A DNA stretch of 64,000 bases, taken from contig NZ_CP141266.1 in the NCBI RefSeq assembly GCF_030540775.2, forward strand, positions 3,521,001 through 3,585,000, written 5' to 3'. Every line of letters begins with the position of its first letter. Position 1 is the first letter of the stretch. Below the pieces are notes generated by a model. It made no database searches and had not been told where the DNA came from. It worked only from the letters and a program-made list of their open reading frames with translations. The DNA is from Flavivirga abyssicola (GTDB lineage: Bacteria > Bacteroidota > Bacteroidia > Flavobacteriales > Flavobacteriaceae). The translations under genes and the position numbers were made by a program. Below are positions 1 through 64,000 of the stretch, in pieces.

Positions 1-498
1 TTGGAATTAAGCGAAAATAAAGCTTCTGAGTGGTTGTTAATCTTGTTTTGAAGCTTATGGCTCTATCTTCAAATAAATATTGCCTTAGAGCTGAGCCTCC
101 TTCCGTCTTTTTACCGTTTTTATAACAAAATGCATAAAAAAACACATTCTATCTCTAAAATGTGGCTTCGCTTTTTTTCTTACTTAACGCTATGAAGTCA
201 TAGGCTTTGCAGACCGGGAAGTAGCTTCTTAGTTTGTTTTTTTCTTACTCTTGACTGTACCAGTTACAAACTGGCACTAGTGATATACTATATCTGGGCG
301 GGACTTCTCTTTTTTACAAATGGCACGAAGTTACAAACTTTTCGTAGCGGGCTATGATCATTAAATTTCTTGACCTAGCCATTACCTGTATCAGTTATAA
401 ACTGGCACTAGCGGCGGCCTCTCTTGTTTTTCTTATTCTTTACGACACATTAGGAAACACTATGGTAGCGTAGATTAAATTTTATTTTAAACTATTAA
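1..498. other. Non-coding region with repeated hairpins downstream of RHS locus
   Basis: No convincing ORF is present on either strand. Two near-identical 26-bp direct repeats occur at 255-280 and 386-411. Each contains a short hairpin (CCAGTT-ACA-AACTGG in the first). A related hairpin (GAAGTT-ACA-AACTTT) lies at 327-342. The minus-strand reading frames are broken by many stops. The stretch looks like repeat debris beyond the 3' end of the minus-strand RHS operon, not a gene. Confidence 0.5.
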
Positions 499-951
499 CT
501 AATCTGGCACGTTACTCAATCTTTTATTCAAAAAATAAAATCCAATTCCAATAATCAAAAATGTTGAAAGAAGAATAAATGTATTTATTCTAGTATTTTC
601 AAAAAAAGCAAACATAGGTCTTACAAATTCAGCATCTATTAATCTAAATAGTAAAACTGTAAATAAGCCAATAAGAATATATTTCCTCCATTTAATTTTA
701 AATAGCTTTTTACTAAACAAAAAAAATATAGTTCCTAATAGATAAGGTATATAGTAATAATAGCGAAAGTAAATATTCATTTTTTCGTAAAAATTATTCG
801 TGTCGAGCTCAAAGTTAAAATTATAAAAATAAATATCAGAATATGATAAATACAACAAACCTGTAGATCTTATTATAGATAGCATAGAATAATATATAAA
901 AAAGACTGATGTAAGATTAATAATTAAAAATTTAAAGTTTGTTTTATCCAT
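499..951 (-). CDS. Small AT-rich integral membrane protein, possible RHS immunity or partner protein
   Basis: Encodes a 150-aa protein that I do not recognise. Four hydrophobic segments are visible: about residues 8-32, 65-80, 90-105 and 122-142. Loops are rich in Asn, Tyr and Phe, and the C-terminal tail is short. There is no signal peptide cleavage site or enzyme motif. The gene begins 7 bp after the stop of the RHS gene and is very probably co-transcribed with it. Base composition is visibly more AT-rich than the RHS gene, which often marks variable cargo genes. In polymorphic-toxin loci the gene directly after the RHS tip usually encodes immunity, so that role is inferred from position only. 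It could equally be an unrelated membrane protein. Confidence 0.7.
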   Translation of the reverse strand: MDKTNFKFLIINLTSVFFIYYSMLSIIRSTGLLYLSYSDIYFYNFNFELDTNNFYEKMNIYFRYYYYIPYLLGTIFFLFSKKLFKIKWRKYILIGLFTVLLFRLIDAEFVRPMFAFFENTRINTFILLSTFLIIGIGFYFLNKRLSNVPD

Positions 952-958
952 TTTAATT

Positions 959-3900
959 CTATTTTGGTTCTTTGGCTTCAGGTACAGGAATAGCTTTTTC
1001 TAAATTTTGTAGCGTTTTCATAGCTATCTTAGCAGCTGCTTTAAAGTTGGAATCAACATGAGTTTTTACAGTTTCTTGCTGCTGTGTTGATGCGTCTTCA
1101 AAATTTATTTTTGAAATTGAAGGCTCGGTACTAGTTGTCTTGGCATTAGTAAGTTGTTTACCTCCATATTCTTTCATTCCAGAACCACCAGTAATGTCAT
1201 AAGTGGTAGTTGAACTAGTGTTAGTTACAGTACCTTCCTCTGGTAATTCTCCTGTATATCCGGGTTCAAATGTAGTTGTTTCAGTTGCTGTATTAACAGA
1301 ATAAGAACTAGCCCCATCAATACTATCCAATTTATTTCCTTCACTATCAAAATATTGACCAGTAACCGTAGTTACTTCGCTAGATATTGAATTAGTTAAT
1401 TCTTTAGCGCTAAGCTTTGTTATCACTTTTTCAACTAAATTAGGCTTAATTATATTTCCCGATAATTCTGTTTTAGTTCCAGTTGATGATAAACCAGAGC
1501 TTGGTAAGCTATGGTAATGATAATTTAAACCATTTTCACCTCTTTTACGCCCCTTATTAAAATAAGAATTCTTTCTTACTGGAGAAATATTTCCAGTCTG
1601 TGAAGAGGCTAAAACATATTTTTTTCCAGGTCCACTTGGCATCATACCATCATAATCAATAAAGTATATTGGATTATCAAACGCGTAATTGTACGGACTA
1701 TGTCTTCTCATCTTTTCTGCTAATGGGTCTATATTCATCCAACGTCCTAATTCAGGGTTATAATTACGAGCAGTAATATCTATCCAACCAAGACCAAGTT
1801 CGTCTTGTTCCTCTTTACCACCAAACCCATACTTATGATCCGTACCATTTATAACATTATTGTACCCTTTGTGTTTTAGCCCAAAGGGATAGTAGTTGTT
1901 CTCCTCCAGTATTTTAGAAGATGTAACACTTCCGTTACCATCGGTATCGCTATAACTCAATCTAACATTCCCTAAATGATCCTTGTATTGGTATACATAG
2001 CCATATTGTACAGAACCTGAAACAAGTTCAGTGCGCACGTACCCCTCAGGGTGGTTAAAGAATTTCAAAGAACCATTTTCGTATACGTAATTACCTGCAT
2101 ACTCTGTTGTTGCTCCAGTGCTCACTACCTTCTTAAGCTTAACACCTGTAGCGTCGTAAATATAGGAAATATTCCCGCCCCCCAAAGCAACCTGAGTAGG
2201 TAAATTTAAGTGGTTGTATGTGATATTCGTTGAAATGCCCTTGTTGGCATCGGTGAGCATGTTGCCATTGGCATCATAAGTGTATTCGGTGGTTGTATTA
2301 GAACCATCTTTAAAACCATAAGTACCATTTCCATTATCCAACACTTTTATAAGCTTGTTACTATTGTTGAGATAGGTATAAACCAGATTGTCCATGACGT
2401 CAAAGGCCGTTGCACCACTATTGGTATGCCCACGTCTTTCTAAACTGGTAATATTGCCATTCTTGTCGTAGGCTACCGAGTTTAGGTTATAATCAGTATT
2501 GGTCGTGTTGATTGCACTTGTAATTCTGTTCAAAGCATCATAAGTATAGGTATACCATTTTAGACTGTTATCGGTATTGGCTGTTTTCCACTCGGTCTCT
2601 GCAATATTACCATTAAACAATGTAGTGCCGCCGTGGTCGACTGTGTTATAATTGATTTTAAAGCCAAACAGATCGGTTCCTAACGCCGTGGGATCGTTTA
2701 TTTGTTTCAGCCAGCCTCGAATGTTATAAGTATAATCTATATTTTGTAACCTGCCTTGGGTGGTTTTTCCACCAACTCCTTTGTTAGTAAGTTGTCCTAG
2801 CTCATCATAGTTGTTTTCAGTAATTACCTCAAGTATGTTGGTGTTGTTTAATTCTTGTGTTTGTTTTTTTAGCCTGCCTCTATGATCATAGGTAAAAAGG
2901 TCTTCAGTAACGATATTTGTAGTTCCTTTGGTATGGGAGGCTACTGTTTTATTGATTGCGCCCAAAAAGTCAAGGGCATTTTCTATAATATCTGTAGTTC
3001 CCAAATAATCATTCTCGCTTTTTACGTAGATAGGGCGTCCTTTTGCATCGTATCCCGTTATGGTAGTAATCCAATCATCTTCGCCTAAAACCCTTACTTT
3101 ACTGCAAGTAGTAAGCCCTTTGGTAAGTAATGGATTTGTATTATCATTATTTATAATGTTTTGTCCACCAGAACTGCCAGGTAAGTTGCTAAATCCGTTA
3201 AAAGCATAATTGTCATAGTAATTAATAGTATGTATTTCTGAAATCCCAGTTGTTGGATATACACTACCATCGTTACTATAGTGTAAAGTGGTTCCAGAAA
3301 CAGTGGTAGGCGATGCGCTTTTAGTAACATATTGTGTGCTGGTATTATTCGCTAAATTTTGCAATGTAACTCTATTGCTACTTGAACTCATTAATCCAGT
3401 GTAAGCTACCCTGCCAAATACATCATATTTGGTAAATAACCACTTGTTTTGAGTATTTAAATTTGCATCTTGTGTTAAAATGGGTTGGTCTAATTTATTA
3501 TAGATAATAGATTCCCAGCCTTTTCCTGGAATTTTCTTTTCAACCAATCGGTTTTTATCATCATATTTATATTGATAACATAGTTCTGCTAGTTCTGTAG
3601 CGTCTGGCAAAGTAGTATGAGGTTCTGCTTTAGGAGGTAGTACATAGGTTAAATTTCCGTATGTATCATATACGTAATATGTATCATGGGCGATATTGTC
3701 GTTATATGTACGTTTTAATACAACACGTCCTTGTTTGTCTTTAAATTCTTTGGTACTGTGATTATTACCACTGGTCCAGTTTTCATCTTTGGTAACCGTT
3801 TTAAAAAGTGTTCCTGCTACATAATAATTAATGCCCCCTGTTAAAGTTGGGGTATAGGTATTATTGGCTAGGCTTAAGTTGACTTCAAATATTTTAACCT

Positions 3901-6900
3901 CATTGGCAGTATTGGTAGCATATTCAAATTTTATAGTATGATCGGTATCGCTAGTTTTATTAAGTAGCCAATCATTACCAGGAGCTCCTTGTTCTAATAC
4001 CCGATTTAAAGGTGAGTTTTCTAAATGTTTTTCTGAGTATGGATTTGTGGTATTCTCATATTTTGCCGTGTTATAAAAATTGTTGGTTGTTGTTAAGGCA
4101 TCGGTTTTATATAAACCATTGTTTACTGTTAAGGCATGAGGTAAATAGTCTTTGTTTTGTCTGCCAAAGGCATCGTAATCGATATGGGTAATCACATCTT
4201 CGTTGTTTCCTCCCGTCCGAATGGCAATATTCTGCATAGGTCTGCCCAGTCCGTCAAAATAAGTAACCGTTTCTATTTTGTTGGAGTTAGTGAGTGTGCT
4301 ACTGCTGGTTGTAGCAATTCTAGGGGTGATGTTGTATATGTAGTTTTCATTACTAAGTACCGTTTCTAAAGGACAACCGCTATTGGCTGCTGTTCCAAAA
4401 GAGGCTGGACATTGGTCGCTATTATCTGTTACATAACCGTTAGGTGCTACACTATAAAAAACACTTACTGTAGGATCTCCAAAGCCATCACCATCACTAT
4501 CCTGATAAAAATTCTGTGGTGCTATATTGGTAATATTCACATTGGCATCGTCATAATCGCTGCTATTAGCCACATAGTTTGTAGGCATACTACATGATGA
4601 TGTTGATACTGATGCATTGCCATATCCATCGTTATCGGCATCAGCATACCAAGTCGTAGGTAGTGTAATAGTATAGTTGATTGTTCTAGCGGGACTCCAA
4701 CATAAGGAGCTATTATTCCTAGCTCTTAAATAATATACGGTGCCAGAAGTTCTGGTTATGCTGGTTCCCGAATTGCTAGTACTTGTGCCCGAACTGCTAC
4801 TTTGCCAGTACCAGGTAACCCCACTAGGAGCAGAGCCTTTGGTAAGTACAGTATTCCCACAATTATTGGTGATGGTTGGTGCGTTAGGAACTCCTGTCGT
4901 ATTAATACTATAGTTCACGGTTCTGGCTACACTCCAACAGCCACTTGTGTTATTTCTAGCTCTTAAATAATATATGGTGCCAGAAGTTTTTGTTATGCTA
5001 GTTGCCGAATTGTTAGTACTTGTGCCCGAACTGCTACTTTGCCAGTACCATGTAACCCCACTAGGAGCAGAGCCTTTGGTAAGTACAGTATTCCCGCAAT
5101 TATTGGTGATGGTTGGTGCACTAGGGACTCCTGGTATAACATTGATACTATAGTTCACGGTTCTGGCTGCACTCCAACATAAGGAACTATTATTTCTGGC
5201 TCTTAGATAATATACAGTGCCAGAAGTTCTGGTAATACTGGTTGCCGAATTGCTGGTACTTGTGCCCGAACTGCTACTTTGCCAGTACCAAGTAACCCCG
5301 CTAGTAGCAGAGCCTTTGGTAAGTACAGTATTCCCGCAATTATTGGTAATGGTTGGTGCACTAGGGACTCCTGGTATAACATTGATACTATAGTTCACGG
5401 TTCTTGCTGCACTCCAACAGCCACTTGTGTTATTTCTGGCTCTTAGATAATATACGGTGCCAGAAGTTCTGGTAATACTGGTTGCCGAATTGCTGGTACT
5501 TGTGCCCGAACTGCTACTTTGCCAGTACCAGGTAACCCCGCTAGGAGCAGAGCCTTTGGTAAGTACAGTATTCCCGCAATTATTGGCGATGGTTGGTGTA
5601 CTAGGGACTCCTGGTATAACATTGATACTATAGTTTACGGTTCTGGCCGCACTCCAACACAAAGAGCTATTATTTCTGGCTCTTAGATAATATACGGTGC
5701 CAGAAGTTCTGGTAATACTGGTTGCCGAATTGCTGGTACTTGTGCCCGAACTGCTACTTTGCCAGTACCAGGTAACCCCACTAGGAGCAGAGTCTTTGGT
5801 AAGTACAGTATTCCCGCAATTATTGGTAATGGTTGGTGCGCTAGGAATTTCTGTTGTATTAACACTATAGTTCACGGTTCTGGCAGATCCCCAACACCCC
5901 GTATTATTGTTTCTGGCTCTTAAATAATATACAGTGCCACTAGTGAGTGTAATATGATTACTTGAATTAGTTGTTCCTGTAGCTGTTCCCGTTGGACTAC
6001 TTTGCCAATAAAATGTTTCCGAACTATTTGAAGAACCACTATGAAAAATTACCGTGTGCCCACATGAATTGGACATCGTTATATTTGTTAAAGGGACATC
6101 TGGTATCGTTTTTATTGTATAATTTACCGAGCGTGCGGTACTCCAGCATTGTGTCGTGTTATTTCTCGCCCTTAAATAATAAACAGAACCACTTGTTAAT
6201 GTAATTTGACTCGAGGAATTACTTGTACTGGTTCCTGATGCACTACTTTGCCAATACCATGTTTCTCCACTTGGTATTGATGTACTTCTCGTTAGCACAC
6301 TATTTCCACAATTATTAACTACTGACGGGTATGCTGGAATATTTGGTATTGTTTTTATATTGTAATTCGCAGTACTTGCATTACTCCAAACGAATGACGA
6401 ATTATTTCTTGATCTTAAATAATACACATTACCACTTGTTAACATAATTTGACTTGCCGAATTGCTAGTACTAGTTCCCGTTGGGCTACTTTGCCAAAAC
6501 CAAGTTTCCCCGCTTGGTGGATTTCCCCTGGTTAGGACACTATTACCGCAATTATTAACTACGGTTGGAGTTGTTGGGGTACTGGGTAAAGGTGCAATAG
6601 TAACATTTAGAGATCCTAATATGGTTGATCCTTTTTTAAAATTAACAGTTCCTACCCCTGAAGCTCCCCATTGTATGGTGACGTAGAATACAGTGTTCCC
6701 ATTCGCACTACTAGAAGTTATCGTTCCTCCTGTTACGCTCCAACTTGTTCTAATATGTGGTGAACCATTAAAAAAAGCATAATTATCTACGCTATTTGGT
6801 GTTACGGAAGTTGGGCCTTCTATATTTTGGCTAAAACTAGACTGAAAAAATGTAAAAATGACTAATAGTCCAATAGCCTGTTTTTTATATTTAGATATAT

Positions 6901-6916
6901 TGAATAGTAATGTCAT
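959..6916 (-). CDS. Secreted RHS-repeat protein with eight tandem adhesin-like repeats
   Basis: Encodes 1985 aa with an N-terminal signal peptide (hydrophobic residues about 14-29, cleavage near SFSQ). Order of parts: a PKD/Ig-like stretch to about residue 110; eight ~80-aa repeats (about 115-750) marked by NNCGN, WYWQSS and YYLRARNN; Asp-rich DxDxDG calcium-binding-like repeats (about 755-830); a DUF6443-like start of the RHS part (FDGLGRPMQNIAIR); many YD repeats; and the RHS core signature GRWMNIDPLAEK...NPIYFIDYDG near residue 1755. The remaining ~226 residues form a Ser/Thr-rich tip I cannot assign. Proteins of this type are large exported Bacteroidetes RHS shells with variable C-terminal tips. 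No T9SS sorting domain is seen. It follows the companion YD protein by 23 bp. Confidence 0.93.
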   Translation of the reverse strand: MTLLFNISKYKKQAIGLLVIFTFFQSSFSQNIEGPTSVTPNSVDNYAFFNGSPHIRTSWSVTGGTITSSSANGNTVFYVTIQWGASGVGTVNFKKGSTILGSLNVTIAPLPSTPTTPTVVNNCGNSVLTRGNPPSGETWFWQSSPTGTSTSNSASQIMLTSGNVYYLRSRNNSSFVWSNASTANYNIKTIPNIPAYPSVVNNCGNSVLTRSTSIPSGETWYWQSSASGTSTSNSSSQITLTSGSVYYLRARNNTTQCWSTARSVNYTIKTIPDVPLTNITMSNSCGHTVIFHSGSSNSSETFYWQSSPTGTATGTTNSSNHITLTSGTVYYLRARNNNTGCWGSARTVNYSVNTTEIPSAPTITNNCGNTVLTKDSAPSGVTWYWQSSSSGTSTSNSATSITRTSGTVYYLRARNNSSLCWSAARTVNYSINVIPGVPSTPTIANNCGNTVLTKGSAPSGVTWYWQSSSSGTSTSNSATSITRTSGTVYYLRARNNTSGCWSAARTVNYSINVIPGVPSAPTITNNCGNTVLTKGSATSGVTWYWQSSSSGTSTSNSATSITRTSGTVYYLRARNNSSLCWSAARTVNYSINVIPGVPSAPTITNNCGNTVLTKGSAPSGVTWYWQSSSSGTSTNNSATSITKTSGTIYYLRARNNTSGCWSVARTVNYSINTTGVPNAPTITNNCGNTVLTKGSAPSGVTWYWQSSSSGTSTSNSGTSITRTSGTVYYLRARNNSSLCWSPARTINYTITLPTTWYADADNDGYGNASVSTSSCSMPTNYVANSSDYDDANVNITNIAPQNFYQDSDGDGFGDPTVSVFYSVAPNGYVTDNSDQCPASFGTAANSGCPLETVLSNENYIYNITPRIATTSSSTLTNSNKIETVTYFDGLGRPMQNIAIRTGGNNEDVITHIDYDAFGRQNKDYLPHALTVNNGLYKTDALTTTNNFYNTAKYENTTNPYSEKHLENSPLNRVLEQGAPGNDWLLNKTSDTDHTIKFEYATNTANEVKIFEVNLSLANNTYTPTLTGGINYYVAGTLFKTVTKDENWTSGNNHSTKEFKDKQGRVVLKRTYNDNIAHDTYYVYDTYGNLTYVLPPKAEPHTTLPDATELAELCYQYKYDDKNRLVEKKIPGKGWESIIYNKLDQPILTQDANLNTQNKWLFTKYDVFGRVAYTGLMSSSSNRVTLQNLANNTSTQYVTKSASPTTVSGTTLHYSNDGSVYPTTGISEIHTINYYDNYAFNGFSNLPGSSGGQNIINNDNTNPLLTKGLTTCSKVRVLGEDDWITTITGYDAKGRPIYVKSENDYLGTTDIIENALDFLGAINKTVASHTKGTTNIVTEDLFTYDHRGRLKKQTQELNNTNILEVITENNYDELGQLTNKGVGGKTTQGRLQNIDYTYNIRGWLKQINDPTALGTDLFGFKINYNTVDHGGTTLFNGNIAETEWKTANTDNSLKWYTYTYDALNRITSAINTTNTDYNLNSVAYDKNGNITSLERRGHTNSGATAFDVMDNLVYTYLNNSNKLIKVLDNGNGTYGFKDGSNTTTEYTYDANGNMLTDANKGISTNITYNHLNLPTQVALGGGNISYIYDATGVKLKKVVSTGATTEYAGNYVYENGSLKFFNHPEGYVRTELVSGSVQYGYVYQYKDHLGNVRLSYSDTDGNGSVTSSKILEENNYYPFGLKHKGYNNVINGTDHKYGFGGKEEQDELGLGWIDITARNYNPELGRWMNIDPLAEKMRRHSPYNYAFDNPIYFIDYDGMMPSGPGKKYVLASSQTGNISPVRKNSYFNKGRKRGENGLNYHYHSLPSSGLSSTGTKTELSGNIIKPNLVEKVITKLSAKELTNSISSEVTTVTGQYFDSEGNKLDSIDGASSYSVNTATETTTFEPGYTGELPEEGTVTNTSSTTTYDITGGSGMKEYGGKQLTNAKTTSTEPSISKINFEDASTQQQETVKTHVDSNFKAAAKIAMKTLQNLEKAIPVPEAKEPK
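4683..6595 (-). repeat. Eight tandem ~240-bp repeats inside the RHS gene
   Basis: The plus-strand landmark TTTGCCA, encoding WQ of the WYWQSS motif, recurs with its GCC near 4804, 5041, 5281, 5521, 5761, 6004, 6250 and 6493. Spacing is 237 to 246 bp. The five units from 4804 to 5761 are nearly identical in DNA, with exact 240-bp steps for three intervals. The three units that come first in the protein (6004-6493) are diverged. This points to recent tandem duplication or gene conversion in the downstream copies and makes copy number likely to vary between strains. Confidence 0.9.
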
Positions 6917-6939
6917 AACTATAAATATTAATGTGTTGA

Positions 6940-9900
6940 TTATTGTTGAGGTATTTGCAGATTTTTATAATGATACTTATTGGCTGATAAAATGTTTCCC
7001 TCAGCATCTTTTACAAATTCCAATCGGTTAAAGGCATCGTACTCGTAATAGGTGGTATAGCCCTTAGGATCCGTTACACTAGTGACCCCTATCAAGGGAT
7101 CGTAGGTATAGGTGGTAACCATGGCATCGGGCAGCCCTGTCCTAATCTTGTCAAGAGTCGTTCTCATTGTACTTTGATTATAGCTCCCATCTTTAATTGC
7201 TGTTAATTCTGTAGATGTAAGGGTTGCTGTAACGGCTGAATAGGTAGCATTCTCTATCTTGGCTACTGGATGTGCTTCGTCGTAACCCCAGATGATACTT
7301 GTAGTTGCTCCATTCTCTATATGATATTGTGTAATTTTTCCATTCTCGTAACTATCAAAAGTATATTTGCAGTCATCACTATTGTTAACATCAACTAAAG
7401 CTCCTTTTTTACTGAACACTTTTTGAGGTAAGTGTAAACCATTAAAGGCGGCATATTGGGTTTTGGAATGACTAACTATTTGACTGTCCTCTAAAATTTT
7501 AGTTTCTAGAGGAATTGAAATTTCATTGCTTGTAATTAGTGGGGTATCATTTAAATCTTGAGCATATTTATAACTGGTTTCTAAAACAATTCCTTTAGAG
7601 TTTGTCATTGTTGTTTTTTGAACCTCCTGATTTAGGCTATTGTATATATAATTGGTAGATGTAAGCAATTCGTTAACTAAAGTACCACTGGCATCATAAA
7701 AATATTGTGTTAAGTCTGTTTTGTCTTTTTTATACCAATAGATAGGAATGCTGGATTCTAATAATTCTTTGGTATCACTTAAAGTAAATGGAGGGGTTAT
7801 ACACCCTGGAGGATCAAGTAAGTTTGAACTACCATGACTATACATTTTAAAGTCTGTTCTAGTGTTACTAACATTCAGATTTTGTGTATATAAATGCGCT
7901 TCTTTAGTTAAGATTTTGTTTTGCTCATTATAAACTTCTTTTATAAGGAGTTGTCCCCGTTCATGATTTAAATTGACTCGAATAGAACCACCACCATTGT
8001 TATCTGTTATGATATTAGGAGTAATGGTGTATTTATAATCTGTTTTTCCTTTGGTATTACCAAGAGAATCTTTGTCTAATTCCCTAACATGCTCGTAAGT
8101 AATATTATTGTTTTCTATACCAGATCGGGATGAAGACCCATATGTATAGGTTCGAGTTCTTGTATCTTCAAAATTAGGAGGGTAACAAGAACCTAAATCA
8201 AAATAATCAAAATCGGTAAAACGATCATACATAAAATGGTTATTTACTAATTTTCCACTAGAATTAGTAGTTCCAGGCATATTATAACTATATTCTTTTT
8301 GATTTATAAAAGCATTATTGCTATCACGATTGGTAATGTTTTTAACTCTTAAACCAAAACCCTGTACATTCTCATCTGGCAAGTTGCCTAGTTTATTAAA
8401 ATAGGCGGCCTGAATATGTGCCTCAACAAGGCTTCCATACACCTCTAATACAACAGTAACAGACCCAACGCTTAATGTTGGTGTACTAAGATAATCATTA
8501 CTATATCCTGTAAAATTCAGTACTTCTGAACCATTATTTAAAACCCTTATATTGGCATAGGCGTATTTGGCATTAGTGATGTCGCAACCTATGCAGGTTA
8601 GAGTACCAGTAAGAATTAATGTGGTTGCTTCATTTAAATTAAAACTAAAAACTTCAGTTTGAATATCGGGATCTTCGATGGGTGACGGTGGATTGCTTCC
8701 ATTACCTGTACCGATAATATCCAATGTCTCTGTTACCGTTTCATCCTTTAAAAAAATGTTTTTACCATAAAAAGAATTGGGTTCGTAAGTAAACGTTGTA
8801 TAGCCTTTTGTTGGGTATTTAATTTTTGTAAGCATCCCGGCCTGCATTTTAGTAAGATCGATCGATCGGTCGGCAGCACCAATTTGGTAAAAAGTCCCCA
8901 AATTTTCTACAATAATGTCTCGTTTTGGAATTAAATTGGGGTTTGTCTTCCCGTTAAAATTTCCAAAATAATCCATTGAAAAAGACCTTAAATGTGGGAG
9001 TTGCTCCAATGAGTATTCTAAACTAACAACTTCTTTTTCATCAATTGTCCCATAGGTTTCGTAAACCCGATCTAACTTAAAACGGTATTTGTCAACTCCC
9101 AAATAATTTGTAGGATCACCTGTTATACTATATTCAAAATGTATGGTCTTTATTTCAGTATAACCAGATATTGTGTTTCCCTCTTCAATAATAATTCTAT
9201 CCAGATAAACACCATTGACACCATCACCCCCTGCATATTGTGTATTACTAGTTGTTATAAAACGTACCCGCCCATTAGGAAATGAAATTTCTTGTAACTT
9301 ATTTGCAAATGTTAGAGAGGTAGAACTATTACTGGTCCATCCAAACATTTGGGATGTTTCAAATAGCTCATTCCCTTCGCCTCTACCATTTGTGTAAGTA
9401 TATTTTTGCGAATGACTTTCTCCAAATGATATACCGGTATATTGCGTGCCATAGCTGTAAGTTAAGCTATCTCCTTTAGGGTTTATTACTTTATTTAGTA
9501 ACCATGCAGATTTATATGGTGTATTATGTATATGGGTACCACCGCCACTTGTCGGTTTGTTTAATTGGCTTTGCTCATAATCAACGAATTCGTATTGAAT
9601 CCCTTGTTTATCAATAACTTTATAAAAATATGGGTTATGAACATTTACATTTTTATGCCTGTATATCTTAAATTGATCTGGAGGGAATTTAGTAGTGACT
9701 TCGCCATCGTTATCTGAATCAAGGAAAAAGGTTCCGCTTACCGTAGGTAGGCTAATATGATAGGCATCTTTAACCCATGAGTATTTTTCGGCATTAAGAA
9801 CATCTGGCACTTGAAAATCATAAGGATTAGCCCCTATGGTGGTTGTTAAAGCGGTTACGTTGGGTATAGTATAAGGATCTGGTTCTAACTCATCTGGCGT

Positions 9901-10218
9901 GTCTCTGGTTTCCAAACTTATTAAGCCACCAGTATCTAAAGCCCAACCTAGTCCAACCCAAGATGGCATTTGATTTACTTTTATACCAGAGGCATGGTAC
10001 TTTAGTGTAATAGGAATGCTAATATCCCCAGAAGTAACAGTATAGAGTGGAATTTCAATACGGGGCATTCCTGATGCTAAATCTACAGGATAAGTGCCAA
10101 ATTTACCTAGTTCTGAAGCAGTAGGAGCAGGAGGAAATATGTCTGGTAATTTTTCCTGACCTAAAACAATACTAGTGGAAAATAAGGCAAAAATTAAGAA
10201 TGATAAGGATGCTTTCAT
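6940..10218 (-). CDS. Secreted YD/RHS-family companion protein
   Basis: Encodes 1092 aa with a signal peptide (residues 1-20, ending VLGQ). The segment around residues 40-100 (FGTYPVDLASGMPRIEIPLY, then LKYHASGIKV and WVGLGWALDTGG) is typical of Bacteroidetes YD-repeat proteins encoded just upstream of DUF6443-type RHS genes. The C-terminus has YD-like motifs (YTYDPLIGVTSVTDPKGYTTYYEYDAFNRL). The full RHS core and variable tip are missing, so this is a partner and not a complete toxin shell. It is the first gene of the operon, with the RHS gene 23 bp downstream. It probably acts outside the cell or at the outer surface. Exact function is unknown. Confidence 0.88.
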   Translation of the reverse strand: MKASLSFLIFALFSTSIVLGQEKLPDIFPPAPTASELGKFGTYPVDLASGMPRIEIPLYTVTSGDISIPITLKYHASGIKVNQMPSWVGLGWALDTGGLISLETRDTPDELEPDPYTIPNVTALTTTIGANPYDFQVPDVLNAEKYSWVKDAYHISLPTVSGTFFLDSDNDGEVTTKFPPDQFKIYRHKNVNVHNPYFYKVIDKQGIQYEFVDYEQSQLNKPTSGGGTHIHNTPYKSAWLLNKVINPKGDSLTYSYGTQYTGISFGESHSQKYTYTNGRGEGNELFETSQMFGWTSNSSTSLTFANKLQEISFPNGRVRFITTSNTQYAGGDGVNGVYLDRIIIEEGNTISGYTEIKTIHFEYSITGDPTNYLGVDKYRFKLDRVYETYGTIDEKEVVSLEYSLEQLPHLRSFSMDYFGNFNGKTNPNLIPKRDIIVENLGTFYQIGAADRSIDLTKMQAGMLTKIKYPTKGYTTFTYEPNSFYGKNIFLKDETVTETLDIIGTGNGSNPPSPIEDPDIQTEVFSFNLNEATTLILTGTLTCIGCDITNAKYAYANIRVLNNGSEVLNFTGYSNDYLSTPTLSVGSVTVVLEVYGSLVEAHIQAAYFNKLGNLPDENVQGFGLRVKNITNRDSNNAFINQKEYSYNMPGTTNSSGKLVNNHFMYDRFTDFDYFDLGSCYPPNFEDTRTRTYTYGSSSRSGIENNNITYEHVRELDKDSLGNTKGKTDYKYTITPNIITDNNGGGSIRVNLNHERGQLLIKEVYNEQNKILTKEAHLYTQNLNVSNTRTDFKMYSHGSSNLLDPPGCITPPFTLSDTKELLESSIPIYWYKKDKTDLTQYFYDASGTLVNELLTSTNYIYNSLNQEVQKTTMTNSKGIVLETSYKYAQDLNDTPLITSNEISIPLETKILEDSQIVSHSKTQYAAFNGLHLPQKVFSKKGALVDVNNSDDCKYTFDSYENGKITQYHIENGATTSIIWGYDEAHPVAKIENATYSAVTATLTSTELTAIKDGSYNQSTMRTTLDKIRTGLPDAMVTTYTYDPLIGVTSVTDPKGYTTYYEYDAFNRLEFVKDAEGNILSANKYHYKNLQIPQQ

Positions 10219-10223
10219 CTGAC

Positions 10224-10323
10224 GTAAGGTTTTACTATAATTTGTACATAAATATTTACGTGATAAAACTATGAAGAGTAGATGAATAAAAAGTAAGGTT
10301 TTACCTTACTTTTAGTAAGGTTT
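10224..10323. promoter_or_regulatory. Repeated GTAAGGTTT motifs and inverted repeat upstream of RHS operon
   Basis: GTAAGGTTTTAC occurs at 10224-10235 and 10293-10304, and GTAAGGTTT again at 10315-10323. The second copy is part of a perfect 9-bp inverted repeat (10291-10299 with 10303-10311, 3-nt loop). The last two copies are 22 bp apart, two helical turns. The motifs lie 6 to 105 bp upstream of the first RHS-operon gene, so an operator role is plausible. No regulator is identified. The rest of the 359-bp gap shows no gene. Confidence 0.4.
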
Positions 10324-10577
10324 AAAAAAAAAAAGATAATCTTAAAGGAATGATTTTTTATTTGCACGCAGCCATTAACTGTGTTCTAGTTGTTATAGCA
10401 AATTGTTTTAAAAATTTATTTTGTGATGTAGGGAGAGTGTTAATGATTAAACACCAAGCCCATCTATAATATTTTTAATAAATTTCATTCCTTTGTTTAA
10501 AACTATGGATTTCAAATTCATAACGGTTCACTTTAGAATTGTATATTTAGTTTTAATTATTTTTAAATAAGTCTTCT

Positions 10578-11609
10578 ATGTTCAAAATTCAAAAACTTTT
10601 CATGCTTTGTACTCTAATTTTTATACTAATAGGGTGTGAAACTTCACAAAAAACCAAACTTAAGGCTTTAATCATTGATGGTCAGAATAATCATGGCGTA
10701 TGGCCAAAAACAACGATCATGATGAAACGTTATTTGGAGGAAACAGGGTTGTTTGATGTGGATATTCAGCGTACCACTTATATGTGGCAAGGCCCTCATT
10801 TTAATAAAATTGAAGGTGTTGAAAAGATTGAAGAATTATTAGAGATGTACCCCATAGACGGTGTTAAGAGGACTTCTGTAGAGGAACCAAAACCAGACCC
10901 TGATTTTAGTCCTAATTTTAAAGATTATGATGTTGTAATTTCAAATTTTGGTTGGAAAACTGCTCATTGGAATGACAGGACTAAAAAGAATTTTGAAGAT
11001 TATATGATAAATGGTGGTGGATTTGTTCTTGTACACGCTGCTAACAATGCTTGGGGAGATTGGGATGCATATAATAAAATCATAGCACTTGGTGGTTGGG
11101 GAGGTAGAACAACAGAAAGCGGGCCTTATGTATATTATGACATTGATAATACATTGCAACATGATACTTCTGAAGGGCCCTGTGCGAGTCATGGCCCTCA
11201 GTTAGAATATCAACTAAAAACGCGTGCACCAGAACACCCCATTATGAAAGGGATTCCAGAGACATGGCTACACTCTAAAGATGAATTGTATGAGCGTTTA
11301 CGTGGACCAGCTAAAAACATGACCATATTAGCGACTGCATTTTCAGGAGAGGAAGCAGATGCGTTAAAAGAAGATAAAAATAAAGGACGGACTGGTAGGC
11401 ACGAACCGTTATTAATGACTGTTGAGTATGGTAAAGGAAGAATATTTCATTCTGCTTTGGGGCATATGGACTATTCTATGGAATGTGTTGGATTTATAAC
11501 AACGTTACAACGTGGCGCAGAGTGGGCTGCTACAGGAGATGTTACCCAAAGTATCCCACAAGATTTTCCTACTAAGGAAACAATAAGTGTTAGAAAATTT
11601 AAGGAGTAG
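10578..11609 (+). CDS. ThuA-like domain lipoprotein
   Basis: Encodes 343 aa. A lipoprotein signal ends at LIGC (Cys about residue 20), so the protein is probably anchored in the periplasm or outer membrane. The mature part matches the ThuA-like family, which has a glutamine-amidotransferase-like fold: KALIIDGQNNH near the start, YDVVISNFGW, GGGFVLVHAANN, and a C-terminal YGKGRIFHSALGHMD. ThuA-like proteins are linked to sugar metabolism, and many secreted versions accompany glycan or sulfatase loci, but their reaction is mostly undefined. It is divergent from the RHS operon and convergent with the DUF6048 gene. Family call is firm; substrate is unknown. Confidence 0.88.
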   Translation: MFKIQKLFMLCTLIFILIGCETSQKTKLKALIIDGQNNHGVWPKTTIMMKRYLEETGLFDVDIQRTTYMWQGPHFNKIEGVEKIEELLEMYPIDGVKRTSVEEPKPDPDFSPNFKDYDVVISNFGWKTAHWNDRTKKNFEDYMINGGGFVLVHAANNAWGDWDAYNKIIALGGWGGRTTESGPYVYYDIDNTLQHDTSEGPCASHGPQLEYQLKTRAPEHPIMKGIPETWLHSKDELYERLRGPAKNMTILATAFSGEEADALKEDKNKGRTGRHEPLLMTVEYGKGRIFHSALGHMDYSMECVGFITTLQRGAEWAATGDVTQSIPQDFPTKETISVRKFKE

Positions 11610-11643
11610 ATTTTTGTATTAACTCCAGTTTTGTGACAATGGG

Positions 11644-12375
11644 TTATTTCTCTTTCTTATAAAGAGGAATACGATAAGATAATGTATAACTGTACCCTGT
11701 TCCAATACCACTGCTATCATATGTTTTATTAAACCCTGGGATATAAACATTTTCAAAACCTTCAGGAACAGTTTCGCTGGCTAATATTTTGAGTTGTGCG
11801 TTAAGTCCCAAAAATAAATTATTAAATAATTCTACTTTTATACCTAAAATAATTTCGGCCCATAATGCTGTTAAGCCACTAAATTCTTGTTTCTCTGTCG
11901 AAGAAAATTGGGGAGCCCAGTACTGATTTGTACTATAAACCGTGAAACTATTTAAATCGTGACTAAAAGAGCTTGCACCAATACGAAAACCAGAGTAAAT
12001 CATGTTATCCATATTGAGCCAGTTTTGATACATATTATAATCTATACCTGCTTTTATATATGAACCTTTACTTGTAATGTCTAAATAATCATTCACAGTA
12101 TTTTTTTCTTCAATTCCAATTTCACCAGCAATATATAGACGCTTTTTAAGTCTAAAATCAGCCGAAATTTCAAACCCGGTATATTCATCGTCTACAAACG
12201 AACGAATTAATTTTCCAGCATCACCACCAACACGAAGTCCATACTTCAACTTTACTTTTATAGAATCTTTTGGAGTACTAGCTATACTATCATTTTGTGC
12301 ATTCACAGACGTACAAAAAAGGAGTATACATATAAAACTACTAGTGAGACATTGTAAAATGTGGTGCTGTTTCAT
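11644..12375 (-). CDS. DUF6048 outer-membrane beta-barrel protein
   Basis: Encodes 243 aa with a signal peptide (about 1-26, ending VNAQ). The mature protein shows alternating amphipathic beta strands (YIAGEIGIEE, YIKAGIDYNMY, YSGFRIGASS, GYSYTLSYRIPL) and ends in a short basic tail. This fits the small flavobacterial DUF6048 barrel family. Its start overlaps the end of the DUF6452 gene by 35 bp, so the two are translated from one message. The pair sits just downstream of rlmD, a layout common in Flavobacteriaceae. Function is unknown; envelope maintenance is a guess. Confidence 0.85.
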   Translation of the reverse strand: MKQHHILQCLTSSFICILLFCTSVNAQNDSIASTPKDSIKVKLKYGLRVGGDAGKLIRSFVDDEYTGFEISADFRLKKRLYIAGEIGIEEKNTVNDYLDITSKGSYIKAGIDYNMYQNWLNMDNMIYSGFRIGASSFSHDLNSFTVYSTNQYWAPQFSSTEKQEFSGLTALWAEIILGIKVELFNNLFLGLNAQLKILASETVPEGFENVYIPGFNKTYDSSGIGTGYSYTLSYRIPLYKKEK

Positions 12376-12889
12376 CTTCTACAGATTGGTTATCGGTTAA
12401 AGGTTGTCTGGATATTATCCATCTGTCTGGGTCATTTGTATCCAGATTTAGTGTTACATTTCTAAAAATAGTTTTATAACCACAAGCTCTGGATACATAA
12501 ACTTCTTCACGGCTGTAATTTATAGTAATGAGATCTTGATTACCGTCAATAGTGTCATCAGATGTATCATCAGGTGTACCAGCGTCATTTATCGAAGCAT
12601 CTTTTATAAGTATATATTGTGTAGAGTTCTCAGTTGTTCTTAATGGAAGAAGAAGACTATCTACTCTTGGAATGAAATTATAATCTTCTAAAATGAAATC
12701 ATTATCAACACCAATAACCACCAAATCAAAAACATTTTTTTTGTTATCTGGATTAGCCACGTCTAAAAGGTCAATCTTTAATCTTGGGGTCGTTGGGGTG
12801 CTATCTGGACAAATATCATCGCGTTCACAACTAAAATAATATAGTGCCATGATTGCGATTAGTATTAAACTTAAATTTCTTTTTCTCAT
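12341..12889 (-). CDS. DUF6452 family lipoprotein
   Basis: Encodes 182 aa. The N-terminus MRKRNLSLILIAIMALYYFSCERDD is a lipoprotein signal with Cys near residue 21. The mature part begins with a conserved-looking CPDSTPTTPRLKIDLLDVANP and continues as a beta-rich domain with a later Cys in SRACGYK. It resembles DUF6452, found in Flavobacteriaceae next to DUF6048. Overlap with the following barrel gene suggests that the two products work together at the envelope. No enzymatic motif is seen. Confidence 0.83.
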   Translation of the reverse strand: MRKRNLSLILIAIMALYYFSCERDDICPDSTPTTPRLKIDLLDVANPDNKKNVFDLVVIGVDNDFILEDYNFIPRVDSLLLPLRTTENSTQYILIKDASINDAGTPDDTSDDTIDGNQDLITINYSREEVYVSRACGYKTIFRNVTLNLDTNDPDRWIISRQPLTDNQSVEDETAPHFTMSH

Positions 12890-13028
12890 TAATCTTTTTG
12901 TATACGTTATTTATTATCCGTTAAATTAAAGGTTTCTTAATGGACTTAACATATGTGTTGTTTTTCAATTTTATTTCTGACTAATATATAATCATTTTTA
13001 GAAACTATTAATCGATTTAACAACATAT

Positions 13029-14441
13029 TTATTGCTTTTCAAGTAGGACTACATTTTCAACATGAAATGTTTGCGGAAACATATCTACTGCTTGCGTTTT
13101 TGTTACTTTGTACATGGCATCCATTAAAGCTAAATCTCTAGCCTGCGTAGCACTATTACAACTTACATAAACGATCTTTTCTGGCGATATGTTTAATATT
13201 TGTTGCACCACGTCCTTATGCATGCCATCGCGAGGAGGATCCGTTATAATAACATCTGGCTGACCATGTGTTTCTATAAATACATCGTTAAAAACCTGTT
13301 TCATATCTCCAACATAGAATTCAACGTTATTTATATTATTTAATTGTGCGTTTTCTTTTGCTGCAGTTATAGCATCTGGAACAGATTCTACACCAATAAC
13401 CTTACTCGCTTTTTTTGCAACGAACTGAGCTATCGTTCCAGTGCCTGTATATAAATCATAAACCAATTCGCTACCAGTTAATTTAGCAAAATCTCTTGTG
13501 ATTTTATATAACTCATAAGCTTGGTCTGAATTTGTTTGATAAAATGATTTGGCATTAATTTTAAATTTTAAACCTTCCATTTCTTCAAAAATATGATCAG
13601 CTCCTTTGTAGCAAATAACGTCTTGATCGTAAATAGTATCGTTAGCTTTTCCATTAATAACATACTGTAAAGAAGTTATCTGCGGAAATGTGTCTGCTAT
13701 AAAATCTAATAATAATGCTCTTTTTACTGTGTCTTCTTTAAAAAATTGAACCAATACCATGATATCACCTGTACTGGATGTGCGAATCATCATGGTTCTT
13801 AATAGACCAGTTTGGTTTCGAGTATTGAAAAACTCTAAGCCATTTTCAATGGCAAATCGTTTAACCGCATTTCTAATCGCATTAGATGGATCTGCTTGTA
13901 AGTGACATTTTTTTAGATCTAAAATTTTATCCCACATGCCTGGAATATGGAACCCAAGTGCATTTCTATCGCCTAAATCTTCGTCAGATTGTACTTCTTC
14001 TATGGTTAGCCAGCGGCTATCACTAAAAGAAAATTCCATTTTATTTCTATAGAAATATTGATTTGAAGACCCTAAAATAGGAGTGACCTCAGGGAGTTCA
14101 ATATGCCCTATACGTGTTAAATTATTGGTAACTTCTTTTTGTTTGTAAAACAATTGGTGCTCGTAAGCCATGTTTTGCCATTTACAACCACCACAAGTAC
14201 CGAAATGTTCACATTCAGGATTTGTTCTTTTATCTGATAATTGATGAAACGCAATAGCCTTACCTTCGTAATACGCTTTGCGTTTTTTAAAAGTTTGTAC
14301 ATCGATAACATCACCAGGAACAGCATTTGGTAAAAAAATCACCTTTCCATCTGGTGCTTTGGCTATCGTTTTTCCTTTAGCACCAGCATCAATAACTTCT
14401 ACTTGCTCAAAAACTTGTTTTTTTGCTTTTCTTCTTGACAT
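13029..14441 (-). CDS. rlmD: 23S rRNA (uracil-5-)-methyltransferase RlmD
   Basis: Encodes 470 aa. An N-terminal TRAM RNA-binding domain (about 8-65) precedes an iron-sulfur Cys cluster: CEHFGTCGGC near residues 76-85, with a fourth Cys at KKCHLQ. The C-terminal half is a SAM-dependent methyltransferase with DLYTGTGTIAQF (motif I), TDPPRDGMHK, and the catalytic nucleophile Cys in YVSCNSATQARDL. The protein uses SAM to methylate uracil in 23S rRNA, as RumA/RlmD does. Length fits the family. The start lies 20 bp into the intergenic gap shared with the plus-strand sigma gene. The exact target uridine is inferred from the family. Confidence 0.95.
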   Translation of the reverse strand: MSRRKAKKQVFEQVEVIDAGAKGKTIAKAPDGKVIFLPNAVPGDVIDVQTFKKRKAYYEGKAIAFHQLSDKRTNPECEHFGTCGGCKWQNMAYEHQLFYKQKEVTNNLTRIGHIELPEVTPILGSSNQYFYRNKMEFSFSDSRWLTIEEVQSDEDLGDRNALGFHIPGMWDKILDLKKCHLQADPSNAIRNAVKRFAIENGLEFFNTRNQTGLLRTMMIRTSSTGDIMVLVQFFKEDTVKRALLLDFIADTFPQITSLQYVINGKANDTIYDQDVICYKGADHIFEEMEGLKFKINAKSFYQTNSDQAYELYKITRDFAKLTGSELVYDLYTGTGTIAQFVAKKASKVIGVESVPDAITAAKENAQLNNINNVEFYVGDMKQVFNDVFIETHGQPDVIITDPPRDGMHKDVVQQILNISPEKIVYVSCNSATQARDLALMDAMYKVTKTQAVDMFPQTFHVENVVLLEKQ

Positions 14442-14623
14442 GCTGCAAAAATAATAATAGCAACAAATAAATATGGTTTTATTTCCATTAACTTTAAGAG
14501 ATTTTAAATAAAGTTTACCTTGAGTCTTTAAGCTGCCCTAAAGGCAACTGAGACCAAAAACTAAAAATAAAATGAACCTTTTTGTTTTTTTACTGTCTTT
14601 AAAGTATAAGTTGCCTAGTAAGA

Positions 14624-15172
14624 ATGAATAGTGAACAACGAAAAATAGACAAAAAATTAGTTTTAGAATATCAATCTGGTGACAAAAAAGCACTTGTGTT
14701 TTTGGTTAAACGTTGGCATAAATTGTTTTGTGAAAAGGCCTTTTATATTTTAAAAGATGCTGATGCAGCAAAAGATATTACTCAAGATTGCTGGAATATT
14801 ATTATGGATAAGATATGTGATTTGAAGAATCCTGAAAGTTTTGGGAGTTGGGGAATGCGCATTGTTTATACAAAATCATTAGATTCAATTAAAGCAAAAA
14901 ACAAAAAAAGAAATGAGTTAGAATACTATAAATATGAACAAAATATTGCAGAAGTAGAAGAAGATGATAAAGAACAATTAAAGAATAAGCTTTTACAAAC
15001 GATAAAAAAGCTACCAAAAGACCAACAAATCGTTATTAAGTTGTTTTATGTTGAAGATTATTCATTAAAAGAGATCGGAGATATTCTAAATATATCTGTA
15101 GGAACAACAAAATCTAGATTATTTCATGCAAGAGAAAAACTAAAATCAATATTGAAAAAACAGCTATTATAA
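14624..15172 (+). CDS. ECF-type RNA polymerase sigma factor
   Basis: Encodes 182 aa with the two-domain ECF layout. Region 2 (about 12-80) contains DADAAKDITQDCWNIIM. Region 4 (about 120-175) contains LPKDQQIVIKLFYVEDYSLKEIGDILNIS and SVGTTKSRLFHAREKLK, the helix-turn-helix that reads the -35 box. The next gene, a membrane-anchored DUF6768 protein 87 bp downstream, is a plausible membrane regulator. The controlled regulon cannot be read from the sequence. Confidence 0.93.
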   Translation: MNSEQRKIDKKLVLEYQSGDKKALVFLVKRWHKLFCEKAFYILKDADAAKDITQDCWNIIMDKICDLKNPESFGSWGMRIVYTKSLDSIKAKNKKRNELEYYKYEQNIAEVEEDDKEQLKNKLLQTIKKLPKDQQIVIKLFYVEDYSLKEIGDILNISVGTTKSRLFHAREKLKSILKKQLL

Positions 15173-15259
15173 AAAGAGTCAAAATGACTAGCACGTTTGT
15201 GTATTAAAATTAAGAACGCATTACATTTTGAAATTTATTAACAATAAAATATAGAACAG

Positions 15260-15646
15260 ATGAAAACTAATATGGAAGACATAGATAAATTAATTAAAGA
15301 GACTTTAACAGAAGAAGAAGCTAAATTTTATGAGAAATTAGATGAACAAAACGTATTTCAAATGCTTGGCGGTTTGTTTCAAGGTAAGAACAAATGGATT
15401 ATGTATATGATGAATGTTGTAACTGTAGTTTTCTTTTCTTTTTTTGTGTATTGTACTATTCAGTTTTTTGATACAGATAGTACCAATGAAATGATTAAAT
15501 GGGGATTTGGAAGCGTTGTATTTCTATTAGGCGTTAGCATGTTAAAAATTTTTGCTTGGATGCAAATGGATAAAAATGCTCTGATTAGAGAAATTAAACG
15601 TTTGGAATTACAGATATCATCACTCTCTAGTAAAATGACTGAATAA
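15260..15646 (+). CDS. DUF6768 membrane protein next to sigma factor
   Basis: Encodes 128 aa. The soluble N-terminus has the motif DIDKLIKETLTEEEAKFYEKL. Two membrane segments follow (about 50-70 and 80-102), and a C-terminal heptad-like helix (ALIREIKRLELQISSL) could form a coiled coil. This matches DUF6768, often encoded beside ECF sigma factors in Flavobacteriia. An anti-sigma or signal-sensing role is inferred from context only. The short N-terminal DxDxLI-type helix recalls sigma-binding helices but is not diagnostic. Confidence 0.8.
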   Translation: MKTNMEDIDKLIKETLTEEEAKFYEKLDEQNVFQMLGGLFQGKNKWIMYMMNVVTVVFFSFFVYCTIQFFDTDSTNEMIKWGFGSVVFLLGVSMLKIFAWMQMDKNALIREIKRLELQISSLSSKMTE

Positions 15647-15734
15647 TATCATTTTTGTTTTAAAACGATCATTTTCTTTTACAGTAATTTTGAAACAGGA
15701 ACCGTTAAGATTTTATAATACAATTAATATTTAT

Positions 15735-15849
15735 TAACTTTGCCCCCCTATCCGGGGATGATTTCTCTCCCACGCTGAATTTTCGTCACTTCGAAAGAAT
15801 AAAGGTACAGTAGGAATTGCATATTTTTTATATTTAAATTTTTTTTAAA
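15735..15849 (+). promoter_or_regulatory. rocD promoter and GC-rich leader
   Basis: TAACTTTG at 15735-15742 matches the flavobacterial -7 box TAnnTTTG exactly. No clear TTG -33 box is seen at the expected spacing. A leader of about 100 nt follows. It is unusually GC-rich for this genome, with a CCCC/GGGG hairpin at about 15743-15758 and a second possible stem around TTTTCG/CGAAAG near 15780-15800. It could be a cis-acting RNA for rocD. No known riboswitch class is recognised. Confidence 0.45.
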
Positions 15850-17094
15850 ATGGCAATTTTAGAACAACAAACGTCGCAACAATTAATCGAATTAGAAAAC
15901 AAGTATGGTGCTCATAATTACCATCCATTACCTGTAGTTTTAAGCAGGGGAGAAGGTGTGTATGTGTGGGATGTAGATGGAAAACAATATTACGATTTCC
16001 TTTCTGCATATTCAGCCGTTAATCAAGGGCATTGTCATCCAAAAATTGTTAATGCTATGGTGCAACAAGCACAAACATTAACGCTAACTTCAAGAGCATT
16101 TCATAACGACATGCTAGGCAAATATGAGAAATTTGCTTGTGAATTTTTTGGCTTTGATAAGTTATTACCAATGAATACGGGTGCTGAAGCTGTAGAGACT
16201 GCTTTAAAGTTATGTAGAAAATGGGCTTATGAGGTAAAAGGGATTGATGAAAACAAAGCTGAAATTATAGTATGCGAAAACAATTTTCATGGACGCACAA
16301 CAACAATTATTTCATTTTCGAACGACCCAGTAGCTCGTCAAAATTTTGGACCATATACCAATGGGTTTATTAAAATAGAATACGATAATCTTGAGGCATT
16401 AGAATCAGCTTTACAAAATAATCCAAATGTTGGAGGGTTTTTAGTTGAGCCTATACAAGGTGAAGCGGGAGTTTATGTTCCTAGTGAAGGTTACTTAACT
16501 AAAGCAAAATCGCTTTGTGAGCAGTATAATGTTTTGTTCATTGCTGATGAGGTACAAACTGGTATAGCCAGAACAGGAAAACTTTTAGCTGTTAACCATG
16601 AAAATGTAATACCAGATATTTTAATCTTAGGAAAGGCTATAAGTGGTGGTGTTTATCCAGTATCTGCTGTTTTAGCTAATGATGCTATTATGGATGTTAT
16701 TAAACCAGGTAACCATGGAAGTACTTTTGGAGGAAACCCAGTAGCAGCTGCAGTAGCTATAGCAGCTCTTGAAGTAGTAAGAGATGAAAAATTAGCTGAG
16801 AATGCAGAAATATTGGGAGACCTATTTAGATTTGAATTAAATAAATATATTGACACGAGTAATATAGCTAGTTTGGTTAGAGGAAAAGGCTTGCTTAATG
16901 CGATTCTTATAAATGATGATGAAGATGGTGACACCGCTTGGAATATTTGTTTAGCATTGCGGGATAATGGATTATTAGCAAAACCAACACATGGTAATAT
17001 TATACGATTTGCACCACCTCTAGTCATGGATAAAGAACAATTGCTAGACTGTGTTAGCATTATTATAAAAACGCTTAAACAGTTTGAAAATTAG
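15850..17094 (+). CDS. rocD: Ornithine aminotransferase
   Basis: Encodes 414 aa, a class-III PLP aminotransferase. It converts ornithine plus 2-oxoglutarate to glutamate semialdehyde plus glutamate in arginine and proline metabolism. Visible marks are [15 protein letters not shown] near the N-terminus, [14 protein letters not shown] (cofactor phosphate site), [24 protein letters not shown], the Asp of [14 protein letters not shown], and the PLP lysine in [35 protein letters not shown] is typical of ornithine aminotransferases. It is separated from the sigma/DUF6768 pair by its own promoter, and the DUF5362 gene starts directly after its stop. Confidence 0.95.
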
Positions 17095-17550
17095 ATGTTA
17101 ATGGAAGAAAAATCGGCTTTTGAAAACTTTGAACTTGATATAAATAAGGATATTAGAGGTTATTTAGAAGAAACCTCGAAGTGGTCTTATTTTTTAGCGA
17201 TACTTGGTTTTGTGGGTATTGGACTTATAGTTCTTGTGGGCGTGGGAATGAGTTTTTACACAGGTTTAAATGAATTTGGAGCAGACTCAGCTTATGGATT
17301 AGGGTATTCTCTAGGTGCAGGAATTGTTTACTTGCTATTGGCTTTGATTTATTTTTTTCCACTTTTATACTTATTCAAATTTTCAAAAAAAATGAAAAAT
17401 GCTTTAAAGCTTAATAATAATGAAGATTTTAAAATAGCATTTTTGAATTTATAGTCCCATTATAAATTTATGGGGATTTTTGCCATTATAATTATTAGTA
17501 TTTATGTACTAGCATTTATTATAGGGATGTTTGCTGCAGCGTCCTTTTAA
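17095..17550 (+). pseudogene. DUF5362 family membrane protein, split by in-frame TAG
   Basis: The first ATG directly follows the rocD stop, so the genes are translationally coupled. A first ORF of 119 codons has two membrane segments (about 32-58 and 74-95) and KFSKKMKNALK, then ends at TAG 17452-17454. The same frame continues without further stops to TAA at 17548-17550, reading SHYKFMGIFAIIIISIYVLAFI, the usual last membrane helix of DUF5362 proteins. A single base change to an amber codon (or read-through) therefore cuts a 151-codon gene. A sequencing error is possible. The truncated protein would lack its last helix. Confidence 0.78.
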
Positions 17551-17562
17551 TTATTAGAATTC

Positions 17563-18081
17563 CCCGACGCTAGCGTCGGGTGTAGCGTAAAGATATTTAA
17601 ATTTGTTCTTATGAGTGATCATATTCATAAGAGTCATAACAAAAGTTTATTGTTATATCATTTGGTTTGTCCTATAAAATATAGGAGAAAAATTTTGACA
17701 GCAGAAGTTTCACAAACGTTGGAAAATGTATGTTTAGAAATATCGGCACGATATGAGATACATTTCTTAGAGATAGGCTGTGATGATGACCATGTTCATT
17801 TTTTGATTCAAAGTGTTCCCATGCTGTCTGCAAAGAAAATTTCAAATACGGTTAAGAGTTTGACAGCAAGAGAAATATTCAGGTTACACCCAGAAGTAAA
17901 AAAGTTTTTATAGGGCGGAAAGTTTTGGACTAGTGGCTATTATATTAATACAGTTGGTCAATATGCAAATGAAGAAGTCATTAAGAAATATGTTCAAGGG
18001 CAAGGAGGTAGCAATAATTATGAAAAGATACATACTTCACAGTTGAAGTTGTTTTGATACCTCGTATGCTTGCGTCGAGGT
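17563..18081 (+). mobile_element. IS200/IS605-type insertion sequence remnant
   Basis: The transposase frame at 17611-18057 is bracketed by two hairpins. On the left is a perfect 18-bp palindrome at 17563-17580 (CCCGACGCTAGCGTCGGG). On the right is a hairpin ACCTCG...CGAGGT at 18059-18081. IS200-type elements carry subterminal hairpins recognised by the HUH transposase and have no terminal inverted repeats. Exact ends and target site are not resolved, so the coordinates mark only the hairpin-to-hairpin core. The transposase gene is interrupted, so the copy is probably immobile unless helped in trans. Confidence 0.8.
17611..18057 (+). pseudogene. tnpA: IS200-type TnpA transposase, interrupted by in-frame TAG
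   Basis: Encodes a Y1-type HUH transposase of 148 aa, the normal IS200 length, if the TAG at 17911-17913 is ignored. Visible marks are LLLYHLVCPIKYRRKIL, FLEIGCDDDHVHFLIQ (the His-x-His metal site), KSLTAREIF, and after the stop GGKFWTSGYYINTVGQY and EEVIKKYVQ. The conserved residue at the stop position in relatives is Trp (…KKxLWGGxFW), so TGG to TAG is the simplest change. Translation stopping at codon 101 would remove the C-terminal helix that carries the catalytic tyrosine. No other disruption is seen in the frame, so inactivation looks recent. Confidence 0.88.
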
Positions 18082-18129
18082 AGTTCATTCAATATTAATA
18101 ATAAAGCTTATAAAGAAAAGCACCAAATA

Positions 18130-18172
18130 GATAGTCATGGCCAGAAGATTTTTTCTTCCGACCATGACTATC
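18130..18172. repeat. 43-nt hairpin carrying the left copy of a 19-bp flanking repeat
   Basis: Perfect 11-bp outer arms (18130-18140 with 18162-18172) extend inward with two mismatches to a short T-rich loop. The right arm contains TTTCTTCCGACCATGACTA (18152-18170), which recurs exactly at 24037-24055. The hairpin lies between the converging IS200 and GH16 genes and could serve as a terminator. Confidence 0.75.
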
Positions 18173-18216
18173 TTTACAGACCTCTTTTTATATCCAAAAA
18201 AGGCTAATGAATTATG

Positions 18217-19575
18217 TTAGTCAACAACTACTTTTTTAGAAGTTTCAGTTACTTCGTTAGCAACTTTAACCAGATATAATCCTTTTGCAAAGTTTCTAAC
18301 ATTTACAGTTGTTCTATCTTGGAATTGCTTATTAAGAATTCTTACTCCTCTTATATCATATATAGAAATTGAACTCATTCCATCAGAGTCTATATATAAT
18401 TCATTTTTAGCTGGATTAGGATATATGTTCAATAAACCAGAAGGTCCAAAACCAATATCTTGACTTACTTCTCTAGCATTTAAATCTCCATTTCCGATGT
18501 AGTTAGAGAATTCAGATCCAGAAGACGTTTTTTGTGTCACTGTTTTGTTAGAACTAGAACAAGCACCTAAATTTTTCCATCTACCACAAGCACCAGGAGT
18601 ACAGTTACCATTTGTTCTAGATTTCCATCTCCATTTTTTTCCATTATGGGATACTTCATCTTTCAAAGCATAAGTGGCTCCAGACTTCCAAGCAGGAGCA
18701 CAAGCAGTACCTCCACCACCATTGCCGCCACCAGCTCTTTTCCAGGTTCTAACGTAGTCTACTTGCATAGTTGTTGGAAAACCAGATGGGCGACTGTTAG
18801 TAACAACTGCATGTCTAGAACCGTTTCTATATTCATAAAAAGGCTCTCTTAAACCTAACGATATGACTAAGCGTTGTTGATGTTGTTGTAATGCTGCTTC
18901 AGAGGCATTTGCTGTAGCTACCAATCTACCGTCTATATAAAACTTAACGCTACCAGATTCCCATAAACAACCATAAACGTGGTAAGCATTCCTTGGATCA
19001 AAACTTGGGCCTTGACCACCGCCCGTAGTTTCTCTTACTGATGTTCTTTTTTGCGGCCTAGCATCATCAGCTCTAATTAAGTTCCAGTCAATAAGTTTTA
19101 CGTTTCTTTTACGTTGTTGTATTTCAGGGAAATCAATTTCATTGTATTTAACACGTTGTCCATTGATTACTTTAACAGTTTGACCGATACTATATGTCCA
19201 AAACGCAGGACATACACCAGGATGTCTGGGAGCTCCTTTCATTCTAATTTCAAAATATCCGTATTTAATATTTTTTTTACTTCTTATAATACCAGATGTA
19301 AAGTATAGCTGTTTTCCACCTCTTGTATGCCTGTCCCAGTCAAGTGTTAGCTTAAGCTTGCCATTGTTTACTTTAGTGTGTCTTGTTTCCCAAGACCATG
19401 GTCCCCAGTCATTAGGGTTATGATCCCACTTATTAGTGTTAAGCCCATTGTTAAACTCATCTGAAAAGTCTGGTTGCAGTGTCCAATTCCCTCCTATACC
19501 AACAGGTTGTTGTGCATAATTACTAACCGAAAATAATAAAGCTAGTAGCCAAAATAAATAGTTTTTTTTCATCAT
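18217..19575 (-). CDS. Secreted GH16 glycoside hydrolase with CBM-like and T9SS sorting domains
   Basis: Encodes 452 aa. A signal peptide (1-21, NYAQ) is followed by a GH16 jelly-roll domain (about 30-275) with the catalytic motif EIDFPE (E146, D148, E151). The sequence [14 protein letters not shown] and the aromatic-rich cleft resemble agarase, porphyranase or carrageenase branches more than laminarinases, so a red-algal galactan is the likely substrate, not proven. A ~45-aa CBM5/12-like module follows at about 293-340 ([20 protein letters not shown]), then a C-terminal T9SS type A domain (about 380-452: [32 protein letters not shown]). The enzyme is secreted through type IX secretion. It is divergent from the hybrid sensor regulator, which probably controls it. 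Confidence 0.93.
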
Positions 19576-19872
19576 TAATTTGTTTTAATTTAATTTAGTT
19601 TTATTTAATTTAATTGTTAATTAGTTGTAGTTTTATCAAAATTACATGTTGTTTTTTGTTAAAGTGATAATAATATGCTTCGTGAATTTATAATAGTTAA
19701 AAACAAATGGCTTATCTGTTAGTATTAAAAAAATATCTAAGCGTATTACATGTTGATTATCAGCTATTTAGATGGTGTATTTGGACTGTAGCTGTTTTAG
19801 TTTCTACGTTTTTGTTTAAACAGATATCAATTAAAAATTAGTAAAATTCACATCAAATTGTCCACAATAATC
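19576..19872. promoter_or_regulatory. Divergent promoter region between GH16 and the hybrid sensor
   Basis: About 300 bp of AT-rich DNA with no ORF separates the two divergent starts. AATTTAATTT-type repeats lie just upstream of the GH16 start (19583-19625). No exact TAnnTTTG box is obvious. The segment presumably holds promoters for both genes and a binding site for the AraC-type domain of the sensor, but no site can be defined by eye. Confidence 0.4.
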
Positions 19873-22800
19873 ATGAGAGTAACTCTAAAAATATTCCTAC
19901 TTTTTTTTATTACGATTTTAAGTGCATATAAATGCTTTGGTCAAGAGTGTGTTTTTAATCCTATTAAACAGTACACAACTGCCGATAAATTATCTCATAA
20001 TGGTGTTACAAGTGTTTTTGAAGATAGCAATGGACTTATATGGTTTGCTACTTATGATGGTTTAAATAAGTATGATGGATACTCATTTAAGCAATACAGG
20101 AATACGCTTGAGAATAAACTTTTATTAAGTAACAGAGTGCTCTCTCTTAATGAGGACGTCAATAAAAAATTGTGGATTGGTACAGAACATGGGATTAATT
20201 TATTAGACTTGAATAATGATAAAATTTCCGTTGTACATACTAATATTGACAGTAAACAGAAAGTTTTAATTGTAAAAAAAATAATATTATCTGATAATGA
20301 TTCTGTACTATGCTTATTAGAGAATCATACTATACTTCATTTTGATAAACACTATAAATTAATTGGTACCTATCAACCAAAAATCTTTAATTCAAACCAA
20401 ACTAATTTTCGAGACATCGTTAAGCTGTCTTCAACAAAATATGCCATCACATCATCTTCAGGTTTATTAATATTCGATTTAACTACTAAAGACTTTCAAT
20501 TATTCGAACTAAAAGCAATAGAATCCTGTTTCGGTTTATTGCTATACGATAAAGAAAACCTATTTGTAGTAAAATCTCATGGGATCGCTCATTTAAGGCT
20601 TAGTGAAAAATTAGAATATGTTAATACCATATTTCAAGATAAACGGTTTAAACATATTTCACTAGATGCTAATAAAACATTGTGGCTGGGGGCTATAAAT
20701 GGAATAAGTAAAGTGAAAAATTTCATACCTCAAAAATGGAATGAAAATTTAGAAATATGTCATCTTAAATCATTTGATGAAATATATGTAAGCTCAGTTT
20801 CGGCTAATATTAAAAAACGATGTTGGGTTACAACATTTAACAAAGGTATTTATGAATTTGAAGTGGTGAATAATTCTTTCAATAGTTATGAAAAAAGTTT
20901 TGGAAGCCCACATGGTATTGAAACGAATACTATTGCAAGTATGTCTAAATATGATGACAATAAGGTGTTAATAACAACATATTTTGGTAAAATATCTCTA
21001 TTTGATGCTGAAAAACAAAAGTTTTTGCCATTGCCATTTAAAGCACCTCCAGAGAATACAGAATTTAAAGGAAAGATGGTGCAAGACTCTAAGGGTAATA
21101 TTTGGTTTTCACCGAGAGGGATCCAAATGGGACTGTTTTTAAAGAAGCACAATGAAGATGAGTTTAAATTAATTCAATCAAAAAAACATAAACAATTTAG
21201 CAATGCCTTAATTAGGCAAATAGTTGAAGATAAGCATTGTTGTATCTGGGTTTCTGATCGTAAGGATGTTTTTCGCGTAAAGTTTGACGAAGATGAAAAT
21301 CCTATAGTAGAAAGTTTAAATTGGATAACATCATATAAGCCTAAGTTTTCACTTATCAGATATATTTATGCAGACCCTTTGTATGACTTTGTTTGGTTGG
21401 CGTCAGAAGTAAATGGTTTGTATAGGGTAGATATTGGCAATGATAATAAACTAAATACTTTAAAAATTGAAAACTATCAAAATCTCCCAGATAACAAGGA
21501 TGGCTTATCAAGTAATTATGTGTCACATATTATTCGAGATGTTAATAATAGTATGTGGATTGCTACAGATCAAGGTGGGATTTGTAATGTAGTGAATGAA
21601 ACCTCAGGCCCTAAATTTATTACGTATTCAGAAAAAGATGGGCTAATAAATAATGGAGTGAAACGTATAGAGTGTGATGCTGAAAATAATTTATGGCTTT
21701 CAACAAATATGGGAATCAATAAGTTTATAACAAAAACCAAAGAATTCAGAAAGTATCAAAAAGATGACGGCTTGCCTTTTTTACAATTTGAATTCTCGTC
21801 AATTAAAACCGACAATGGCACTATGCTTTTTGGAGGGAGAGAAGGATTTACTTATTTTAAACCAGAGCAAATAAAGAAAAACAGCACCATTCCCAGTCTT
21901 ATTTTTGGAGATTTCAAACTGTTTAATAAAACCATCAAGCCTGGAGATTCCATTGACGGGAGAGTTATTCTAGAAAAAAATCTATCACTGTTGAGTGAAA
22001 TAGAATTAGAATACGATCAAAATGTGTTTTCAATAGAAGTAGCTTCATTGCACTTTAAAAGTCGAGATAATCACTTTATTAAATATAAATTATCGCCTAT
22101 AGATAAAGATTGGGTGGTAAACCCTTCATCTAACAATATAATACATTACAACGGTTTGCCTCCTGGAGATTACGTTTTTGAGGCCATGGCGTCCAATAGT
22201 GATAACGTTTGGAGCAATCCTAAAAAAATCAATATTGCTATTACACCTTATTTTTTAAAAACAAATCTGGCTTATACCATTTACGGCATTATTGTATTAT
22301 CAGTTATTTTAACTATTGCATTTTTATTGATAAGATATTTTAGGTTACAGCACAAACTGGAAATAGAGACACTAGAGAAGAAGCAAGAAAGTGAATTGAG
22401 CGATGCCAAACTGAGGTTTTTTACTAATATTTCTCATGAGTTTAGAACGCCACTTACTTTAATTAATGGGCCTATAGAGGCATTTCTTAAAAAATTTGAT
22501 AAGGAAAAACCCATTAAAAATTATTTAGAGCTTGTAAAACGACAATCTAAAAAAATATTGCAACTGGTTGAGCAGGCTCATGATTTTAGGAAAGTAGAAA
22601 AGGACATGCTAAAGCTAAATATCGATAAATTTAATTTCTCTGAGTTTATCATTCAACTCATCTTAGATTTTAACTTTTTAGCTTCAAAAAACCAGATAAA
22701 ATTAACTTTAGAGGCACCCGAACAAGATGTTTTTTTGGCAGCAGATAAAAGTAAAATTGAAAAAGTTCTTAATAACTTAATCAATAATGCCTTCAAATTT

Positions 22801-23964
22801 TCAAATAGGGGTGGCACCATATCTATTAAGTATTCAGAGTGCAATTCACAGCTGAGTTGTACGGTTAAGGATACGGGTATAGGCATTAAATCTGAAGATA
22901 TTCCTCATGTTTTCGAGCGATTCTTTCAATCTAAAAAAGACCATTTATCGCATTATGGAGGTTCTGGTATAGGATTAGCTTTTTCAAAAAAATTAGTGGA
23001 ATTACATGATGGCTCATTAAACGTAGAAAGTATTGAAGGTAAAGGGGCAGCTTTCACATTTAATATCCCGATAGGCGATTTGGAAAAATATAATCTAAAA
23101 GAATGTAAAATTGAAGCACTGATTGATGAAGAGGTTAAGAACACCAATAATGTTGTGATAAACGCCAGCGGTTTTGATGTTCCTGAACTAGAAGTTGAAG
23201 AAACCTTGGTAGGCTCAAGGGTTTTTATTGTTGAAGATAATGCTGAAATGTTGTTATTTTTAGCAAATGTATTTTCTAGCCATTTTAATGTTAAAACGTT
23301 TTCTAACGGCAAAGACTGTGCTCAATTTTTGGAACAAGAATGGCCAGATTTGATAATAAGTGATGTTATGATGCCAGAAATGAATGGCATAGAATTGTGC
23401 GAACACGTAAAAGCAAATATAAAAACGAGTCATATTCCATTAATTCTATTAACTGCAGTTTTATCCATGGAAAGCAAACTTAAAGGTTTAGGAGTTGGCG
23501 CAGATGTATACATTAATAAACCTTTTGAAGTAAAATATTTGGTAATGCGATCTGTTATGCTACTTAAGAATAGAAAAATTTTACGAGAGCGTTTTCAAAT
23601 TGATAATCGTTTAGCTCTGGAAAAACATCATGTAAATAAATATGATGAAATTTTTGTAGATAAACTCTTTAAACTTGTTGATGATAACTTGCAAAACCTG
23701 GACTTGGATGTTAACTTTTTAGCTAGAGAGTTAGGGATAAGTAGGTCTCAATTTTTTGAAAAAGTGAAGGCCTTAACTAACCAGACGCCTTATGAGTTGT
23801 TAAAAACATATCGACTTAAAAAAGCAGCAAAGTTATTAGTGAAAGGCGATTTACAAGTGTCCGAAGTATCTCTTTACGTTGGATTTAAAAGTACACCACA
23901 TTTTAGTAGAGCATTTAAAGATAAGTACAAGGTTTCTCCGGGGAAATACAAGAGTAAAACGTAA
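19873..23964 (+). CDS. Hybrid two-component system sensor/regulator (HTCS)
   Basis: Encodes 1363 aa from the ATG at 19873. An in-frame TTG at 19858 is less likely because the signal peptide fits the ATG (KIFLLFFITILSAYKCFGQ). The periplasmic part carries two-component propeller repeats (SNGLIWFATYDGLNKYDG, NSMWIATDQGG, NNLWLSTNMGINKF) and a Y_Y_Y domain (about 715-795). One membrane segment follows (about 797-820). Then come HisKA with the phospho-His in NISHEFRTP (about 855), HATPase (NNLINNAFKFS, DTGIGI, GGSGIGLAFSKKL), a receiver domain with the Asp in LIISDVMMPEMNG (about 1164), and an AraC-type HTH at the C-terminus. HTCS proteins bind oligosaccharides outside and switch on glycan-use genes. 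The neighbouring GH16 is the likely target. Confidence 0.96.
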   Translation: MRVTLKIFLLFFITILSAYKCFGQECVFNPIKQYTTADKLSHNGVTSVFEDSNGLIWFATYDGLNKYDGYSFKQYRNTLENKLLLSNRVLSLNEDVNKKLWIGTEHGINLLDLNNDKISVVHTNIDSKQKVLIVKKIILSDNDSVLCLLENHTILHFDKHYKLIGTYQPKIFNSNQTNFRDIVKLSSTKYAITSSSGLLIFDLTTKDFQLFELKAIESCFGLLLYDKENLFVVKSHGIAHLRLSEKLEYVNTIFQDKRFKHISLDANKTLWLGAINGISKVKNFIPQKWNENLEICHLKSFDEIYVSSVSANIKKRCWVTTFNKGIYEFEVVNNSFNSYEKSFGSPHGIETNTIASMSKYDDNKVLITTYFGKISLFDAEKQKFLPLPFKAPPENTEFKGKMVQDSKGNIWFSPRGIQMGLFLKKHNEDEFKLIQSKKHKQFSNALIRQIVEDKHCCIWVSDRKDVFRVKFDEDENPIVESLNWITSYKPKFSLIRYIYADPLYDFVWLASEVNGLYRVDIGNDNKLNTLKIENYQNLPDNKDGLSSNYVSHIIRDVNNSMWIATDQGGICNVVNETSGPKFITYSEKDGLINNGVKRIECDAENNLWLSTNMGINKFITKTKEFRKYQKDDGLPFLQFEFSSIKTDNGTMLFGGREGFTYFKPEQIKKNSTIPSLIFGDFKLFNKTIKPGDSIDGRVILEKNLSLLSEIELEYDQNVFSIEVASLHFKSRDNHFIKYKLSPIDKDWVVNPSSNNIIHYNGLPPGDYVFEAMASNSDNVWSNPKKINIAITPYFLKTNLAYTIYGIIVLSVILTIAFLLIRYFRLQHKLEIETLEKKQESELSDAKLRFFTNISHEFRTPLTLINGPIEAFLKKFDKEKPIKNYLELVKRQSKKILQLVEQAHDFRKVEKDMLKLNIDKFNFSEFIIQLILDFNFLASKNQIKLTLEAPEQDVFLAADKSKIEKVLNNLINNAFKFSNRGGTISIKYSECNSQLSCTVKDTGIGIKSEDIPHVFERFFQSKKDHLSHYGGSGIGLAFSKKLVELHDGSLNVESIEGKGAAFTFNIPIGDLEKYNLKECKIEALIDEEVKNTNNVVINASGFDVPELEVEETLVGSRVFIVEDNAEMLLFLANVFSSHFNVKTFSNGKDCAQFLEQEWPDLIISDVMMPEMNGIELCEHVKANIKTSHIPLILLTAVLSMESKLKGLGVGADVYINKPFEVKYLVMRSVMLLKNRKILRERFQIDNRLALEKHHVNKYDEIFVDKLFKLVDDNLQNLDLDVNFLARELGISRSQFFEKVKALTNQTPYELLKTYRLKKAAKLLVKGDLQVSEVSLYVGFKSTPHFSRAFKDKYKVSPGKYKSKT

Positions 23965-24026
23965 TTCCAAAAAATAATGAAAAACTAAGCCCACCTACCT
24001 TAGAGGATACTTTTTAAACATAAAAA

Positions 24027-24055
24027 ATGGCCGAAATTTCTTCCGACCATGACTA
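24027..24055. repeat. Right copy of the 19-bp repeat bracketing GH16/HTCS
   Basis: TTTCTTCCGACCATGACTA at 24037-24055 is identical to 18152-18170. The similarity extends left with ATGGCC (24027-24032, matching 18137-18142) before a short length difference. The outer left hairpin arm of the other copy is not retained here. It lies between the converging HTCS and CCC-motif genes. Confidence 0.75.
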
Positions 24056-24090
24056 CCAAACGGTATTCTTTATTCTAAAATAATGCGATA

Positions 24091-24420
24091 TTATTGATTT
24101 TGTTGCCATTGCTCCATCATCTCTTGAGACTTTTGCATAAGTTCATCCCAACCCACCGTGTATATTCTATAAATGGACATTATTAGATACAGAAGATTTA
24201 TTATTAATATAACCAAAGCTACAATTTTAGCTGTATTCATAGCTTTAATACTATTTTGATCATAATTTTCTGGATTAAGCTTAGCCGCATTTAATTTACT
24301 ATTAGCAATTATAAATGCAATGCCTGCAAGGATGAATCCGAGCCCGCCAAAACAGCAGCATAATAAACCTATAATAGCTAATACGTAAACAATTGCTGGG
24401 TTGAGTTTTTGTTGTTCCAT
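24091..24420 (-). CDS. CCC-motif membrane protein
   Basis: Encodes 109 aa with two membrane segments (about 10-40 and 65-90). The first contains GLLCCCFGGLGFILAGIAFIIAN, the CCC motif for which this Bacteroidetes family is named. The C-terminus is soluble and rich in Gln and Met. It follows the DUF2752 gene by 9 bp, a common pairing, so both are probably in one operon. Function is unknown. Confidence 0.85.
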   Translation of the reverse strand: MEQQKLNPAIVYVLAIIGLLCCCFGGLGFILAGIAFIIANSKLNAAKLNPENYDQNSIKAMNTAKIVALVILIINLLYLIMSIYRIYTVGWDELMQKSQEMMEQWQQNQ

Positions 24421-24429
24421 TTTTGAATT

Positions 24430-24714
24430 TTAATTGATTATTTTTATTAGATAACTTATTATTATTGTTGAAACCGTTATTATAGCCAATGCACCAATAA
24501 TTTTGGTGGAGTGTTTAAATTTAAAGAAAATATTAATCCCTATAGCTAAAAAAAGAATTATTAAGCTATAAATTGCAGGGTACATATAAAAAGCATCTAA
24601 AAATTGCCCTTTAAATACTAATACAAGTGATCTTTGCAAGCCACACCCCATGCATTCTACACCAAAGAGTTTTTTGTTTAAGCATGGTAACATATAATCA
24701 TTTAAAGCCTGCAC
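24430..24714 (-). CDS. DUF2752 family membrane protein
   Basis: Encodes 94 aa. The N-terminal signature MLPCLNKKLFGVECMGCGLQRS has paired Cys (CxGCGLQR type), diagnostic of DUF2752. Two hydrophobic segments follow (about 42-62 and 70-90). These small proteins are widespread in Bacteroidetes and have no known activity. The gene sits directly upstream of the CCC-motif gene. Confidence 0.87.
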   Translation of the reverse strand: MQALNDYMLPCLNKKLFGVECMGCGLQRSLVLVFKGQFLDAFYMYPAIYSLIILFLAIGINIFFKFKHSTKIIGALAIITVSTIIISYLIKIIN

Positions 24715-24841
24715 GTATAATAAGATTTTATTACGCTAAAATAAGTAAAAAGGATATATTGCTGTCTTTTAACACTCAAAATATACTGGAAGTATTGTTG
24801 TATTGAAGGCGTTTTTAGGTTATTCAATAGATTTTAGCATA

Positions 24842-25001
24842 GAACCTATTTAGACTTTTTGGATTTAAGCGAAAATTAGAAATTTTTGCCTCTGTTGAAG
24901 ACTTTTTTGAGTTACATAGCAGAGCTACGGAAGGAAAAAAAGACAAAAACAGAGTTGAAAACGGCAATTTTTTAGCAAATTGAAAAAGTCTAAAGGAGTT
25001 C
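24842..25001 (+). repeat. 160-bp element with imperfect terminal inverted repeats (copy 1 of MITE-like family)
   Basis: The ends 24842-24860 and 24983-25001 are inverted repeats matching at 16 of 19 positions. ATA immediately precedes and follows the element, as expected for a 3-bp target duplication. The interior aligns with the reverse complement of 51820-51980 at roughly 65% identity over the first ~85 bp, almost without gaps, including a TAGC-AGA-GCTA hairpin. It contains no meaningful gene; a 70-codon ORF here is a by-product. The rest of the 339-bp gap (24715-25053) shows nothing else. Confidence 0.75.
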
Positions 25002-25053
25002 ATATAGAAAAATGACATATAAAATAAGTCAATCAAATAAATTTATGACTGTT

Positions 25054-26820
25054 CTACTTTTTATTAGCAATAATAATCTTTTTCTTAAATACCTGATTAT
25101 CATCTAAATTTACCTGAAGAATGTATATACCATCACTAAGTAATTTTGTAGAGTAGGTATATGCTTTTTTTGAATTATCATGAAGCCTTTTATTTTCTAC
25201 TTCTTTACCAGCTACATCAAATAAACTAAACTCTTTTACATTTAAAGAATTTGGATTGGAAATTTTTAATTCAGAAATGCTATTGTTTTGGAATACTTTT
25301 AAAGTATTTAAATCAGTCTCTGGAGTATTTAAGGTATTCTTATCAAAAACAATTTCAAATCGATCTTTATAATTGTTGGCCTCAAGATTAATGTTAAAAT
25401 CCTGAACTTTTAAATTAACAAACGTATTATTTTCTATATCATGCAGGTAAATAGGCTGATCACTTTCAAAATTCTGAATATCAGCAATTCTAATTCTAAT
25501 TTGTGACTCTTTATTTAGTTTAATAGCTAAAGGAATTTTTAAAGAAACATCAAAAGGTAATGCTTCTGCGAGATAAGGTTTTCCGTCCACTAACCAATGC
25601 GCATCCAAAGTCAAAATATCATCTTGATGTATATTAGATTCCATACCATAATCAAAACCAAAAGTCGTAGAGTTATGGAATGTTTCTACTAATTGTCTTG
25701 TATAGCTATTATTGAAATCAATATTTAATCTAAAACGCTTATAGTCACTTGGAACTTTAAAAAAACCTTTAGTATTTTTTGAAGCTTTCTTTTTTGTGTT
25801 AGAAGACTTAAAAAATTCACTGTCAGCATGTGTTTCTTTTATAAATATTCTATGACTGTTTTTCGCTTTTACTGTACCAGTTGCTGTACCTTCAACCATA
25901 AATCCTTGCCCAATAGGAATGTATCTTTGAGGTTCTTTTCCAGAAGGGCCACCACCTGCAGCTCCATTAATAGTCCCATTCAAGTTATAAGTACTAAAAG
26001 TCGCTGGAGTATAGGTCTCAATGGTACCAGTAGCATTAATAGTATAAGTAGCATAACCACCTTCATAATCTCTAAGGTTATGCGAATTTACACTAAGGTC
26101 TTGCTCCCAAAAAAATAAAGTACCAGTAATTACAGCAGCATTTTCAGCATCATGTATATAAGCTAAGGCATCCATAGCAGATGGGTACGGATTACCAACT
26201 AATGTAAATTGCCCGTTTAAAACACTAACCCCTATAGTGCCATTATTAGGTTTTCCCCTAAAATCATATTGTTGTGCATCACCAGATCCAGCAGTCCCCT
26301 TCATTGTAAAACCTTCTCCCGGATTTAAGTCTGTGCTACCACCCACATGTATCCATTCAGAATACTCATCAGAAGCAATAAATTTCCAGATCCAATAAGA
26401 CTCAATAGCTAATGGACTGCAAGTGCCATTATATCCAGGTAAACGGCCAACAGTAGCAGGGGTTGAAGTTATAAGACCAGTAACATCATTAAGAAAGGTA
26501 ACCCCAAAAGGATTGTTTGTATTATTACTGGTTTTGCTACCAACCGGAGAACACCAATAATTATATTCATGAGCTCCAACGTTACCATCCTGATAAACAC
26601 TTAATTCACCAACACCAGAATTCCCTGTAGTACCAGAACCTTGAATAACCTGAGCTTCGTCACGCAAATAAATAGAACTATCTGCTTCGTTTAGGTTAAT
26701 ATCATCTTCAACAAAGACAATTTCATCATTTATAAAAACATAAGCGTCATTTCTTACTGATAATTGTGAGAAAGAAAGGTTGCTTATTAGTAGAAGAAAA
26801 AGGGTAGATCTGCTAAACAT
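25054..26820 (-). CDS. Secreted protein with T9SS type A sorting domain
   Basis: Encodes 588 aa with a signal peptide (1-18, LSFSQ). The body is a beta-rich extracellular protein (QGSGTTGNSGVGELSVYQDG, YNYWCSPVG, NPGEGFTMKGTAGSGDAQQYDFRGKPNNG, LVGNPYPSAMDA), a pattern common in Flavobacteriaceae surface proteins. The C-terminal ~75 residues form a T9SS sorting domain (LKVFQNNSISELKISNPNSL, FSLFDVAGKEVENKRL, LSDGIYILQVNLDDNQVFKKKIIIANK). The protein is exported across the outer membrane and probably surface-attached or released. No catalytic motif is recognised. Confidence 0.9.
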   Translation of the reverse strand: MFSRSTLFLLLISNLSFSQLSVRNDAYVFINDEIVFVEDDINLNEADSSIYLRDEAQVIQGSGTTGNSGVGELSVYQDGNVGAHEYNYWCSPVGSKTSNNTNNPFGVTFLNDVTGLITSTPATVGRLPGYNGTCSPLAIESYWIWKFIASDEYSEWIHVGGSTDLNPGEGFTMKGTAGSGDAQQYDFRGKPNNGTIGVSVLNGQFTLVGNPYPSAMDALAYIHDAENAAVITGTLFFWEQDLSVNSHNLRDYEGGYATYTINATGTIETYTPATFSTYNLNGTINGAAGGGPSGKEPQRYIPIGQGFMVEGTATGTVKAKNSHRIFIKETHADSEFFKSSNTKKKASKNTKGFFKVPSDYKRFRLNIDFNNSYTRQLVETFHNSTTFGFDYGMESNIHQDDILTLDAHWLVDGKPYLAEALPFDVSLKIPLAIKLNKESQIRIRIADIQNFESDQPIYLHDIENNTFVNLKVQDFNINLEANNYKDRFEIVFDKNTLNTPETDLNTLKVFQNNSISELKISNPNSLNVKEFSLFDVAGKEVENKRLHDNSKKAYTYSTKLLSDGIYILQVNLDDNQVFKKKIIIANKK

Positions 26821-26999
26821 TGTTTAAATAGGTTACATGTATTGGGGATAACAAATATATATATATTTTCACAAAAACCAGTTTTTCATCGGTATAAAAC
26901 GTCTTTAAACGGAATAAAGCTCAGAAAATCACGATGAAATCATTATTTAAAATCTAATTTTTTAATGTAATTTGCCAATCATAAAAAGACATGTTATTA

Positions 27000-27191
27000 A
27001 TGAAGTATTTTAATTATATATTGATAATTTTAGGTGCTATTGTTGCTACTTACGCCAAATCTGGTACAGAGCAGAATGAATATATTTTAATAGCAGGAAT
27101 TATTATACTTATGCTAGGGGTTTATAGAATATCTAGGAGTATACCAAGTAAAGAGGATAGTGATGATGTTGATAATACCGAAAACGACTAG
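27000..27191 (+). CDS. Small two-helix membrane protein
   Basis: Encodes 63 aa from the ATG at 27000; an alternative ATG at 26991 adds three residues. Two hydrophobic helices (about 2-18 and 26-43) are followed by an acidic tail ending EDSDDVDNTEND. It lies 2 bp upstream of the Smr-domain gene and is almost certainly co-transcribed. Function unknown; size and position make it a plausible conserved small membrane protein. Confidence 0.72.
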   Translation: MKYFNYILIILGAIVATYAKSGTEQNEYILIAGIIILMLGVYRISRSIPSKEDSDDVDNTEND

Positions 27192-27193
27192 TT

Positions 27194-27757
27194 ATGTCTT
27201 TTAAATTGGGTGATTCTGTGCTAGTTATAGATGAAAACTTATCCGGAGTGATAAAAAAGGTTTCGGGTAATACTATTTCTATTGAAACAACAGATGGTTT
27301 TTTATTAGATTTTCAAAGTGATGAGTTAGTTATAAACAAAGCTGGTAGTACTTTTACTAGAGAATTATTTTCAAAAACAACTATTAGTGATGTTGTTTCT
27401 GAAAAAGAGCAACCTTCAAAAAGAAAACAGGTAAAAACGAGAGCAAAAGATAGGTATGAGCCTACTCTAGAGATAGATTTACATATTAATCAATTAGTTA
27501 AATCTTCAAAAGGAATGTCTAAGCACGATATATTAACGCTCCAATTAGATACGGCGAAACGCCAATTAGACTTTGCCATAAGAAAGCGCATTCAAAAAAT
27601 AGTATTTATACACGGGGTAGGTGAAGGCGTATTGAAAGTAGAATTAGAATATTTATTTGGACGCTATAACAATGTGAAATTCTATGAAGCCAATTACCAG
27701 AAATATGGTTTGGGAGCTACCGAAGTGTATATTTATCAGAATGTTATACCCAATTAA
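27194..27757 (+). CDS. Smr-domain protein (DUF2027-like)
   Basis: Encodes 187 aa. The N-terminal ~60 residues form a small beta barrel (GDSVLVIDENLSGVIKKVSGNTISIETTDGFLLDF). A basic linker is followed by a C-terminal Smr domain (about 95-185) with LEIDLHINQL, the LDxH-like start, and the HGVGEGVLKVELEYLF motif near residue 145. Smr domains are nucleic-acid nicking or binding modules found at MutS2 C-termini and in stand-alone proteins. The specific role here is unknown. It overlaps the end of the next, convergent gene by 4 bp. Confidence 0.87.
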   Translation: MSFKLGDSVLVIDENLSGVIKKVSGNTISIETTDGFLLDFQSDELVINKAGSTFTRELFSKTTISDVVSEKEQPSKRKQVKTRAKDRYEPTLEIDLHINQLVKSSKGMSKHDILTLQLDTAKRQLDFAIRKRIQKIVFIHGVGEGVLKVELEYLFGRYNNVKFYEANYQKYGLGATEVYIYQNVIPN

Positions 27758-28674
27758 TTAAAAACGGGTTCGCCTTTTCTTGTTTTGGTTAGTCTAGAGT
27801 CTTGTAGGATTCCAAAATCAAATATATCTAAAGATATTAGTGTTAAATCAAAATTAGAAATTGTAAGTGATACTGTAAATGTTTGGGTAATATTATGATC
27901 TCTATACGCTATAGCTACTACAGAAGTAGACACATCTGGATTTAAATAGTCAGGTGTTGTACCAATGGTAATATCATTTGCAGGGTTTAGGTCATCAGAA
28001 TCGTTTTCCTCATCGCGTGTTTTAACCCCGTCTCCATCATCATCATCATCTAAATAATCAGGCGTACCATTTCCGTCAGTGTCTTGAGCATCACTAAAAA
28101 TACCATCATTATTTGGATCGACGTTTTCATCTTTTGTTAAGATATTATCGCCATCGTCGTCTGGGTCAATATAATTAGGTATAGAATCGTTGTCAGTATC
28201 ATCATCTTCTAAATTCCCATTACCGTTTATATCCTCAAATTCAGCAGGGATGCCGTCATTGTCGTCTTCTGTTAAAACGGTTTCAATCACAGCAGTTCCA
28301 GATGTACTTTCTATATCTTGGGTTATAATTATATCAGAGAGCGGTATGTCATTACAGAATAAATTAGAAGGCAGTGTAGCATTACTATAAGTTCTATAAT
28401 TAAACGGGTTAGAGCTATTTATTGTAACCTCTTTTGTATAGGTTTTAGTCACTTCATCAACGTCAAGAAGTTCATCAAAAGTAAGAGCATTAACTCTTAA
28501 AGATAAAGATTCGGAAGGATCATTTTTAGTTTTGTAAAGGATTAAACTAGATACGCCTTCGCAAGCTTCAAAAGTTTCTCCAAATTCTAACTCAACAGTA
28601 ATTACATCGCCATCGTCACAAGAGTATATAGCTAATAAAAATAGAGATATTGAAACTAAAAATAATTTACGCAT
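27754..28674 (-). CDS. Lipoprotein with thrombospondin type 3-like calcium-binding repeats
   Basis: Encodes 306 aa. The lipobox ends at IYSC (Cys about 19). A beta-rich domain (about 25-135) precedes at least five Asp-rich repeats (about 138-235: DDNDGIPAEFEDINGNGNLEDDDTDND, DPDDDGDNI, DTDGNGTPDYLDDDDDGDG). These match TSP3-type Ca2+-binding loops. The C-terminal ~65 residues are a further beta segment. It is probably a surface or periplasmic lipoprotein. Closest relatives often include FKBP-type isomerase domains, but none is evident here. Confidence 0.85.
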   Translation of the reverse strand: MRKLFLVSISLFLLAIYSCDDGDVITVELEFGETFEACEGVSSLILYKTKNDPSESLSLRVNALTFDELLDVDEVTKTYTKEVTINSSNPFNYRTYSNATLPSNLFCNDIPLSDIIITQDIESTSGTAVIETVLTEDDNDGIPAEFEDINGNGNLEDDDTDNDSIPNYIDPDDDGDNILTKDENVDPNNDGIFSDAQDTDGNGTPDYLDDDDDGDGVKTRDEENDSDDLNPANDITIGTTPDYLNPDVSTSVVAIAYRDHNITQTFTVSLTISNFDLTLISLDIFDFGILQDSRLTKTRKGEPVFN

Positions 28675-28820
28675 TGGGTTCGAATTTTAGGACAAAAATA
28701 ATGGAATTGTTATTTATAACGTAGCATATTGAAAATAATTTTATTTCAAGTATTTTTGAACTCTAAAAAGTTTTTTTGATTACCTGAACTTTGTACTGAA
28801 TTAATAAAAATGTCTTTTCT

Positions 28821-29963
28821 ATGAAGAATGTATATTTTGATAATGCTGCGACTACTCAAATGAGAGACGAAGTTATAACGGCCATTACGGAAGTTATGAA
28901 AAAAAACTATGGAAATGCTTCATCGTCACATAGTTTTGGAAGATCTTCAAAGTCATTAATAGAACAATCAAGAAAGACTATTGCTCAATATTTAAATGTA
29001 TCTGCTGGAGAAATCGTGTTTACTGCGGGAGGTACTGAAGCTGATAATTTAGTACTTAGAAGTGCCGTTAGGGATTTAGGAGTTAATCATGTTATTACTT
29101 CAAAAATTGAACATCATGCCGTTTTACATACTATAGAGCAACTTGAAAAAGAGTATAATATACTAGTTAGTTATGTTGATATTACTGCTAACGGAGATGT
29201 TGATTACAAACATTTAGAAACGTTAATACAAACAGAAAATAAAACGCTTGTAAGTTTGATGCATATCAATAACGAAATTGGTAATATCTTAGATATTGAG
29301 CATGTTGCCAATTTGTGTAAAGCTAATGATGCTTTATTTCATACTGATGCTGTACAATCTATAGGGCACTATAAAATGGATTTACAAGCGTTACAAATTG
29401 ATTTTTTAGCGGCGAGTGCTCATAAATTTCATGGACCAAAAGGAGTTGGGTTTACTTTTATTAGAAAGAATTCGGGTTTAAAACCGTTAATTTTTGGAGG
29501 TGAGCAGGAGCGGGGTCTTAGAGCAGGTACCGAAAGTGTACATAATATTATTGGTATGGAAGTAGCCTTAAAAAGTGCTTACGCTAATATGAATATTGAA
29601 ACTGATTCTATTAAAACGTTAAAGCGTTATTTTATTGATAAGATAATGAAAGACATCCCTAAAGTAACATTCAATGGGCAGTCTGATGATTTGGAAAAAA
29701 GCACTTATACGCTTATCAATATTTGCTTGCCAGTACCTCCTAAAAAAGCTGCTATGTTGTTATTTCAATTAGATTTAAAAGGCATAGCATGTTCTAAAGG
29801 AAGTGCATGTCAAAGCGGTAGTTCTCAAAACTCGCATGTTTTAACTGAAATTTTAAACGATATCGATTTACAGAAACCATCCATTCGTTTTTCTTTTAGC
29901 GTGTATAATACTAAGGAGGAGGTCGATTATGTTATAGACGTTTTAAAAGCTTTTATTGAATGA
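28821..29963 (+). CDS. Cysteine desulfurase (NifS/IscS family)
   Basis: Encodes 380 aa, a class-V PLP enzyme that takes sulfur from cysteine for Fe-S cluster or tRNA thiolation. Marks are YFDNAATTQMRDEV at the N-terminus, NYGNASSSHSFGR, GGTEADNLVL, HHAVLHT, the PLP Lys in SAHKFHGPKGVGF, RAGTESVHNIIGM, and the active Cys loop CSKGSACQSGSSQNSHVL. This is the longer-loop group I (IscS/NifS) type, not SufS. No scaffold gene is adjacent. Confidence 0.95.
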   Translation: MKNVYFDNAATTQMRDEVITAITEVMKKNYGNASSSHSFGRSSKSLIEQSRKTIAQYLNVSAGEIVFTAGGTEADNLVLRSAVRDLGVNHVITSKIEHHAVLHTIEQLEKEYNILVSYVDITANGDVDYKHLETLIQTENKTLVSLMHINNEIGNILDIEHVANLCKANDALFHTDAVQSIGHYKMDLQALQIDFLAASAHKFHGPKGVGFTFIRKNSGLKPLIFGGEQERGLRAGTESVHNIIGMEVALKSAYANMNIETDSIKTLKRYFIDKIMKDIPKVTFNGQSDDLEKSTYTLINICLPVPPKKAAMLLFQLDLKGIACSKGSACQSGSSQNSHVLTEILNDIDLQKPSIRFSFSVYNTKEEVDYVIDVLKAFIE

Positions 29964-29966
29964 AAT

Positions 29967-32429
29967 TTAAAACTTCATAGTTGTTCTGACATTAAAAACA
30001 CGTGGTGTTAAAAAATTAGGAATGGCAAATTGACGTTTACTAAGGGCGTCTCTTACCCAGGTATTTGTAATTGAGTTTTGGACATCAAACATATTATAAA
30101 TTTCAAATCCGAAAGAAAGTTCTTTAAAAGGTTTTTTCCAGCCGCGTTTAAATTGTTTTTTTGCATCAACAAGTACAAATTGTAGACCTAGATCAGCACG
30201 TTTATAGTCTGGTAATCTATTTTGGAATTCGTAAGGATCTGCATAGCTAGGAGAACCACCAGGTAAACCAGTATTATAAACCAAATTTAAATACATTTTC
30301 ATGCTTGGCACATTTGGTACATAATCTTGAAATAGAGCAGCGAATTTTAAGCGTTGGTCTGTTGGCCTAGAGATATAACCTCTGTTATCTATATTTTCTT
30401 CGGTTTTTAAATATCCAAAACTAAACCACGATTCGGTGCCCGGAACAAACTCCCCATTTAAACGCATATCCAATCCGTATGCATAAGCTTCAGCATTATT
30501 ACTTGCTCTATAGCGAATACGTACGTTTTCTAAAGTATATGGATTTACATCGGTTAAGTTTTTGTAATAAACTTCAGAGGTTAGTTTAAAAGGCCTATCC
30601 CACATTTTAAAACTATAGTCGTTACCCAATACTAAATGAAATGATTGTTGCGCCTTTACATTGGGCTGTACGACACCATTAGCATCTCGAAGCTCTCTGT
30701 AAAAAGGAGGTTGATAATACAACCCGGCCGCAACTCTAAAAAGCATGTCTTTTTCCCAAGAAGGTTTGATGGCAAATTGGGCTCTAGGACTAAATACTGT
30801 TTGATTTGAAGATGCAATACCATCTCCTTTAACACTCCAATTATGAACCCTTGCACCTGCATTATACCAAACATCGCTTGTTCCTATTTTAGAGCGTTTA
30901 CTCCATTGTAAATAAGCCTGTATTCTATTTATTTGTGTATTATTGGTCGCTCTTACATTTTGAAATGCTTCTAACGGACCACTATAAGGAGCATACGGTT
31001 GTTCGTTTACAGGGATTGTTCTTGGTGGTCTAATTGAAAATCCAGATGAATCAATAATCTCCCATTCAATTAAGCGATCTCTAATATCTTCGTTGGTGTA
31101 TTTTACAGACCACTCTATTCTATTATCATTAATATTAAAATCGCCCTTATGTTCAATATTAGTTATTAGAGCATCTAAATCATTTCGACCATGATTTAAC
31201 TGACTACCAATACCTTGACTAAACTCTACTTCACCTAAATCTTCATCACCAATATTTGTATTTACTTCACCTAATCTGTATTGTGCAAAAATATCGAAAT
31301 ACTCTTCCTCTGTTGTATGATAAGTGGATGTAATGAGTTTAAGAGTTAGGTCGTCATTAGCAAAATAGGTGCCTTTTAAAGCTCCAAAATAAGTTTGGTA
31401 ACGATCTTTTTCTTGCCCTTCATAAAAGACTATCAATGCCACAGGATCGCTTAATGTACCAAAATTGGTTTGTCTTGTTTGTGGTTCGTAATTGTATTTG
31501 TTTATTGAGGCATTTCCCAAAAAGCTTAAATGAAATTTATTTGAAAACTTATAAGTGAAATACGTCTGAGCATCAGCAAACGTAGGATTGAAATTGGTTT
31601 CAGTTTCTTTAGCATTTACTAGCAAGCTATTATCGCGATAGCGAACACCTGTAATTGCAGTAAATCTTGAATCTTTGCTTATATTTTCAACAGAAAGACT
31701 TCCTCCCAATAAACTTAAATCTGCATTAACTTCAAATTGGTATGGTGTTTTGTAGGTTATATCAAGAACTGAAGAAAGCTTATCTCCATATTTTGCCTGA
31801 AATCCACCAGCAGAAAAATCAACGTTTTGCACTAAATTTGTATTTACAAAACTCAAGCCTTCTTGTTGTCCTGAACGTACTAAGAAGGGACGATAAACTT
31901 CAATGCCATTAACATAGACTAAGTTTTCGTCATAATTACCACCACGTACAGAATATTGAGTACTTAATTCGTTATTATTACTTACGCCAGGTAGTGTTAA
32001 TAATAAATTTTCCACTCCAGCATTGGCACCAGGTATTTTTCTTATAGCCTCAGGTTTTAAAGTAATAATGCCTTCAACTTCTTTACGTCTGTTGTTGGTC
32101 ACCACAACGGTGGCTATTTGCTCAACAGAAGTGCTCATTACAGGGTTAAACTCGTATTCTTCTCCACTTTTCAAATTGAATGTACTTACAATTTTTTTAT
32201 GAGAGAGGTGAGTAAACTCAACTGTAACGTCTTGGTTGGCATTGATTTCTAAAATAAAAAAACCATTAGAATTTGTTACGGTTCCACTAGTACCTGTTTT
32301 AATATTTACTTTTTCTACAGGTTGACTATTTTCATTTAATATAACGCCTTTAATTGTTGCTGTTTGCGAAAAACCAATTGTGATTATGAAAAAAAATAGA
32401 AAGGAAGTTACTAGTAGTTTTGTTTTCAA
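29967..32429 (-). CDS. TonB-dependent receptor with carboxypeptidase-like domain
   Basis: Encodes 820 aa with a signal peptide (1-21, GFSQ). A carboxypeptidase-regulatory-like domain (about 24-105) is followed by a plug (about 125-230: GANAGVENLLLTLPGVSNNNELSTQYSVRGGNYDENLVYVNGIEVYRP) and a C-terminal beta barrel ending in Phe (FNVRTTMKF). It imports a bound ligand across the outer membrane using TonB energy. There is no SusD partner nearby, so it is not a typical glycan SusC. The M23 peptidase gene is 12 bp upstream and co-transcribed. Ligand is unknown. Confidence 0.92.
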   Translation of the reverse strand: MKTKLLVTSFLFFFIITIGFSQTATIKGVILNENSQPVEKVNIKTGTSGTVTNSNGFFILEINANQDVTVEFTHLSHKKIVSTFNLKSGEEYEFNPVMSTSVEQIATVVVTNNRRKEVEGIITLKPEAIRKIPGANAGVENLLLTLPGVSNNNELSTQYSVRGGNYDENLVYVNGIEVYRPFLVRSGQQEGLSFVNTNLVQNVDFSAGGFQAKYGDKLSSVLDITYKTPYQFEVNADLSLLGGSLSVENISKDSRFTAITGVRYRDNSLLVNAKETETNFNPTFADAQTYFTYKFSNKFHLSFLGNASINKYNYEPQTRQTNFGTLSDPVALIVFYEGQEKDRYQTYFGALKGTYFANDDLTLKLITSTYHTTEEEYFDIFAQYRLGEVNTNIGDEDLGEVEFSQGIGSQLNHGRNDLDALITNIEHKGDFNINDNRIEWSVKYTNEDIRDRLIEWEIIDSSGFSIRPPRTIPVNEQPYAPYSGPLEAFQNVRATNNTQINRIQAYLQWSKRSKIGTSDVWYNAGARVHNWSVKGDGIASSNQTVFSPRAQFAIKPSWEKDMLFRVAAGLYYQPPFYRELRDANGVVQPNVKAQQSFHLVLGNDYSFKMWDRPFKLTSEVYYKNLTDVNPYTLENVRIRYRASNNAEAYAYGLDMRLNGEFVPGTESWFSFGYLKTEENIDNRGYISRPTDQRLKFAALFQDYVPNVPSMKMYLNLVYNTGLPGGSPSYADPYEFQNRLPDYKRADLGLQFVLVDAKKQFKRGWKKPFKELSFGFEIYNMFDVQNSITNTWVRDALSKRQFAIPNFLTPRVFNVRTTMKF

Positions 32430-32441
32430 AAGAGTGTAAAT

Positions 32442-34127
32442 TTATTTTCGGTAAAATAACGCTTCAAAAGTAGAATTATTTCCAACATTATCGGTTATTA
32501 TTACTTTTAAATGATTCTTTGTGTCTGTAATGATGCTATCATTAAAATCATGAGTGAGTATTTTTGTTTTATAATCGTATTCCATTAAAATCCATTTGCC
32601 ATTAACCGTAGCTCTGTATTTAGAAATTCCAGAAAGCTTATCTTCAATTTTAATTTTTAAATAACGATATTTACTTAACCATTGTCCTTTTTTAAAGTTA
32701 ACAGGAGTAATTATTGGCTTTATGCTGTCTGTAGCTAATGTAAACGTCCCCAGGGTTTTTGTTTTTGCTATCAAAAGGTCGCCTTTTCTCTTTGTGGATG
32801 TGTAAAAAGGTTGTTTTTTACGTCCTAACAGACGGGCTATGTATAATTTCGATTTATCTTCATCGCTGTATGCACTTACATCGTAAGTGATGTTGAATGA
32901 TTTATTAGCAGCAATAATATTTTTATGTAAAGTAAGTGTGTCGTTCTTTACTTGAAAATCTATATAAAAATCATCGTAAAACGTATCCTTGTAAAAATCA
33001 ACAGAAACGTGTCCTTCTTTTAGATTTGTAGCTTTATTAGCTTTTATATAATAAGAGGTTGTTTGCTTTTTTTGCGGCTCAGAAAAATGGTCTCTAGTAC
33101 CCTTAATATGTATGGTCACCCATGATTCATTGTTCTTATAATCGGCAACTCTAATTTTATAAACTGAATATGTACTATCTTGTATAGATACACAACCATC
33201 TTTTACAACAGACTTGTATATGCTTAGATAGTTGTCTTTTTTAAATAGTTTTTGAATCCGCTGTTTTTTTGTAGCGTAATGCTCATAATCAATAAGCCGA
33301 TTGATGTGCTTAGTCTCTCCAAATGAAAACGTTCTAAAATCCAATTCAAAGTTTCTACGACCATTTAAAAAAGTTTGAATGTTATAAACACCATTTGAGT
33401 TTGCGGCCAAGTCTTGCCTATCTATAGTTTCAATACCAAAGCCAATATTGCCATAAGCTTCAATATTCTTTATCGTATAATCACCATTCTTTAAAGGGAT
33501 TAATTGCAGCTTTTGTTTGATATTCACTTTATTTACAAACGAATTTTCATCCAAAGGGTATGCGTAAATCGATTTTATTATTGGGTTTGTGGAATCCTTT
33601 ATATCAATGCCAAAAAGCATCGGATTAATGGGATGTTCTTTTTTATCCCGTATTTCATAATGTAAGTGAGGTCCCCCTGAGCCTCCCGTATTTCCACTAT
33701 AAGCTATAATACTATTTTTTGTTACTGGTAAAACCTCAGCATTTGGAAATAACTCAATCTCAAAGGATTCTTTTTCATATTGATGCTTTTTAATATACGC
33801 TTGAATCTCTGGAGCAAATTTTTGCAAATGGGCATAAACAGTTGTATAACCATTTGGATGTGTGATGTACAATGCTTTTCCGTAACCATAATGAGAAACT
33901 TTTATTCTGCTTACAAATCCGTCAGCAGATGCCTTAACTTTTAAACCCGTACGTTGTTGTGTTTTTATGTCTAAACCAGAATGAAAATGATTAGAACGCA
34001 ATTCGGCAAACGTACCCGATAATATTAACGGAATTTCCAAAGGACTATCAAAATAATCTTGAGGATAATTATTTTGCGCATTTAAAAAAAACGAGGATAT
34101 AAATAAAAGAGAAAGTATAAAACGCAT
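32442..34127 (-). CDS. M23 family metallopeptidase
   Basis: Encodes 561 aa. A short signal peptide (1-17, FLNAQ) leads to an M23/LytM domain (about 45-175) with the zinc ligands in HFHSGLDIKTQ (HxxxD) and in GPHLHYEIRD (HxH), plus GLKVKASADGFVSRIKVSHYGYGKALYITHPNGYTTVYAHL. Such enzymes cleave peptidoglycan cross-bridges or, when inactive, regulate amidases; here the zinc ligands are present. The ~380-residue C-terminal part is beta-rich and unassigned. It is the first gene of a pair with the TonB-dependent receptor. Confidence 0.93.
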   Translation of the reverse strand: MRFILSLLFISSFFLNAQNNYPQDYFDSPLEIPLILSGTFAELRSNHFHSGLDIKTQQRTGLKVKASADGFVSRIKVSHYGYGKALYITHPNGYTTVYAHLQKFAPEIQAYIKKHQYEKESFEIELFPNAEVLPVTKNSIIAYSGNTGGSGGPHLHYEIRDKKEHPINPMLFGIDIKDSTNPIIKSIYAYPLDENSFVNKVNIKQKLQLIPLKNGDYTIKNIEAYGNIGFGIETIDRQDLAANSNGVYNIQTFLNGRRNFELDFRTFSFGETKHINRLIDYEHYATKKQRIQKLFKKDNYLSIYKSVVKDGCVSIQDSTYSVYKIRVADYKNNESWVTIHIKGTRDHFSEPQKKQTTSYYIKANKATNLKEGHVSVDFYKDTFYDDFYIDFQVKNDTLTLHKNIIAANKSFNITYDVSAYSDEDKSKLYIARLLGRKKQPFYTSTKRKGDLLIAKTKTLGTFTLATDSIKPIITPVNFKKGQWLSKYRYLKIKIEDKLSGISKYRATVNGKWILMEYDYKTKILTHDFNDSIITDTKNHLKVIITDNVGNNSTFEALFYRK

Positions 34128-34260
34128 ATAAAAGTATTATGGCTAAAATATTAATTTGAAATGGATATGCAAAGAATAAAACAATAATCGAACCATAGTT
34201 GTAACCATTAATCTGATTATGAGCAATATCTATAGATTTTGAAATTTTATGAAAAAACAA

Positions 34261-34291
34261 TTGTAATTTATAAACAGGTATGTTAACTTTG
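34261..34291 (+). promoter_or_regulatory. Bacteroidetes-type promoter of the zap operon
   Basis: TTG at 34261-34263 and TAACTTTG at 34284-34291 are separated by 20 nt. This matches the flavobacterial consensus TTG-N17-23-TAnnTTTG. The expected start of transcription is a few bases after 34291, giving a leader of about 20 nt before the ATG at 34316. Confidence 0.75.
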
Positions 34292-34315
34292 TGTTATAAG
34301 TATTGAAATTTGTAA

Positions 34316-34606
34316 ATGGGTAATATTGAAGATATTGTAGATTCTTTAGAAAACAAAATTAGTAAGGTATTACACAAATTAGAGCTTTTAAAACTTGCTA
34401 ATTCTAAATTAAACGAAGAATTAGAAGTTTCAAAAAAAGAAATTCAGAACCAAAAATTGCATATCGCAAGTTGGGAAGAAAAATATGAAGCTTTAAAAAT
34501 AGCAAATACAATGCTTGGTAGTGACGATAATAAAAGAGAAACTAAGCTTAAAATAAACGCATTAATTAGAGATATAGATCATTGTATTGCTCAACTCTCA
34601 GATTAG
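34316..34606 (+). CDS. Coiled-coil protein upstream of zapA, ZapB-like
   Basis: Encodes 96 aa, nearly all predicted helix with heptad spacing (VDSLENKISKVLHKLELLKLANSKLNEELEVSKKEI). There is no signal peptide and no membrane segment. It precedes zapA by 15 bp in the same transcript. Size, coiled-coil nature and partner recall ZapB, the cell-division coiled coil that acts with ZapA. No sequence homology to ZapB can be claimed by eye. A role in division is inferred. Confidence 0.82.
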   Translation: MGNIEDIVDSLENKISKVLHKLELLKLANSKLNEELEVSKKEIQNQKLHIASWEEKYEALKIANTMLGSDDNKRETKLKINALIRDIDHCIAQLSD

Positions 34607-34621
34607 TGTAACATAAATTCA

Positions 34622-34915
34622 ATGTCAGAAAAGCTTAAAATAAAGCTGTCTATAGCAAATAGAGTATATCCTTTAACTATTGAAGCAAGTCAAGAAGAAG
34701 GATTGCGTAAAGCAGCTAAAAACATTGAAGCTATGATAAAGCAATTTGAGCAAAGTTATTCTGTTAGAGATAAACAAGATGTATTGGCGATGTGTGCCTT
34801 GCAGTTTGCATCTCAAGTAGAACAGGAATCTATTAATAAAGATAATGTAAATGAGCATGTAGAAGAAAAGCTAAATTCGCTTAATGATTTATTGCATTCT
34901 TATTTGATCTCTTAA
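34622..34915 (+). CDS. zapA: Cell division protein ZapA
   Basis: Encodes 97 aa. The N-terminus KLKIKLSIANRVYPLTIEASQEEGLRKAAKNIEAMIKQF is the ZapA fold, followed by a C-terminal coiled coil (VEEKLNSLNDLLHSYLIS). ZapA binds and bundles FtsZ at the division ring in the cytoplasm. The location just upstream of a 6S RNA gene is a conserved arrangement also known from proteobacteria. Confidence 0.92.
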   Translation: MSEKLKIKLSIANRVYPLTIEASQEEGLRKAAKNIEAMIKQFEQSYSVRDKQDVLAMCALQFASQVEQESINKDNVNEHVEEKLNSLNDLLHSYLIS

Positions 34916-34944
34916 CGTTCTTTAAAATAAACTAAAAAGTTACT

Positions 34945-35133
34945 GCCTACATTGGTTATTTTTTTTGATAAACTCAACGTTAATTCTTTAAAAAGGGTGA
35001 GTTTAAGTTGTAAAAGCATGCTGCTAGTACTGGATTTATTTCAGTAGCTCGAGCAGACCCTTGATCAACTTGTTAGCCCTAAACTTGTTTTTAAGGAGTT
35101 TATACAAAACTTTATACTGGTGTAGGCTTTTTT
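34945..35133 (+). ncRNA. ssrS: 6S RNA (6S-Flavo type)
   Basis: The 242-bp gap between zapA and rny folds into a long rod. A closing stem of 12 bp, with G-U pairs, is formed by 34945-34956 and 35116-35127 and is followed by a T-run. Inside it, GATAAACTC near 34967-34975 pairs over 8 bp with GAGTTTAT near 35095-35103. Further inward AAGTTG pairs with CAACTT and there is an apical hairpin near 35020-35055. Size (~185 nt), rod shape with bubbles, and position after zapA fit 6S RNA, which binds RNA polymerase holoenzyme. Ends are estimates. Confidence 0.8.
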
Positions 35134-35157
35134 ATATACAATAACTAACTAAAAACG

Positions 35158-36732
35158 ATGGACAACTCAATTATATATGCAGTAGGAGGCGTTATTTTAG
35201 GACTCATAATAGGTTTTATCATAACAAAAAGGCTAGAGAAGAATAATGCTTCTAAACTGATAAAAGAAGCTAAAAAAAATGCAGATTTAATACTCAAAGA
35301 AGCGAAGAGTGAAGGGGAAAGATTAAAAAAAGATAAAATTCTTCAAGCTAAAGAAAAATTTATAGAACTTAAATCAGAACATGAAAAGGTCATCTTATCT
35401 AGAGATAAGAAAATGGCAGAAGCAGAGAAGCGTACACGCGATAAAGAATCGCAAATATCCAATGAGCTCTCAAAAGGAAAAAAGCTTAATGAAAATCTAG
35501 AAAGAAAAACTAAAGATTATAACCATAGACTTGATGTGCTTGAAAAGAGACAAGAGGAGCTAGATAAGCTTCATAAAAACCAAGTACAGCAATTAGAGGT
35601 TATTTCTAGTCTTTCTGCTGAAGAAGCCAAGGAACAGTTAGTTGAGTCTTTAAAAGGCGAAGCTAAAAATGATGCGATGGCTTACATACAAAGTGCTTTA
35701 GAAGAAGCGAAGCTAACTGCAGAGCAAGATGCTAAAAAAGTTATTATAAATACCATACAACGTATAGGAACCGAGGAAGCTGTTGATAATTGTGTGTCTG
35801 TATTCAATATAGAATCGGATGATGTTAAAGGACGTATTATTGGTAGAGAAGGTAGAAATATTCGTGCTATCGAAGCTGCAACTGGTGTTGAAATTATAGT
35901 TGATGATACACCAGAAGCTATTATATTATCTTGCTTTGATTCTGTAAGAAGGGAAATTGCCCGTTTGTCATTACATAAACTAGTGACCGATGGTAGAATC
36001 CACCCAGCACGTATTGAAGAGATTGTAAAGAAAACTAAAAAACAAATTGAACAAGAAATTATTGAAGTAGGAAAACGTACTGTCATTGATCTGGGAATAC
36101 ATAATTTAAACCCAGAACTTATTAAGATGGTAGGACGTATGAAGTACCGTTCTTCTTATGGACAGAACTTGCTACAACACTCGCGTGAAGTTGCAAAGCT
36201 TTGTGGTGTTATGGCTGCAGAATTGGGGCTTAACCCTAAACTGGCAAAACGCGCTGGATTATTACACGATATTGGTAAAGTGCCAGATGCTGAAGCAGAT
36301 ATGGAAACACCACACGCTATTCTTGGGATGCAATGGGCAGAAAAATTTGGAGAAAAAGCCGATGTATGTAATGCCATAGGAGCACACCACGATGAAATTG
36401 AAATGAAATCGTTATTAGCACCAATTATACAAGTCTGTGATGCTATTTCTGGAGCACGCCCTGGAGCACGTCGTCAAGTATTGGATAGTTATATCCAACG
36501 ATTAAAAGATTTAGAGGATATTGCTTTTGGCTTTACAGGTGTTAAGAAAGCATATGCTATTCAAGCTGGTAGAGAACTAAGAGTCATTGTTGAAAGTGAA
36601 AAAGTAGATGATCAAAAAGCTGCCGATTTATCATTCAACATATCTCAAAAAGTACAAACGGATATGACATATCCTGGTCAGGTTAAAGTAACCGTAATAA
36701 GAGAAACCAGAGCTGTTAATATTGCTAAGTAA
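35158..36732 (+). CDS. rny: Ribonuclease Y
   Basis: Encodes 524 aa. An N-terminal membrane anchor (about 4-24, [21 protein letters not shown]) is followed by a long coiled coil (about 30-200), a KH RNA-binding domain (about 215-280: [31 protein letters not shown]) and an HD domain (about 340-430) with the metal ligands in [10 protein letters not shown]. RNase Y is a membrane-bound endonuclease that starts mRNA decay. Length and order match the family. An intrinsic terminator follows. Confidence 0.97.
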
Positions 36733-36793
36733 TACATTCCTGCTTTATCTTCACTCAAGATAAACTATAGAGAATCTCATATTAAAATTATAT

Positions 36794-36820
36794 AAAAATC
36801 CAGCTCATGCTGGATTTTTT
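36794..36820. terminator. Intrinsic terminator after rny
   Basis: An 11-bp stem (36794-36804 with 36809-36819) closes a TCAT loop and ends in a T-run; the A-run on the other side also gives it bidirectional character between the convergent rny and xerD genes. Confidence 0.85.
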
Positions 36821-36840
36821 AATTCCAATTTTTTATTTTT

Positions 36841-36889
36841 CTAACATCTAACATCTAACATCTAACATCTAACATCTAACATCTAACAT
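36841..36889. repeat. Seven copies of the heptamer CTAACAT
   Basis: Seven perfect tandem copies of CTAACAT fill 36841-36889 and abut the stop codon of the minus-strand xerD gene. A heptamer array of different sequence is found near the end of aroQ. Slipped-strand changes here would not alter the xerD reading frame because the array is past the stop. Confidence 0.95.
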
Positions 36890-37786
36890 CTATTTCCTAG
36901 GATGATACTTCTCTACCACTTTAGTTAAATGACTTTTATCTAAGTGGACATAAATTTCAGTAGTCGTTATACTTTCATGCCCTAGCATTAATTGTATAGA
37001 CCTAAGGTCTGCATCATTTTGTAATAAATGAGTAGCAAAAGAATGTCTAAAAGTATGGGGAGAGATACTTTTTTTTAATCCAATTTTTTCTGCTAATTGT
37101 TTGATAATAGTAAAAATCATTGCCCTGGTAAGTTGTTTGCCTCTCCTGTTTAAAAAGAGTGTGTCCTCAAAGCCAGCTTGAATGTTTAAATGATTCCGAA
37201 TTTCGTTTCTATATATATTAATATATTTTTGAGTAACATCTATAATAGGCACAAAGCGTTGTTTATCGCCTTTACCAGTAACTTTTATAAAGCCTTCGTC
37301 AAAAAATAAATCAGAAATCTTAAGGTTAATGAGTTCGCTAACTCGCAAGCCACACCCATAAAGTGTTTCTAGCATAGCGCGATTACGTTCTCCTTCTGGT
37401 TTGCTTAAATCTATAGCATTTATAATGGTATCAATTTCTTCTTCACTTAGTGTATCTGGTAACTTTCTCCCAATTTTAGGGGATTCTATAAGCTCTAAGG
37501 GGTTTGAAGTTCTGTAATCTTCAAATATTAAATAGCTAAAAAAGCTCCGCAATCCAGAAATTAGACGAGATTGCGAACGTACATTTATTGCTTTGGCAAC
37601 TTCGTATATAAACCTCTGGATTATTTCTTTGGCAATTGTTATTGGAGATTCTTTAATATTATGATGCTCTAAATAGTTAATTAATTTTTTAACATCACGA
37701 GAATAATTTTCGATGGAATTTTCGGATAAGCCTCTTTCGATTTTTAGATATAACTTATAATCATTAAGTGCATGTTCCCATTTCAT
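36890..37786 (-). CDS. xerD: Tyrosine recombinase XerD
   Basis: Encodes 298 aa. The N-terminal SAM-like core-binding domain (about 5-90) precedes the catalytic domain with the R-K-H-R-H-Y set: Arg in GCGLRVSELINL, Lys in TGKGDKQRFVPI, HxxR in SPHTFRHSFATHLL, His in LGHESITTTEIYVHL, and the nucleophile Tyr in the same segment. XerD with XerC resolves chromosome dimers at dif. Size and motif order match the family, and it is a chromosomal housekeeping copy, not an integrase of a mobile element. Confidence 0.94.
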   Translation of the reverse strand: MKWEHALNDYKLYLKIERGLSENSIENYSRDVKKLINYLEHHNIKESPITIAKEIIQRFIYEVAKAINVRSQSRLISGLRSFFSYLIFEDYRTSNPLELIESPKIGRKLPDTLSEEEIDTIINAIDLSKPEGERNRAMLETLYGCGLRVSELINLKISDLFFDEGFIKVTGKGDKQRFVPIIDVTQKYINIYRNEIRNHLNIQAGFEDTLFLNRRGKQLTRAMIFTIIKQLAEKIGLKKSISPHTFRHSFATHLLQNDADLRSIQLMLGHESITTTEIYVHLDKSHLTKVVEKYHPRK

Positions 37787-37937
37787 AGTTTGTAAAAATA
37801 ATAATATTTACTACGTAAAAAAACCGATTAATAGCATATTTATTCGGTAAAGGGATTTTTTTTTGATGATTTATTTTTGCAGTTAAAAAAAAATAGGCTT
37901 TATTTGTTCAATCAAAAACTAAAAACAATTTTATCTT

Positions 37938-38498
37938 ATGAAAAAATTATTACTTTTTGCTGCTGTTGCAGTATTGGGATTAACAAGCGTAAATGCTCAG
38001 GAAATTAAATTTGGTGCCAAAGCTGGTGCTAACTTTGCTAGTGTTACTGGTGATGATGTTGATGATTTAGATGGAAGAACAAGTTTACATATTGGAGCTG
38101 TAGCAAACATCGGTATTTCCGATAAATTTGCTTTACAACCAGAATTAATTTATTCTGCTCAAGGATTTACTTACTCTGAACCTGGATTTGATTCTACTGG
38201 TAAATTAGATTACATTAATATACCAGTTTTGGCTGATGTTACTATCGTAGAGGGGTTAAGTGTACAAGCTGGACCGCAAATAGGATTTGTAATTACTGAT
38301 GAGGAAGATTCTGATGATGAAACTGAAGATTTAGGAGCAGAAAGCACTGATTTTGGTGCTGTATTTGGAGCTCAATTCAAACTACCTAATGGACTCTTCT
38401 TTCAGGCACGTTACAATTTAGGTTTTAGTGACATCATTAAAGATGTTGATGCTAAAAATAGTGTTTTCTCTCTTTCTGTTGGTTATTTTATATTTTAA
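37938..38498 (+). CDS. PorT-like outer-membrane beta-barrel protein
   Basis: Encodes 186 aa with a clear signal peptide (1-20, VNAQ). The mature protein begins EIKFGAKAGANFASVTGDD, typical of porin-family / PorT-like small barrels, and ends in a beta-strand with aromatic terminus (SLSVGYFIF). An acidic insertion (DEEDSDDETEDLGAES) lies in one loop. A likely -7 box TATTTTTG is at 37872-37879. The next gene is a paralogue. Function unknown. Confidence 0.87.
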   Translation: MKKLLLFAAVAVLGLTSVNAQEIKFGAKAGANFASVTGDDVDDLDGRTSLHIGAVANIGISDKFALQPELIYSAQGFTYSEPGFDSTGKLDYINIPVLADVTIVEGLSVQAGPQIGFVITDEEDSDDETEDLGAESTDFGAVFGAQFKLPNGLFFQARYNLGFSDIIKDVDAKNSVFSLSVGYFIF

Positions 38499-38539
38499 AA
38501 ATAGTCACCTTGAAATAGGTTGACAGATTTAATAAAATT

Positions 38540-38572
38540 AAAAACCTAAGAAGCTACTTCTTAGGTTTTTTT
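38540..38572 (+). terminator. Intrinsic terminator after the first barrel gene
   Basis: A perfect 14-bp stem (38540-38553 with 38557-38570) with a 3-nt loop is followed by a T-run. Confidence 0.9.
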
Positions 38573-38679
38573 TGTTATATACGGTTCGTAAGATGAAGTT
38601 ATGTAGTTATTTTTTTATCAGTAAAAAAACCTTAAGATAATTTTATCCGTATTTAAAGTTAATTAAACCCAAATCTATT

Positions 38680-39210
38680 ATGAAAAAGATATTATTATGT
38701 ACCGTAATTGTGTTATTTACATGGTTAAACACAAAGGCTCAAGAAATTAAATATGGGGCTAAAGCTGGTGTAGATTTCTCTTCATTAAAAGTTAAAAACA
38801 GAGTGTTTAGCATAACAAACAATGAAACAGGTTTTTATGTAGGAGGGTTTGCTGAGATAGGAGTTTTTAAAGCAGTTGCTTTTCGTCCCGAGTTGCTTTA
38901 TATTGCTGTAAAGGATTTAAATCAAATTAGTGTTCCGCTTATGGCAAAATATGAAGTATCTGAAGATTTCAATGTACTTGCAGGGCCAAGCTTTGGTTTT
39001 TTACTTAATGTTAATGACGGATTTAAGTCATTTAATTATGGTATTGAATTTGGTGTTGCTTATGATATTTATATTAGTAGATTTATAGATGGCTTATTTG
39101 TAGAAGCTAGATATAACATTGGTCTATCTAATTTACTTGAAGAAGCACCTAGCGGCCTTACTAGAAAGCTAAATGGTCTTTTTGTTGGTTTAGGATATAA
39201 ATTTAAATAG
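38680..39210 (+). CDS. PorT-like outer-membrane beta-barrel protein (paralogue)
   Basis: Encodes 176 aa with a signal peptide (1-20, TKAQ). It begins EIKYGAKAGVDFSSLKVKN, closely similar to the previous gene's EIKFGAKAGANFASV, and ends FVGLGYKFK. The shared start and the LxxAGPSFGFLL / VQAGPQIGFVI segments show tandem duplication followed by divergence. A terminator-like hairpin (39219-39240) follows it. Function unknown. Confidence 0.86.
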   Translation: MKKILLCTVIVLFTWLNTKAQEIKYGAKAGVDFSSLKVKNRVFSITNNETGFYVGGFAEIGVFKAVAFRPELLYIAVKDLNQISVPLMAKYEVSEDFNVLAGPSFGFLLNVNDGFKSFNYGIEFGVAYDIYISRFIDGLFVEARYNIGLSNLLEEAPSGLTRKLNGLFVGLGYKFK

Positions 39211-39271
39211 AACTAGATAAAGCCTTTGAAGGTTTCTTTTTTTATGCTCAATTTTTTAATATTTTTACTTC

Positions 39272-39691
39272 ATGAAGAAATTGACAATTATTAACGGGCC
39301 AAATTTAAACTTACTGGGAAAAAGAGAACCTAATATTTATGGGAGTTTATCATTTACTGAGTTTTTAGAAGAGATAAAACAAAAATATACTAATGTAGAG
39401 ATTGATTATTTTCAATCTAATATTGAAGGTGAGCTCATTGATAAGTTGCATGAAGTTGGTTTTAATCATGATGGTATTATATTGAATGCTGCTGCTTATA
39501 CACATACCTCTGTGGGTATTGGTGATGCCATTAAGGCTATTGAAACCCCGGTAATTGAAGTGCATATTTCAAATACGTTTAATAGAGAGGAATTCCGTCA
39601 CCAGTCTTATGTCTCACCAAATGCTAGAGGCGTTATTCTTGGTTTTGGATTGCAGAGTTATGAGTTGGCTATTCAAAGTTTTATAAGTTAG
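39272..39691 (+). CDS. aroQ: Type II 3-dehydroquinate dehydratase
   Basis: Encodes 139 aa. Marks are INGPNLNLLGKREPNIYG at the N-terminus (with the catalytic Tyr), FQSNIEGELIDKLHE, NAAAYTHTSVGIGDAI, and EVHISNTFNREEFRHQSYVSPNARGVILGFG with the catalytic His. It dehydrates 3-dehydroquinate to 3-dehydroshikimate in the shikimate pathway. Length and motif set are those of type II dodecameric enzymes. Confidence 0.96.
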   Translation: MKKLTIINGPNLNLLGKREPNIYGSLSFTEFLEEIKQKYTNVEIDYFQSNIEGELIDKLHEVGFNHDGIILNAAAYTHTSVGIGDAIKAIETPVIEVHISNTFNREEFRHQSYVSPNARGVILGFGLQSYELAIQSFIS

Positions 39692-39720
39692 AACCTAGAA
39701 CCTAGAACCTGGAATCTGGA
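39688..39720. repeat. Short heptamer array at the end of aroQ
   Basis: TAGAACC is repeated three times from about 39689, followed by diverged copies (TGGAATC TGGA). It overlaps the aroQ stop codon (TAG at 39689-39691). Period is 7 bp, as in the CTAACAT array at 36841-36889. Confidence 0.8.
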
Positions 39721-39768
39721 CTTGCTTCGTTCACTTATATAAACCAGATCATATTATATAATATAAAT

Positions 39769-39800
39769 AAAAAAGTTCCGATAAATTCGGAACTTTTTTT
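39769..39800. terminator. Bidirectional terminator between aroQ and lpd
   Basis: Perfect 13-bp arms (39769-39781 with 39787-39799) have an A-run on one side and a T-run on the other, suiting both converging genes. Confidence 0.92.
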
Positions 39801-39841
39801 AATCTAATATCTAACATCTAGATATCTATTTCTTTCATCTT

Positions 39842-41218
39842 TTAAAGATGTATCACTTCATCATAAGCATCAGCAACTGCTTCCATGACAGCTTCACTCA
39901 TAGTTGGGTGTGGGTGTACAGCTTTTAATACTTCGTGTCCGGTAGTTTCTAACTTTCTACCTAAAACAGCTTCTGCGATCATATCGGTAACACCAGCTCC
40001 AATCATATGGCAACCTAGCCATTCGCCATATTTAGCATCAAAAATCACTTTTACAAAACCATCGGCTGCGCCACCTGCTTTTGCCTTACCTGAAGCAGAG
40101 AAGGGGAATTTACCAACTTTAATATCTAAGCCTTTTTCTTTAGCTTGTTTTTCAGTTAGACCAACACTGGCTATTTCTGGTGAACAATATGTACAACCAG
40201 GAATATTTCCGTAATCTAAAGCTTCAACATGCTGTCCAGCTAATTTTTCAACACATAGGATGCCTTCCGCAGAAGCGACATGTGCTAAAGCCTGACCAGG
40301 AGTAACATCTCCAATTGCATAATAACCAGGGATATTTGTTTGGTAAAAATCATTAACAATAATTTTGTCACGATCTACAACAATACCAACATCTTCCAAT
40401 CCAATATTTTCAATATTTGTTTTTATACCTACAGCAGATAAAATAATATCAGCTTCAAGAACTTCTTCGCCTTTTTTAGTTTTTACAGTTGCTTTTACAC
40501 CTTCTCCAGATGTATCAACAGAAGTAACTTCGGCAGAAGTCATAATTTTTATACCACTTTTCTTAAATGATCGTCCTAATTGTTTAGAAACATCTTCATC
40601 TTCAACAGGTACTATATTTGGCAGGTATTCAACAATAGTTACCTCAGTTCCCATCGAATTATAAAAGTAAGCAAACTCAACACCAATAGCACCAGAACCA
40701 ACAACAATCATTTTCTTTGGCTGTTTAGGTAAACTCATCGCTTCTCTATAACCGATAACCTTTTTTCCATCTTGGGGTAAACTTGGTAATTCACGAGATC
40801 GAGCACCCGTTGCAATAATTATATTATCTGCACTATATTCTGTGCCGTCAACATCAACCTTTTTACCGGGTTTAAGTTTTCCAAACCCATTAATAACGTC
40901 AATTTTATTCTTCTTCATTAAAAACTGAACGCCTTTACTCATACCATCAGCTACACCACGACTACGCTTAACTACCGCATCAAAATCTTTATCAAAATCT
41001 TTAACTGTAAGTCCATAATCTCCTGCATGTTTAAGATATTCAAATACTTGGGCAGATTTTAATAAAGCTTTCGTTGGGATACAACCCCAATTTAAGCATA
41101 CACCACCAAGATTTTCTTTTTCAACAATAGCAGTTTTAAAGCCTAATTGTGATGCCCTAATAGCTGTAACATACCCCCCTGGGCCGCTACCAAGAACAAT
41201 AATATCGTATTTATTCAT
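39842..41218 (-). CDS. lpdA: Dihydrolipoyl dehydrogenase (E3)
   Basis: Encodes 458 aa. An FAD-binding GSGPGGYVTAIRA is followed by the redox-active disulfide GGVCLNWGCIPTKALL, an NAD-binding VVGSGAIGVEFAYFYNSMG, and the C-terminal catalytic pair in HPHPTMSEAVMEA. It reoxidises lipoyl groups of the pyruvate, 2-oxoglutarate or glycine-cleavage complexes. No E1 or E2 gene is nearby, so which complex it serves is not shown. Confidence 0.96.
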   Translation of the reverse strand: MNKYDIIVLGSGPGGYVTAIRASQLGFKTAIVEKENLGGVCLNWGCIPTKALLKSAQVFEYLKHAGDYGLTVKDFDKDFDAVVKRSRGVADGMSKGVQFLMKKNKIDVINGFGKLKPGKKVDVDGTEYSADNIIIATGARSRELPSLPQDGKKVIGYREAMSLPKQPKKMIVVGSGAIGVEFAYFYNSMGTEVTIVEYLPNIVPVEDEDVSKQLGRSFKKSGIKIMTSAEVTSVDTSGEGVKATVKTKKGEEVLEADIILSAVGIKTNIENIGLEDVGIVVDRDKIIVNDFYQTNIPGYYAIGDVTPGQALAHVASAEGILCVEKLAGQHVEALDYGNIPGCTYCSPEIASVGLTEKQAKEKGLDIKVGKFPFSASGKAKAGGAADGFVKVIFDAKYGEWLGCHMIGAGVTDMIAEAVLGRKLETTGHEVLKAVHPHPTMSEAVMEAVADAYDEVIHL

Positions 41219-41407
41219 GTGTGATTTTTTAGGCTACAAATCTACAAAATCGAATTCGAATAAAGAATTTAGAAAGCCTTAAATTTACATCTTTGTATTA
41301 CCTTTGCATTGCAAGCATTTATATATGAAATAAGCATAGCCAATGTTAAATAATAATCTGAATTTTGCGAATTACATAAAATCTATTAAAAAGAGAAAAG
41401 CCTGCTT

Positions 41408-42688
41408 ATGAATATACCAAGAACAAGTTTTCCTCGAATAGTTATTATTGGAGGTGGTTTTGCAGGAGTAGCTTTAGCTAAAAAATTATCGAAACAAGAT
41501 CTTCAAGTTGTTTTGTTAGATAAGAATAACTATCATACCTTTCAACCCTTATTATATCAAGTATCTACAGGCGGATTAGAGCCAGACTCTATTGCTTATC
41601 CTATTAGAAAAATATTAAAAGACTTTCCTAATTTTCATTTTAGATTAGCCAATGTTGGAGAAATTGATGTTGAAAAGCGTAAAGTAATTACCAATATAGG
41701 TAAGCTCAGGTTCGATTATTTAGTTGTAGCTTCTGGATCTACAACCAACTATTTTGGAAATGCAGCCATAGAAAAGTATAGTATGGCCATGAAAACCATA
41801 CCGCAATCTCTTAATTTAAGAAGTTTGATTCTTGAGAATTTCGAGGATGCTTTGCTGACTTCAGATCTTAATGAACGAAATGCACTTATGAATTTTGTGA
41901 TTGTTGGAGGAGGGCCTACAGGTGTTGAGTTAGCTGGTGCCTTAGCTGAAATAAAAAAAGGTATTTTACCCAAAGATTATCCAGATTTGGATACACGATT
42001 AGCTCAAATTCATGTAGTTCAATCCGGTGATTGTATTTTAAAAGGAATGAGTGCTAATGCTTCACAAAAAGCTGAAGATTTTTTAGAAAAATTGGGAGTA
42101 AATGTTTGGAAAAATGTTAGGGTCACTAACTATGATGGAAAAACAGTAACAACCAATACGGATTTAACGTTTGAAACAGCTACTCTAATTTGGGCTGCTG
42201 GAGTAAAAGGAGCCAATATAAAAGGGTTGGAAGCCGAAAAATTTGTGACTAGAGGGAATAGACTTTTAGTAAATGAATTTAGTCAAGTAAAAGGATTCGA
42301 ACATATTTTTGCCATAGGGGATGTCGCTTGCATGGTCAATGAAGAACACCCTAACGGTTTGCCTATGATGGCACAGCCTGCTATTCAACAAGGAGACCAA
42401 TTAGGGGACAATGTCCTTCGATTGATAGAAGAACAACCTATGAAGCCTTTTGTTTATAAGGATAAAGGGAGTATGGCTACCATAGGAAGAAATAAGGCAG
42501 TAGTTGATTTGAAGCGATTTAAGTTTCAAGGTGTTTTTGCTTGGTATGTTTGGATGTTCGTTCACCTCTTTTTTCTAATAGGTTTTAGAAATAGGATGGT
42601 CGTTTTTATAAATTGGGTATATAATTATGTGAGGTTTGATAGAGAAGCCCGTTTAATTATTAGACCTTTTAAGAAGAAGTTGAAATAA
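41408..42688 (+). CDS. NDH-2 type NAD(P)H dehydrogenase
   Basis: Encodes 426 aa, a two-Rossmann flavoprotein: RIVIIGGGFAGVALAKKL (FAD), FVIVGGGPTGVELAGALAEI (NADH), and FAIGDVACM. The C-terminus carries a hydrophobic stretch (FAWYVWMFVHLFFLIGFRNRMVVFINW) typical of the membrane-attached type II NADH:quinone oxidoreductases. It passes electrons from NADH to menaquinone without pumping protons. A -7 box TACCTTTG lies at 41299-41306. It is divergent from lpdA. Confidence 0.93.
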   Translation: MNIPRTSFPRIVIIGGGFAGVALAKKLSKQDLQVVLLDKNNYHTFQPLLYQVSTGGLEPDSIAYPIRKILKDFPNFHFRLANVGEIDVEKRKVITNIGKLRFDYLVVASGSTTNYFGNAAIEKYSMAMKTIPQSLNLRSLILENFEDALLTSDLNERNALMNFVIVGGGPTGVELAGALAEIKKGILPKDYPDLDTRLAQIHVVQSGDCILKGMSANASQKAEDFLEKLGVNVWKNVRVTNYDGKTVTTNTDLTFETATLIWAAGVKGANIKGLEAEKFVTRGNRLLVNEFSQVKGFEHIFAIGDVACMVNEEHPNGLPMMAQPAIQQGDQLGDNVLRLIEEQPMKPFVYKDKGSMATIGRNKAVVDLKRFKFQGVFAWYVWMFVHLFFLIGFRNRMVVFINWVYNYVRFDREARLIIRPFKKKLK

Positions 42689-42727
42689 TAGTGTTGTTTG
42701 GTCGAGTTACAGAGGAAATTAGTTTTA

Positions 42728-43405
42728 ATCTCGTAAAGTCGCTAAGGCGCAAAGTTGTTAAGTGATTATGTTTCGATTTAACTGAGGATGTGTTTTTGTT
42801 CTTGGTTTTGATTGTGGAGCGGTCTTAGGTTGTTAGTTCTGTCTCGCGAAGTCGCTGAGGCGCAAAGTTGTTAAGTGATTATGTTTCGATTTAACTTAGG
42901 ATGCGTTTTTGTTCTTGGTTATGACTGTGGAGCGGTCTTGGGGCGTTAGTTTTGTCTCGCGAAGTCGCTGAGGCGCAAAGTTGTTAAGTGATTATGTTTC
43001 GATTTAACTTAGGATGCGTTTTTGTTCTTGGTTATGACTGTGGAGCGGTCTTGGGGCGTTAGTTTTGGTCTCGCGAAGTCGCTGAGGCGCAAAGTTGTTA
43101 AGTGATTATGTTTCGATTTAACTTAGGATGCGTTTTTGTTCTTGGTTATGACTGTGGAGCGGTCTTGGGTCGTTAGTTTTGGTCTCGCGAAGTCGCTGAG
43201 GCGCAAAGTTGTTAAGTGATTATGTTTCGATTTAACTGAGGATGCGTTTTTGTTCTTGGTTATGACTGTGGAGCGGTCTTGGGTCGTTAGTTTTGGTCTC
43301 GCGAAGTTGCTAAGGCGCAAAGTTGCTAAGTGGTGATATTTCAATTTAACTAAAAATAGGTCTTTGTTCTTGGTTCTAATAGCGAAGCGATCTTAAGTCT
43401 TAAAA
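42728..43405. repeat. Six-copy 113/114-bp tandem repeat
   Basis: The landmark TCTCGYGAAGTCGCTRAGGCGC begins near 42728, 42841, 42954, 43068, 43182 and 43296, with steps of 113, 113, 114, 114 and 114 bp. The middle copies are nearly identical. The first unit and the last (ending near 43405) are diverged, as expected for array edges. Each unit holds CGCAAAGTTGTTAAGTG and GAGCGGTCTT motifs. No gene is supported; an ORF on the minus strand simply reads through repeats. It fills most of the 724-bp gap between the NDH-2 and DUF1572 genes. Confidence 0.92.
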
Positions 43406-43412
43406 TATCCAA

Positions 43413-43964
43413 CTACAAATCATCTGTAAAGTGACGTCTACCTTTTTCTTTACTAAATTTTTCTGCATTGTACTTTGAAGAGTCCCCTTTAGGGATTGAT
43501 AATGATTGCCAATGCTTGCCTTTTACCAATTTTCCAAGAAAAACGATTTGTCCTGTATGGTAAGAGTAATGTGCTAATTGTCTGTTGATAGCTTCTATAA
43601 CTGTGTGCCCTTGATTTCGAATGTAAATAATACGTTCTAAATCGTTTTCAGATAAAGGTGTAATAGCATCAAATAAACATTTCCAACCTTGATCCCAAGC
43701 TTTAGTAAGGTTATCTTTGGAAGTATAAGTGTCTTCGAATTCCTGATCGCGATGTCTCCATTCTTTTTCGCCATCTTCAGTTAAAAAATTCGTCCATCGA
43801 CTTAACATATTGCCTACAATATGTTTTACAACTATGGAAATAGAATTAGAGTCTTCTGTAAATTCTTTTTGGAGTTCTTCAAAGCTTAGTTGGTTAAATG
43901 TTTTATCCCCTAAACTTTTATAATATTCAAATTGTTTGATGACACTTTTTAAATAGCTTTCCAT
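43413..43964 (-). CDS. DUF1572 (DinB-like) protein
   Basis: Encodes 183 aa. It shows a four-helix DinB-like pattern with candidate metal ligands: a His in SIVVKHIVGNML, and HYSYHTGQIVFLGK near residue 140. Such proteins bind metal and may act as thiol-dependent transferases, but activity here is unknown. There is no signal peptide. It follows msrB in the same direction, 96 bp downstream. Confidence 0.85.
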   Translation of the reverse strand: MESYLKSVIKQFEYYKSLGDKTFNQLSFEELQKEFTEDSNSISIVVKHIVGNMLSRWTNFLTEDGEKEWRHRDQEFEDTYTSKDNLTKAWDQGWKCLFDAITPLSENDLERIIYIRNQGHTVIEAINRQLAHYSYHTGQIVFLGKLVKGKHWQSLSIPKGDSSKYNAEKFSKEKGRRHFTDDL

Positions 43965-44060
43965 TTTTTAAAAATAAAGCGTCATTTTTTAAATTCCAAA
44001 TAGCCATTATAAATACATGCGAATTGAAATTTTGTAATTGTTATTTTGAATATTAAAAAT

Positions 44061-44534
44061 TTATTCTTTTGGAATAAATTTTAAAGCTACACCGTTAATA
44101 CAATGACGTTTTCCTGTAGTATCTCTAGGACCATCATTAAAAACATGCCCTAAGTGTCCACCACATGTAGCACAGTGTTCTTCGTCACGGGAATATCCTA
44201 ATTTATTATCAGATCCAAAAGCTACATTGCCTTTAATTTCTCTATCAAAACTAGGCCATCCTGTACCAGAATCAAATTTGTGTTCACTTTTAAATAAAGG
44301 CGTATCGCATGCTGCACAAACGTAAACTCCTTTTTTGTAATTTTTATTTAGCGGACTTGTAAATGGGCGTTCAGTTCCTGCTTCTCTTAAGACATGATAT
44401 GCCATCTCGGATAATTGCGCTTTCCATTCTGCATCAGTTTTAGAAACTTCAAAGGTTTTTTGTTCTGTTTTTTGAGCACTACTATTACAATTAAATAGTG
44501 TTATTGCAAAACAGAATATAATTAGCTTTTTCAT
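44061..44534 (-). CDS. msrB: Peptide-methionine (R)-S-oxide reductase MsrB, lipoprotein form
   Basis: Encodes 157 aa. A lipoprotein signal ends at LFNC (Cys about 16), so this is an envelope enzyme. The MsrB domain has zinc-binding CAACDT and CATCGGHLGHVF, the motif SGTGWPSF, and the catalytic Cys in KRHCINGVALKF near the C-terminus. It reduces methionine-R-sulfoxide in oxidised envelope proteins. No msrA is adjacent. Confidence 0.95.
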   Translation of the reverse strand: MKKLIIFCFAITLFNCNSSAQKTEQKTFEVSKTDAEWKAQLSEMAYHVLREAGTERPFTSPLNKNYKKGVYVCAACDTPLFKSEHKFDSGTGWPSFDREIKGNVAFGSDNKLGYSRDEEHCATCGGHLGHVFNDGPRDTTGKRHCINGVALKFIPKE

Positions 44535-44693
44535 AAGGTTTTAGTTTTTTAATATGTCGGATATATTAAAGATACATAACACCATTTGTTGGAATATTTT
44601 TATTCTATTCATGTGACGAATAAAAATATGCTGTGTCTAAAAAATATATAATACTCCGAATTTTGTATTTTTATAAAAAATTATAAACCTTAT

Positions 44694-45515
44694 ATGATGA
44701 AATTAAAAAAGGCACTTTTAGTATTTGGTATGATCGTATTCATATTATCATGTGCTACAAATCCATTTACCGGTAAAAAGACAATGGCTTTAGTGCCGAA
44801 TTCTCAATTGTTCCCAACAGCTTTTGCTCAATATAATCAGTTTTTGAATGAGAATAAAGTTGTTAAAGGAACAAAAGATGCAGCTATGATAACTAGAGTA
44901 GGGCAGCGTATAGCTGTGGCTGCGGAACGTTGGTTAAATGCTAATGGACATCATGGGTATTTGAATGATTATAAATGGGAATATAATTTAGTAAATGATA
45001 AAACAGTTAATGCTTGGTGTATGCCAGGAGGGAAAATAGTTTTTTATACTGGTATTTTACCCATTGCTAACGGAGAAACTGGCGTGGCAGCTATTATGGG
45101 ACATGAGGTGGCACATGCCTTAGCGAATCATGGACAGCAACGTATGAGTGCAGCTTATGTACAGCAAGGTTTAGCTGTAGCTGGAAATGTAGCCATTAAA
45201 GATGAAAAATCTAGAAATGCATTTAATCAATACTATGGTATAGGATCGCAGGTAGGAGTGATGCTGCCTTTTAGTAGAAGTCATGAAACTGAAGCTGATA
45301 AAATTGGATTATATTTAATGGCAATTGCAGGGTATAACCCGGATGAAGCGTCAGAATTATGGAAGCGTATGAAGGCTAATAGTGGCGGTAAAGCACCACC
45401 GGAAATCTTAAGCACACACCCATCAAACGATTCTCGTATTGCAAACCTAAAAGCATTAGCACCTACAGCTAAGGCAGAGGCTAAAAAGTTTGGGGTTACT
45501 ACCTTTAGAAAATAA
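44694..45515 (+). CDS. M48 family metalloprotease lipoprotein
   Basis: Encodes 273 aa. The start is MMKLKKALLVFGMIVFILSCATNPFTGKK, a lipobox at LSC (Cys about 20). The catalytic motif is MGHEVAHALANHG (HExxH), with the third ligand in SHETEADKIGLYLMAIAGY. THPSNDSRI near the end is typical of M48 LoiP/BepA-like envelope proteases, which degrade misfolded outer-membrane proteins. It is followed by a terminator-like hairpin. Confidence 0.94.
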   Translation: MMKLKKALLVFGMIVFILSCATNPFTGKKTMALVPNSQLFPTAFAQYNQFLNENKVVKGTKDAAMITRVGQRIAVAAERWLNANGHHGYLNDYKWEYNLVNDKTVNAWCMPGGKIVFYTGILPIANGETGVAAIMGHEVAHALANHGQQRMSAAYVQQGLAVAGNVAIKDEKSRNAFNQYYGIGSQVGVMLPFSRSHETEADKIGLYLMAIAGYNPDEASELWKRMKANSGGKAPPEILSTHPSNDSRIANLKALAPTAKAEAKKFGVTTFRK

Positions 45516-45613
45516 TTTAGTTTGTAATTAACTAGTAATCATTTTAGTTGATTTTTACTACTTGTTATTGCTGATTTCTTAACATAGAAATAAAAATATT
45601 TGATTATTTTAGT

Positions 45614-45643
45614 GGGCTGCTCATAAAAGGGCAGCTTTTTTAT
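45614..45643 (+). terminator. Hairpin with T-run abutting the transporter start codon
   Basis: GCTGC (45616-45620) pairs with GCAGC (45631-45635), with possible G-U extension, and a T-run leads to within 3 nt of the ATG at 45645. It is probably the terminator of the M48 gene, but its position could also affect translation of the transporter. Confidence 0.6.
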
Positions 45644-45644
45644 T

Positions 45645-47030
45645 ATGGCATTACTAGAAAAAGGGAGTAAAAAACTTTTAAATGCTTGGGCGTTTTACGA
45701 TTGGGCAAATTCAGTTTATACATTAACAATAACATCCTCTATTTTTCCGATATTTTATTCGGCATTGTTTCTTTCAGAGATAAAAACTGTTTCTGCTTTT
45801 GGATTTGAATTTAAAAGTACCGCTCTTATCACGTTTGTTACCGCTTTCACTTTTTTAGTAGTCGCTTTTATGTCTCCAGTTTTATCTGGTATTGCCGATT
45901 ATATTGGAAATAAAAAGAATTTTTTAAAATTCTTTTGCTATGTCGGAAGTGCAGGTTGTATAGGGTTGTATTGGTTTGACTTAGAGCATATTCACTTAAG
46001 CTTGCTATTTTACTTTATGGGTTTAATAGGGTATTGGGGGAGCTTGGTTTTTTATAATTCTTATTTACCAGATATAGCCTTTCCTGAACAGCAGGATAGT
46101 ATTAGTGCTAAAGGGTTTTCTATGGGGTACTTGGGGAGTGTGCTTTTGTTGATTTTAAATTTGCTGATGGTGATGTTTCCTCAGTGGTTTGGTTTTGATA
46201 TTAGTATATCCGAATCTATAAGAAATACGGGTTCTGAGTTAGAAATCAATGAAGCTTTAAAAACAGCAAAAGATGCGGCTTCTATCGAAGCTATGAAAAT
46301 ATCATTCATTACGGTAGGTGTTTGGTGGGCACTATTCAGTCAGTATTCGTTTTACCACTTACCAAAAGGGACTTCATCAGGTCATAAAGTAACCAAGGCT
46401 ATTGTTTTTAATGGCTTAAAGGAACTAAGACAGGTATGGAAACAACTAAAATCAGATTTAAGATTAAAACGTTATTTATACGCTTTTTTTGTGTTTAGTA
46501 TGGCGGTACAAACCATCATGTTGGTTGCTGCTTATTTTGGAGAAGAGGAAATAGCGTGGGGGAGTGCTTCGGATAAAACTACAGGTTTAATAGGAAGCAT
46601 TTTAATTATTCAATTAGTAGCTGTACTTGGTGCTTTTTTAACATCAAGAGCTTCTTCAAAATATGGAAATATTAAGACATTAGTTGCTATTAATTTTATT
46701 TGGATGGCATTATGTTTTTATGCTTATTTTATGAAAACACCCATGCAGTTTTATATTGCAGCATCCATTGTTGGTTTAGTAATGGGAGGGATTCAATCTT
46801 TAGCACGGTCTACGTATTCGAAATTTTTACCAGAAACAGAGGATACAACATCTTATTTTAGTTTTTATGATGTTGCAGAAAAAATAGGTATTGTAATTGG
46901 TATGGGAATATTTGCGACTATAGATCAGATAACGGGAAGTATGAGAAATGCGATTCTATTTTTGTTTATTTTCTTTTTAGCAGGTATTATTTTATTATTC
47001 AGAGTTCCAAAATTAAACGATGAAGGGTAA
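45645..47030 (+). CDS. UMF1-type MFS transporter
   Basis: Encodes 461 aa with about twelve membrane segments. The N-terminus KLLNAWAFYDWANSVYTLTITSSIFPIFYSAL is the signature of the UMF1/Atg22-like branch of the major facilitator superfamily. The second half has GGIQSLARSTYSKFLPE, the usual second cytoplasmic-loop motif. Substrate is unknown; amino acids are suggested for distant eukaryotic relatives. The start is fixed by the conserved N-terminus. Confidence 0.9.
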   Translation: MALLEKGSKKLLNAWAFYDWANSVYTLTITSSIFPIFYSALFLSEIKTVSAFGFEFKSTALITFVTAFTFLVVAFMSPVLSGIADYIGNKKNFLKFFCYVGSAGCIGLYWFDLEHIHLSLLFYFMGLIGYWGSLVFYNSYLPDIAFPEQQDSISAKGFSMGYLGSVLLLILNLLMVMFPQWFGFDISISESIRNTGSELEINEALKTAKDAASIEAMKISFITVGVWWALFSQYSFYHLPKGTSSGHKVTKAIVFNGLKELRQVWKQLKSDLRLKRYLYAFFVFSMAVQTIMLVAAYFGEEEIAWGSASDKTTGLIGSILIIQLVAVLGAFLTSRASSKYGNIKTLVAINFIWMALCFYAYFMKTPMQFYIAASIVGLVMGGIQSLARSTYSKFLPETEDTTSYFSFYDVAEKIGIVIGMGIFATIDQITGSMRNAILFLFIFFLAGIILLFRVPKLNDEG

Positions 47031-47056
47031 ATAAACGGTTTTAGTTTAAGATAAAA

Positions 47057-47086
47057 AAAGGTAGTAATTTTAAATTACTACCTTAA
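47057..47086. terminator. Bidirectional terminator between transporter and astacin genes
   Basis: Arms 47058-47070 and 47072-47084 (AAGGTAGTAATTT and its complement) are flanked by an A-run on the left and AT-rich sequence on the right, between convergent genes. Confidence 0.85.
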
Positions 47087-47140
47087 ATATATAAGAAATA
47101 TCTTTAATTAATCCATTTTTATAAGTAGGTTATTGATATA

Positions 47141-48175
47141 TTAATTATTACCACATTTTGCTATTTGATTCCATCTGATAAAATCGCGTTCAAATAAATA
47201 TCCAGAATAAGTTACTTTATCACCAACAGAATATCTTGTAGAACTACTCCAAGCCTCAATACCATCACATGGATCGCTAGGGTTTGGAGGGTTAGTATCA
47301 GAAGGGTAAACGCTATTTGTACCTTCAATATCTAGTGCGGATATTTGAGCTTTTCTTCTAGGAAGCACATTACCATTAAGGTCGGTAATTGTTGGTTTTC
47401 CATTTTTACTAAAGGTGTAACTACCATACATCATAGTTGATTTGATATCAAAGTCTTTTGTTACCAGAATAGCAGAAGTACTTTTAAAGAATTGATCTTT
47501 TGCGTTCTCAGTAATATTTTCATAATTAATAATGATGTGATCGTCTCTATCTGAACGATTTTGCTCATGAATATACCCTAACGTATGTCCAATTTCATGA
47601 ATAATGACAACAGCAGTTGTCCTTGTTCCTAGTCTAATAAAACCTCTAGATCCATTAGCACCTAAGGTAGCAACACCGCAATTACAAGAATTACCATTGC
47701 TACTTATAGTAACATAAGTAGACTCATTAGTACGCTCTTTAAACTTTATGTTTGTTTTACTTTCCCATTCTTTTATGGATTTTTGAAGCTCACTTTTTAC
47801 AGATTCACTTAAGCCTTGAATAACATATACAATCGTATTGTTGGACCATTTACGAATGCCACTGGCTAATCCTAACTTACTTTTATTAGTAGGTTCGAGG
47901 CTTGGAGCTTCGTTATTATCAAACGTAACTTTAGTATCTGTAAGTTGTTCTTCAAATAATCTAATATCGGTACCTTGAAGTGAAAAAGTACCATCTTCTT
48001 CTTTTTTTACTTTAACAGGTTCGCCAAGAAAATATTTTTCGATAAATTCTTGATCTGTTGTTGTAGTTTCATTAACAGGTTCTGCAATGCTTTCGTTGTC
48101 TTCGCATGAAGCAAAAACTAATATAAAAGCGAATAGGCTAATTTTAATTTTTTTTAAAAAAATTGTTGTTTTCAT
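47141..48175 (-). CDS. Astacin-like (M12A) metallopeptidase lipoprotein with CBM-like C-terminus
   Basis: Encodes 344 aa. The lipobox is VFASC (Cys about 24). The propeptide-like region (30-105) precedes the catalytic domain with HEIGHTLGYIHEQNRSDRD, the extended astacin zinc motif HExxHxxGxxHEQxRxDRD, and the Met-turn MMYGSYTFS. The Cys pair SCNCGVA is also typical. The last ~42 residues (CDGIEAWSSSTRYSVGDKVTYSGYLFE) form a CBM5/12-like module similar to that of the GH16 enzyme. It is an envelope protease; substrate unknown. Confidence 0.94.
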   Translation of the reverse strand: MKTTIFLKKIKISLFAFILVFASCEDNESIAEPVNETTTTDQEFIEKYFLGEPVKVKKEEDGTFSLQGTDIRLFEEQLTDTKVTFDNNEAPSLEPTNKSKLGLASGIRKWSNNTIVYVIQGLSESVKSELQKSIKEWESKTNIKFKERTNESTYVTISSNGNSCNCGVATLGANGSRGFIRLGTRTTAVVIIHEIGHTLGYIHEQNRSDRDDHIIINYENITENAKDQFFKSTSAILVTKDFDIKSTMMYGSYTFSKNGKPTITDLNGNVLPRRKAQISALDIEGTNSVYPSDTNPPNPSDPCDGIEAWSSSTRYSVGDKVTYSGYLFERDFIRWNQIAKCGNN

Positions 48176-48504
48176 TTGATTTTAGATTTTTGGGACTATA
48201 AGATAATTCTTATACAACTTTAGAACTAAAAATTCAATTATAATATTGCTGATGGATGTGTTAATGAAATGTTAAATACTTAAAATTTGGAAAATTGAGT
48301 AATGAACTATTTTAGCGATAGCAGGTGCAATATTTTTTTTAAATGAAGGCAGTTATAATTTTACTTTTCATTTTTGCAAAATAGTCCAATAACAAGTGTT
48401 TTTTTGTGTAGTGAATTTGTTACTATAGGCCAAATAATAAGTAGCGCATAAAATACTTCTAATTCTTATTTGTATTCTTTGAATATCAGAATATTGTTAA
48501 AGTT

Positions 48505-48558
48505 AATAAGCGATTAAGGATAGGAGTAAACCCTATTTTTTAATCGCTTATTTTTTTA
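48505..48558 (+). terminator. Strong hairpin with T-run in the 48.2-48.7 kb gap
   Basis: Perfect 13-bp arms (48505-48517, 48540-48552) enclose an inner stem ATAGG/CCCTAT. A T-run follows on the plus strand. The orientation suits a plus-strand transcript, yet no plus-strand gene precedes it. Confidence 0.6.
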
Positions 48559-48639
48559 ATTTTCAAAACATCTTGTTTACACTTTTTATTTGAAAAGATA
48601 AAATATTTTTATGTTTAGGCAGTAGTATTATGAGTGATG

Positions 48640-48678
<39 letters not shown>

Positions 48679-48685
48679 GAATATT

Positions 48686-49417
48686 TTAATTATTAGAAAT
48701 ACTTCCAGAGCCTGCTACTTTGCTGTCTACTATAGGATCTCCTTTGTAAACAATATCTCCAGAGCCAGATACTCTAGCTTTTAAGGTTTTATTACTAATA
48801 ACTTTAGCATCACCAGAGCCGGCAACAGAAACCTCTGTATTATTTGCTTGTAAATCGAATCCATGAAAATCACCGGATCCCGCTATTTTTGCTACTAAAT
48901 CATTAGTGTTTCCTTTAAGTTTGAGATCTCCAGAACCTGCTATCGAGGCTTTTGCAGATGTCGCTTTAATGTTAAGGCTAACATCGCCAGATCCCGCTAA
49001 TGATATATCTAAATTATTGGCTGTTATTGTATTTTCATTCCATAAATCGCCAGAACCAGCCAGAGAGACGTTACTTATCTCTTTAACAGGGATAGTAATT
49101 TTTATAGTTTTAGCCATGCTGGATTTTAGATTTATTCCTTTTTTTGTTTTTACTATTAAATTATTGTTTTTAACTTCAGTAATAATGTAATCCAGTAAAT
49201 TTTCTTCACCTTTAATTTTAATGGTTCCTTCTGTGCCATTTACAATAATGAAATCCATATTTCCGGCACATTTTATACCATCATATTCTGGGGTTGTTCG
49301 GGTTATGGTTTTCATAGTACCATTTCCTTTTATTGATTTCCATTGTGCATAAGATGTAGATGCTAAAAGTAAGGTCGCTATAATTAGGACTGTTTGTTTT
49401 TTGATTAATGTTCTCAT
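48686..49417 (-). CDS. Head-GIN / DUF2807 family protein with AGSGD repeats
   Basis: Encodes 243 aa from the ATG at 49415-49417. A longer in-frame start at 49465 would overlap the upstream gene and hide the signal peptide (MRTLIKKQTVLIIATLLLASTSYAQ), so the shorter form is chosen. The mature part has seven related xxxAGSGD turns at roughly 16-25-aa spacing, a right-handed beta-helix of the head-GIN domain family. It is exported, probably periplasmic or surface-located. It is the last gene of an operon with sigma factor, anti-sigma-like and adhesin-like genes. Function unknown. Confidence 0.9.
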   Translation of the reverse strand: MRTLIKKQTVLIIATLLLASTSYAQWKSIKGNGTMKTITRTTPEYDGIKCAGNMDFIIVNGTEGTIKIKGEENLLDYIITEVKNNNLIVKTKKGINLKSSMAKTIKITIPVKEISNVSLAGSGDLWNENTITANNLDISLAGSGDVSLNIKATSAKASIAGSGDLKLKGNTNDLVAKIAGSGDFHGFDLQANNTEVSVAGSGDAKVISNKTLKARVSGSGDIVYKGDPIVDSKVAGSGSISNN

Positions 49418-49442
49418 GTGTTTAAGATTTATTATTGATGAA

Positions 49443-50531
49443 TTAATTTTTGAAAAGTGATACACTTCCGTACTCAGATTCTATATTGACAGTATTACTG
49501 GAGTTTTTACTACCATAATGACCTATATAAAGTTTGTCTGTAGACTCTATAATTTTCTTTGTGAATTCCAGTCCGTCAGCGTTTAATGACCCATATTCTA
49601 AATCAATATTAAAATTGAAATTATAGGTAGGAACGTAACCAATTTTTATACCTACATAATCAGATTTTATAGTCACGTTACCTGCATTTTCATTCATCCT
49701 TTTTATTTTTATGGAACCATAATCTGCTTTAATAACTATGTTTTTATAGACATCACCTATAATGGTTGTTAAATAGTCGCCATTTCCAATAATATTGTTT
49801 GCTTTGTCAATGCTAATGTTACCATAGTCACAATTATAATTAACGTCTTCAGCTATTTCGATTTTAGAGTTTGTGTAGTCTGCATTAATATCTAGTTTAT
49901 TAGTTTTAGACACAGTGAAGCCACTATAATCGGCATTTATTTTTCCACTTTTTATATATTCAAAGTAGCAGTTTTTCGTATAATCAAAATTAATACTATT
50001 GTTATCGGACATTAGTTCTTTAGTAGTGATTTTACCATAGTCGCAATTTATTTCTGCATGACCTTCAAGCTTATCGACATTAATACTCCCGTAGTCGTTA
50101 TTTAAATCTATATTGTTTGTAATTGGAATTTTAACAATGTAATTGATTTTCATATTGACTTTATTATTTCTTTTCCAATTCCACCAAGAGTTTGACCTTT
50201 TTTCTCCAAATCTTGTTTCTGCAGAAACATGAGTAGAGGAAGCTTCAAAATGAACGGTGATATCATCTAGTTTTTCTTGAACTTTTTCTTCGTCATTACC
50301 TGTGGTAGTAATTGTAATTTCAAAAACCACCTTATTTTCGTTCCAAGTAACAATATCTATATTTCCGTAGCTATTATCTATACTTAGCGAGGCATTCGGC
50401 GCAACTGAGTATGACTTATTAATTGTTTTCTTTTTTGTGTATTTGCCTTTTGCTTCTGTTGATGAGGCAGTAGCTAGTAGCGGTAATATTAAAAATAATA
50501 TTAGTGTTTTAAATTGTAGTGCTTGTTTCAT
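49443..50531 (-). CDS. DUF4097-like adhesin/beta-solenoid protein
   Basis: Encodes 362 aa with a signal peptide (1-22, LLATAS). The mature part is a beta-solenoid with repeated short strands (LSIDNSYGNIDIVTW, IDLNNDYGSINVDKL, AEINCDYGKITTKEL, INADYSGFTVSK, YNCDYGNISIDK, IKADYGSIKI). The D/SYG turn recurs about every 20-25 residues. This is typical of DUF4097 putative adhesins that follow sigma/anti-sigma pairs in Bacteroidetes. It ends 26 bp before the head-GIN start. Confidence 0.87.
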   Translation of the reverse strand: MKQALQFKTLILFLILPLLATASSTEAKGKYTKKKTINKSYSVAPNASLSIDNSYGNIDIVTWNENKVVFEITITTTGNDEEKVQEKLDDITVHFEASSTHVSAETRFGEKRSNSWWNWKRNNKVNMKINYIVKIPITNNIDLNNDYGSINVDKLEGHAEINCDYGKITTKELMSDNNSINFDYTKNCYFEYIKSGKINADYSGFTVSKTNKLDINADYTNSKIEIAEDVNYNCDYGNISIDKANNIIGNGDYLTTIIGDVYKNIVIKADYGSIKIKRMNENAGNVTIKSDYVGIKIGYVPTYNFNFNIDLEYGSLNADGLEFTKKIIESTDKLYIGHYGSKNSSNTVNIESEYGSVSLFKN

Positions 50532-50596
50532 ATGATTGATTTTAATTGTTTTTTAATTGACACATGTAATATCTTAAATTAATGATTTTCGTATCA

Positions 50597-51166
50597 TTAA
50601 ATATGGATATCAGATATTTCATATGATCGATTATTTAATTGTTTTATTTTTTCAATTTGCTCTAAAGTATTTTGTAATAGGTCTATTCTATTTTGAAAGT
50701 TGGAAATCATGGCATAGATAACCCTACGATCATCTCCACTTTCAGTCAAATCTATTTTTAAAGCTTCATAATCTTTTTCCAATACTTTTATACGTGCCAT
50801 AGTATCTTGAATTAACGCTTGAACTTTAGGTGAGTTTTCATTCTTGATTTTGCTTAATTCATCGGCTATTGTGGATGTGAAAAAGTCTTCTGTTTTTGCC
50901 ATTTTAGGAGATACACTGGCTAATTCCCTATAATTTGTTTCTTGTTGAGAACCTATAAAAAGTGTTATTAATAATATAACAGAAGCGGCTACACCAATTA
51001 AGGGTTTCCATAAACGACGCCTTTGCTTATCAACTTTAATTGATTGTAGTCCGCCTTGTTTGTTTAATTTGTTTAAAAAACGATCCGTATGATTTGATTC
51101 GGGGATTTCTATATCGAAATCATTTTCATGTTCTTTAAACAGTTGATCTATACTCTTTTTACTCAT
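50597..51166 (-). CDS. Anti-sigma-factor-like membrane protein
   Basis: Encodes 189 aa. A cytoplasmic N-terminus (KSIDQLFKEHENDFDIEIPESNHTDRFLNKL) is followed by one membrane segment (about 50-68, LWKPLIGVAASVILLITLFIG) and a periplasmic coiled-coil tail (about 115-180). Its start overlaps the sigma gene stop by 8 bp, indicating translational coupling. Architecture and position point to an anti-sigma factor for the adjacent ECF sigma, though no zinc-binding HxxxCxxC is present. Role inferred. Confidence 0.82.
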   Translation of the reverse strand: MSKKSIDQLFKEHENDFDIEIPESNHTDRFLNKLNKQGGLQSIKVDKQRRRLWKPLIGVAASVILLITLFIGSQQETNYRELASVSPKMAKTEDFFTSTIADELSKIKNENSPKVQALIQDTMARIKVLEKDYEALKIDLTESGDDRRVIYAMISNFQNRIDLLQNTLEQIEKIKQLNNRSYEISDIHI

Positions 51167-51719
51167 AAACCATTTGTAATTTTGTTCTTAAGCTTTCTTT
51201 GGCTCTAGAAATAGTTGTTCTGCAATTAGCGTTTGTAATATTTAAAATATCACTGATTTCTTCATAATCGTAACCTTCAATTAAATTTAAGGTTAAAGCA
51301 ATTCTATAATTGTCTTTTAATGATTTCATTGTGTTTAAGATTTGCTTTGCCTTTATATTTGCAAACTCGTAATTGCTATCTATGCCGTTATTGTCATCTT
51401 CTATCTTATATAGCATATCATCTAAAGGAATTTCTTTGTTTTTACTATTCTTTTTGTAATGATAAATACTATTGTTTATAACAATTCGTTTTAACCAGAC
51501 TCCAAATGTTTTTGATTCTTTAAGGTTATTTAATTTTGTGAAAGCCATTAAAAATGAATCTTGCATAATATCTTCTGCTTCAAAGCTATCTTTTACAATT
51601 CTAAAAGAAGCATTGTACATGGCTTTATAATATCTGTTATATATTTCCAATTGTGCAGATTGGTTTCCAGATTTACAAAACTCGACAAGCTGTTCGATAT
51701 TTAATTTAGTTGGCGTCAA
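51159..51719 (-). CDS. ECF-type RNA polymerase sigma factor, TTG start
   Basis: Encodes 186 aa. Region 2 (about 20-85) has YNASFRIVKDSFEAEDIMQDSFLMAFTKL, and region 4 (about 125-180) has LKDNYRIALTLNLIEGYDYEEISDILNI and ANCRTTISRAKESL. The start codon is TTG (51717-51719); the next in-frame ATG would delete half of region 2 and a stop codon lies upstream, so TTG is chosen. It is first in the operon with anti-sigma-like, DUF4097-like and head-GIN genes, and probably controls envelope functions. Confidence 0.92.
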   Translation of the reverse strand: MTPTKLNIEQLVEFCKSGNQSAQLEIYNRYYKAMYNASFRIVKDSFEAEDIMQDSFLMAFTKLNNLKESKTFGVWLKRIVINNSIYHYKKNSKNKEIPLDDMLYKIEDDNNGIDSNYEFANIKAKQILNTMKSLKDNYRIALTLNLIEGYDYEEISDILNITNANCRTTISRAKESLRTKLQMVYE

Positions 51720-51819
51720 AAAAACAATTTGTTATAGTATAGAGAGGTGTTATTTTCTTTTGTTACAGTTTTGCAAAAAAAAATCCTAAATTCTGTATAG
51801 AATATAGGATTTTAATATG

Positions 51820-51980
51820 GAACTCATCTTGACTTTTTCTATTTCCTAAAAAAATGGCTAAAATTTGCCCATATTTTGTTACTTTTTTTATGCTTAGCAC
51901 TGCTATGCCTTGCAAAAAATGCCTCATCTGAACAAATTTCATCTCATTTTCGGTTAAAAACAAAAAGTCAAGATGAGTTC
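51820..51980 (-). repeat. 161-bp element with perfect 19-bp terminal inverted repeats (copy 2 of MITE-like family)
   Basis: GAACTCATCTTGACTTTTT at 51820-51838 is the exact reverse complement of 51962-51980. ATG directly precedes (51817-51819) and follows (51981-51983) the element. The reverse complement aligns with 24842-25001, lengths 161 and 160 bp, with a shared central TAGC-AGN-GCTA hairpin. A 66-codon ORF across it is a by-product. The remainder of the 310-bp gap (51720-52029) presumably holds the sigma-operon promoter. Confidence 0.8.
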
Positions 51981-52029
51981 ATGGTTAAAAAGGAAATTTT
52001 TTTAAAATTTCATTAGTATATAAATAAAT

Positions 52030-54342
52030 TTAAACAACTTCCATGTCTTCTTTTCTTAATTGTTTAGCTGCTTTTACCAAGTTTTTTAAAGCCGTTTTTG
52101 TTTCCGGCCAGTCTCGGGTTTTTAAACCACAATCGGGATTTACCCAGATATGCTCTTTTGGTAAAACGTTTTTTGCCTTTACGAGTAGGTGTTCAATTTC
52201 TTCCACAGAAGGCACTCTTGGTGAATGAATATCGTAAACACCAGGACCGATTTCGTTAGGATATTTAAAATCAACAAAAGCCTCTAATAATTCCATTTCA
52301 GATCGAGAGGTTTCAATGGTAATGACATCTGCATCCATGGCAGCAATGCTATTAATGATATCGTTAAATTCAGAATAACACATATGTGTATGAATTTGTG
52401 TTTCGTCTTTAACACCACTTGCAGAAATTCTAAATGCCTTTACTGCCCAATCCAAGTAGTTTTTCCAAGCTTCTTGTCTTAACGGTAAACCTTCTCGAAT
52501 AGCGGGTTCATCAATTTGAATTATTTTTATTCCGTTGCTTTCTAAATCAACCACTTCGTCTCTAATGGCCAATGCGATCTGATTACATGTTACCTGTCTG
52601 GGTTGATCGTTTCTAACAAAAGACCATTGTAAGATGGTTATAGGCCCAGTAAGCATGCCTTTTACGGGTAAGTCCGTTTGAGATTGTGCATAGGAAGACC
52701 ATTTTACAGTCATCGCATTTTCTCGAGATACATCACCAAAGAGGATAGGGGGTTTTACACATCTACTGCCATAGCTTTGTACCCAACCAAAACTGCTGAA
52801 AGCAAATCCATTTAATTTTTCTCCAAAATATTCAACCATATCGTTTCGTTCAAATTCTCCATGAACTAAAACATCAATACCCGTCTCTTCCTGAAAGCGA
52901 ATGGACTCTTTTGTTTCTTTGGCTATTAAGGAATCATATTCTAATTGTGATAAGGTTCCTTTTTTTAGTTTAGATCTCCAGTTTCTAACTTCTTTGGTTT
53001 GTGGAAAAGATCCAATGGTAGTGGTAGGGAATAAGGGGAGTTTTAATGCTGATTTCTGTTTTGTTTGCCTGCTTTTAAATGTGCTTTTTCTTTGGCTATG
53101 TGTATCGTTTAGAGCAAGCACTCTATTTTTTACTTTTTCGTTATGAATTAGCGTAGATGTTTTTCTGTTTACCTGCGCAATTTTATTGTCCTTAAATTCT
53201 TTTTCAAACTCATTATAATTGGATGAGGCTAATCCTTTTAAAGCTCTGATTTCTTGTAATTTTTGTTTGGCAAATGCTAGCCATTGTTTTATTTCTGGAG
53301 TTAAGTTATTTTCATTGGTTTCTAAGTCTAAATCATAAGGGCTGTGTAGTAAAGAGCAAGATGAGGAGATCCAAATATTTTCTTCCCCAATTTTCGAAAT
53401 CACTAGTTCAATAGTTTTAAGAGAATCATCAAAATTGTTTTTCCAAATATTTCTACCGTCTACTAAACCTAAAGATAATTTGGTGTTTGGATTGTAGTAT
53501 TTAGATTCTAAAATATCATTTAATTGTAATTGACACCTTACCAAGTCTAAATGCAGCGTATCGATAGGTAATTGTAGTGCTGTAATTAAATTATCACCAT
53601 AACAATCAAAATAATTTGCTAAAAAGACTTTTAAATTTGGGAACTTGGTGTTTATTTTTTCATAGGTAGATTTAATGGCCTGTCTTTCTTGTTCATTTAA
53701 ATCTAAAGCTAGACAAGGCTCATCAAATTGAATATATTCAACATCTAATAAAGCTAGTTGAGAAATAATTTCGAAATAGACAGGTAATAGTTTTTCTAAT
53801 AAATTTAACCTGTGAAAACCCGCTTCTTTTTCTTTACCTAATAAAAGGAATGTTACCGGACCAATTAGTACAGGTTTGGTTTTTATACCTAATTCTAAAG
53901 CTTCTTTGTATTCGTCAATTATTTTAGTGGAGAAAAACTCAAAGGTTTGTTCTTTTTCAAATTCTGGCACAATGTAATGGTAGTTTGTATCAAACCATTT
54001 GGTCATTTCCATGGCAGTACAGTCAATGTCTTTGTTCTGTATACCTCTTGCCATTGCAAAGTATAAGTCTAACGAATTTCCTTGTTTTAGCTTATCATAA
54101 CGTTTGGGAATACACCCTACGCTTAAGCAGGTGTCCAATACCTGATCGTAAAAAGAGAAATCATTTGATGGAATAGAATCTATTCCTGTATTTTTTTGAA
54201 GTTGCCAGTTTTCTTTTCTAATACTGAGGCCTACTTCTAAAAGCTCCTTTTGATTTGTTTTACCAGCCCAATACCCTTCGTTTGCTTTTTTTAGTTCTCT
54301 TTGTTTTCCTATTCTCGGATATCCTAAAATTGTAGTTTTCAT
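52030..54342 (-). CDS. metE: Cobalamin-independent methionine synthase
   Basis: Encodes 770 aa from the ATG at 54340-54342, which gives the normal MetE start (MKTTILGYPRIGKQRELKKA); a longer frame start is rejected. Both halves of MetE are present. The catalytic half has TTTIGSFPQTKEVRNWR, VHGEFERNDMVEYFGEKL, and zinc ligands in HTHMCYSEF (His and Cys) and NPDCGLKTR (Cys). It transfers a methyl group from 5-methyltetrahydrofolate polyglutamate to homocysteine. A -7 box TAATTTTG (minus strand, 54370-54377) lies upstream. It is divergent from an Lrp-type regulator gene. Confidence 0.97.
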   Translation of the reverse strand: MKTTILGYPRIGKQRELKKANEGYWAGKTNQKELLEVGLSIRKENWQLQKNTGIDSIPSNDFSFYDQVLDTCLSVGCIPKRYDKLKQGNSLDLYFAMARGIQNKDIDCTAMEMTKWFDTNYHYIVPEFEKEQTFEFFSTKIIDEYKEALELGIKTKPVLIGPVTFLLLGKEKEAGFHRLNLLEKLLPVYFEIISQLALLDVEYIQFDEPCLALDLNEQERQAIKSTYEKINTKFPNLKVFLANYFDCYGDNLITALQLPIDTLHLDLVRCQLQLNDILESKYYNPNTKLSLGLVDGRNIWKNNFDDSLKTIELVISKIGEENIWISSSCSLLHSPYDLDLETNENNLTPEIKQWLAFAKQKLQEIRALKGLASSNYNEFEKEFKDNKIAQVNRKTSTLIHNEKVKNRVLALNDTHSQRKSTFKSRQTKQKSALKLPLFPTTTIGSFPQTKEVRNWRSKLKKGTLSQLEYDSLIAKETKESIRFQEETGIDVLVHGEFERNDMVEYFGEKLNGFAFSSFGWVQSYGSRCVKPPILFGDVSRENAMTVKWSSYAQSQTDLPVKGMLTGPITILQWSFVRNDQPRQVTCNQIALAIRDEVVDLESNGIKIIQIDEPAIREGLPLRQEAWKNYLDWAVKAFRISASGVKDETQIHTHMCYSEFNDIINSIAAMDADVITIETSRSEMELLEAFVDFKYPNEIGPGVYDIHSPRVPSVEEIEHLLVKAKNVLPKEHIWVNPDCGLKTRDWPETKTALKNLVKAAKQLRKEDMEVV

Positions 54343-54425
54343 AAAATCACATTGTTTTTTATATCTGTACAAAATTAGTTTTATAGATTTTTTATATCAC
54401 TAAATGTTATTTATTTGGTTGTAAT

Positions 54426-54451
54426 AACTATTTTTGGTTTTAATAATAGTT
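54426..54451. promoter_or_regulatory. Inverted repeat in the metE-lrp divergent region
   Basis: AACTATT (54426-54432) and AATAGTT (54445-54451) form a 7-bp inverted repeat with a 12-bp spacer, between the metE promoter and the regulator gene. AT-rich dyads of this kind suit an Lrp/AsnC operator. This is a positional guess. Confidence 0.35.
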
Positions 54452-54505
54452 TTATAATCTTTTAATAGTGTCTAGAAATAAGTTAGACAGAAAATAATTC
54501 TACAC

Positions 54506-54964
54506 ATGCAATTAGATAAAACAGATTTACGCATTTTAAACATACTTCAAAACAATTCTAATTTAACGACAAAAGAGTTAGCAGCTAAGGTGAATTTGTC
54601 TACAACGCCAGTTTTTGAAAGGGTGAAGAAATTAGAGAATACAGGCTATATTAAAAAATATAAAGCCATTTTGGATTCGGAGAAATTAGACAGGGGGCTT
54701 ATGGTGTTCTGTAATATTACGCTTAAGGAGCATACTCGTAAAATAGGAAACCAATTTGTAAAAGACATTCTTTCTTTAAGTGAAGTGATTGAGTGTTATA
54801 ATATTTCTGGTGATTATGATTTTTTATTGAAGGTTTTGGTTAAAGATATGAAGGCTTATCAGAACTTTGTTTTGAACCACTTAGGTGAGTTGAAAAATAT
54901 AGGGAGCGCTCACAGTACTTTTGTGATGGGGGAAATTAAAAATACTTATATGGTTCCTATTTAA
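54506..54964 (+). CDS. Lrp/AsnC family transcriptional regulator
   Basis: Encodes 152 aa. The N-terminal HTH (about 1-60) has LDKTDLRILNILQNNSNLTTKELAAKVNLSTTPVFERVKKLENTGYIKKY. The C-terminal RAM ligand domain (about 65-150) has ECYNISGDYDFLLKVLVKDMKAYQNFV. Such proteins sense amino acids as octamers. Divergent placement 163 bp from metE suggests that it controls metE in response to methionine or a related amino acid, which is inferred. Confidence 0.93.
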   Translation: MQLDKTDLRILNILQNNSNLTTKELAAKVNLSTTPVFERVKKLENTGYIKKYKAILDSEKLDRGLMVFCNITLKEHTRKIGNQFVKDILSLSEVIECYNISGDYDFLLKVLVKDMKAYQNFVLNHLGELKNIGSAHSTFVMGEIKNTYMVPI

Positions 54965-55040
54965 TTTGTTATATAAACCATTGGTTATTTTATCAAGGTG
55001 TGAGGAGGATGAATCTGATGATTAACAAGGTTGCTTTATG

Positions 55041-55120
55041 TGATTTCTCATTGCATTCGAAATGACCCAAAACACAAATGAACCTTGATGTCATGTCGAC
55101 GATAGGAGACATCACATGAT
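55041..55120. repeat. Dispersed intergenic repeat-like sequence
   Basis: TGATTTCTCATTGCATTCGAAATGAC (55041-55066) resembles the TTCTC...TTCGAAATGAC sequence that is scattered through many flavobacterial intergenic regions. It is followed by a hairpin with arms TGATGTC (55086-55092) and GACATCA (55108-55114). No gene is present in the 271-bp gap 54965-55235. Confidence 0.45.
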
Positions 55121-55180
55121 ACTTTTTAATAAAAACAATAACTGATTTATGTGATAAACCGCATTAATTTAAGAGCAAAA

Positions 55181-55216
55181 AAAACTCGAAAATGCATTTA
55201 TTTCCGAGCTTTTTAT
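55181..55216 (-). terminator. Probable terminator after clpC
   Basis: CTCG (55185-55188) pairs with CGAG (55205-55208), extended by A-T pairs after one mismatch, with an A-run on the plus strand (T-run for the minus-strand clpC transcript). It lies about 20 bp beyond the clpC stop. Confidence 0.55.
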
Positions 55217-55235
55217 TCTTAATAATTACTTTAAT

Positions 55236-57785
55236 TTAAGACTCAGCTGGCTTTTCAGCTTTTTCTATCGATATACTCAATTCTTGAGTTGCTTTATCTA
55301 AATCAATTTTAATTTTATCACCTTCTTCAAGATGGGAAGCAACAATTTCTTCAGCTAAAGCATCTTCAATATATTTTTGAATAGCTCTTTTTAAAGGTCT
55401 TGCTCCATATTGTTTATCAAAACCTTTTTCGGCAATATAATCTTTAGCACTTTTAGTAAGCTTTAAGATATAGCCTAAACCTTTAATTCGGGCTAAGAGT
55501 TTTTCTAATTCAATATCAATAATTTTATTGATATCTTCTTTTTCTAAGGCATTGAATACCACAACATCATCAATTCTATTTAAAAACTCGGGAGCAAACG
55601 ATTTTTTTAATGCGTTTTCAATCACACCTCTAGCATTCGCATCTTCCTGAGCTTTTTGTGATGCCGTTCCAAAACCAATACCTGTTCCAAAATCTTTTAA
55701 TTTTCTGGCCCCAATGTTGGATGTCATAATAATAATGGTATTTCTGAAATCGATTTTTCTTCCTAAACTATCAGTTAAATACCCATCATCAAGTACCTGA
55801 AGCAGCATATTAAAGACATCTGGATGTGCTTTTTCGATTTCATCTAACAGTATAACTGCATATGGCTTGCGTCTCACTTTTTCAGTTAACTGACCACCTT
55901 CTTCATATCCAACATACCCTGGAGGTGCTCCAATTAATCTGGAAATGGCAAATTTTTCCATATACTCGCTCATATCAATTCTAACGAGTGATTCTTCGCT
56001 ATCAAATAACTCTCTGGATAGTACTTTTGCTAACTGTGTTTTACCAACACCAGTTTGACCTAAAAAGATAAATGAACCGATTGGCTTATTTGGATCTTTA
56101 AGTCCTGCACGGTTACGCTGAATTGCTTTTACAACTTTGGCTACTGCATCATCCTGTCCAATAACTTTTCCTTTAATAAGGTTAGGTAGTTCGGCCAGTC
56201 TGTTAATCTCTGTTTGTGCAATTCTGTTTACCGGTACTCCAGTCATCATTGAAACTACGTCTGCAACATTATCCTCTGTAACTATTTCTCTGTGCTGTTT
56301 TGTGTCTTCTTCCCATTTTTCCTGAGCAATAGCCAATTCTTTTTCGATGCGTTTTTCATCATCTCTAAGTTTTGCAGCTTCTTCATACTTTTGTTTCCTT
56401 ACTACAGCATTCTTGGTTTCTTTAATATCTTCCAGTTGCTTTTCGAGTTCTATTATTTGTTTAGGAACATCAATATTAGTTATATGTACACGAGATCCTG
56501 CTTCATCCAAAGCATCAATAGCTTTGTCCGGTAAAAAACGTTCAGTCATGTACCTATTTGTTAACTTAACACAGGCTTCAATAGCTTCCGGTGTGTAATC
56601 AACGTTATGATGTTCTTCGTATTTTCCTTTTATATTGTTAAGGATTTCAATAGTTTCTTCTACCGAAGTAGGTTCTACTATAACCTTTTGAAAACGACGT
56701 TCTAAAGCACCGTCTTTTTCAATATATTGTCTGTATTCATCTAAAGTTGTAGCTCCAATGCATTGAATTTCACCACGAGCTAAAGCAGGTTTAAACATAT
56801 TAGAGGCGTCTAAACTACCTGTAGCTCCACCAGCACCAACTATGGTATGTATTTCGTCAATAAAAAGGATAACATCGTCATTCTTTTCAAGCTCGTTCAT
56901 AACAGCTTTCATGCGCTCTTCAAACTGTCCCCGGTATTTTGTTCCAGCAACTAAACTGGCTAAATCTAAAGTCACAACACGTTTATTAAATAAAATACGA
57001 GAGACTTTTCGTTTTACTATTCTAAGCGCTAAACCTTCAGCAATGGCAGACTTACCAACGCCAGGTTCACCAATTAAAAGGGGATTGTTTTTTTTACGTC
57101 TACTTAAAATCTGTGAGACACGCTGTATTTCCTTTTCACGTCCAACTACAGGGTCTAGCTTCCCTTCTTCAGCTAAGGCGGTTAAATCACGCCCAAAGTT
57201 ATCTAAAACAGGTGTTTTGGACTTCTTATTTGCTTTTCCGGCAGGGGCATTAAAAATATTGTCTTTTGAAGCGTCCCCTTCAGTATTCATATCATCATCT
57301 TGAAAAGATTCAGATTTTGGTTCTATATAATCATTGTCGTTAGTAATCATAAGTTTAAATTGTTCTTTAACGTTATCATAGTCAACTTTTAGCTTATTTA
57401 AGAGCTTAGTCGTAGGGTCATTTTCATTTCTTAAAATACAGAGCAATAAATGCGCTGTATTTATTGAAGTACTTTGAAATAGTTTAGCTTCTAAAAATGT
57501 AGTTTTTAAAGCGCGTTCTGCTTGCCTTGTAAGATGTAAGTTCTTTTTTTGATTTGAAGTTACAGTAATGTTGGGGTTTGCAGGGCTCAATATCTCAACT
57601 TTGCGTCTCAAATGGTTTAAATCAATATCTAAAGCGTTAAGGATGTTGATAGCTTTGCCACTACCATCTCTTAGAAGTCCAAGCATTAAATGCTCAGTAC
57701 CAATGAAATCGTGGCCCAACCTTAGCGCTTCTTCTTTGCTATATGCAATTACGTCTTTTACTCTTGGGGAAAAATTATCATCCAT
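55236..57785 (-). CDS. clpC: ATP-dependent Clp protease ATP-binding subunit ClpC
   Basis: Encodes 849 aa from the ATG at 57783-57785 (MDDNFSPRVKDVIAYSKEEALRLGHDFIGTEHLMLGLL). The longer frame with 17 extra residues lacks family support. It contains a Clp N-domain, a first AAA+ module (GEPGVGKSAIAEGLA), a UVR-containing middle region (YEEAAKLRDDEKR), and a second AAA+ module (GQTGVGKTQLAKVL, VILLDEIEKAHPDVFN). It unfolds proteins for ClpP. It is divergent from gyrA. Confidence 0.97.
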   Translation of the reverse strand: MDDNFSPRVKDVIAYSKEEALRLGHDFIGTEHLMLGLLRDGSGKAINILNALDIDLNHLRRKVEILSPANPNITVTSNQKKNLHLTRQAERALKTTFLEAKLFQSTSINTAHLLLCILRNENDPTTKLLNKLKVDYDNVKEQFKLMITNDNDYIEPKSESFQDDDMNTEGDASKDNIFNAPAGKANKKSKTPVLDNFGRDLTALAEEGKLDPVVGREKEIQRVSQILSRRKKNNPLLIGEPGVGKSAIAEGLALRIVKRKVSRILFNKRVVTLDLASLVAGTKYRGQFEERMKAVMNELEKNDDVILFIDEIHTIVGAGGATGSLDASNMFKPALARGEIQCIGATTLDEYRQYIEKDGALERRFQKVIVEPTSVEETIEILNNIKGKYEEHHNVDYTPEAIEACVKLTNRYMTERFLPDKAIDALDEAGSRVHITNIDVPKQIIELEKQLEDIKETKNAVVRKQKYEEAAKLRDDEKRIEKELAIAQEKWEEDTKQHREIVTEDNVADVVSMMTGVPVNRIAQTEINRLAELPNLIKGKVIGQDDAVAKVVKAIQRNRAGLKDPNKPIGSFIFLGQTGVGKTQLAKVLSRELFDSEESLVRIDMSEYMEKFAISRLIGAPPGYVGYEEGGQLTEKVRRKPYAVILLDEIEKAHPDVFNMLLQVLDDGYLTDSLGRKIDFRNTIIIMTSNIGARKLKDFGTGIGFGTASQKAQEDANARGVIENALKKSFAPEFLNRIDDVVVFNALEKEDINKIIDIELEKLLARIKGLGYILKLTKSAKDYIAEKGFDKQYGARPLKRAIQKYIEDALAEEIVASHLEEGDKIKIDLDKATQELSISIEKAEKPAES

Positions 57786-58045
57786 ATTCGTGTTCCTTTC
57801 TGCATTAAAAATAGTAAAACATTTTACTAAAGGCAAAAACTATACCTTAAATTGTCTGTAAGTTGCTAATTGACGAAAAAATCTTTAAAAAATCAAAATT
57901 TTTTAAAGCATACTTATTAACTAAAAAAACATATAAAATTGTTAATAAAAAACATGAAAAAATAGTCAGGAAACGCTTAACATGACTATTGAAATACTTA
58001 TATTAGCATGTTTTGAAAAATAGATAAAACTTAATTAAATTATAT

Positions 58046-60622
58046 ATGGCAGAAGGAGAAAAATTGATCCCTATTAATATTGAGGATGAGATGAAATCGG
58101 CATACATTGATTATTCAATGTCAGTCATTGTGTCACGTGCTTTACCGGATGTAAGGGACGGCTTAAAACCAGTTCATAGACGTGTACTTTATGGTATGCA
58201 CGAATTGGGTGTTAGAGCGAGTTCAGCACATAAAAAATCCGCAAGAATAGTTGGAGAAGTTTTAGGTAAGTATCACCCTCATGGAGATACATCTGTTTAT
58301 GATGCGATGGTACGTATGGCTCAGGAATGGAGTTTGCGTTATATGCTGGTCGACGGACAAGGGAATTTTGGTTCTATAGATGGTGATAGTCCAGCAGCAA
58401 TGCGTTACACAGAAGCACGTATGCAAAAAATATCTGAGGACATGTTGGCAGATATAGAAAAGGAAACGGTAGATCATAAATTAAATTTTGATGATACTTT
58501 ACAGGAACCTACTGTTTTACCAACTCGTATCCCAGGGCTTTTAGTTAATGGTGCGTCTGGTATTGCTGTAGGTATGGCTACGAACATGCCACCTCACAAT
58601 TTAACCGAAGTGGTTAATGGTACTATAGCTTATATTGATAATAATGATATTGAAATTGATGAATTAATCACCCATATTAAAGCTCCGGATTTTCCAACAG
58701 GAGGAACCATTTATGGTTATGATGGTGTAAAAGAAGCATTTCACACAGGTCGCGGACGTATCGTTATGCGTGCTAAAGCCAATATTGAGGAAGTAAACGG
58801 ACGTGAGTGTATTATAGTAGATGAAATACCTTATCAGATTAATAAGGCAGATATGATTAAAAAGACTGCTGACTTGATTAATGATAAGAAATTAGAAGGG
58901 ATATCCACTATTCGTGATGAATCCGATAGAAATGGTATGCGCATTGTTTATGTTTTAAGGCGTGATGCTATTCCTAATATCGTTTTAAATAAGCTATTTA
59001 AATTTACAGCTTTACAATCATCTTTTAGTGTAAATAATATTGCATTGGTTAATGGTCGACCACAGCTATTAAACTTAAAAGAACTGATTCATTATTTTGT
59101 TGAGCATAGACACGAAGTTGTTGTAAGACGTACTACTTACGAATTACGAAAGGCTGAAGAACGTGCTCATATATTAGAAGGCTTAATTATTGCATCAGAC
59201 AATATTGATGAAGTTATTGCTATAATCAGGGCTTCTTCTAATGCAGATGAAGCTAGGGAAAACTTAATAAAACGTTTTGAACTTTCTGAGATTCAGGCTA
59301 AAGCTATAGTTGAAATGCGACTGCGCCAGTTAACTGGTTTAGAGCAAGATAAACTGCGTTCAGAATATGAGGAAATAATGAAAACCATTGAAGACTTAAA
59401 AGATATCTTGGCTAAAAAAGAGCGTAGAATGGATATTATTAAGGAAGAGTTGGAAGTTGTTAGGAATAAGTATGGTGATGAGCGTCGTTCGACTATTGAG
59501 TATGCTGGTGGAGATTTGAGTATTGAAGATATGATTCCTGATGAAAAAGTGGTGATTACCATTTCTCATGCGGGTTATATTAAACGTACATCACTAACAG
59601 AATATAAAACACAAAATAGAGGCGGAGTTGGTCAAAAAGCATCTACTACAAGGAATGAAGATTTCTTAGAGCATCTGTTTGTTGGTACTAATCATCAATA
59701 CATGTTGTTCTTTACGCAAAAAGGAAAATGTTTCTGGATGCGTGTTTATGAAATCCCTGAAGGAAGCAAGACTTCTAAAGGGAGAGCGATTCAAAACTTG
59801 ATAAATATTGAGCAAGATGATAAGGTGATGGCTTTTATTTGTACTCAAGATTTAAAAGATGAAGATTATATTAATAGTCATTATGTAATCATGGCTACTA
59901 AAAATGGTCAAGTAAAGAAAACCTCTTTAGAGCAGTATTCTCGTCCTAGAACAAATGGAATTAATGCTATAACAATTAAGGATAATGATGAATTGTTAGA
60001 AGCAAAATTAACCACAGGAAATAGTCAAGTTATGCTTGCACTTAAATCTGGTAAAGCGATTCGTTTTGAAGAAGCAAAAACCAGACCTATGGGACGTGGT
60101 GCTTCTGGAGTTAGAGGTATTAGACTTGCTAACGATAAGGATGAGGTTATAGGTATGGTAACTATAGAAAATTCTCAAGAAGAATCTGTACTTGTGGTTT
60201 CAGAGAATGGTTATGGTAAACGTACTTATATTGATGATCCTGAAGATGGAGAGCCAGTATATAGAATTACAAATAGAGGTGGAAAAGGAGTAAAAACCAT
60301 TTCTATTACAGAGAAAACAGGAAATTTAGTTGCTATAAAAAGCGTAACAGATAATGATGATTTAATGATTATTAATAAATCAGGTATCGCTATACGTATG
60401 GTTGTGGCAGATTTACGAGTTATGGGTAGAGCCACTCAAGGTGTTAAATTAATCAATTTAAAAGGAAATGATTCTATAGCAGCAGTTGCTAAAGTTATGC
60501 ATGATGAAGATGAAGTTGAAGATTCCGAAACTATTGAAAACACTAACGATTTAGAAGACGGCACAACTCTTGATAATAATGTAGAAGATAATAACGATAA
60601 TACCGATAATACCGAAAATTAA
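58046..60622 (+). CDS. gyrA: DNA gyrase subunit A
   Basis: Encodes 858 aa. The breakage-reunion domain has [27 protein letters not shown] and the catalytic Tyr in [10 protein letters not shown] near residue 120. Quinolone-region residues are [19 protein letters not shown]. The C-terminal wrapping domain has GRAIQNL and [12 protein letters not shown] (GyrA-box-like), as expected for gyrase instead of topoisomerase IV. An acidic Asp/Asn-rich tail (about 825-858) ends the protein. It introduces negative supercoils together with GyrB, which is not in the window. Confidence 0.97.
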
Positions 60623-60640
60623 TTAATAATATTTTATAAA

Positions 60641-61903
60641 ATGAGAAAACAGTTAATCATAGCTTTAATCTTTTCAGTAAGTGCTTCATTTACATTTGCG
60701 CAAAAAAAAGAGCTAAAAACAGCAGCAAAAGCTATTAAAGGAGGAAATTTTGCAGAGGCAAAAACAGCTTTAAAACAAGCAAAATCATTAGAGTCTAGTA
60801 TGGATGATAAAACTAAATCAAAGTTTTATTATCTAAATAGTCAGGCTTTGTATGCAAAAGGTAAAGGTTCATTAACAGATATCGATGAAGCTTTAGTAAG
60901 CCTGAAAAAAGTTAAAGTAGGGTATTCAGCAGAGGTCAATCTATTAAAGCAAGACATTGCAAATGGTTTACTATTAAAAGGAAATAAAGCCTATGAGAAA
61001 AAAGATTATTCGGATGCATCTGTATTTTTTGAAAAATCTTATAGAGTAACAGAAAGGGATACGGTATTTCTTTATTATGCAGCAGCTACAGCTGTTAATG
61101 TTAGTGAGTACGATAGAGCTTTAAAACTTTATGAAGAGCTAAAAAAATTAGGCTACACAGGAATTGCAAAGCAATATTATGCTATTGATGTTGCAACACA
61201 AAAAGAAGAAGTCTTTAATAGTAAAGAGTTGCGTGATATTTCTATTAAAGCTAAAACTCATATTAAGCCAACTGCGCGTAAATCTGAATCAAAAAAGCCA
61301 GAAATTGTAAAAAATGTTGCCCTTATATATGTTAATAAGGGGGATAATGAAAAAGCAATTGCGGCTATGAAAGAGGCAAGAGCAGAAAGTCCTAATGATG
61401 TTAACTTAATATTATCAGAGGCGAATGTTCATTATAAAATGGGTAACACAGAAGAGTTTAAAAAGTTATTAGAAAAGGCTACACAAATGGATCCTAATAA
61501 TCCTGAGTTACAGTATAATTTAGGAGTTATTGCTGCGGAGTCTAAGCAAACTGAAGAAGCAAAGCGGTATTATGAAAAAGCGATTGAGTTAGATCCTAAA
61601 TATATTAATGCATATATAAACTTATCAGCCTTAGTTTTAAACAATGAAGAGGCAATAATTAAGGAGATGAATGGTTTAGGGACTTCCAGAGCTGATAATA
61701 AACGTTATGATGAGTTGAGAGCACAACGTCAAAACCTTTATAGAGAGGCGATACCTTATTTGACTAAAGCGCTTGAAATTGATTCAAAAAGTATAAGTGC
61801 TGCCAAAACGTTAATGAATATTTATAGTATTCTTGGAGAAACTGATAAATATAAAAGTATGAAAGAAAAAGTTGCTGCTATAGAAGGAGCAGATGCTAAC
61901 TAA
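60641..61903 (+). CDS. Tetratricopeptide-repeat protein
   Basis: Encodes 420 aa with a signal peptide (1-20, FTFAQ). TPR helices run from about 25 to 180 and again from 225 to 410, with clear units NVALIYVNKGDNEKAIAAMKEARAESPND and YNLGVIAAESKQTEEAKRYYEKAIELDPKY. It is probably a periplasmic scaffold. It follows gyrA by 18 bp and is likely read from the same transcript, an arrangement common in Flavobacteriaceae. Partner unknown. Confidence 0.9.
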   Translation: MRKQLIIALIFSVSASFTFAQKKELKTAAKAIKGGNFAEAKTALKQAKSLESSMDDKTKSKFYYLNSQALYAKGKGSLTDIDEALVSLKKVKVGYSAEVNLLKQDIANGLLLKGNKAYEKKDYSDASVFFEKSYRVTERDTVFLYYAAATAVNVSEYDRALKLYEELKKLGYTGIAKQYYAIDVATQKEEVFNSKELRDISIKAKTHIKPTARKSESKKPEIVKNVALIYVNKGDNEKAIAAMKEARAESPNDVNLILSEANVHYKMGNTEEFKKLLEKATQMDPNNPELQYNLGVIAAESKQTEEAKRYYEKAIELDPKYINAYINLSALVLNNEEAIIKEMNGLGTSRADNKRYDELRAQRQNLYREAIPYLTKALEIDSKSISAAKTLMNIYSILGETDKYKSMKEKVAAIEGADAN

Positions 61904-61929
61904 TCTGAGAATACTTAATTGATAAAGAA

Positions 61930-61960
61930 AAAGGAGCAAATTTAATTTGCTCCTTTTTTT
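61930..61960. terminator. Bidirectional terminator between TPR and NlpC/P60 genes
   Basis: Perfect 12-bp arms (61930-61941 and 61945-61956) with a 3-nt loop, A-run before and T-run after, between convergent genes. Confidence 0.93.
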
Positions 61961-61962
61961 AT

Positions 61963-62712
61963 TTAGATTATTTTTTTAATGACACGTAGTTTATGTGTAT
62001 GTGTTTTTTTGTCGACATTATAGATGCCTGAGTGGTCTAACCTGTCTATTCTAACTTTGCCATGAGCGTGTATTATGTAATTATCTTTCATAATAATACC
62101 TACATGTGTAATAGCTCCTTCACTATTATCGAAAAAAGCTAAATCACCAGGCTCACTTTCTTCAATAAAGCTTAAGGCTTCTCCTTGGGTTGCCTGCTGT
62201 GATGCATCACGTAGTAGTTTATAACCGTTTAATTTATAAACCATTTGAGTAAAGCCAGAACAATCTATACCAAAAGGTGTTTTTCCACCCCAAAGGTAGG
62301 GGGTATTTAAATATAAAAATGCTGTTTGAATGATGTCACTTTTTACTTTTTTACCCTCTATATAATTACCTTCATGTTTATGGTTTAAATTGGATAACCC
62401 ATTTAAGGAAGCTCCCAATACAATGGGATATAACTGACTGTTGCTATCTTCAATAAACTCGACTAAATCAGCAGAAAGCCTAGGAGTTTCTTTGTTTAAA
62501 TCTTTATATGCTTCTTCTGTAATTTCAAGATGTTGTTTGTTATCAATCCAACCTTCATAAGAGTCAAATGCTAAGCGAATTTTACTCCAGTTTTTGCGTT
62601 GTTCCAAGATTTTAAAAATTTCACCATAAATAACTTGAGATACAAGTTCACTGGTGTCTGCGGGTTCTTCTCTAAGGGGGACAATGCTTAAATTACAAAT
62701 TCCGTATTGCAT
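61963..62712 (-). CDS. C40 NlpC/P60 peptidoglycan hydrolase
   Basis: Encodes 249 aa. The N-terminal half is SH3-like (about 5-62, ICNLSIVPLREEPADTSELVSQVIYGEIFKILEQRKNW). The NlpC/P60 domain (about 125-245) has the catalytic Cys in PFGIDCSGFTQMVYK and His in AITHVGIIM, with a second His/polar residue in YIIHAHG. It cleaves peptide stems of peptidoglycan, commonly gamma-D-Glu-diamino acid bonds. No signal peptide is obvious, so it may act on recycled muropeptides in the cytoplasm or be exported another way. Confidence 0.92.
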   Translation of the reverse strand: MQYGICNLSIVPLREEPADTSELVSQVIYGEIFKILEQRKNWSKIRLAFDSYEGWIDNKQHLEITEEAYKDLNKETPRLSADLVEFIEDSNSQLYPIVLGASLNGLSNLNHKHEGNYIEGKKVKSDIIQTAFLYLNTPYLWGGKTPFGIDCSGFTQMVYKLNGYKLLRDASQQATQGEALSFIEESEPGDLAFFDNSEGAITHVGIIMKDNYIIHAHGKVRIDRLDHSGIYNVDKKTHTHKLRVIKKII

Positions 62713-62835
62713 AAAATTATTATCTATTGGCTATTACTATTAATTATTTATGCAATTATTGAAGGGGATAATAAGGTTGCTGAATAGAAATTTTAAAAAG
62801 TATTTCATAGTAAATAATAACAATATTTAATATTA

Positions 62836-64000
62836 TTAACGCTCAATAACTATAGCAGATGCCCCGCCACCTCCGTTGCAAATAGCTGCTGCTCCAATTT
62901 TGGCATTGTTTTGTTCTAAGACATTTAATAAAGTGATTATAATTCTAACACCAGAACAACCTAAAGGATGCCCTAAGGAAACAGCTCCTCCATTTACGTT
63001 TACATTATGATCATTTAATCCTAATATTTTCATGTTAGCTAAACCGACTACGGAGAAAGCTTCATTAAACTCAAAATAGTCTATGTCGTTAATTTTAATT
63101 CCTGCTTTGTTTATAGCTTTTGGTAATGCTTTTGCAGGAGCGGTTGTAAACCATTCAGGCTCTTGAGCAGCATCAGCATAACTTTTTATGGTTGCCAAAG
63201 GAGTTAGTCCTAATTCATTTGCTTTTTCTTTACTCATTAAAACCATAGCGCCAGCACCATCATTTATAGTTGAAGCATTGGCAGCTGTTACGGTGCCATC
63301 TTTTGTGAATGCTGGACGTAATTGTGGGATCTTCTCCATTTTTACATTAGTAAACTCTTCATCTTTACTAACTATAATAGGTTCTCCGCGACGCTGAGGC
63401 ACTTCAACAGGAACAACTTCATTATCAAATTTTCCACTATTCCATGCTGCGGCAGAACGATTGTAAGACTGTATTGCAAAAGCATCTTGCGCTTCTCTTG
63501 AGAATTTATATTCTGTAGCACAGGCATCTGCACAAACACCCATAGCGTTTTTATCGTAAGCATCTACTAAACCATCGCTTTGCATCCCATCAATTAAAGA
63601 AGAAGGTCCAAATTTAGTGCCAGTACGGGCATGTAGGTAATGTGGGATTAAACTCATGTTTTCCATGCCTCCGGCAACTACAATTTCTGCGTCACCAAGA
63701 GCAATAGCTTGAGCAGCTTGCATAACTGCTTTCATTCCAGATGCACATACTTTATTTATAGTTGTACATGGAACCGTATTTGGTATGCCTGCATAAATAG
63801 CAGCTTGTCTCGCAGGAGCTTGACCTGTACCAGCTTGTACTACATTGCCCATTAAAACTTCTTCAACTAATTCTGGACTTAAATTTATTTTATTTAAGGC
63901 TCCTTTAATAGCGATAGCGCCTAATTCTGGGGCTGGAATAGTGGACAGAGCACCTAAAAAACTCCCAATTGGAGTTCTTGCAGCTGATACAATAACTACT
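62836..64000 (-). CDS. Acetyl-CoA C-acetyltransferase (thiolase), 5' end beyond window
   Basis: The frame is open to the window edge. The first ~49 codons lie between 63853 and 63999 (VVIVSAARTPIGSFLGALSTIPAPELGAIAIKGAL), so only a few N-terminal residues are missing, and the internal ATG at 63852 is not the real start. Marks are the nucleophile Cys in TTINKVCASGMKAV, GGMENMSLIPHYLHA, NGGAVSLGHPLGCSGVRI (catalytic His), and CNGGGGASAIVIER (second Cys) at the C-terminus. It joins or splits acetoacetyl-CoA in ketone, fatty-acid or mevalonate metabolism. Confidence 0.95.
   Translation of the reverse strand, partial: VVIVSAARTPIGSFLGALSTIPAPELGAIAIKGALNKINLSPELVEEVLMGNVVQAGTGQAPARQAAIYAGIPNTVPCTTINKVCASGMKAVMQAAQAIALGDAEIVVAGGMENMSLIPHYLHARTGTKFGPSSLIDGMQSDGLVDAYDKNAMGVCADACATEYKFSREAQDAFAIQSYNRSAAAWNSGKFDNEVVPVEVPQRRGEPIIVSKDEEFTNVKMEKIPQLRPAFTKDGTVTAANASTINDGAGAMVLMSKEKANELGLTPLATIKSYADAAQEPEWFTTAPAKALPKAINKAGIKINDIDYFEFNEAFSVVGLANMKILGLNDHNVNVNGGAVSLGHPLGCSGVRIIITLLNVLEQNNAKIGAAAICNGGGGASAIVIER

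Follow-up and report, generated by a model that had tools for sequence, protein, structure and literature searches.

Short palindromic intergenic repeats that occur in many copies and have a fairly fixed length, such as ERIC and Correia-type elements, are known from other phyla; their end sequences and duplications differ from those of the elements described below, and, unlike for them, a candidate IS partner was identified for the latter. The closest described case found appears to be that of the miniature inverted-repeat transposable elements (MITEs) of Porphyromonas gingivalis, where BrickBuilt, MITEPgRS, MITE239 and MITE700 carry the ends of IS5-family ISPg elements, and where the matches were homologous in the terminal repeats alone (PMC4596501). 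Like the Flavobacteriaceae repeats analysed here, these elements occur in Bacteroidota, are non-coding and have ends matching those of IS5-family ISs, but their ends are different (GAGACC..., ACGT...) and the target duplications of BrickBuilt are variable, whereas the Flavobacteriaceae element is flanked by 3-bp duplications, has a nearly fixed length of 160 bp and a family-wide range. The other relevant system is the proposed partner itself, an IS5-family IS of about 900–930 bp with a DUF4096/DDE transposase (NF033580), 19-bp ends and a 3-bp duplication; unlike this IS, the MITE encodes no transposase and has an interior unrelated to the IS interiors.

The analysed stretch of 64,000 bp (the window) corresponds to positions 3521001–3585000 of the 4.68-Mb single-contig genome of Flavivirga abyssicola. 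Two stretches of the window represent, with a probability of about 0.9, a non-autonomous DNA transposon, or MITE, that is mobilised in trans by an IS5-family transposase. They are short, non-coding and transposase-less, and they belong to a family with dispersed copies and insertion polymorphism. The initial annotation had already proposed a MITE with a 3-bp target duplication, and this proposal is supported by the many copies and their target duplications, by sites that are polymorphic or empty in relatives, and by the existence of a full-length IS whose ends match.

The Two Copies in the Window

Copy 1 (positions 24842–25001, minus strand, 160 bp) belongs to subfamily B (GAACTCATTTAGACTTTTT) and has the end core TTTAGAC. 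Its left terminal inverted repeat, GAACCTATTTAGACTTTTT (24842–24860, plus strand), has two mismatches to the end pattern, and the right one, GAACTCCTTTAGACTTTTT on the minus strand (24983–25001), pairs with the left end at 16 of 19 positions; ATA duplications are located at 24839–24841 and 25002–25004. Copy 2 (51820–51980, plus strand, 161 bp) is a member of subfamily A (GAACTCATCTTGACTTTTT) with the end core CTTGAC; its left repeat (51820–51838, plus strand) and right repeat (51962–51980, minus strand) are perfect 19-bp counterparts, flanked by ATG at 51817–51819 and 51981–51983. Direct reading of the sequence bore out the lengths, end pairing and flanks originally reported for both copies, and the interiors align when one copy is reverse-complemented, as had been noticed (69% identity, the other orientation being worse). 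The conclusion of the initial annotation that an interior identity of ~65% makes the copies old was wrong; the two copies represent different subfamilies, and, therefore, the 65–69% identity between them is no measure of age.

Copies and Host Range

A search of the same genome with the 161-bp copy 2 query, a check that the initial annotation had recommended for this genome and for other Flavobacteriaceae, revealed 28 near-full-length A copies with 87–98% identity, as well as partial ones. Most A copies are 94–98% identical to copy 2, which indicates that subfamily A is young. About ten further B copies and solo ends are also present. The search for the 19-base ends, allowing up to three mismatches, found 91 ends (48 + 43), against 7 (3 + 4) for the reversed control, so that the repeat far exceeds what chance would produce; the two 19-bp ends of a copy differ by 0–2 mismatches in most copies of this genome. 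All 38 elements tested in this genome are intergenic, with neighbouring genes in tandem (24 elements), divergent (10) or convergent (4) arrangement.

All 11 same-genus genomes that were searched contain the MITE. Among 397 sampled Flavobacteriaceae genomes, which represent 237 genera, exact ends were present in 32 genomes of 26 genera, and the reversed end pattern, used as a control, in none. This patchy distribution fits horizontal transfer or repeated loss.

Target Duplications and Empty Sites

A 3-bp target duplication, mostly AAT, ATA or ACT, flanks 107 of 141 distinct Flavobacteriaceae elements (shuffled mean 17, maximum 25), and the length is 159–161 bp in 107 of the 141 extracted elements. 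The consensus of the empty target is palindromic and AT-rich, about TTTTTTAT-ANT-ATAAAAAA, with the central 3 bp duplicated; held-out target sites scored at a median of the 99th percentile of the window and the 98th percentile of nearby DNA. Shorter elements of 47–113 bp that keep both ends intact were also encountered (L270, L232, L123, L128, L100, L102); they are internal deletions, and duplications accompany several of them.

Empty sites were sought in relatives, as the initial annotation had advised, and four of them (G003, G005, G010, G011) have no element at the copy 2 site, where ATG occurs only once; the site is probably empty in G001 too, with ACG. The site of copy 1 in the sister species G008 reads ATA-GAACTC-ATT, and this 6-bp footprint, GAACTC, may have arisen by a deletion that extended from TCATTTAGA, within the left end, to TCATATAGA, which lies at the right junction. 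At contig position 679489, the window's genome (G000) contains a solo end, and G008 contains the full element. A comparison of 20 G008 sites with the window's genome indicated one intact element in common and one solo end in the latter.

The copy 2 site carries elements of different types whose positions agree to the nucleotide: an A element in G000 and G008, a B element in G006, an element of the TTTAAAC type in G004 and GAAGTGATTTAAAC-end elements in G002 and, inverted, in G009. Repeated insertion or conversion is needed to place them there. The target score of this site is only in the top 2–6% of window positions. Together with L356, L357, L359 and L362, the site (51817–51983) presents four end types in six related species. 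A terminator-like inverted repeat, AAAATCCTA...TAGGATTTT (51780–51813), adjoins the insertion site in the host sequence outside the element. Targeting of terminators was rejected, as hairpins beside insertion sites in general show no excess.

Candidate IS5-Family Partner

The initial annotation had proposed looking for a full-length IS that shares the 19-bp ends, and such IS5-family elements were found in other genera. When end pairs of unequal length were sought there, G158 yielded an element of 913 bp, and G105 a decayed element flanked by ATT/ATT. Starting from the protein of the G158 element, ISs of about 890–930 bp were identified in many genera, with hosts including Aquimarina longa, Sinomicrobium oceani, Allomuricauda and Pricia; G158 itself contains three near-identical intact copies (L291, L295, L296). 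The ends of these ISs are GAAGTGATTTAAACTTTTT and GAACTCATTTAAACTTTTT or subtypes of them, many with 3-bp duplications; inverted ends together with such duplications were found at L291, L295, L304, L306, L307, L310 and L315. One IS end is usually GAAGTGAT, whereas both MITE ends are GAACTCAT, a difference that counts against the proposed partnership. The transposase matches PF13340 (DUF4096, 5e-14) and PF01609 (DDE_Tnp_1, 7e-8), and it scores 119.8 bits against the NCBIfam model NF033580 (IS5_3), the cut-off of which is 110.

Each of the end cores TTTAAAC, TTTAGAC and CTTGAC was seen both in ISs and in MITEs. The TTTAGAC subtype of the IS includes L306, L308, L310, L311, L314 and L336, as well as a same-genus remnant, L298; the CTTGAC subtype includes L274 and L279. 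In G158, one IS subtype occurs together with its MITE subfamily. The selection for the ends suggested earlier fits recognition by a transposase, because the end subtypes match the IS subtypes, and, judging from the sequences, an IS5-family IS of about 900–930 bp is the likely source of transposase for the MITE. In the CTTGAC-type IS of G158 (L234, positions 970–1882, the same IS as L274), the transposase is encoded in two overlapping frames, which may reflect either decay or a programmed frameshift.

The window's own lineage presents a different picture. The initial annotation had reported no transposase with these ends in the window, and none was found in the window or in the genome, which contained no relative of the transposase at E ≤ 1e-8. 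An intact cognate IS was found neither in this genome nor in the 11 same-genus genomes searched, and, within the genus, only G010 carries a degraded copy; therefore, we can only infer what mobilised the recent A copies. The copies in the window's genome look like orphans at present, and, therefore, an IS that has since been lost, or one acting from elsewhere, is assumed. Same-genus loci with PF01609 were rejected as partners, since the loci fetched lack the MITE ends, except G009:C2, where an IS is inserted in a MITE. The PF07592 (ISAzo13) profile gave no match, nor did it in control genomes, so that an absence does not follow. Phages and plasmids gave no real match; viral contigs L206 and L207 contain a lone end-like 19-mer amid unrelated sequence.

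The proposed mechanism, parts of which we infer, is as follows. The IS5-family transposase, encoded by the IS with identical 19-bp ends, would recognise the ends of the MITE in trans and would excise the element or copy it; the MITE would then be joined to the AT-rich palindromic target, with duplication of the central 3 bp. Different subtypes of the transposase would recognise MITE subfamilies with the end cores CTTGAC, TTTAGAC and TTTAAAC. Such a transposase presumably reached the window's lineage, moved the MITE and was later lost there.

Interior Hairpin

A comparison of the MITE interiors with 23 IS interiors gave matches no better than those of shuffled sequence, so derivation of the interior from the IS was rejected and a simple origin by internal deletion is not shown. 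The MITE interiors are palindromic (z 5.1–5.8), and an alignment of 40 elements with <90% identity indicated that they fall into classes A, B and C. The fold derived from class C only, when applied to class B, leaves 80% of interior cells paired (27–55% in slid controls), with 8 of 34 pairs doubly changed; when applied to class A, it pairs 70% of cells (slid controls 27–57%), with six doubly changed pairs. The folds of class A transfer less well to the other classes (46–60%), so the exact pairing in class A is less certain. For all 40 rows, 81.9% of cells are paired, a count that includes the 19-bp ends and uses a structure derived from 6 of the 40 rows; 26 pairs are doubly changed, none of 500 shuffles reached as high a value, and the slid controls gave 33–53%. 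In copy 2, the central hairpin region, CTTAGC-ACT-GCTATG, occupies approximately 51885–51915 on the plus strand (helix 6, 91% of cells paired). Thus, the interior is a full-length imperfect hairpin preserved via compensatory changes across the three classes. It is most likely a property of DNA rather than of a structured RNA; it could be accounted for either by selection for a hairpin, extruded or single-stranded, that aids transposition or by template-switch repair from one arm to the other.

Alternative Explanations

A structured RNA function had also been considered in the initial annotation, and the MITE may be, or may also be, an RNA regulatory element spread via transposition and selected for the fold of its transcript. 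The full-length hairpin with compensatory changes and the intergenic location of all the elements tested in the window's genome are what such a role would lead one to expect, but G-T cells in the interior stems number 100 and A-C cells 99; wobble pairs are preferred on neither strand and, therefore, neither strand behaves like a selected RNA. RNAalifold predicted only the end helix for the whole 40-row alignment, with no consensus interior fold, and the Rfam gathering search of the window revealed no family at the MITE copies; moreover, no single arrangement of neighbouring genes is needed, and the insertion sites differ between sister species. This role is consequently unsupported and very unlikely. 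Even less credible is the suggestion that an unrelated transposase moves the repeats and that the likeness to IS5-type ends is coincidental or convergent: the missing intact cognate IS in the window's genome would agree with it, but the identical 19-bp ends, the 3-bp duplications, the three matching subtypes and the co-occurrence of one subtype with its MITE subfamily in G158 speak against it, and the DDE_Tnp_1 loci fetched from the genus lack such ends, except for an IS inside a MITE.

The third alternative concerns the cause of the conserved hairpin alone and is compatible with the MITE reading. Template switching during replication might copy one arm of the quasi-palindrome onto the other, so that paired changes in the arms would be neutral and the hairpin and the ends would evolve together in the absence of selection. 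Template switching reportedly generates and preserves hairpins (PMC8794818, PMC7202029), and the doubly changed pairs do cluster in blocks, e.g., columns 49–51/135–137, where AAA is replaced by TTT; the lack of a strand bias also agrees with it. Switching alone, however, leaves unexplained the conserved unpaired stretches and the fixed length of 159–161 bp in most elements, and we regard it as an explanation with a little less than an even chance of being correct.

On the interior tree, built with the ends excluded, the end types need at least seven changes, a number that is uncertain as many forks are weak; the well-supported branches force at least three changes each for CTTGAC and TTTAGAC. 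The same interior classes combine with the end cores CTTGAC, TTTAGAC and TTTAAAC, which are those of three IS5 subtypes, and in G158 an A-type interior has TTTAAAC at both ends, as in the intact IS of the same genome. One hairpin lineage has thus carried different end types. Tentatively, as a reading less likely than not, it can be proposed that the conserved 160-bp hairpin core swaps the recognition sequence at both ends together, thereby changing its transposase, and that the hairpin is functional in transposition; if so, it would act there, e.g., as an extruded or single-stranded substrate.

The MITE family provides a family-wide natural series for a problem that is difficult to approach, namely how transposons that encode no enzyme stay recognised. 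With the element, its probable IS partner, three end subtypes matched between the two, a target rule and empty sites available, recognition and the host's loss of the enzyme become testable; the conserved hairpin is a clean test case for separating selection from template-switch repair.

Insertions Within the Element and Neighbouring Features

The only Rfam entry in the window is a 6S-Flavo RNA (RF01685, 101.9 bits) at 34972–35101. Two longer versions of the element, of 752 bp in G004 and 256 bp in G006, were rejected as possible parents, being insertions into the MITE. In G009, a MITE copy is interrupted by an IS (L174, about 960–2435) that has its own ends, CTACCGTGTGTACAC, and a ~9-bp duplication; a reading of the IS protein suggests that it is IS4/IS50-like. 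Another MITE-like repeat, CAATGTCATTAAGTTAAG..., which contains TCTGAGCGCAGTCGAAGAC, was found at L118 (980–1235) and L120 (1082–1385); in two species, it sits at the central hairpin loop of the MITE, with ~9-bp duplications.
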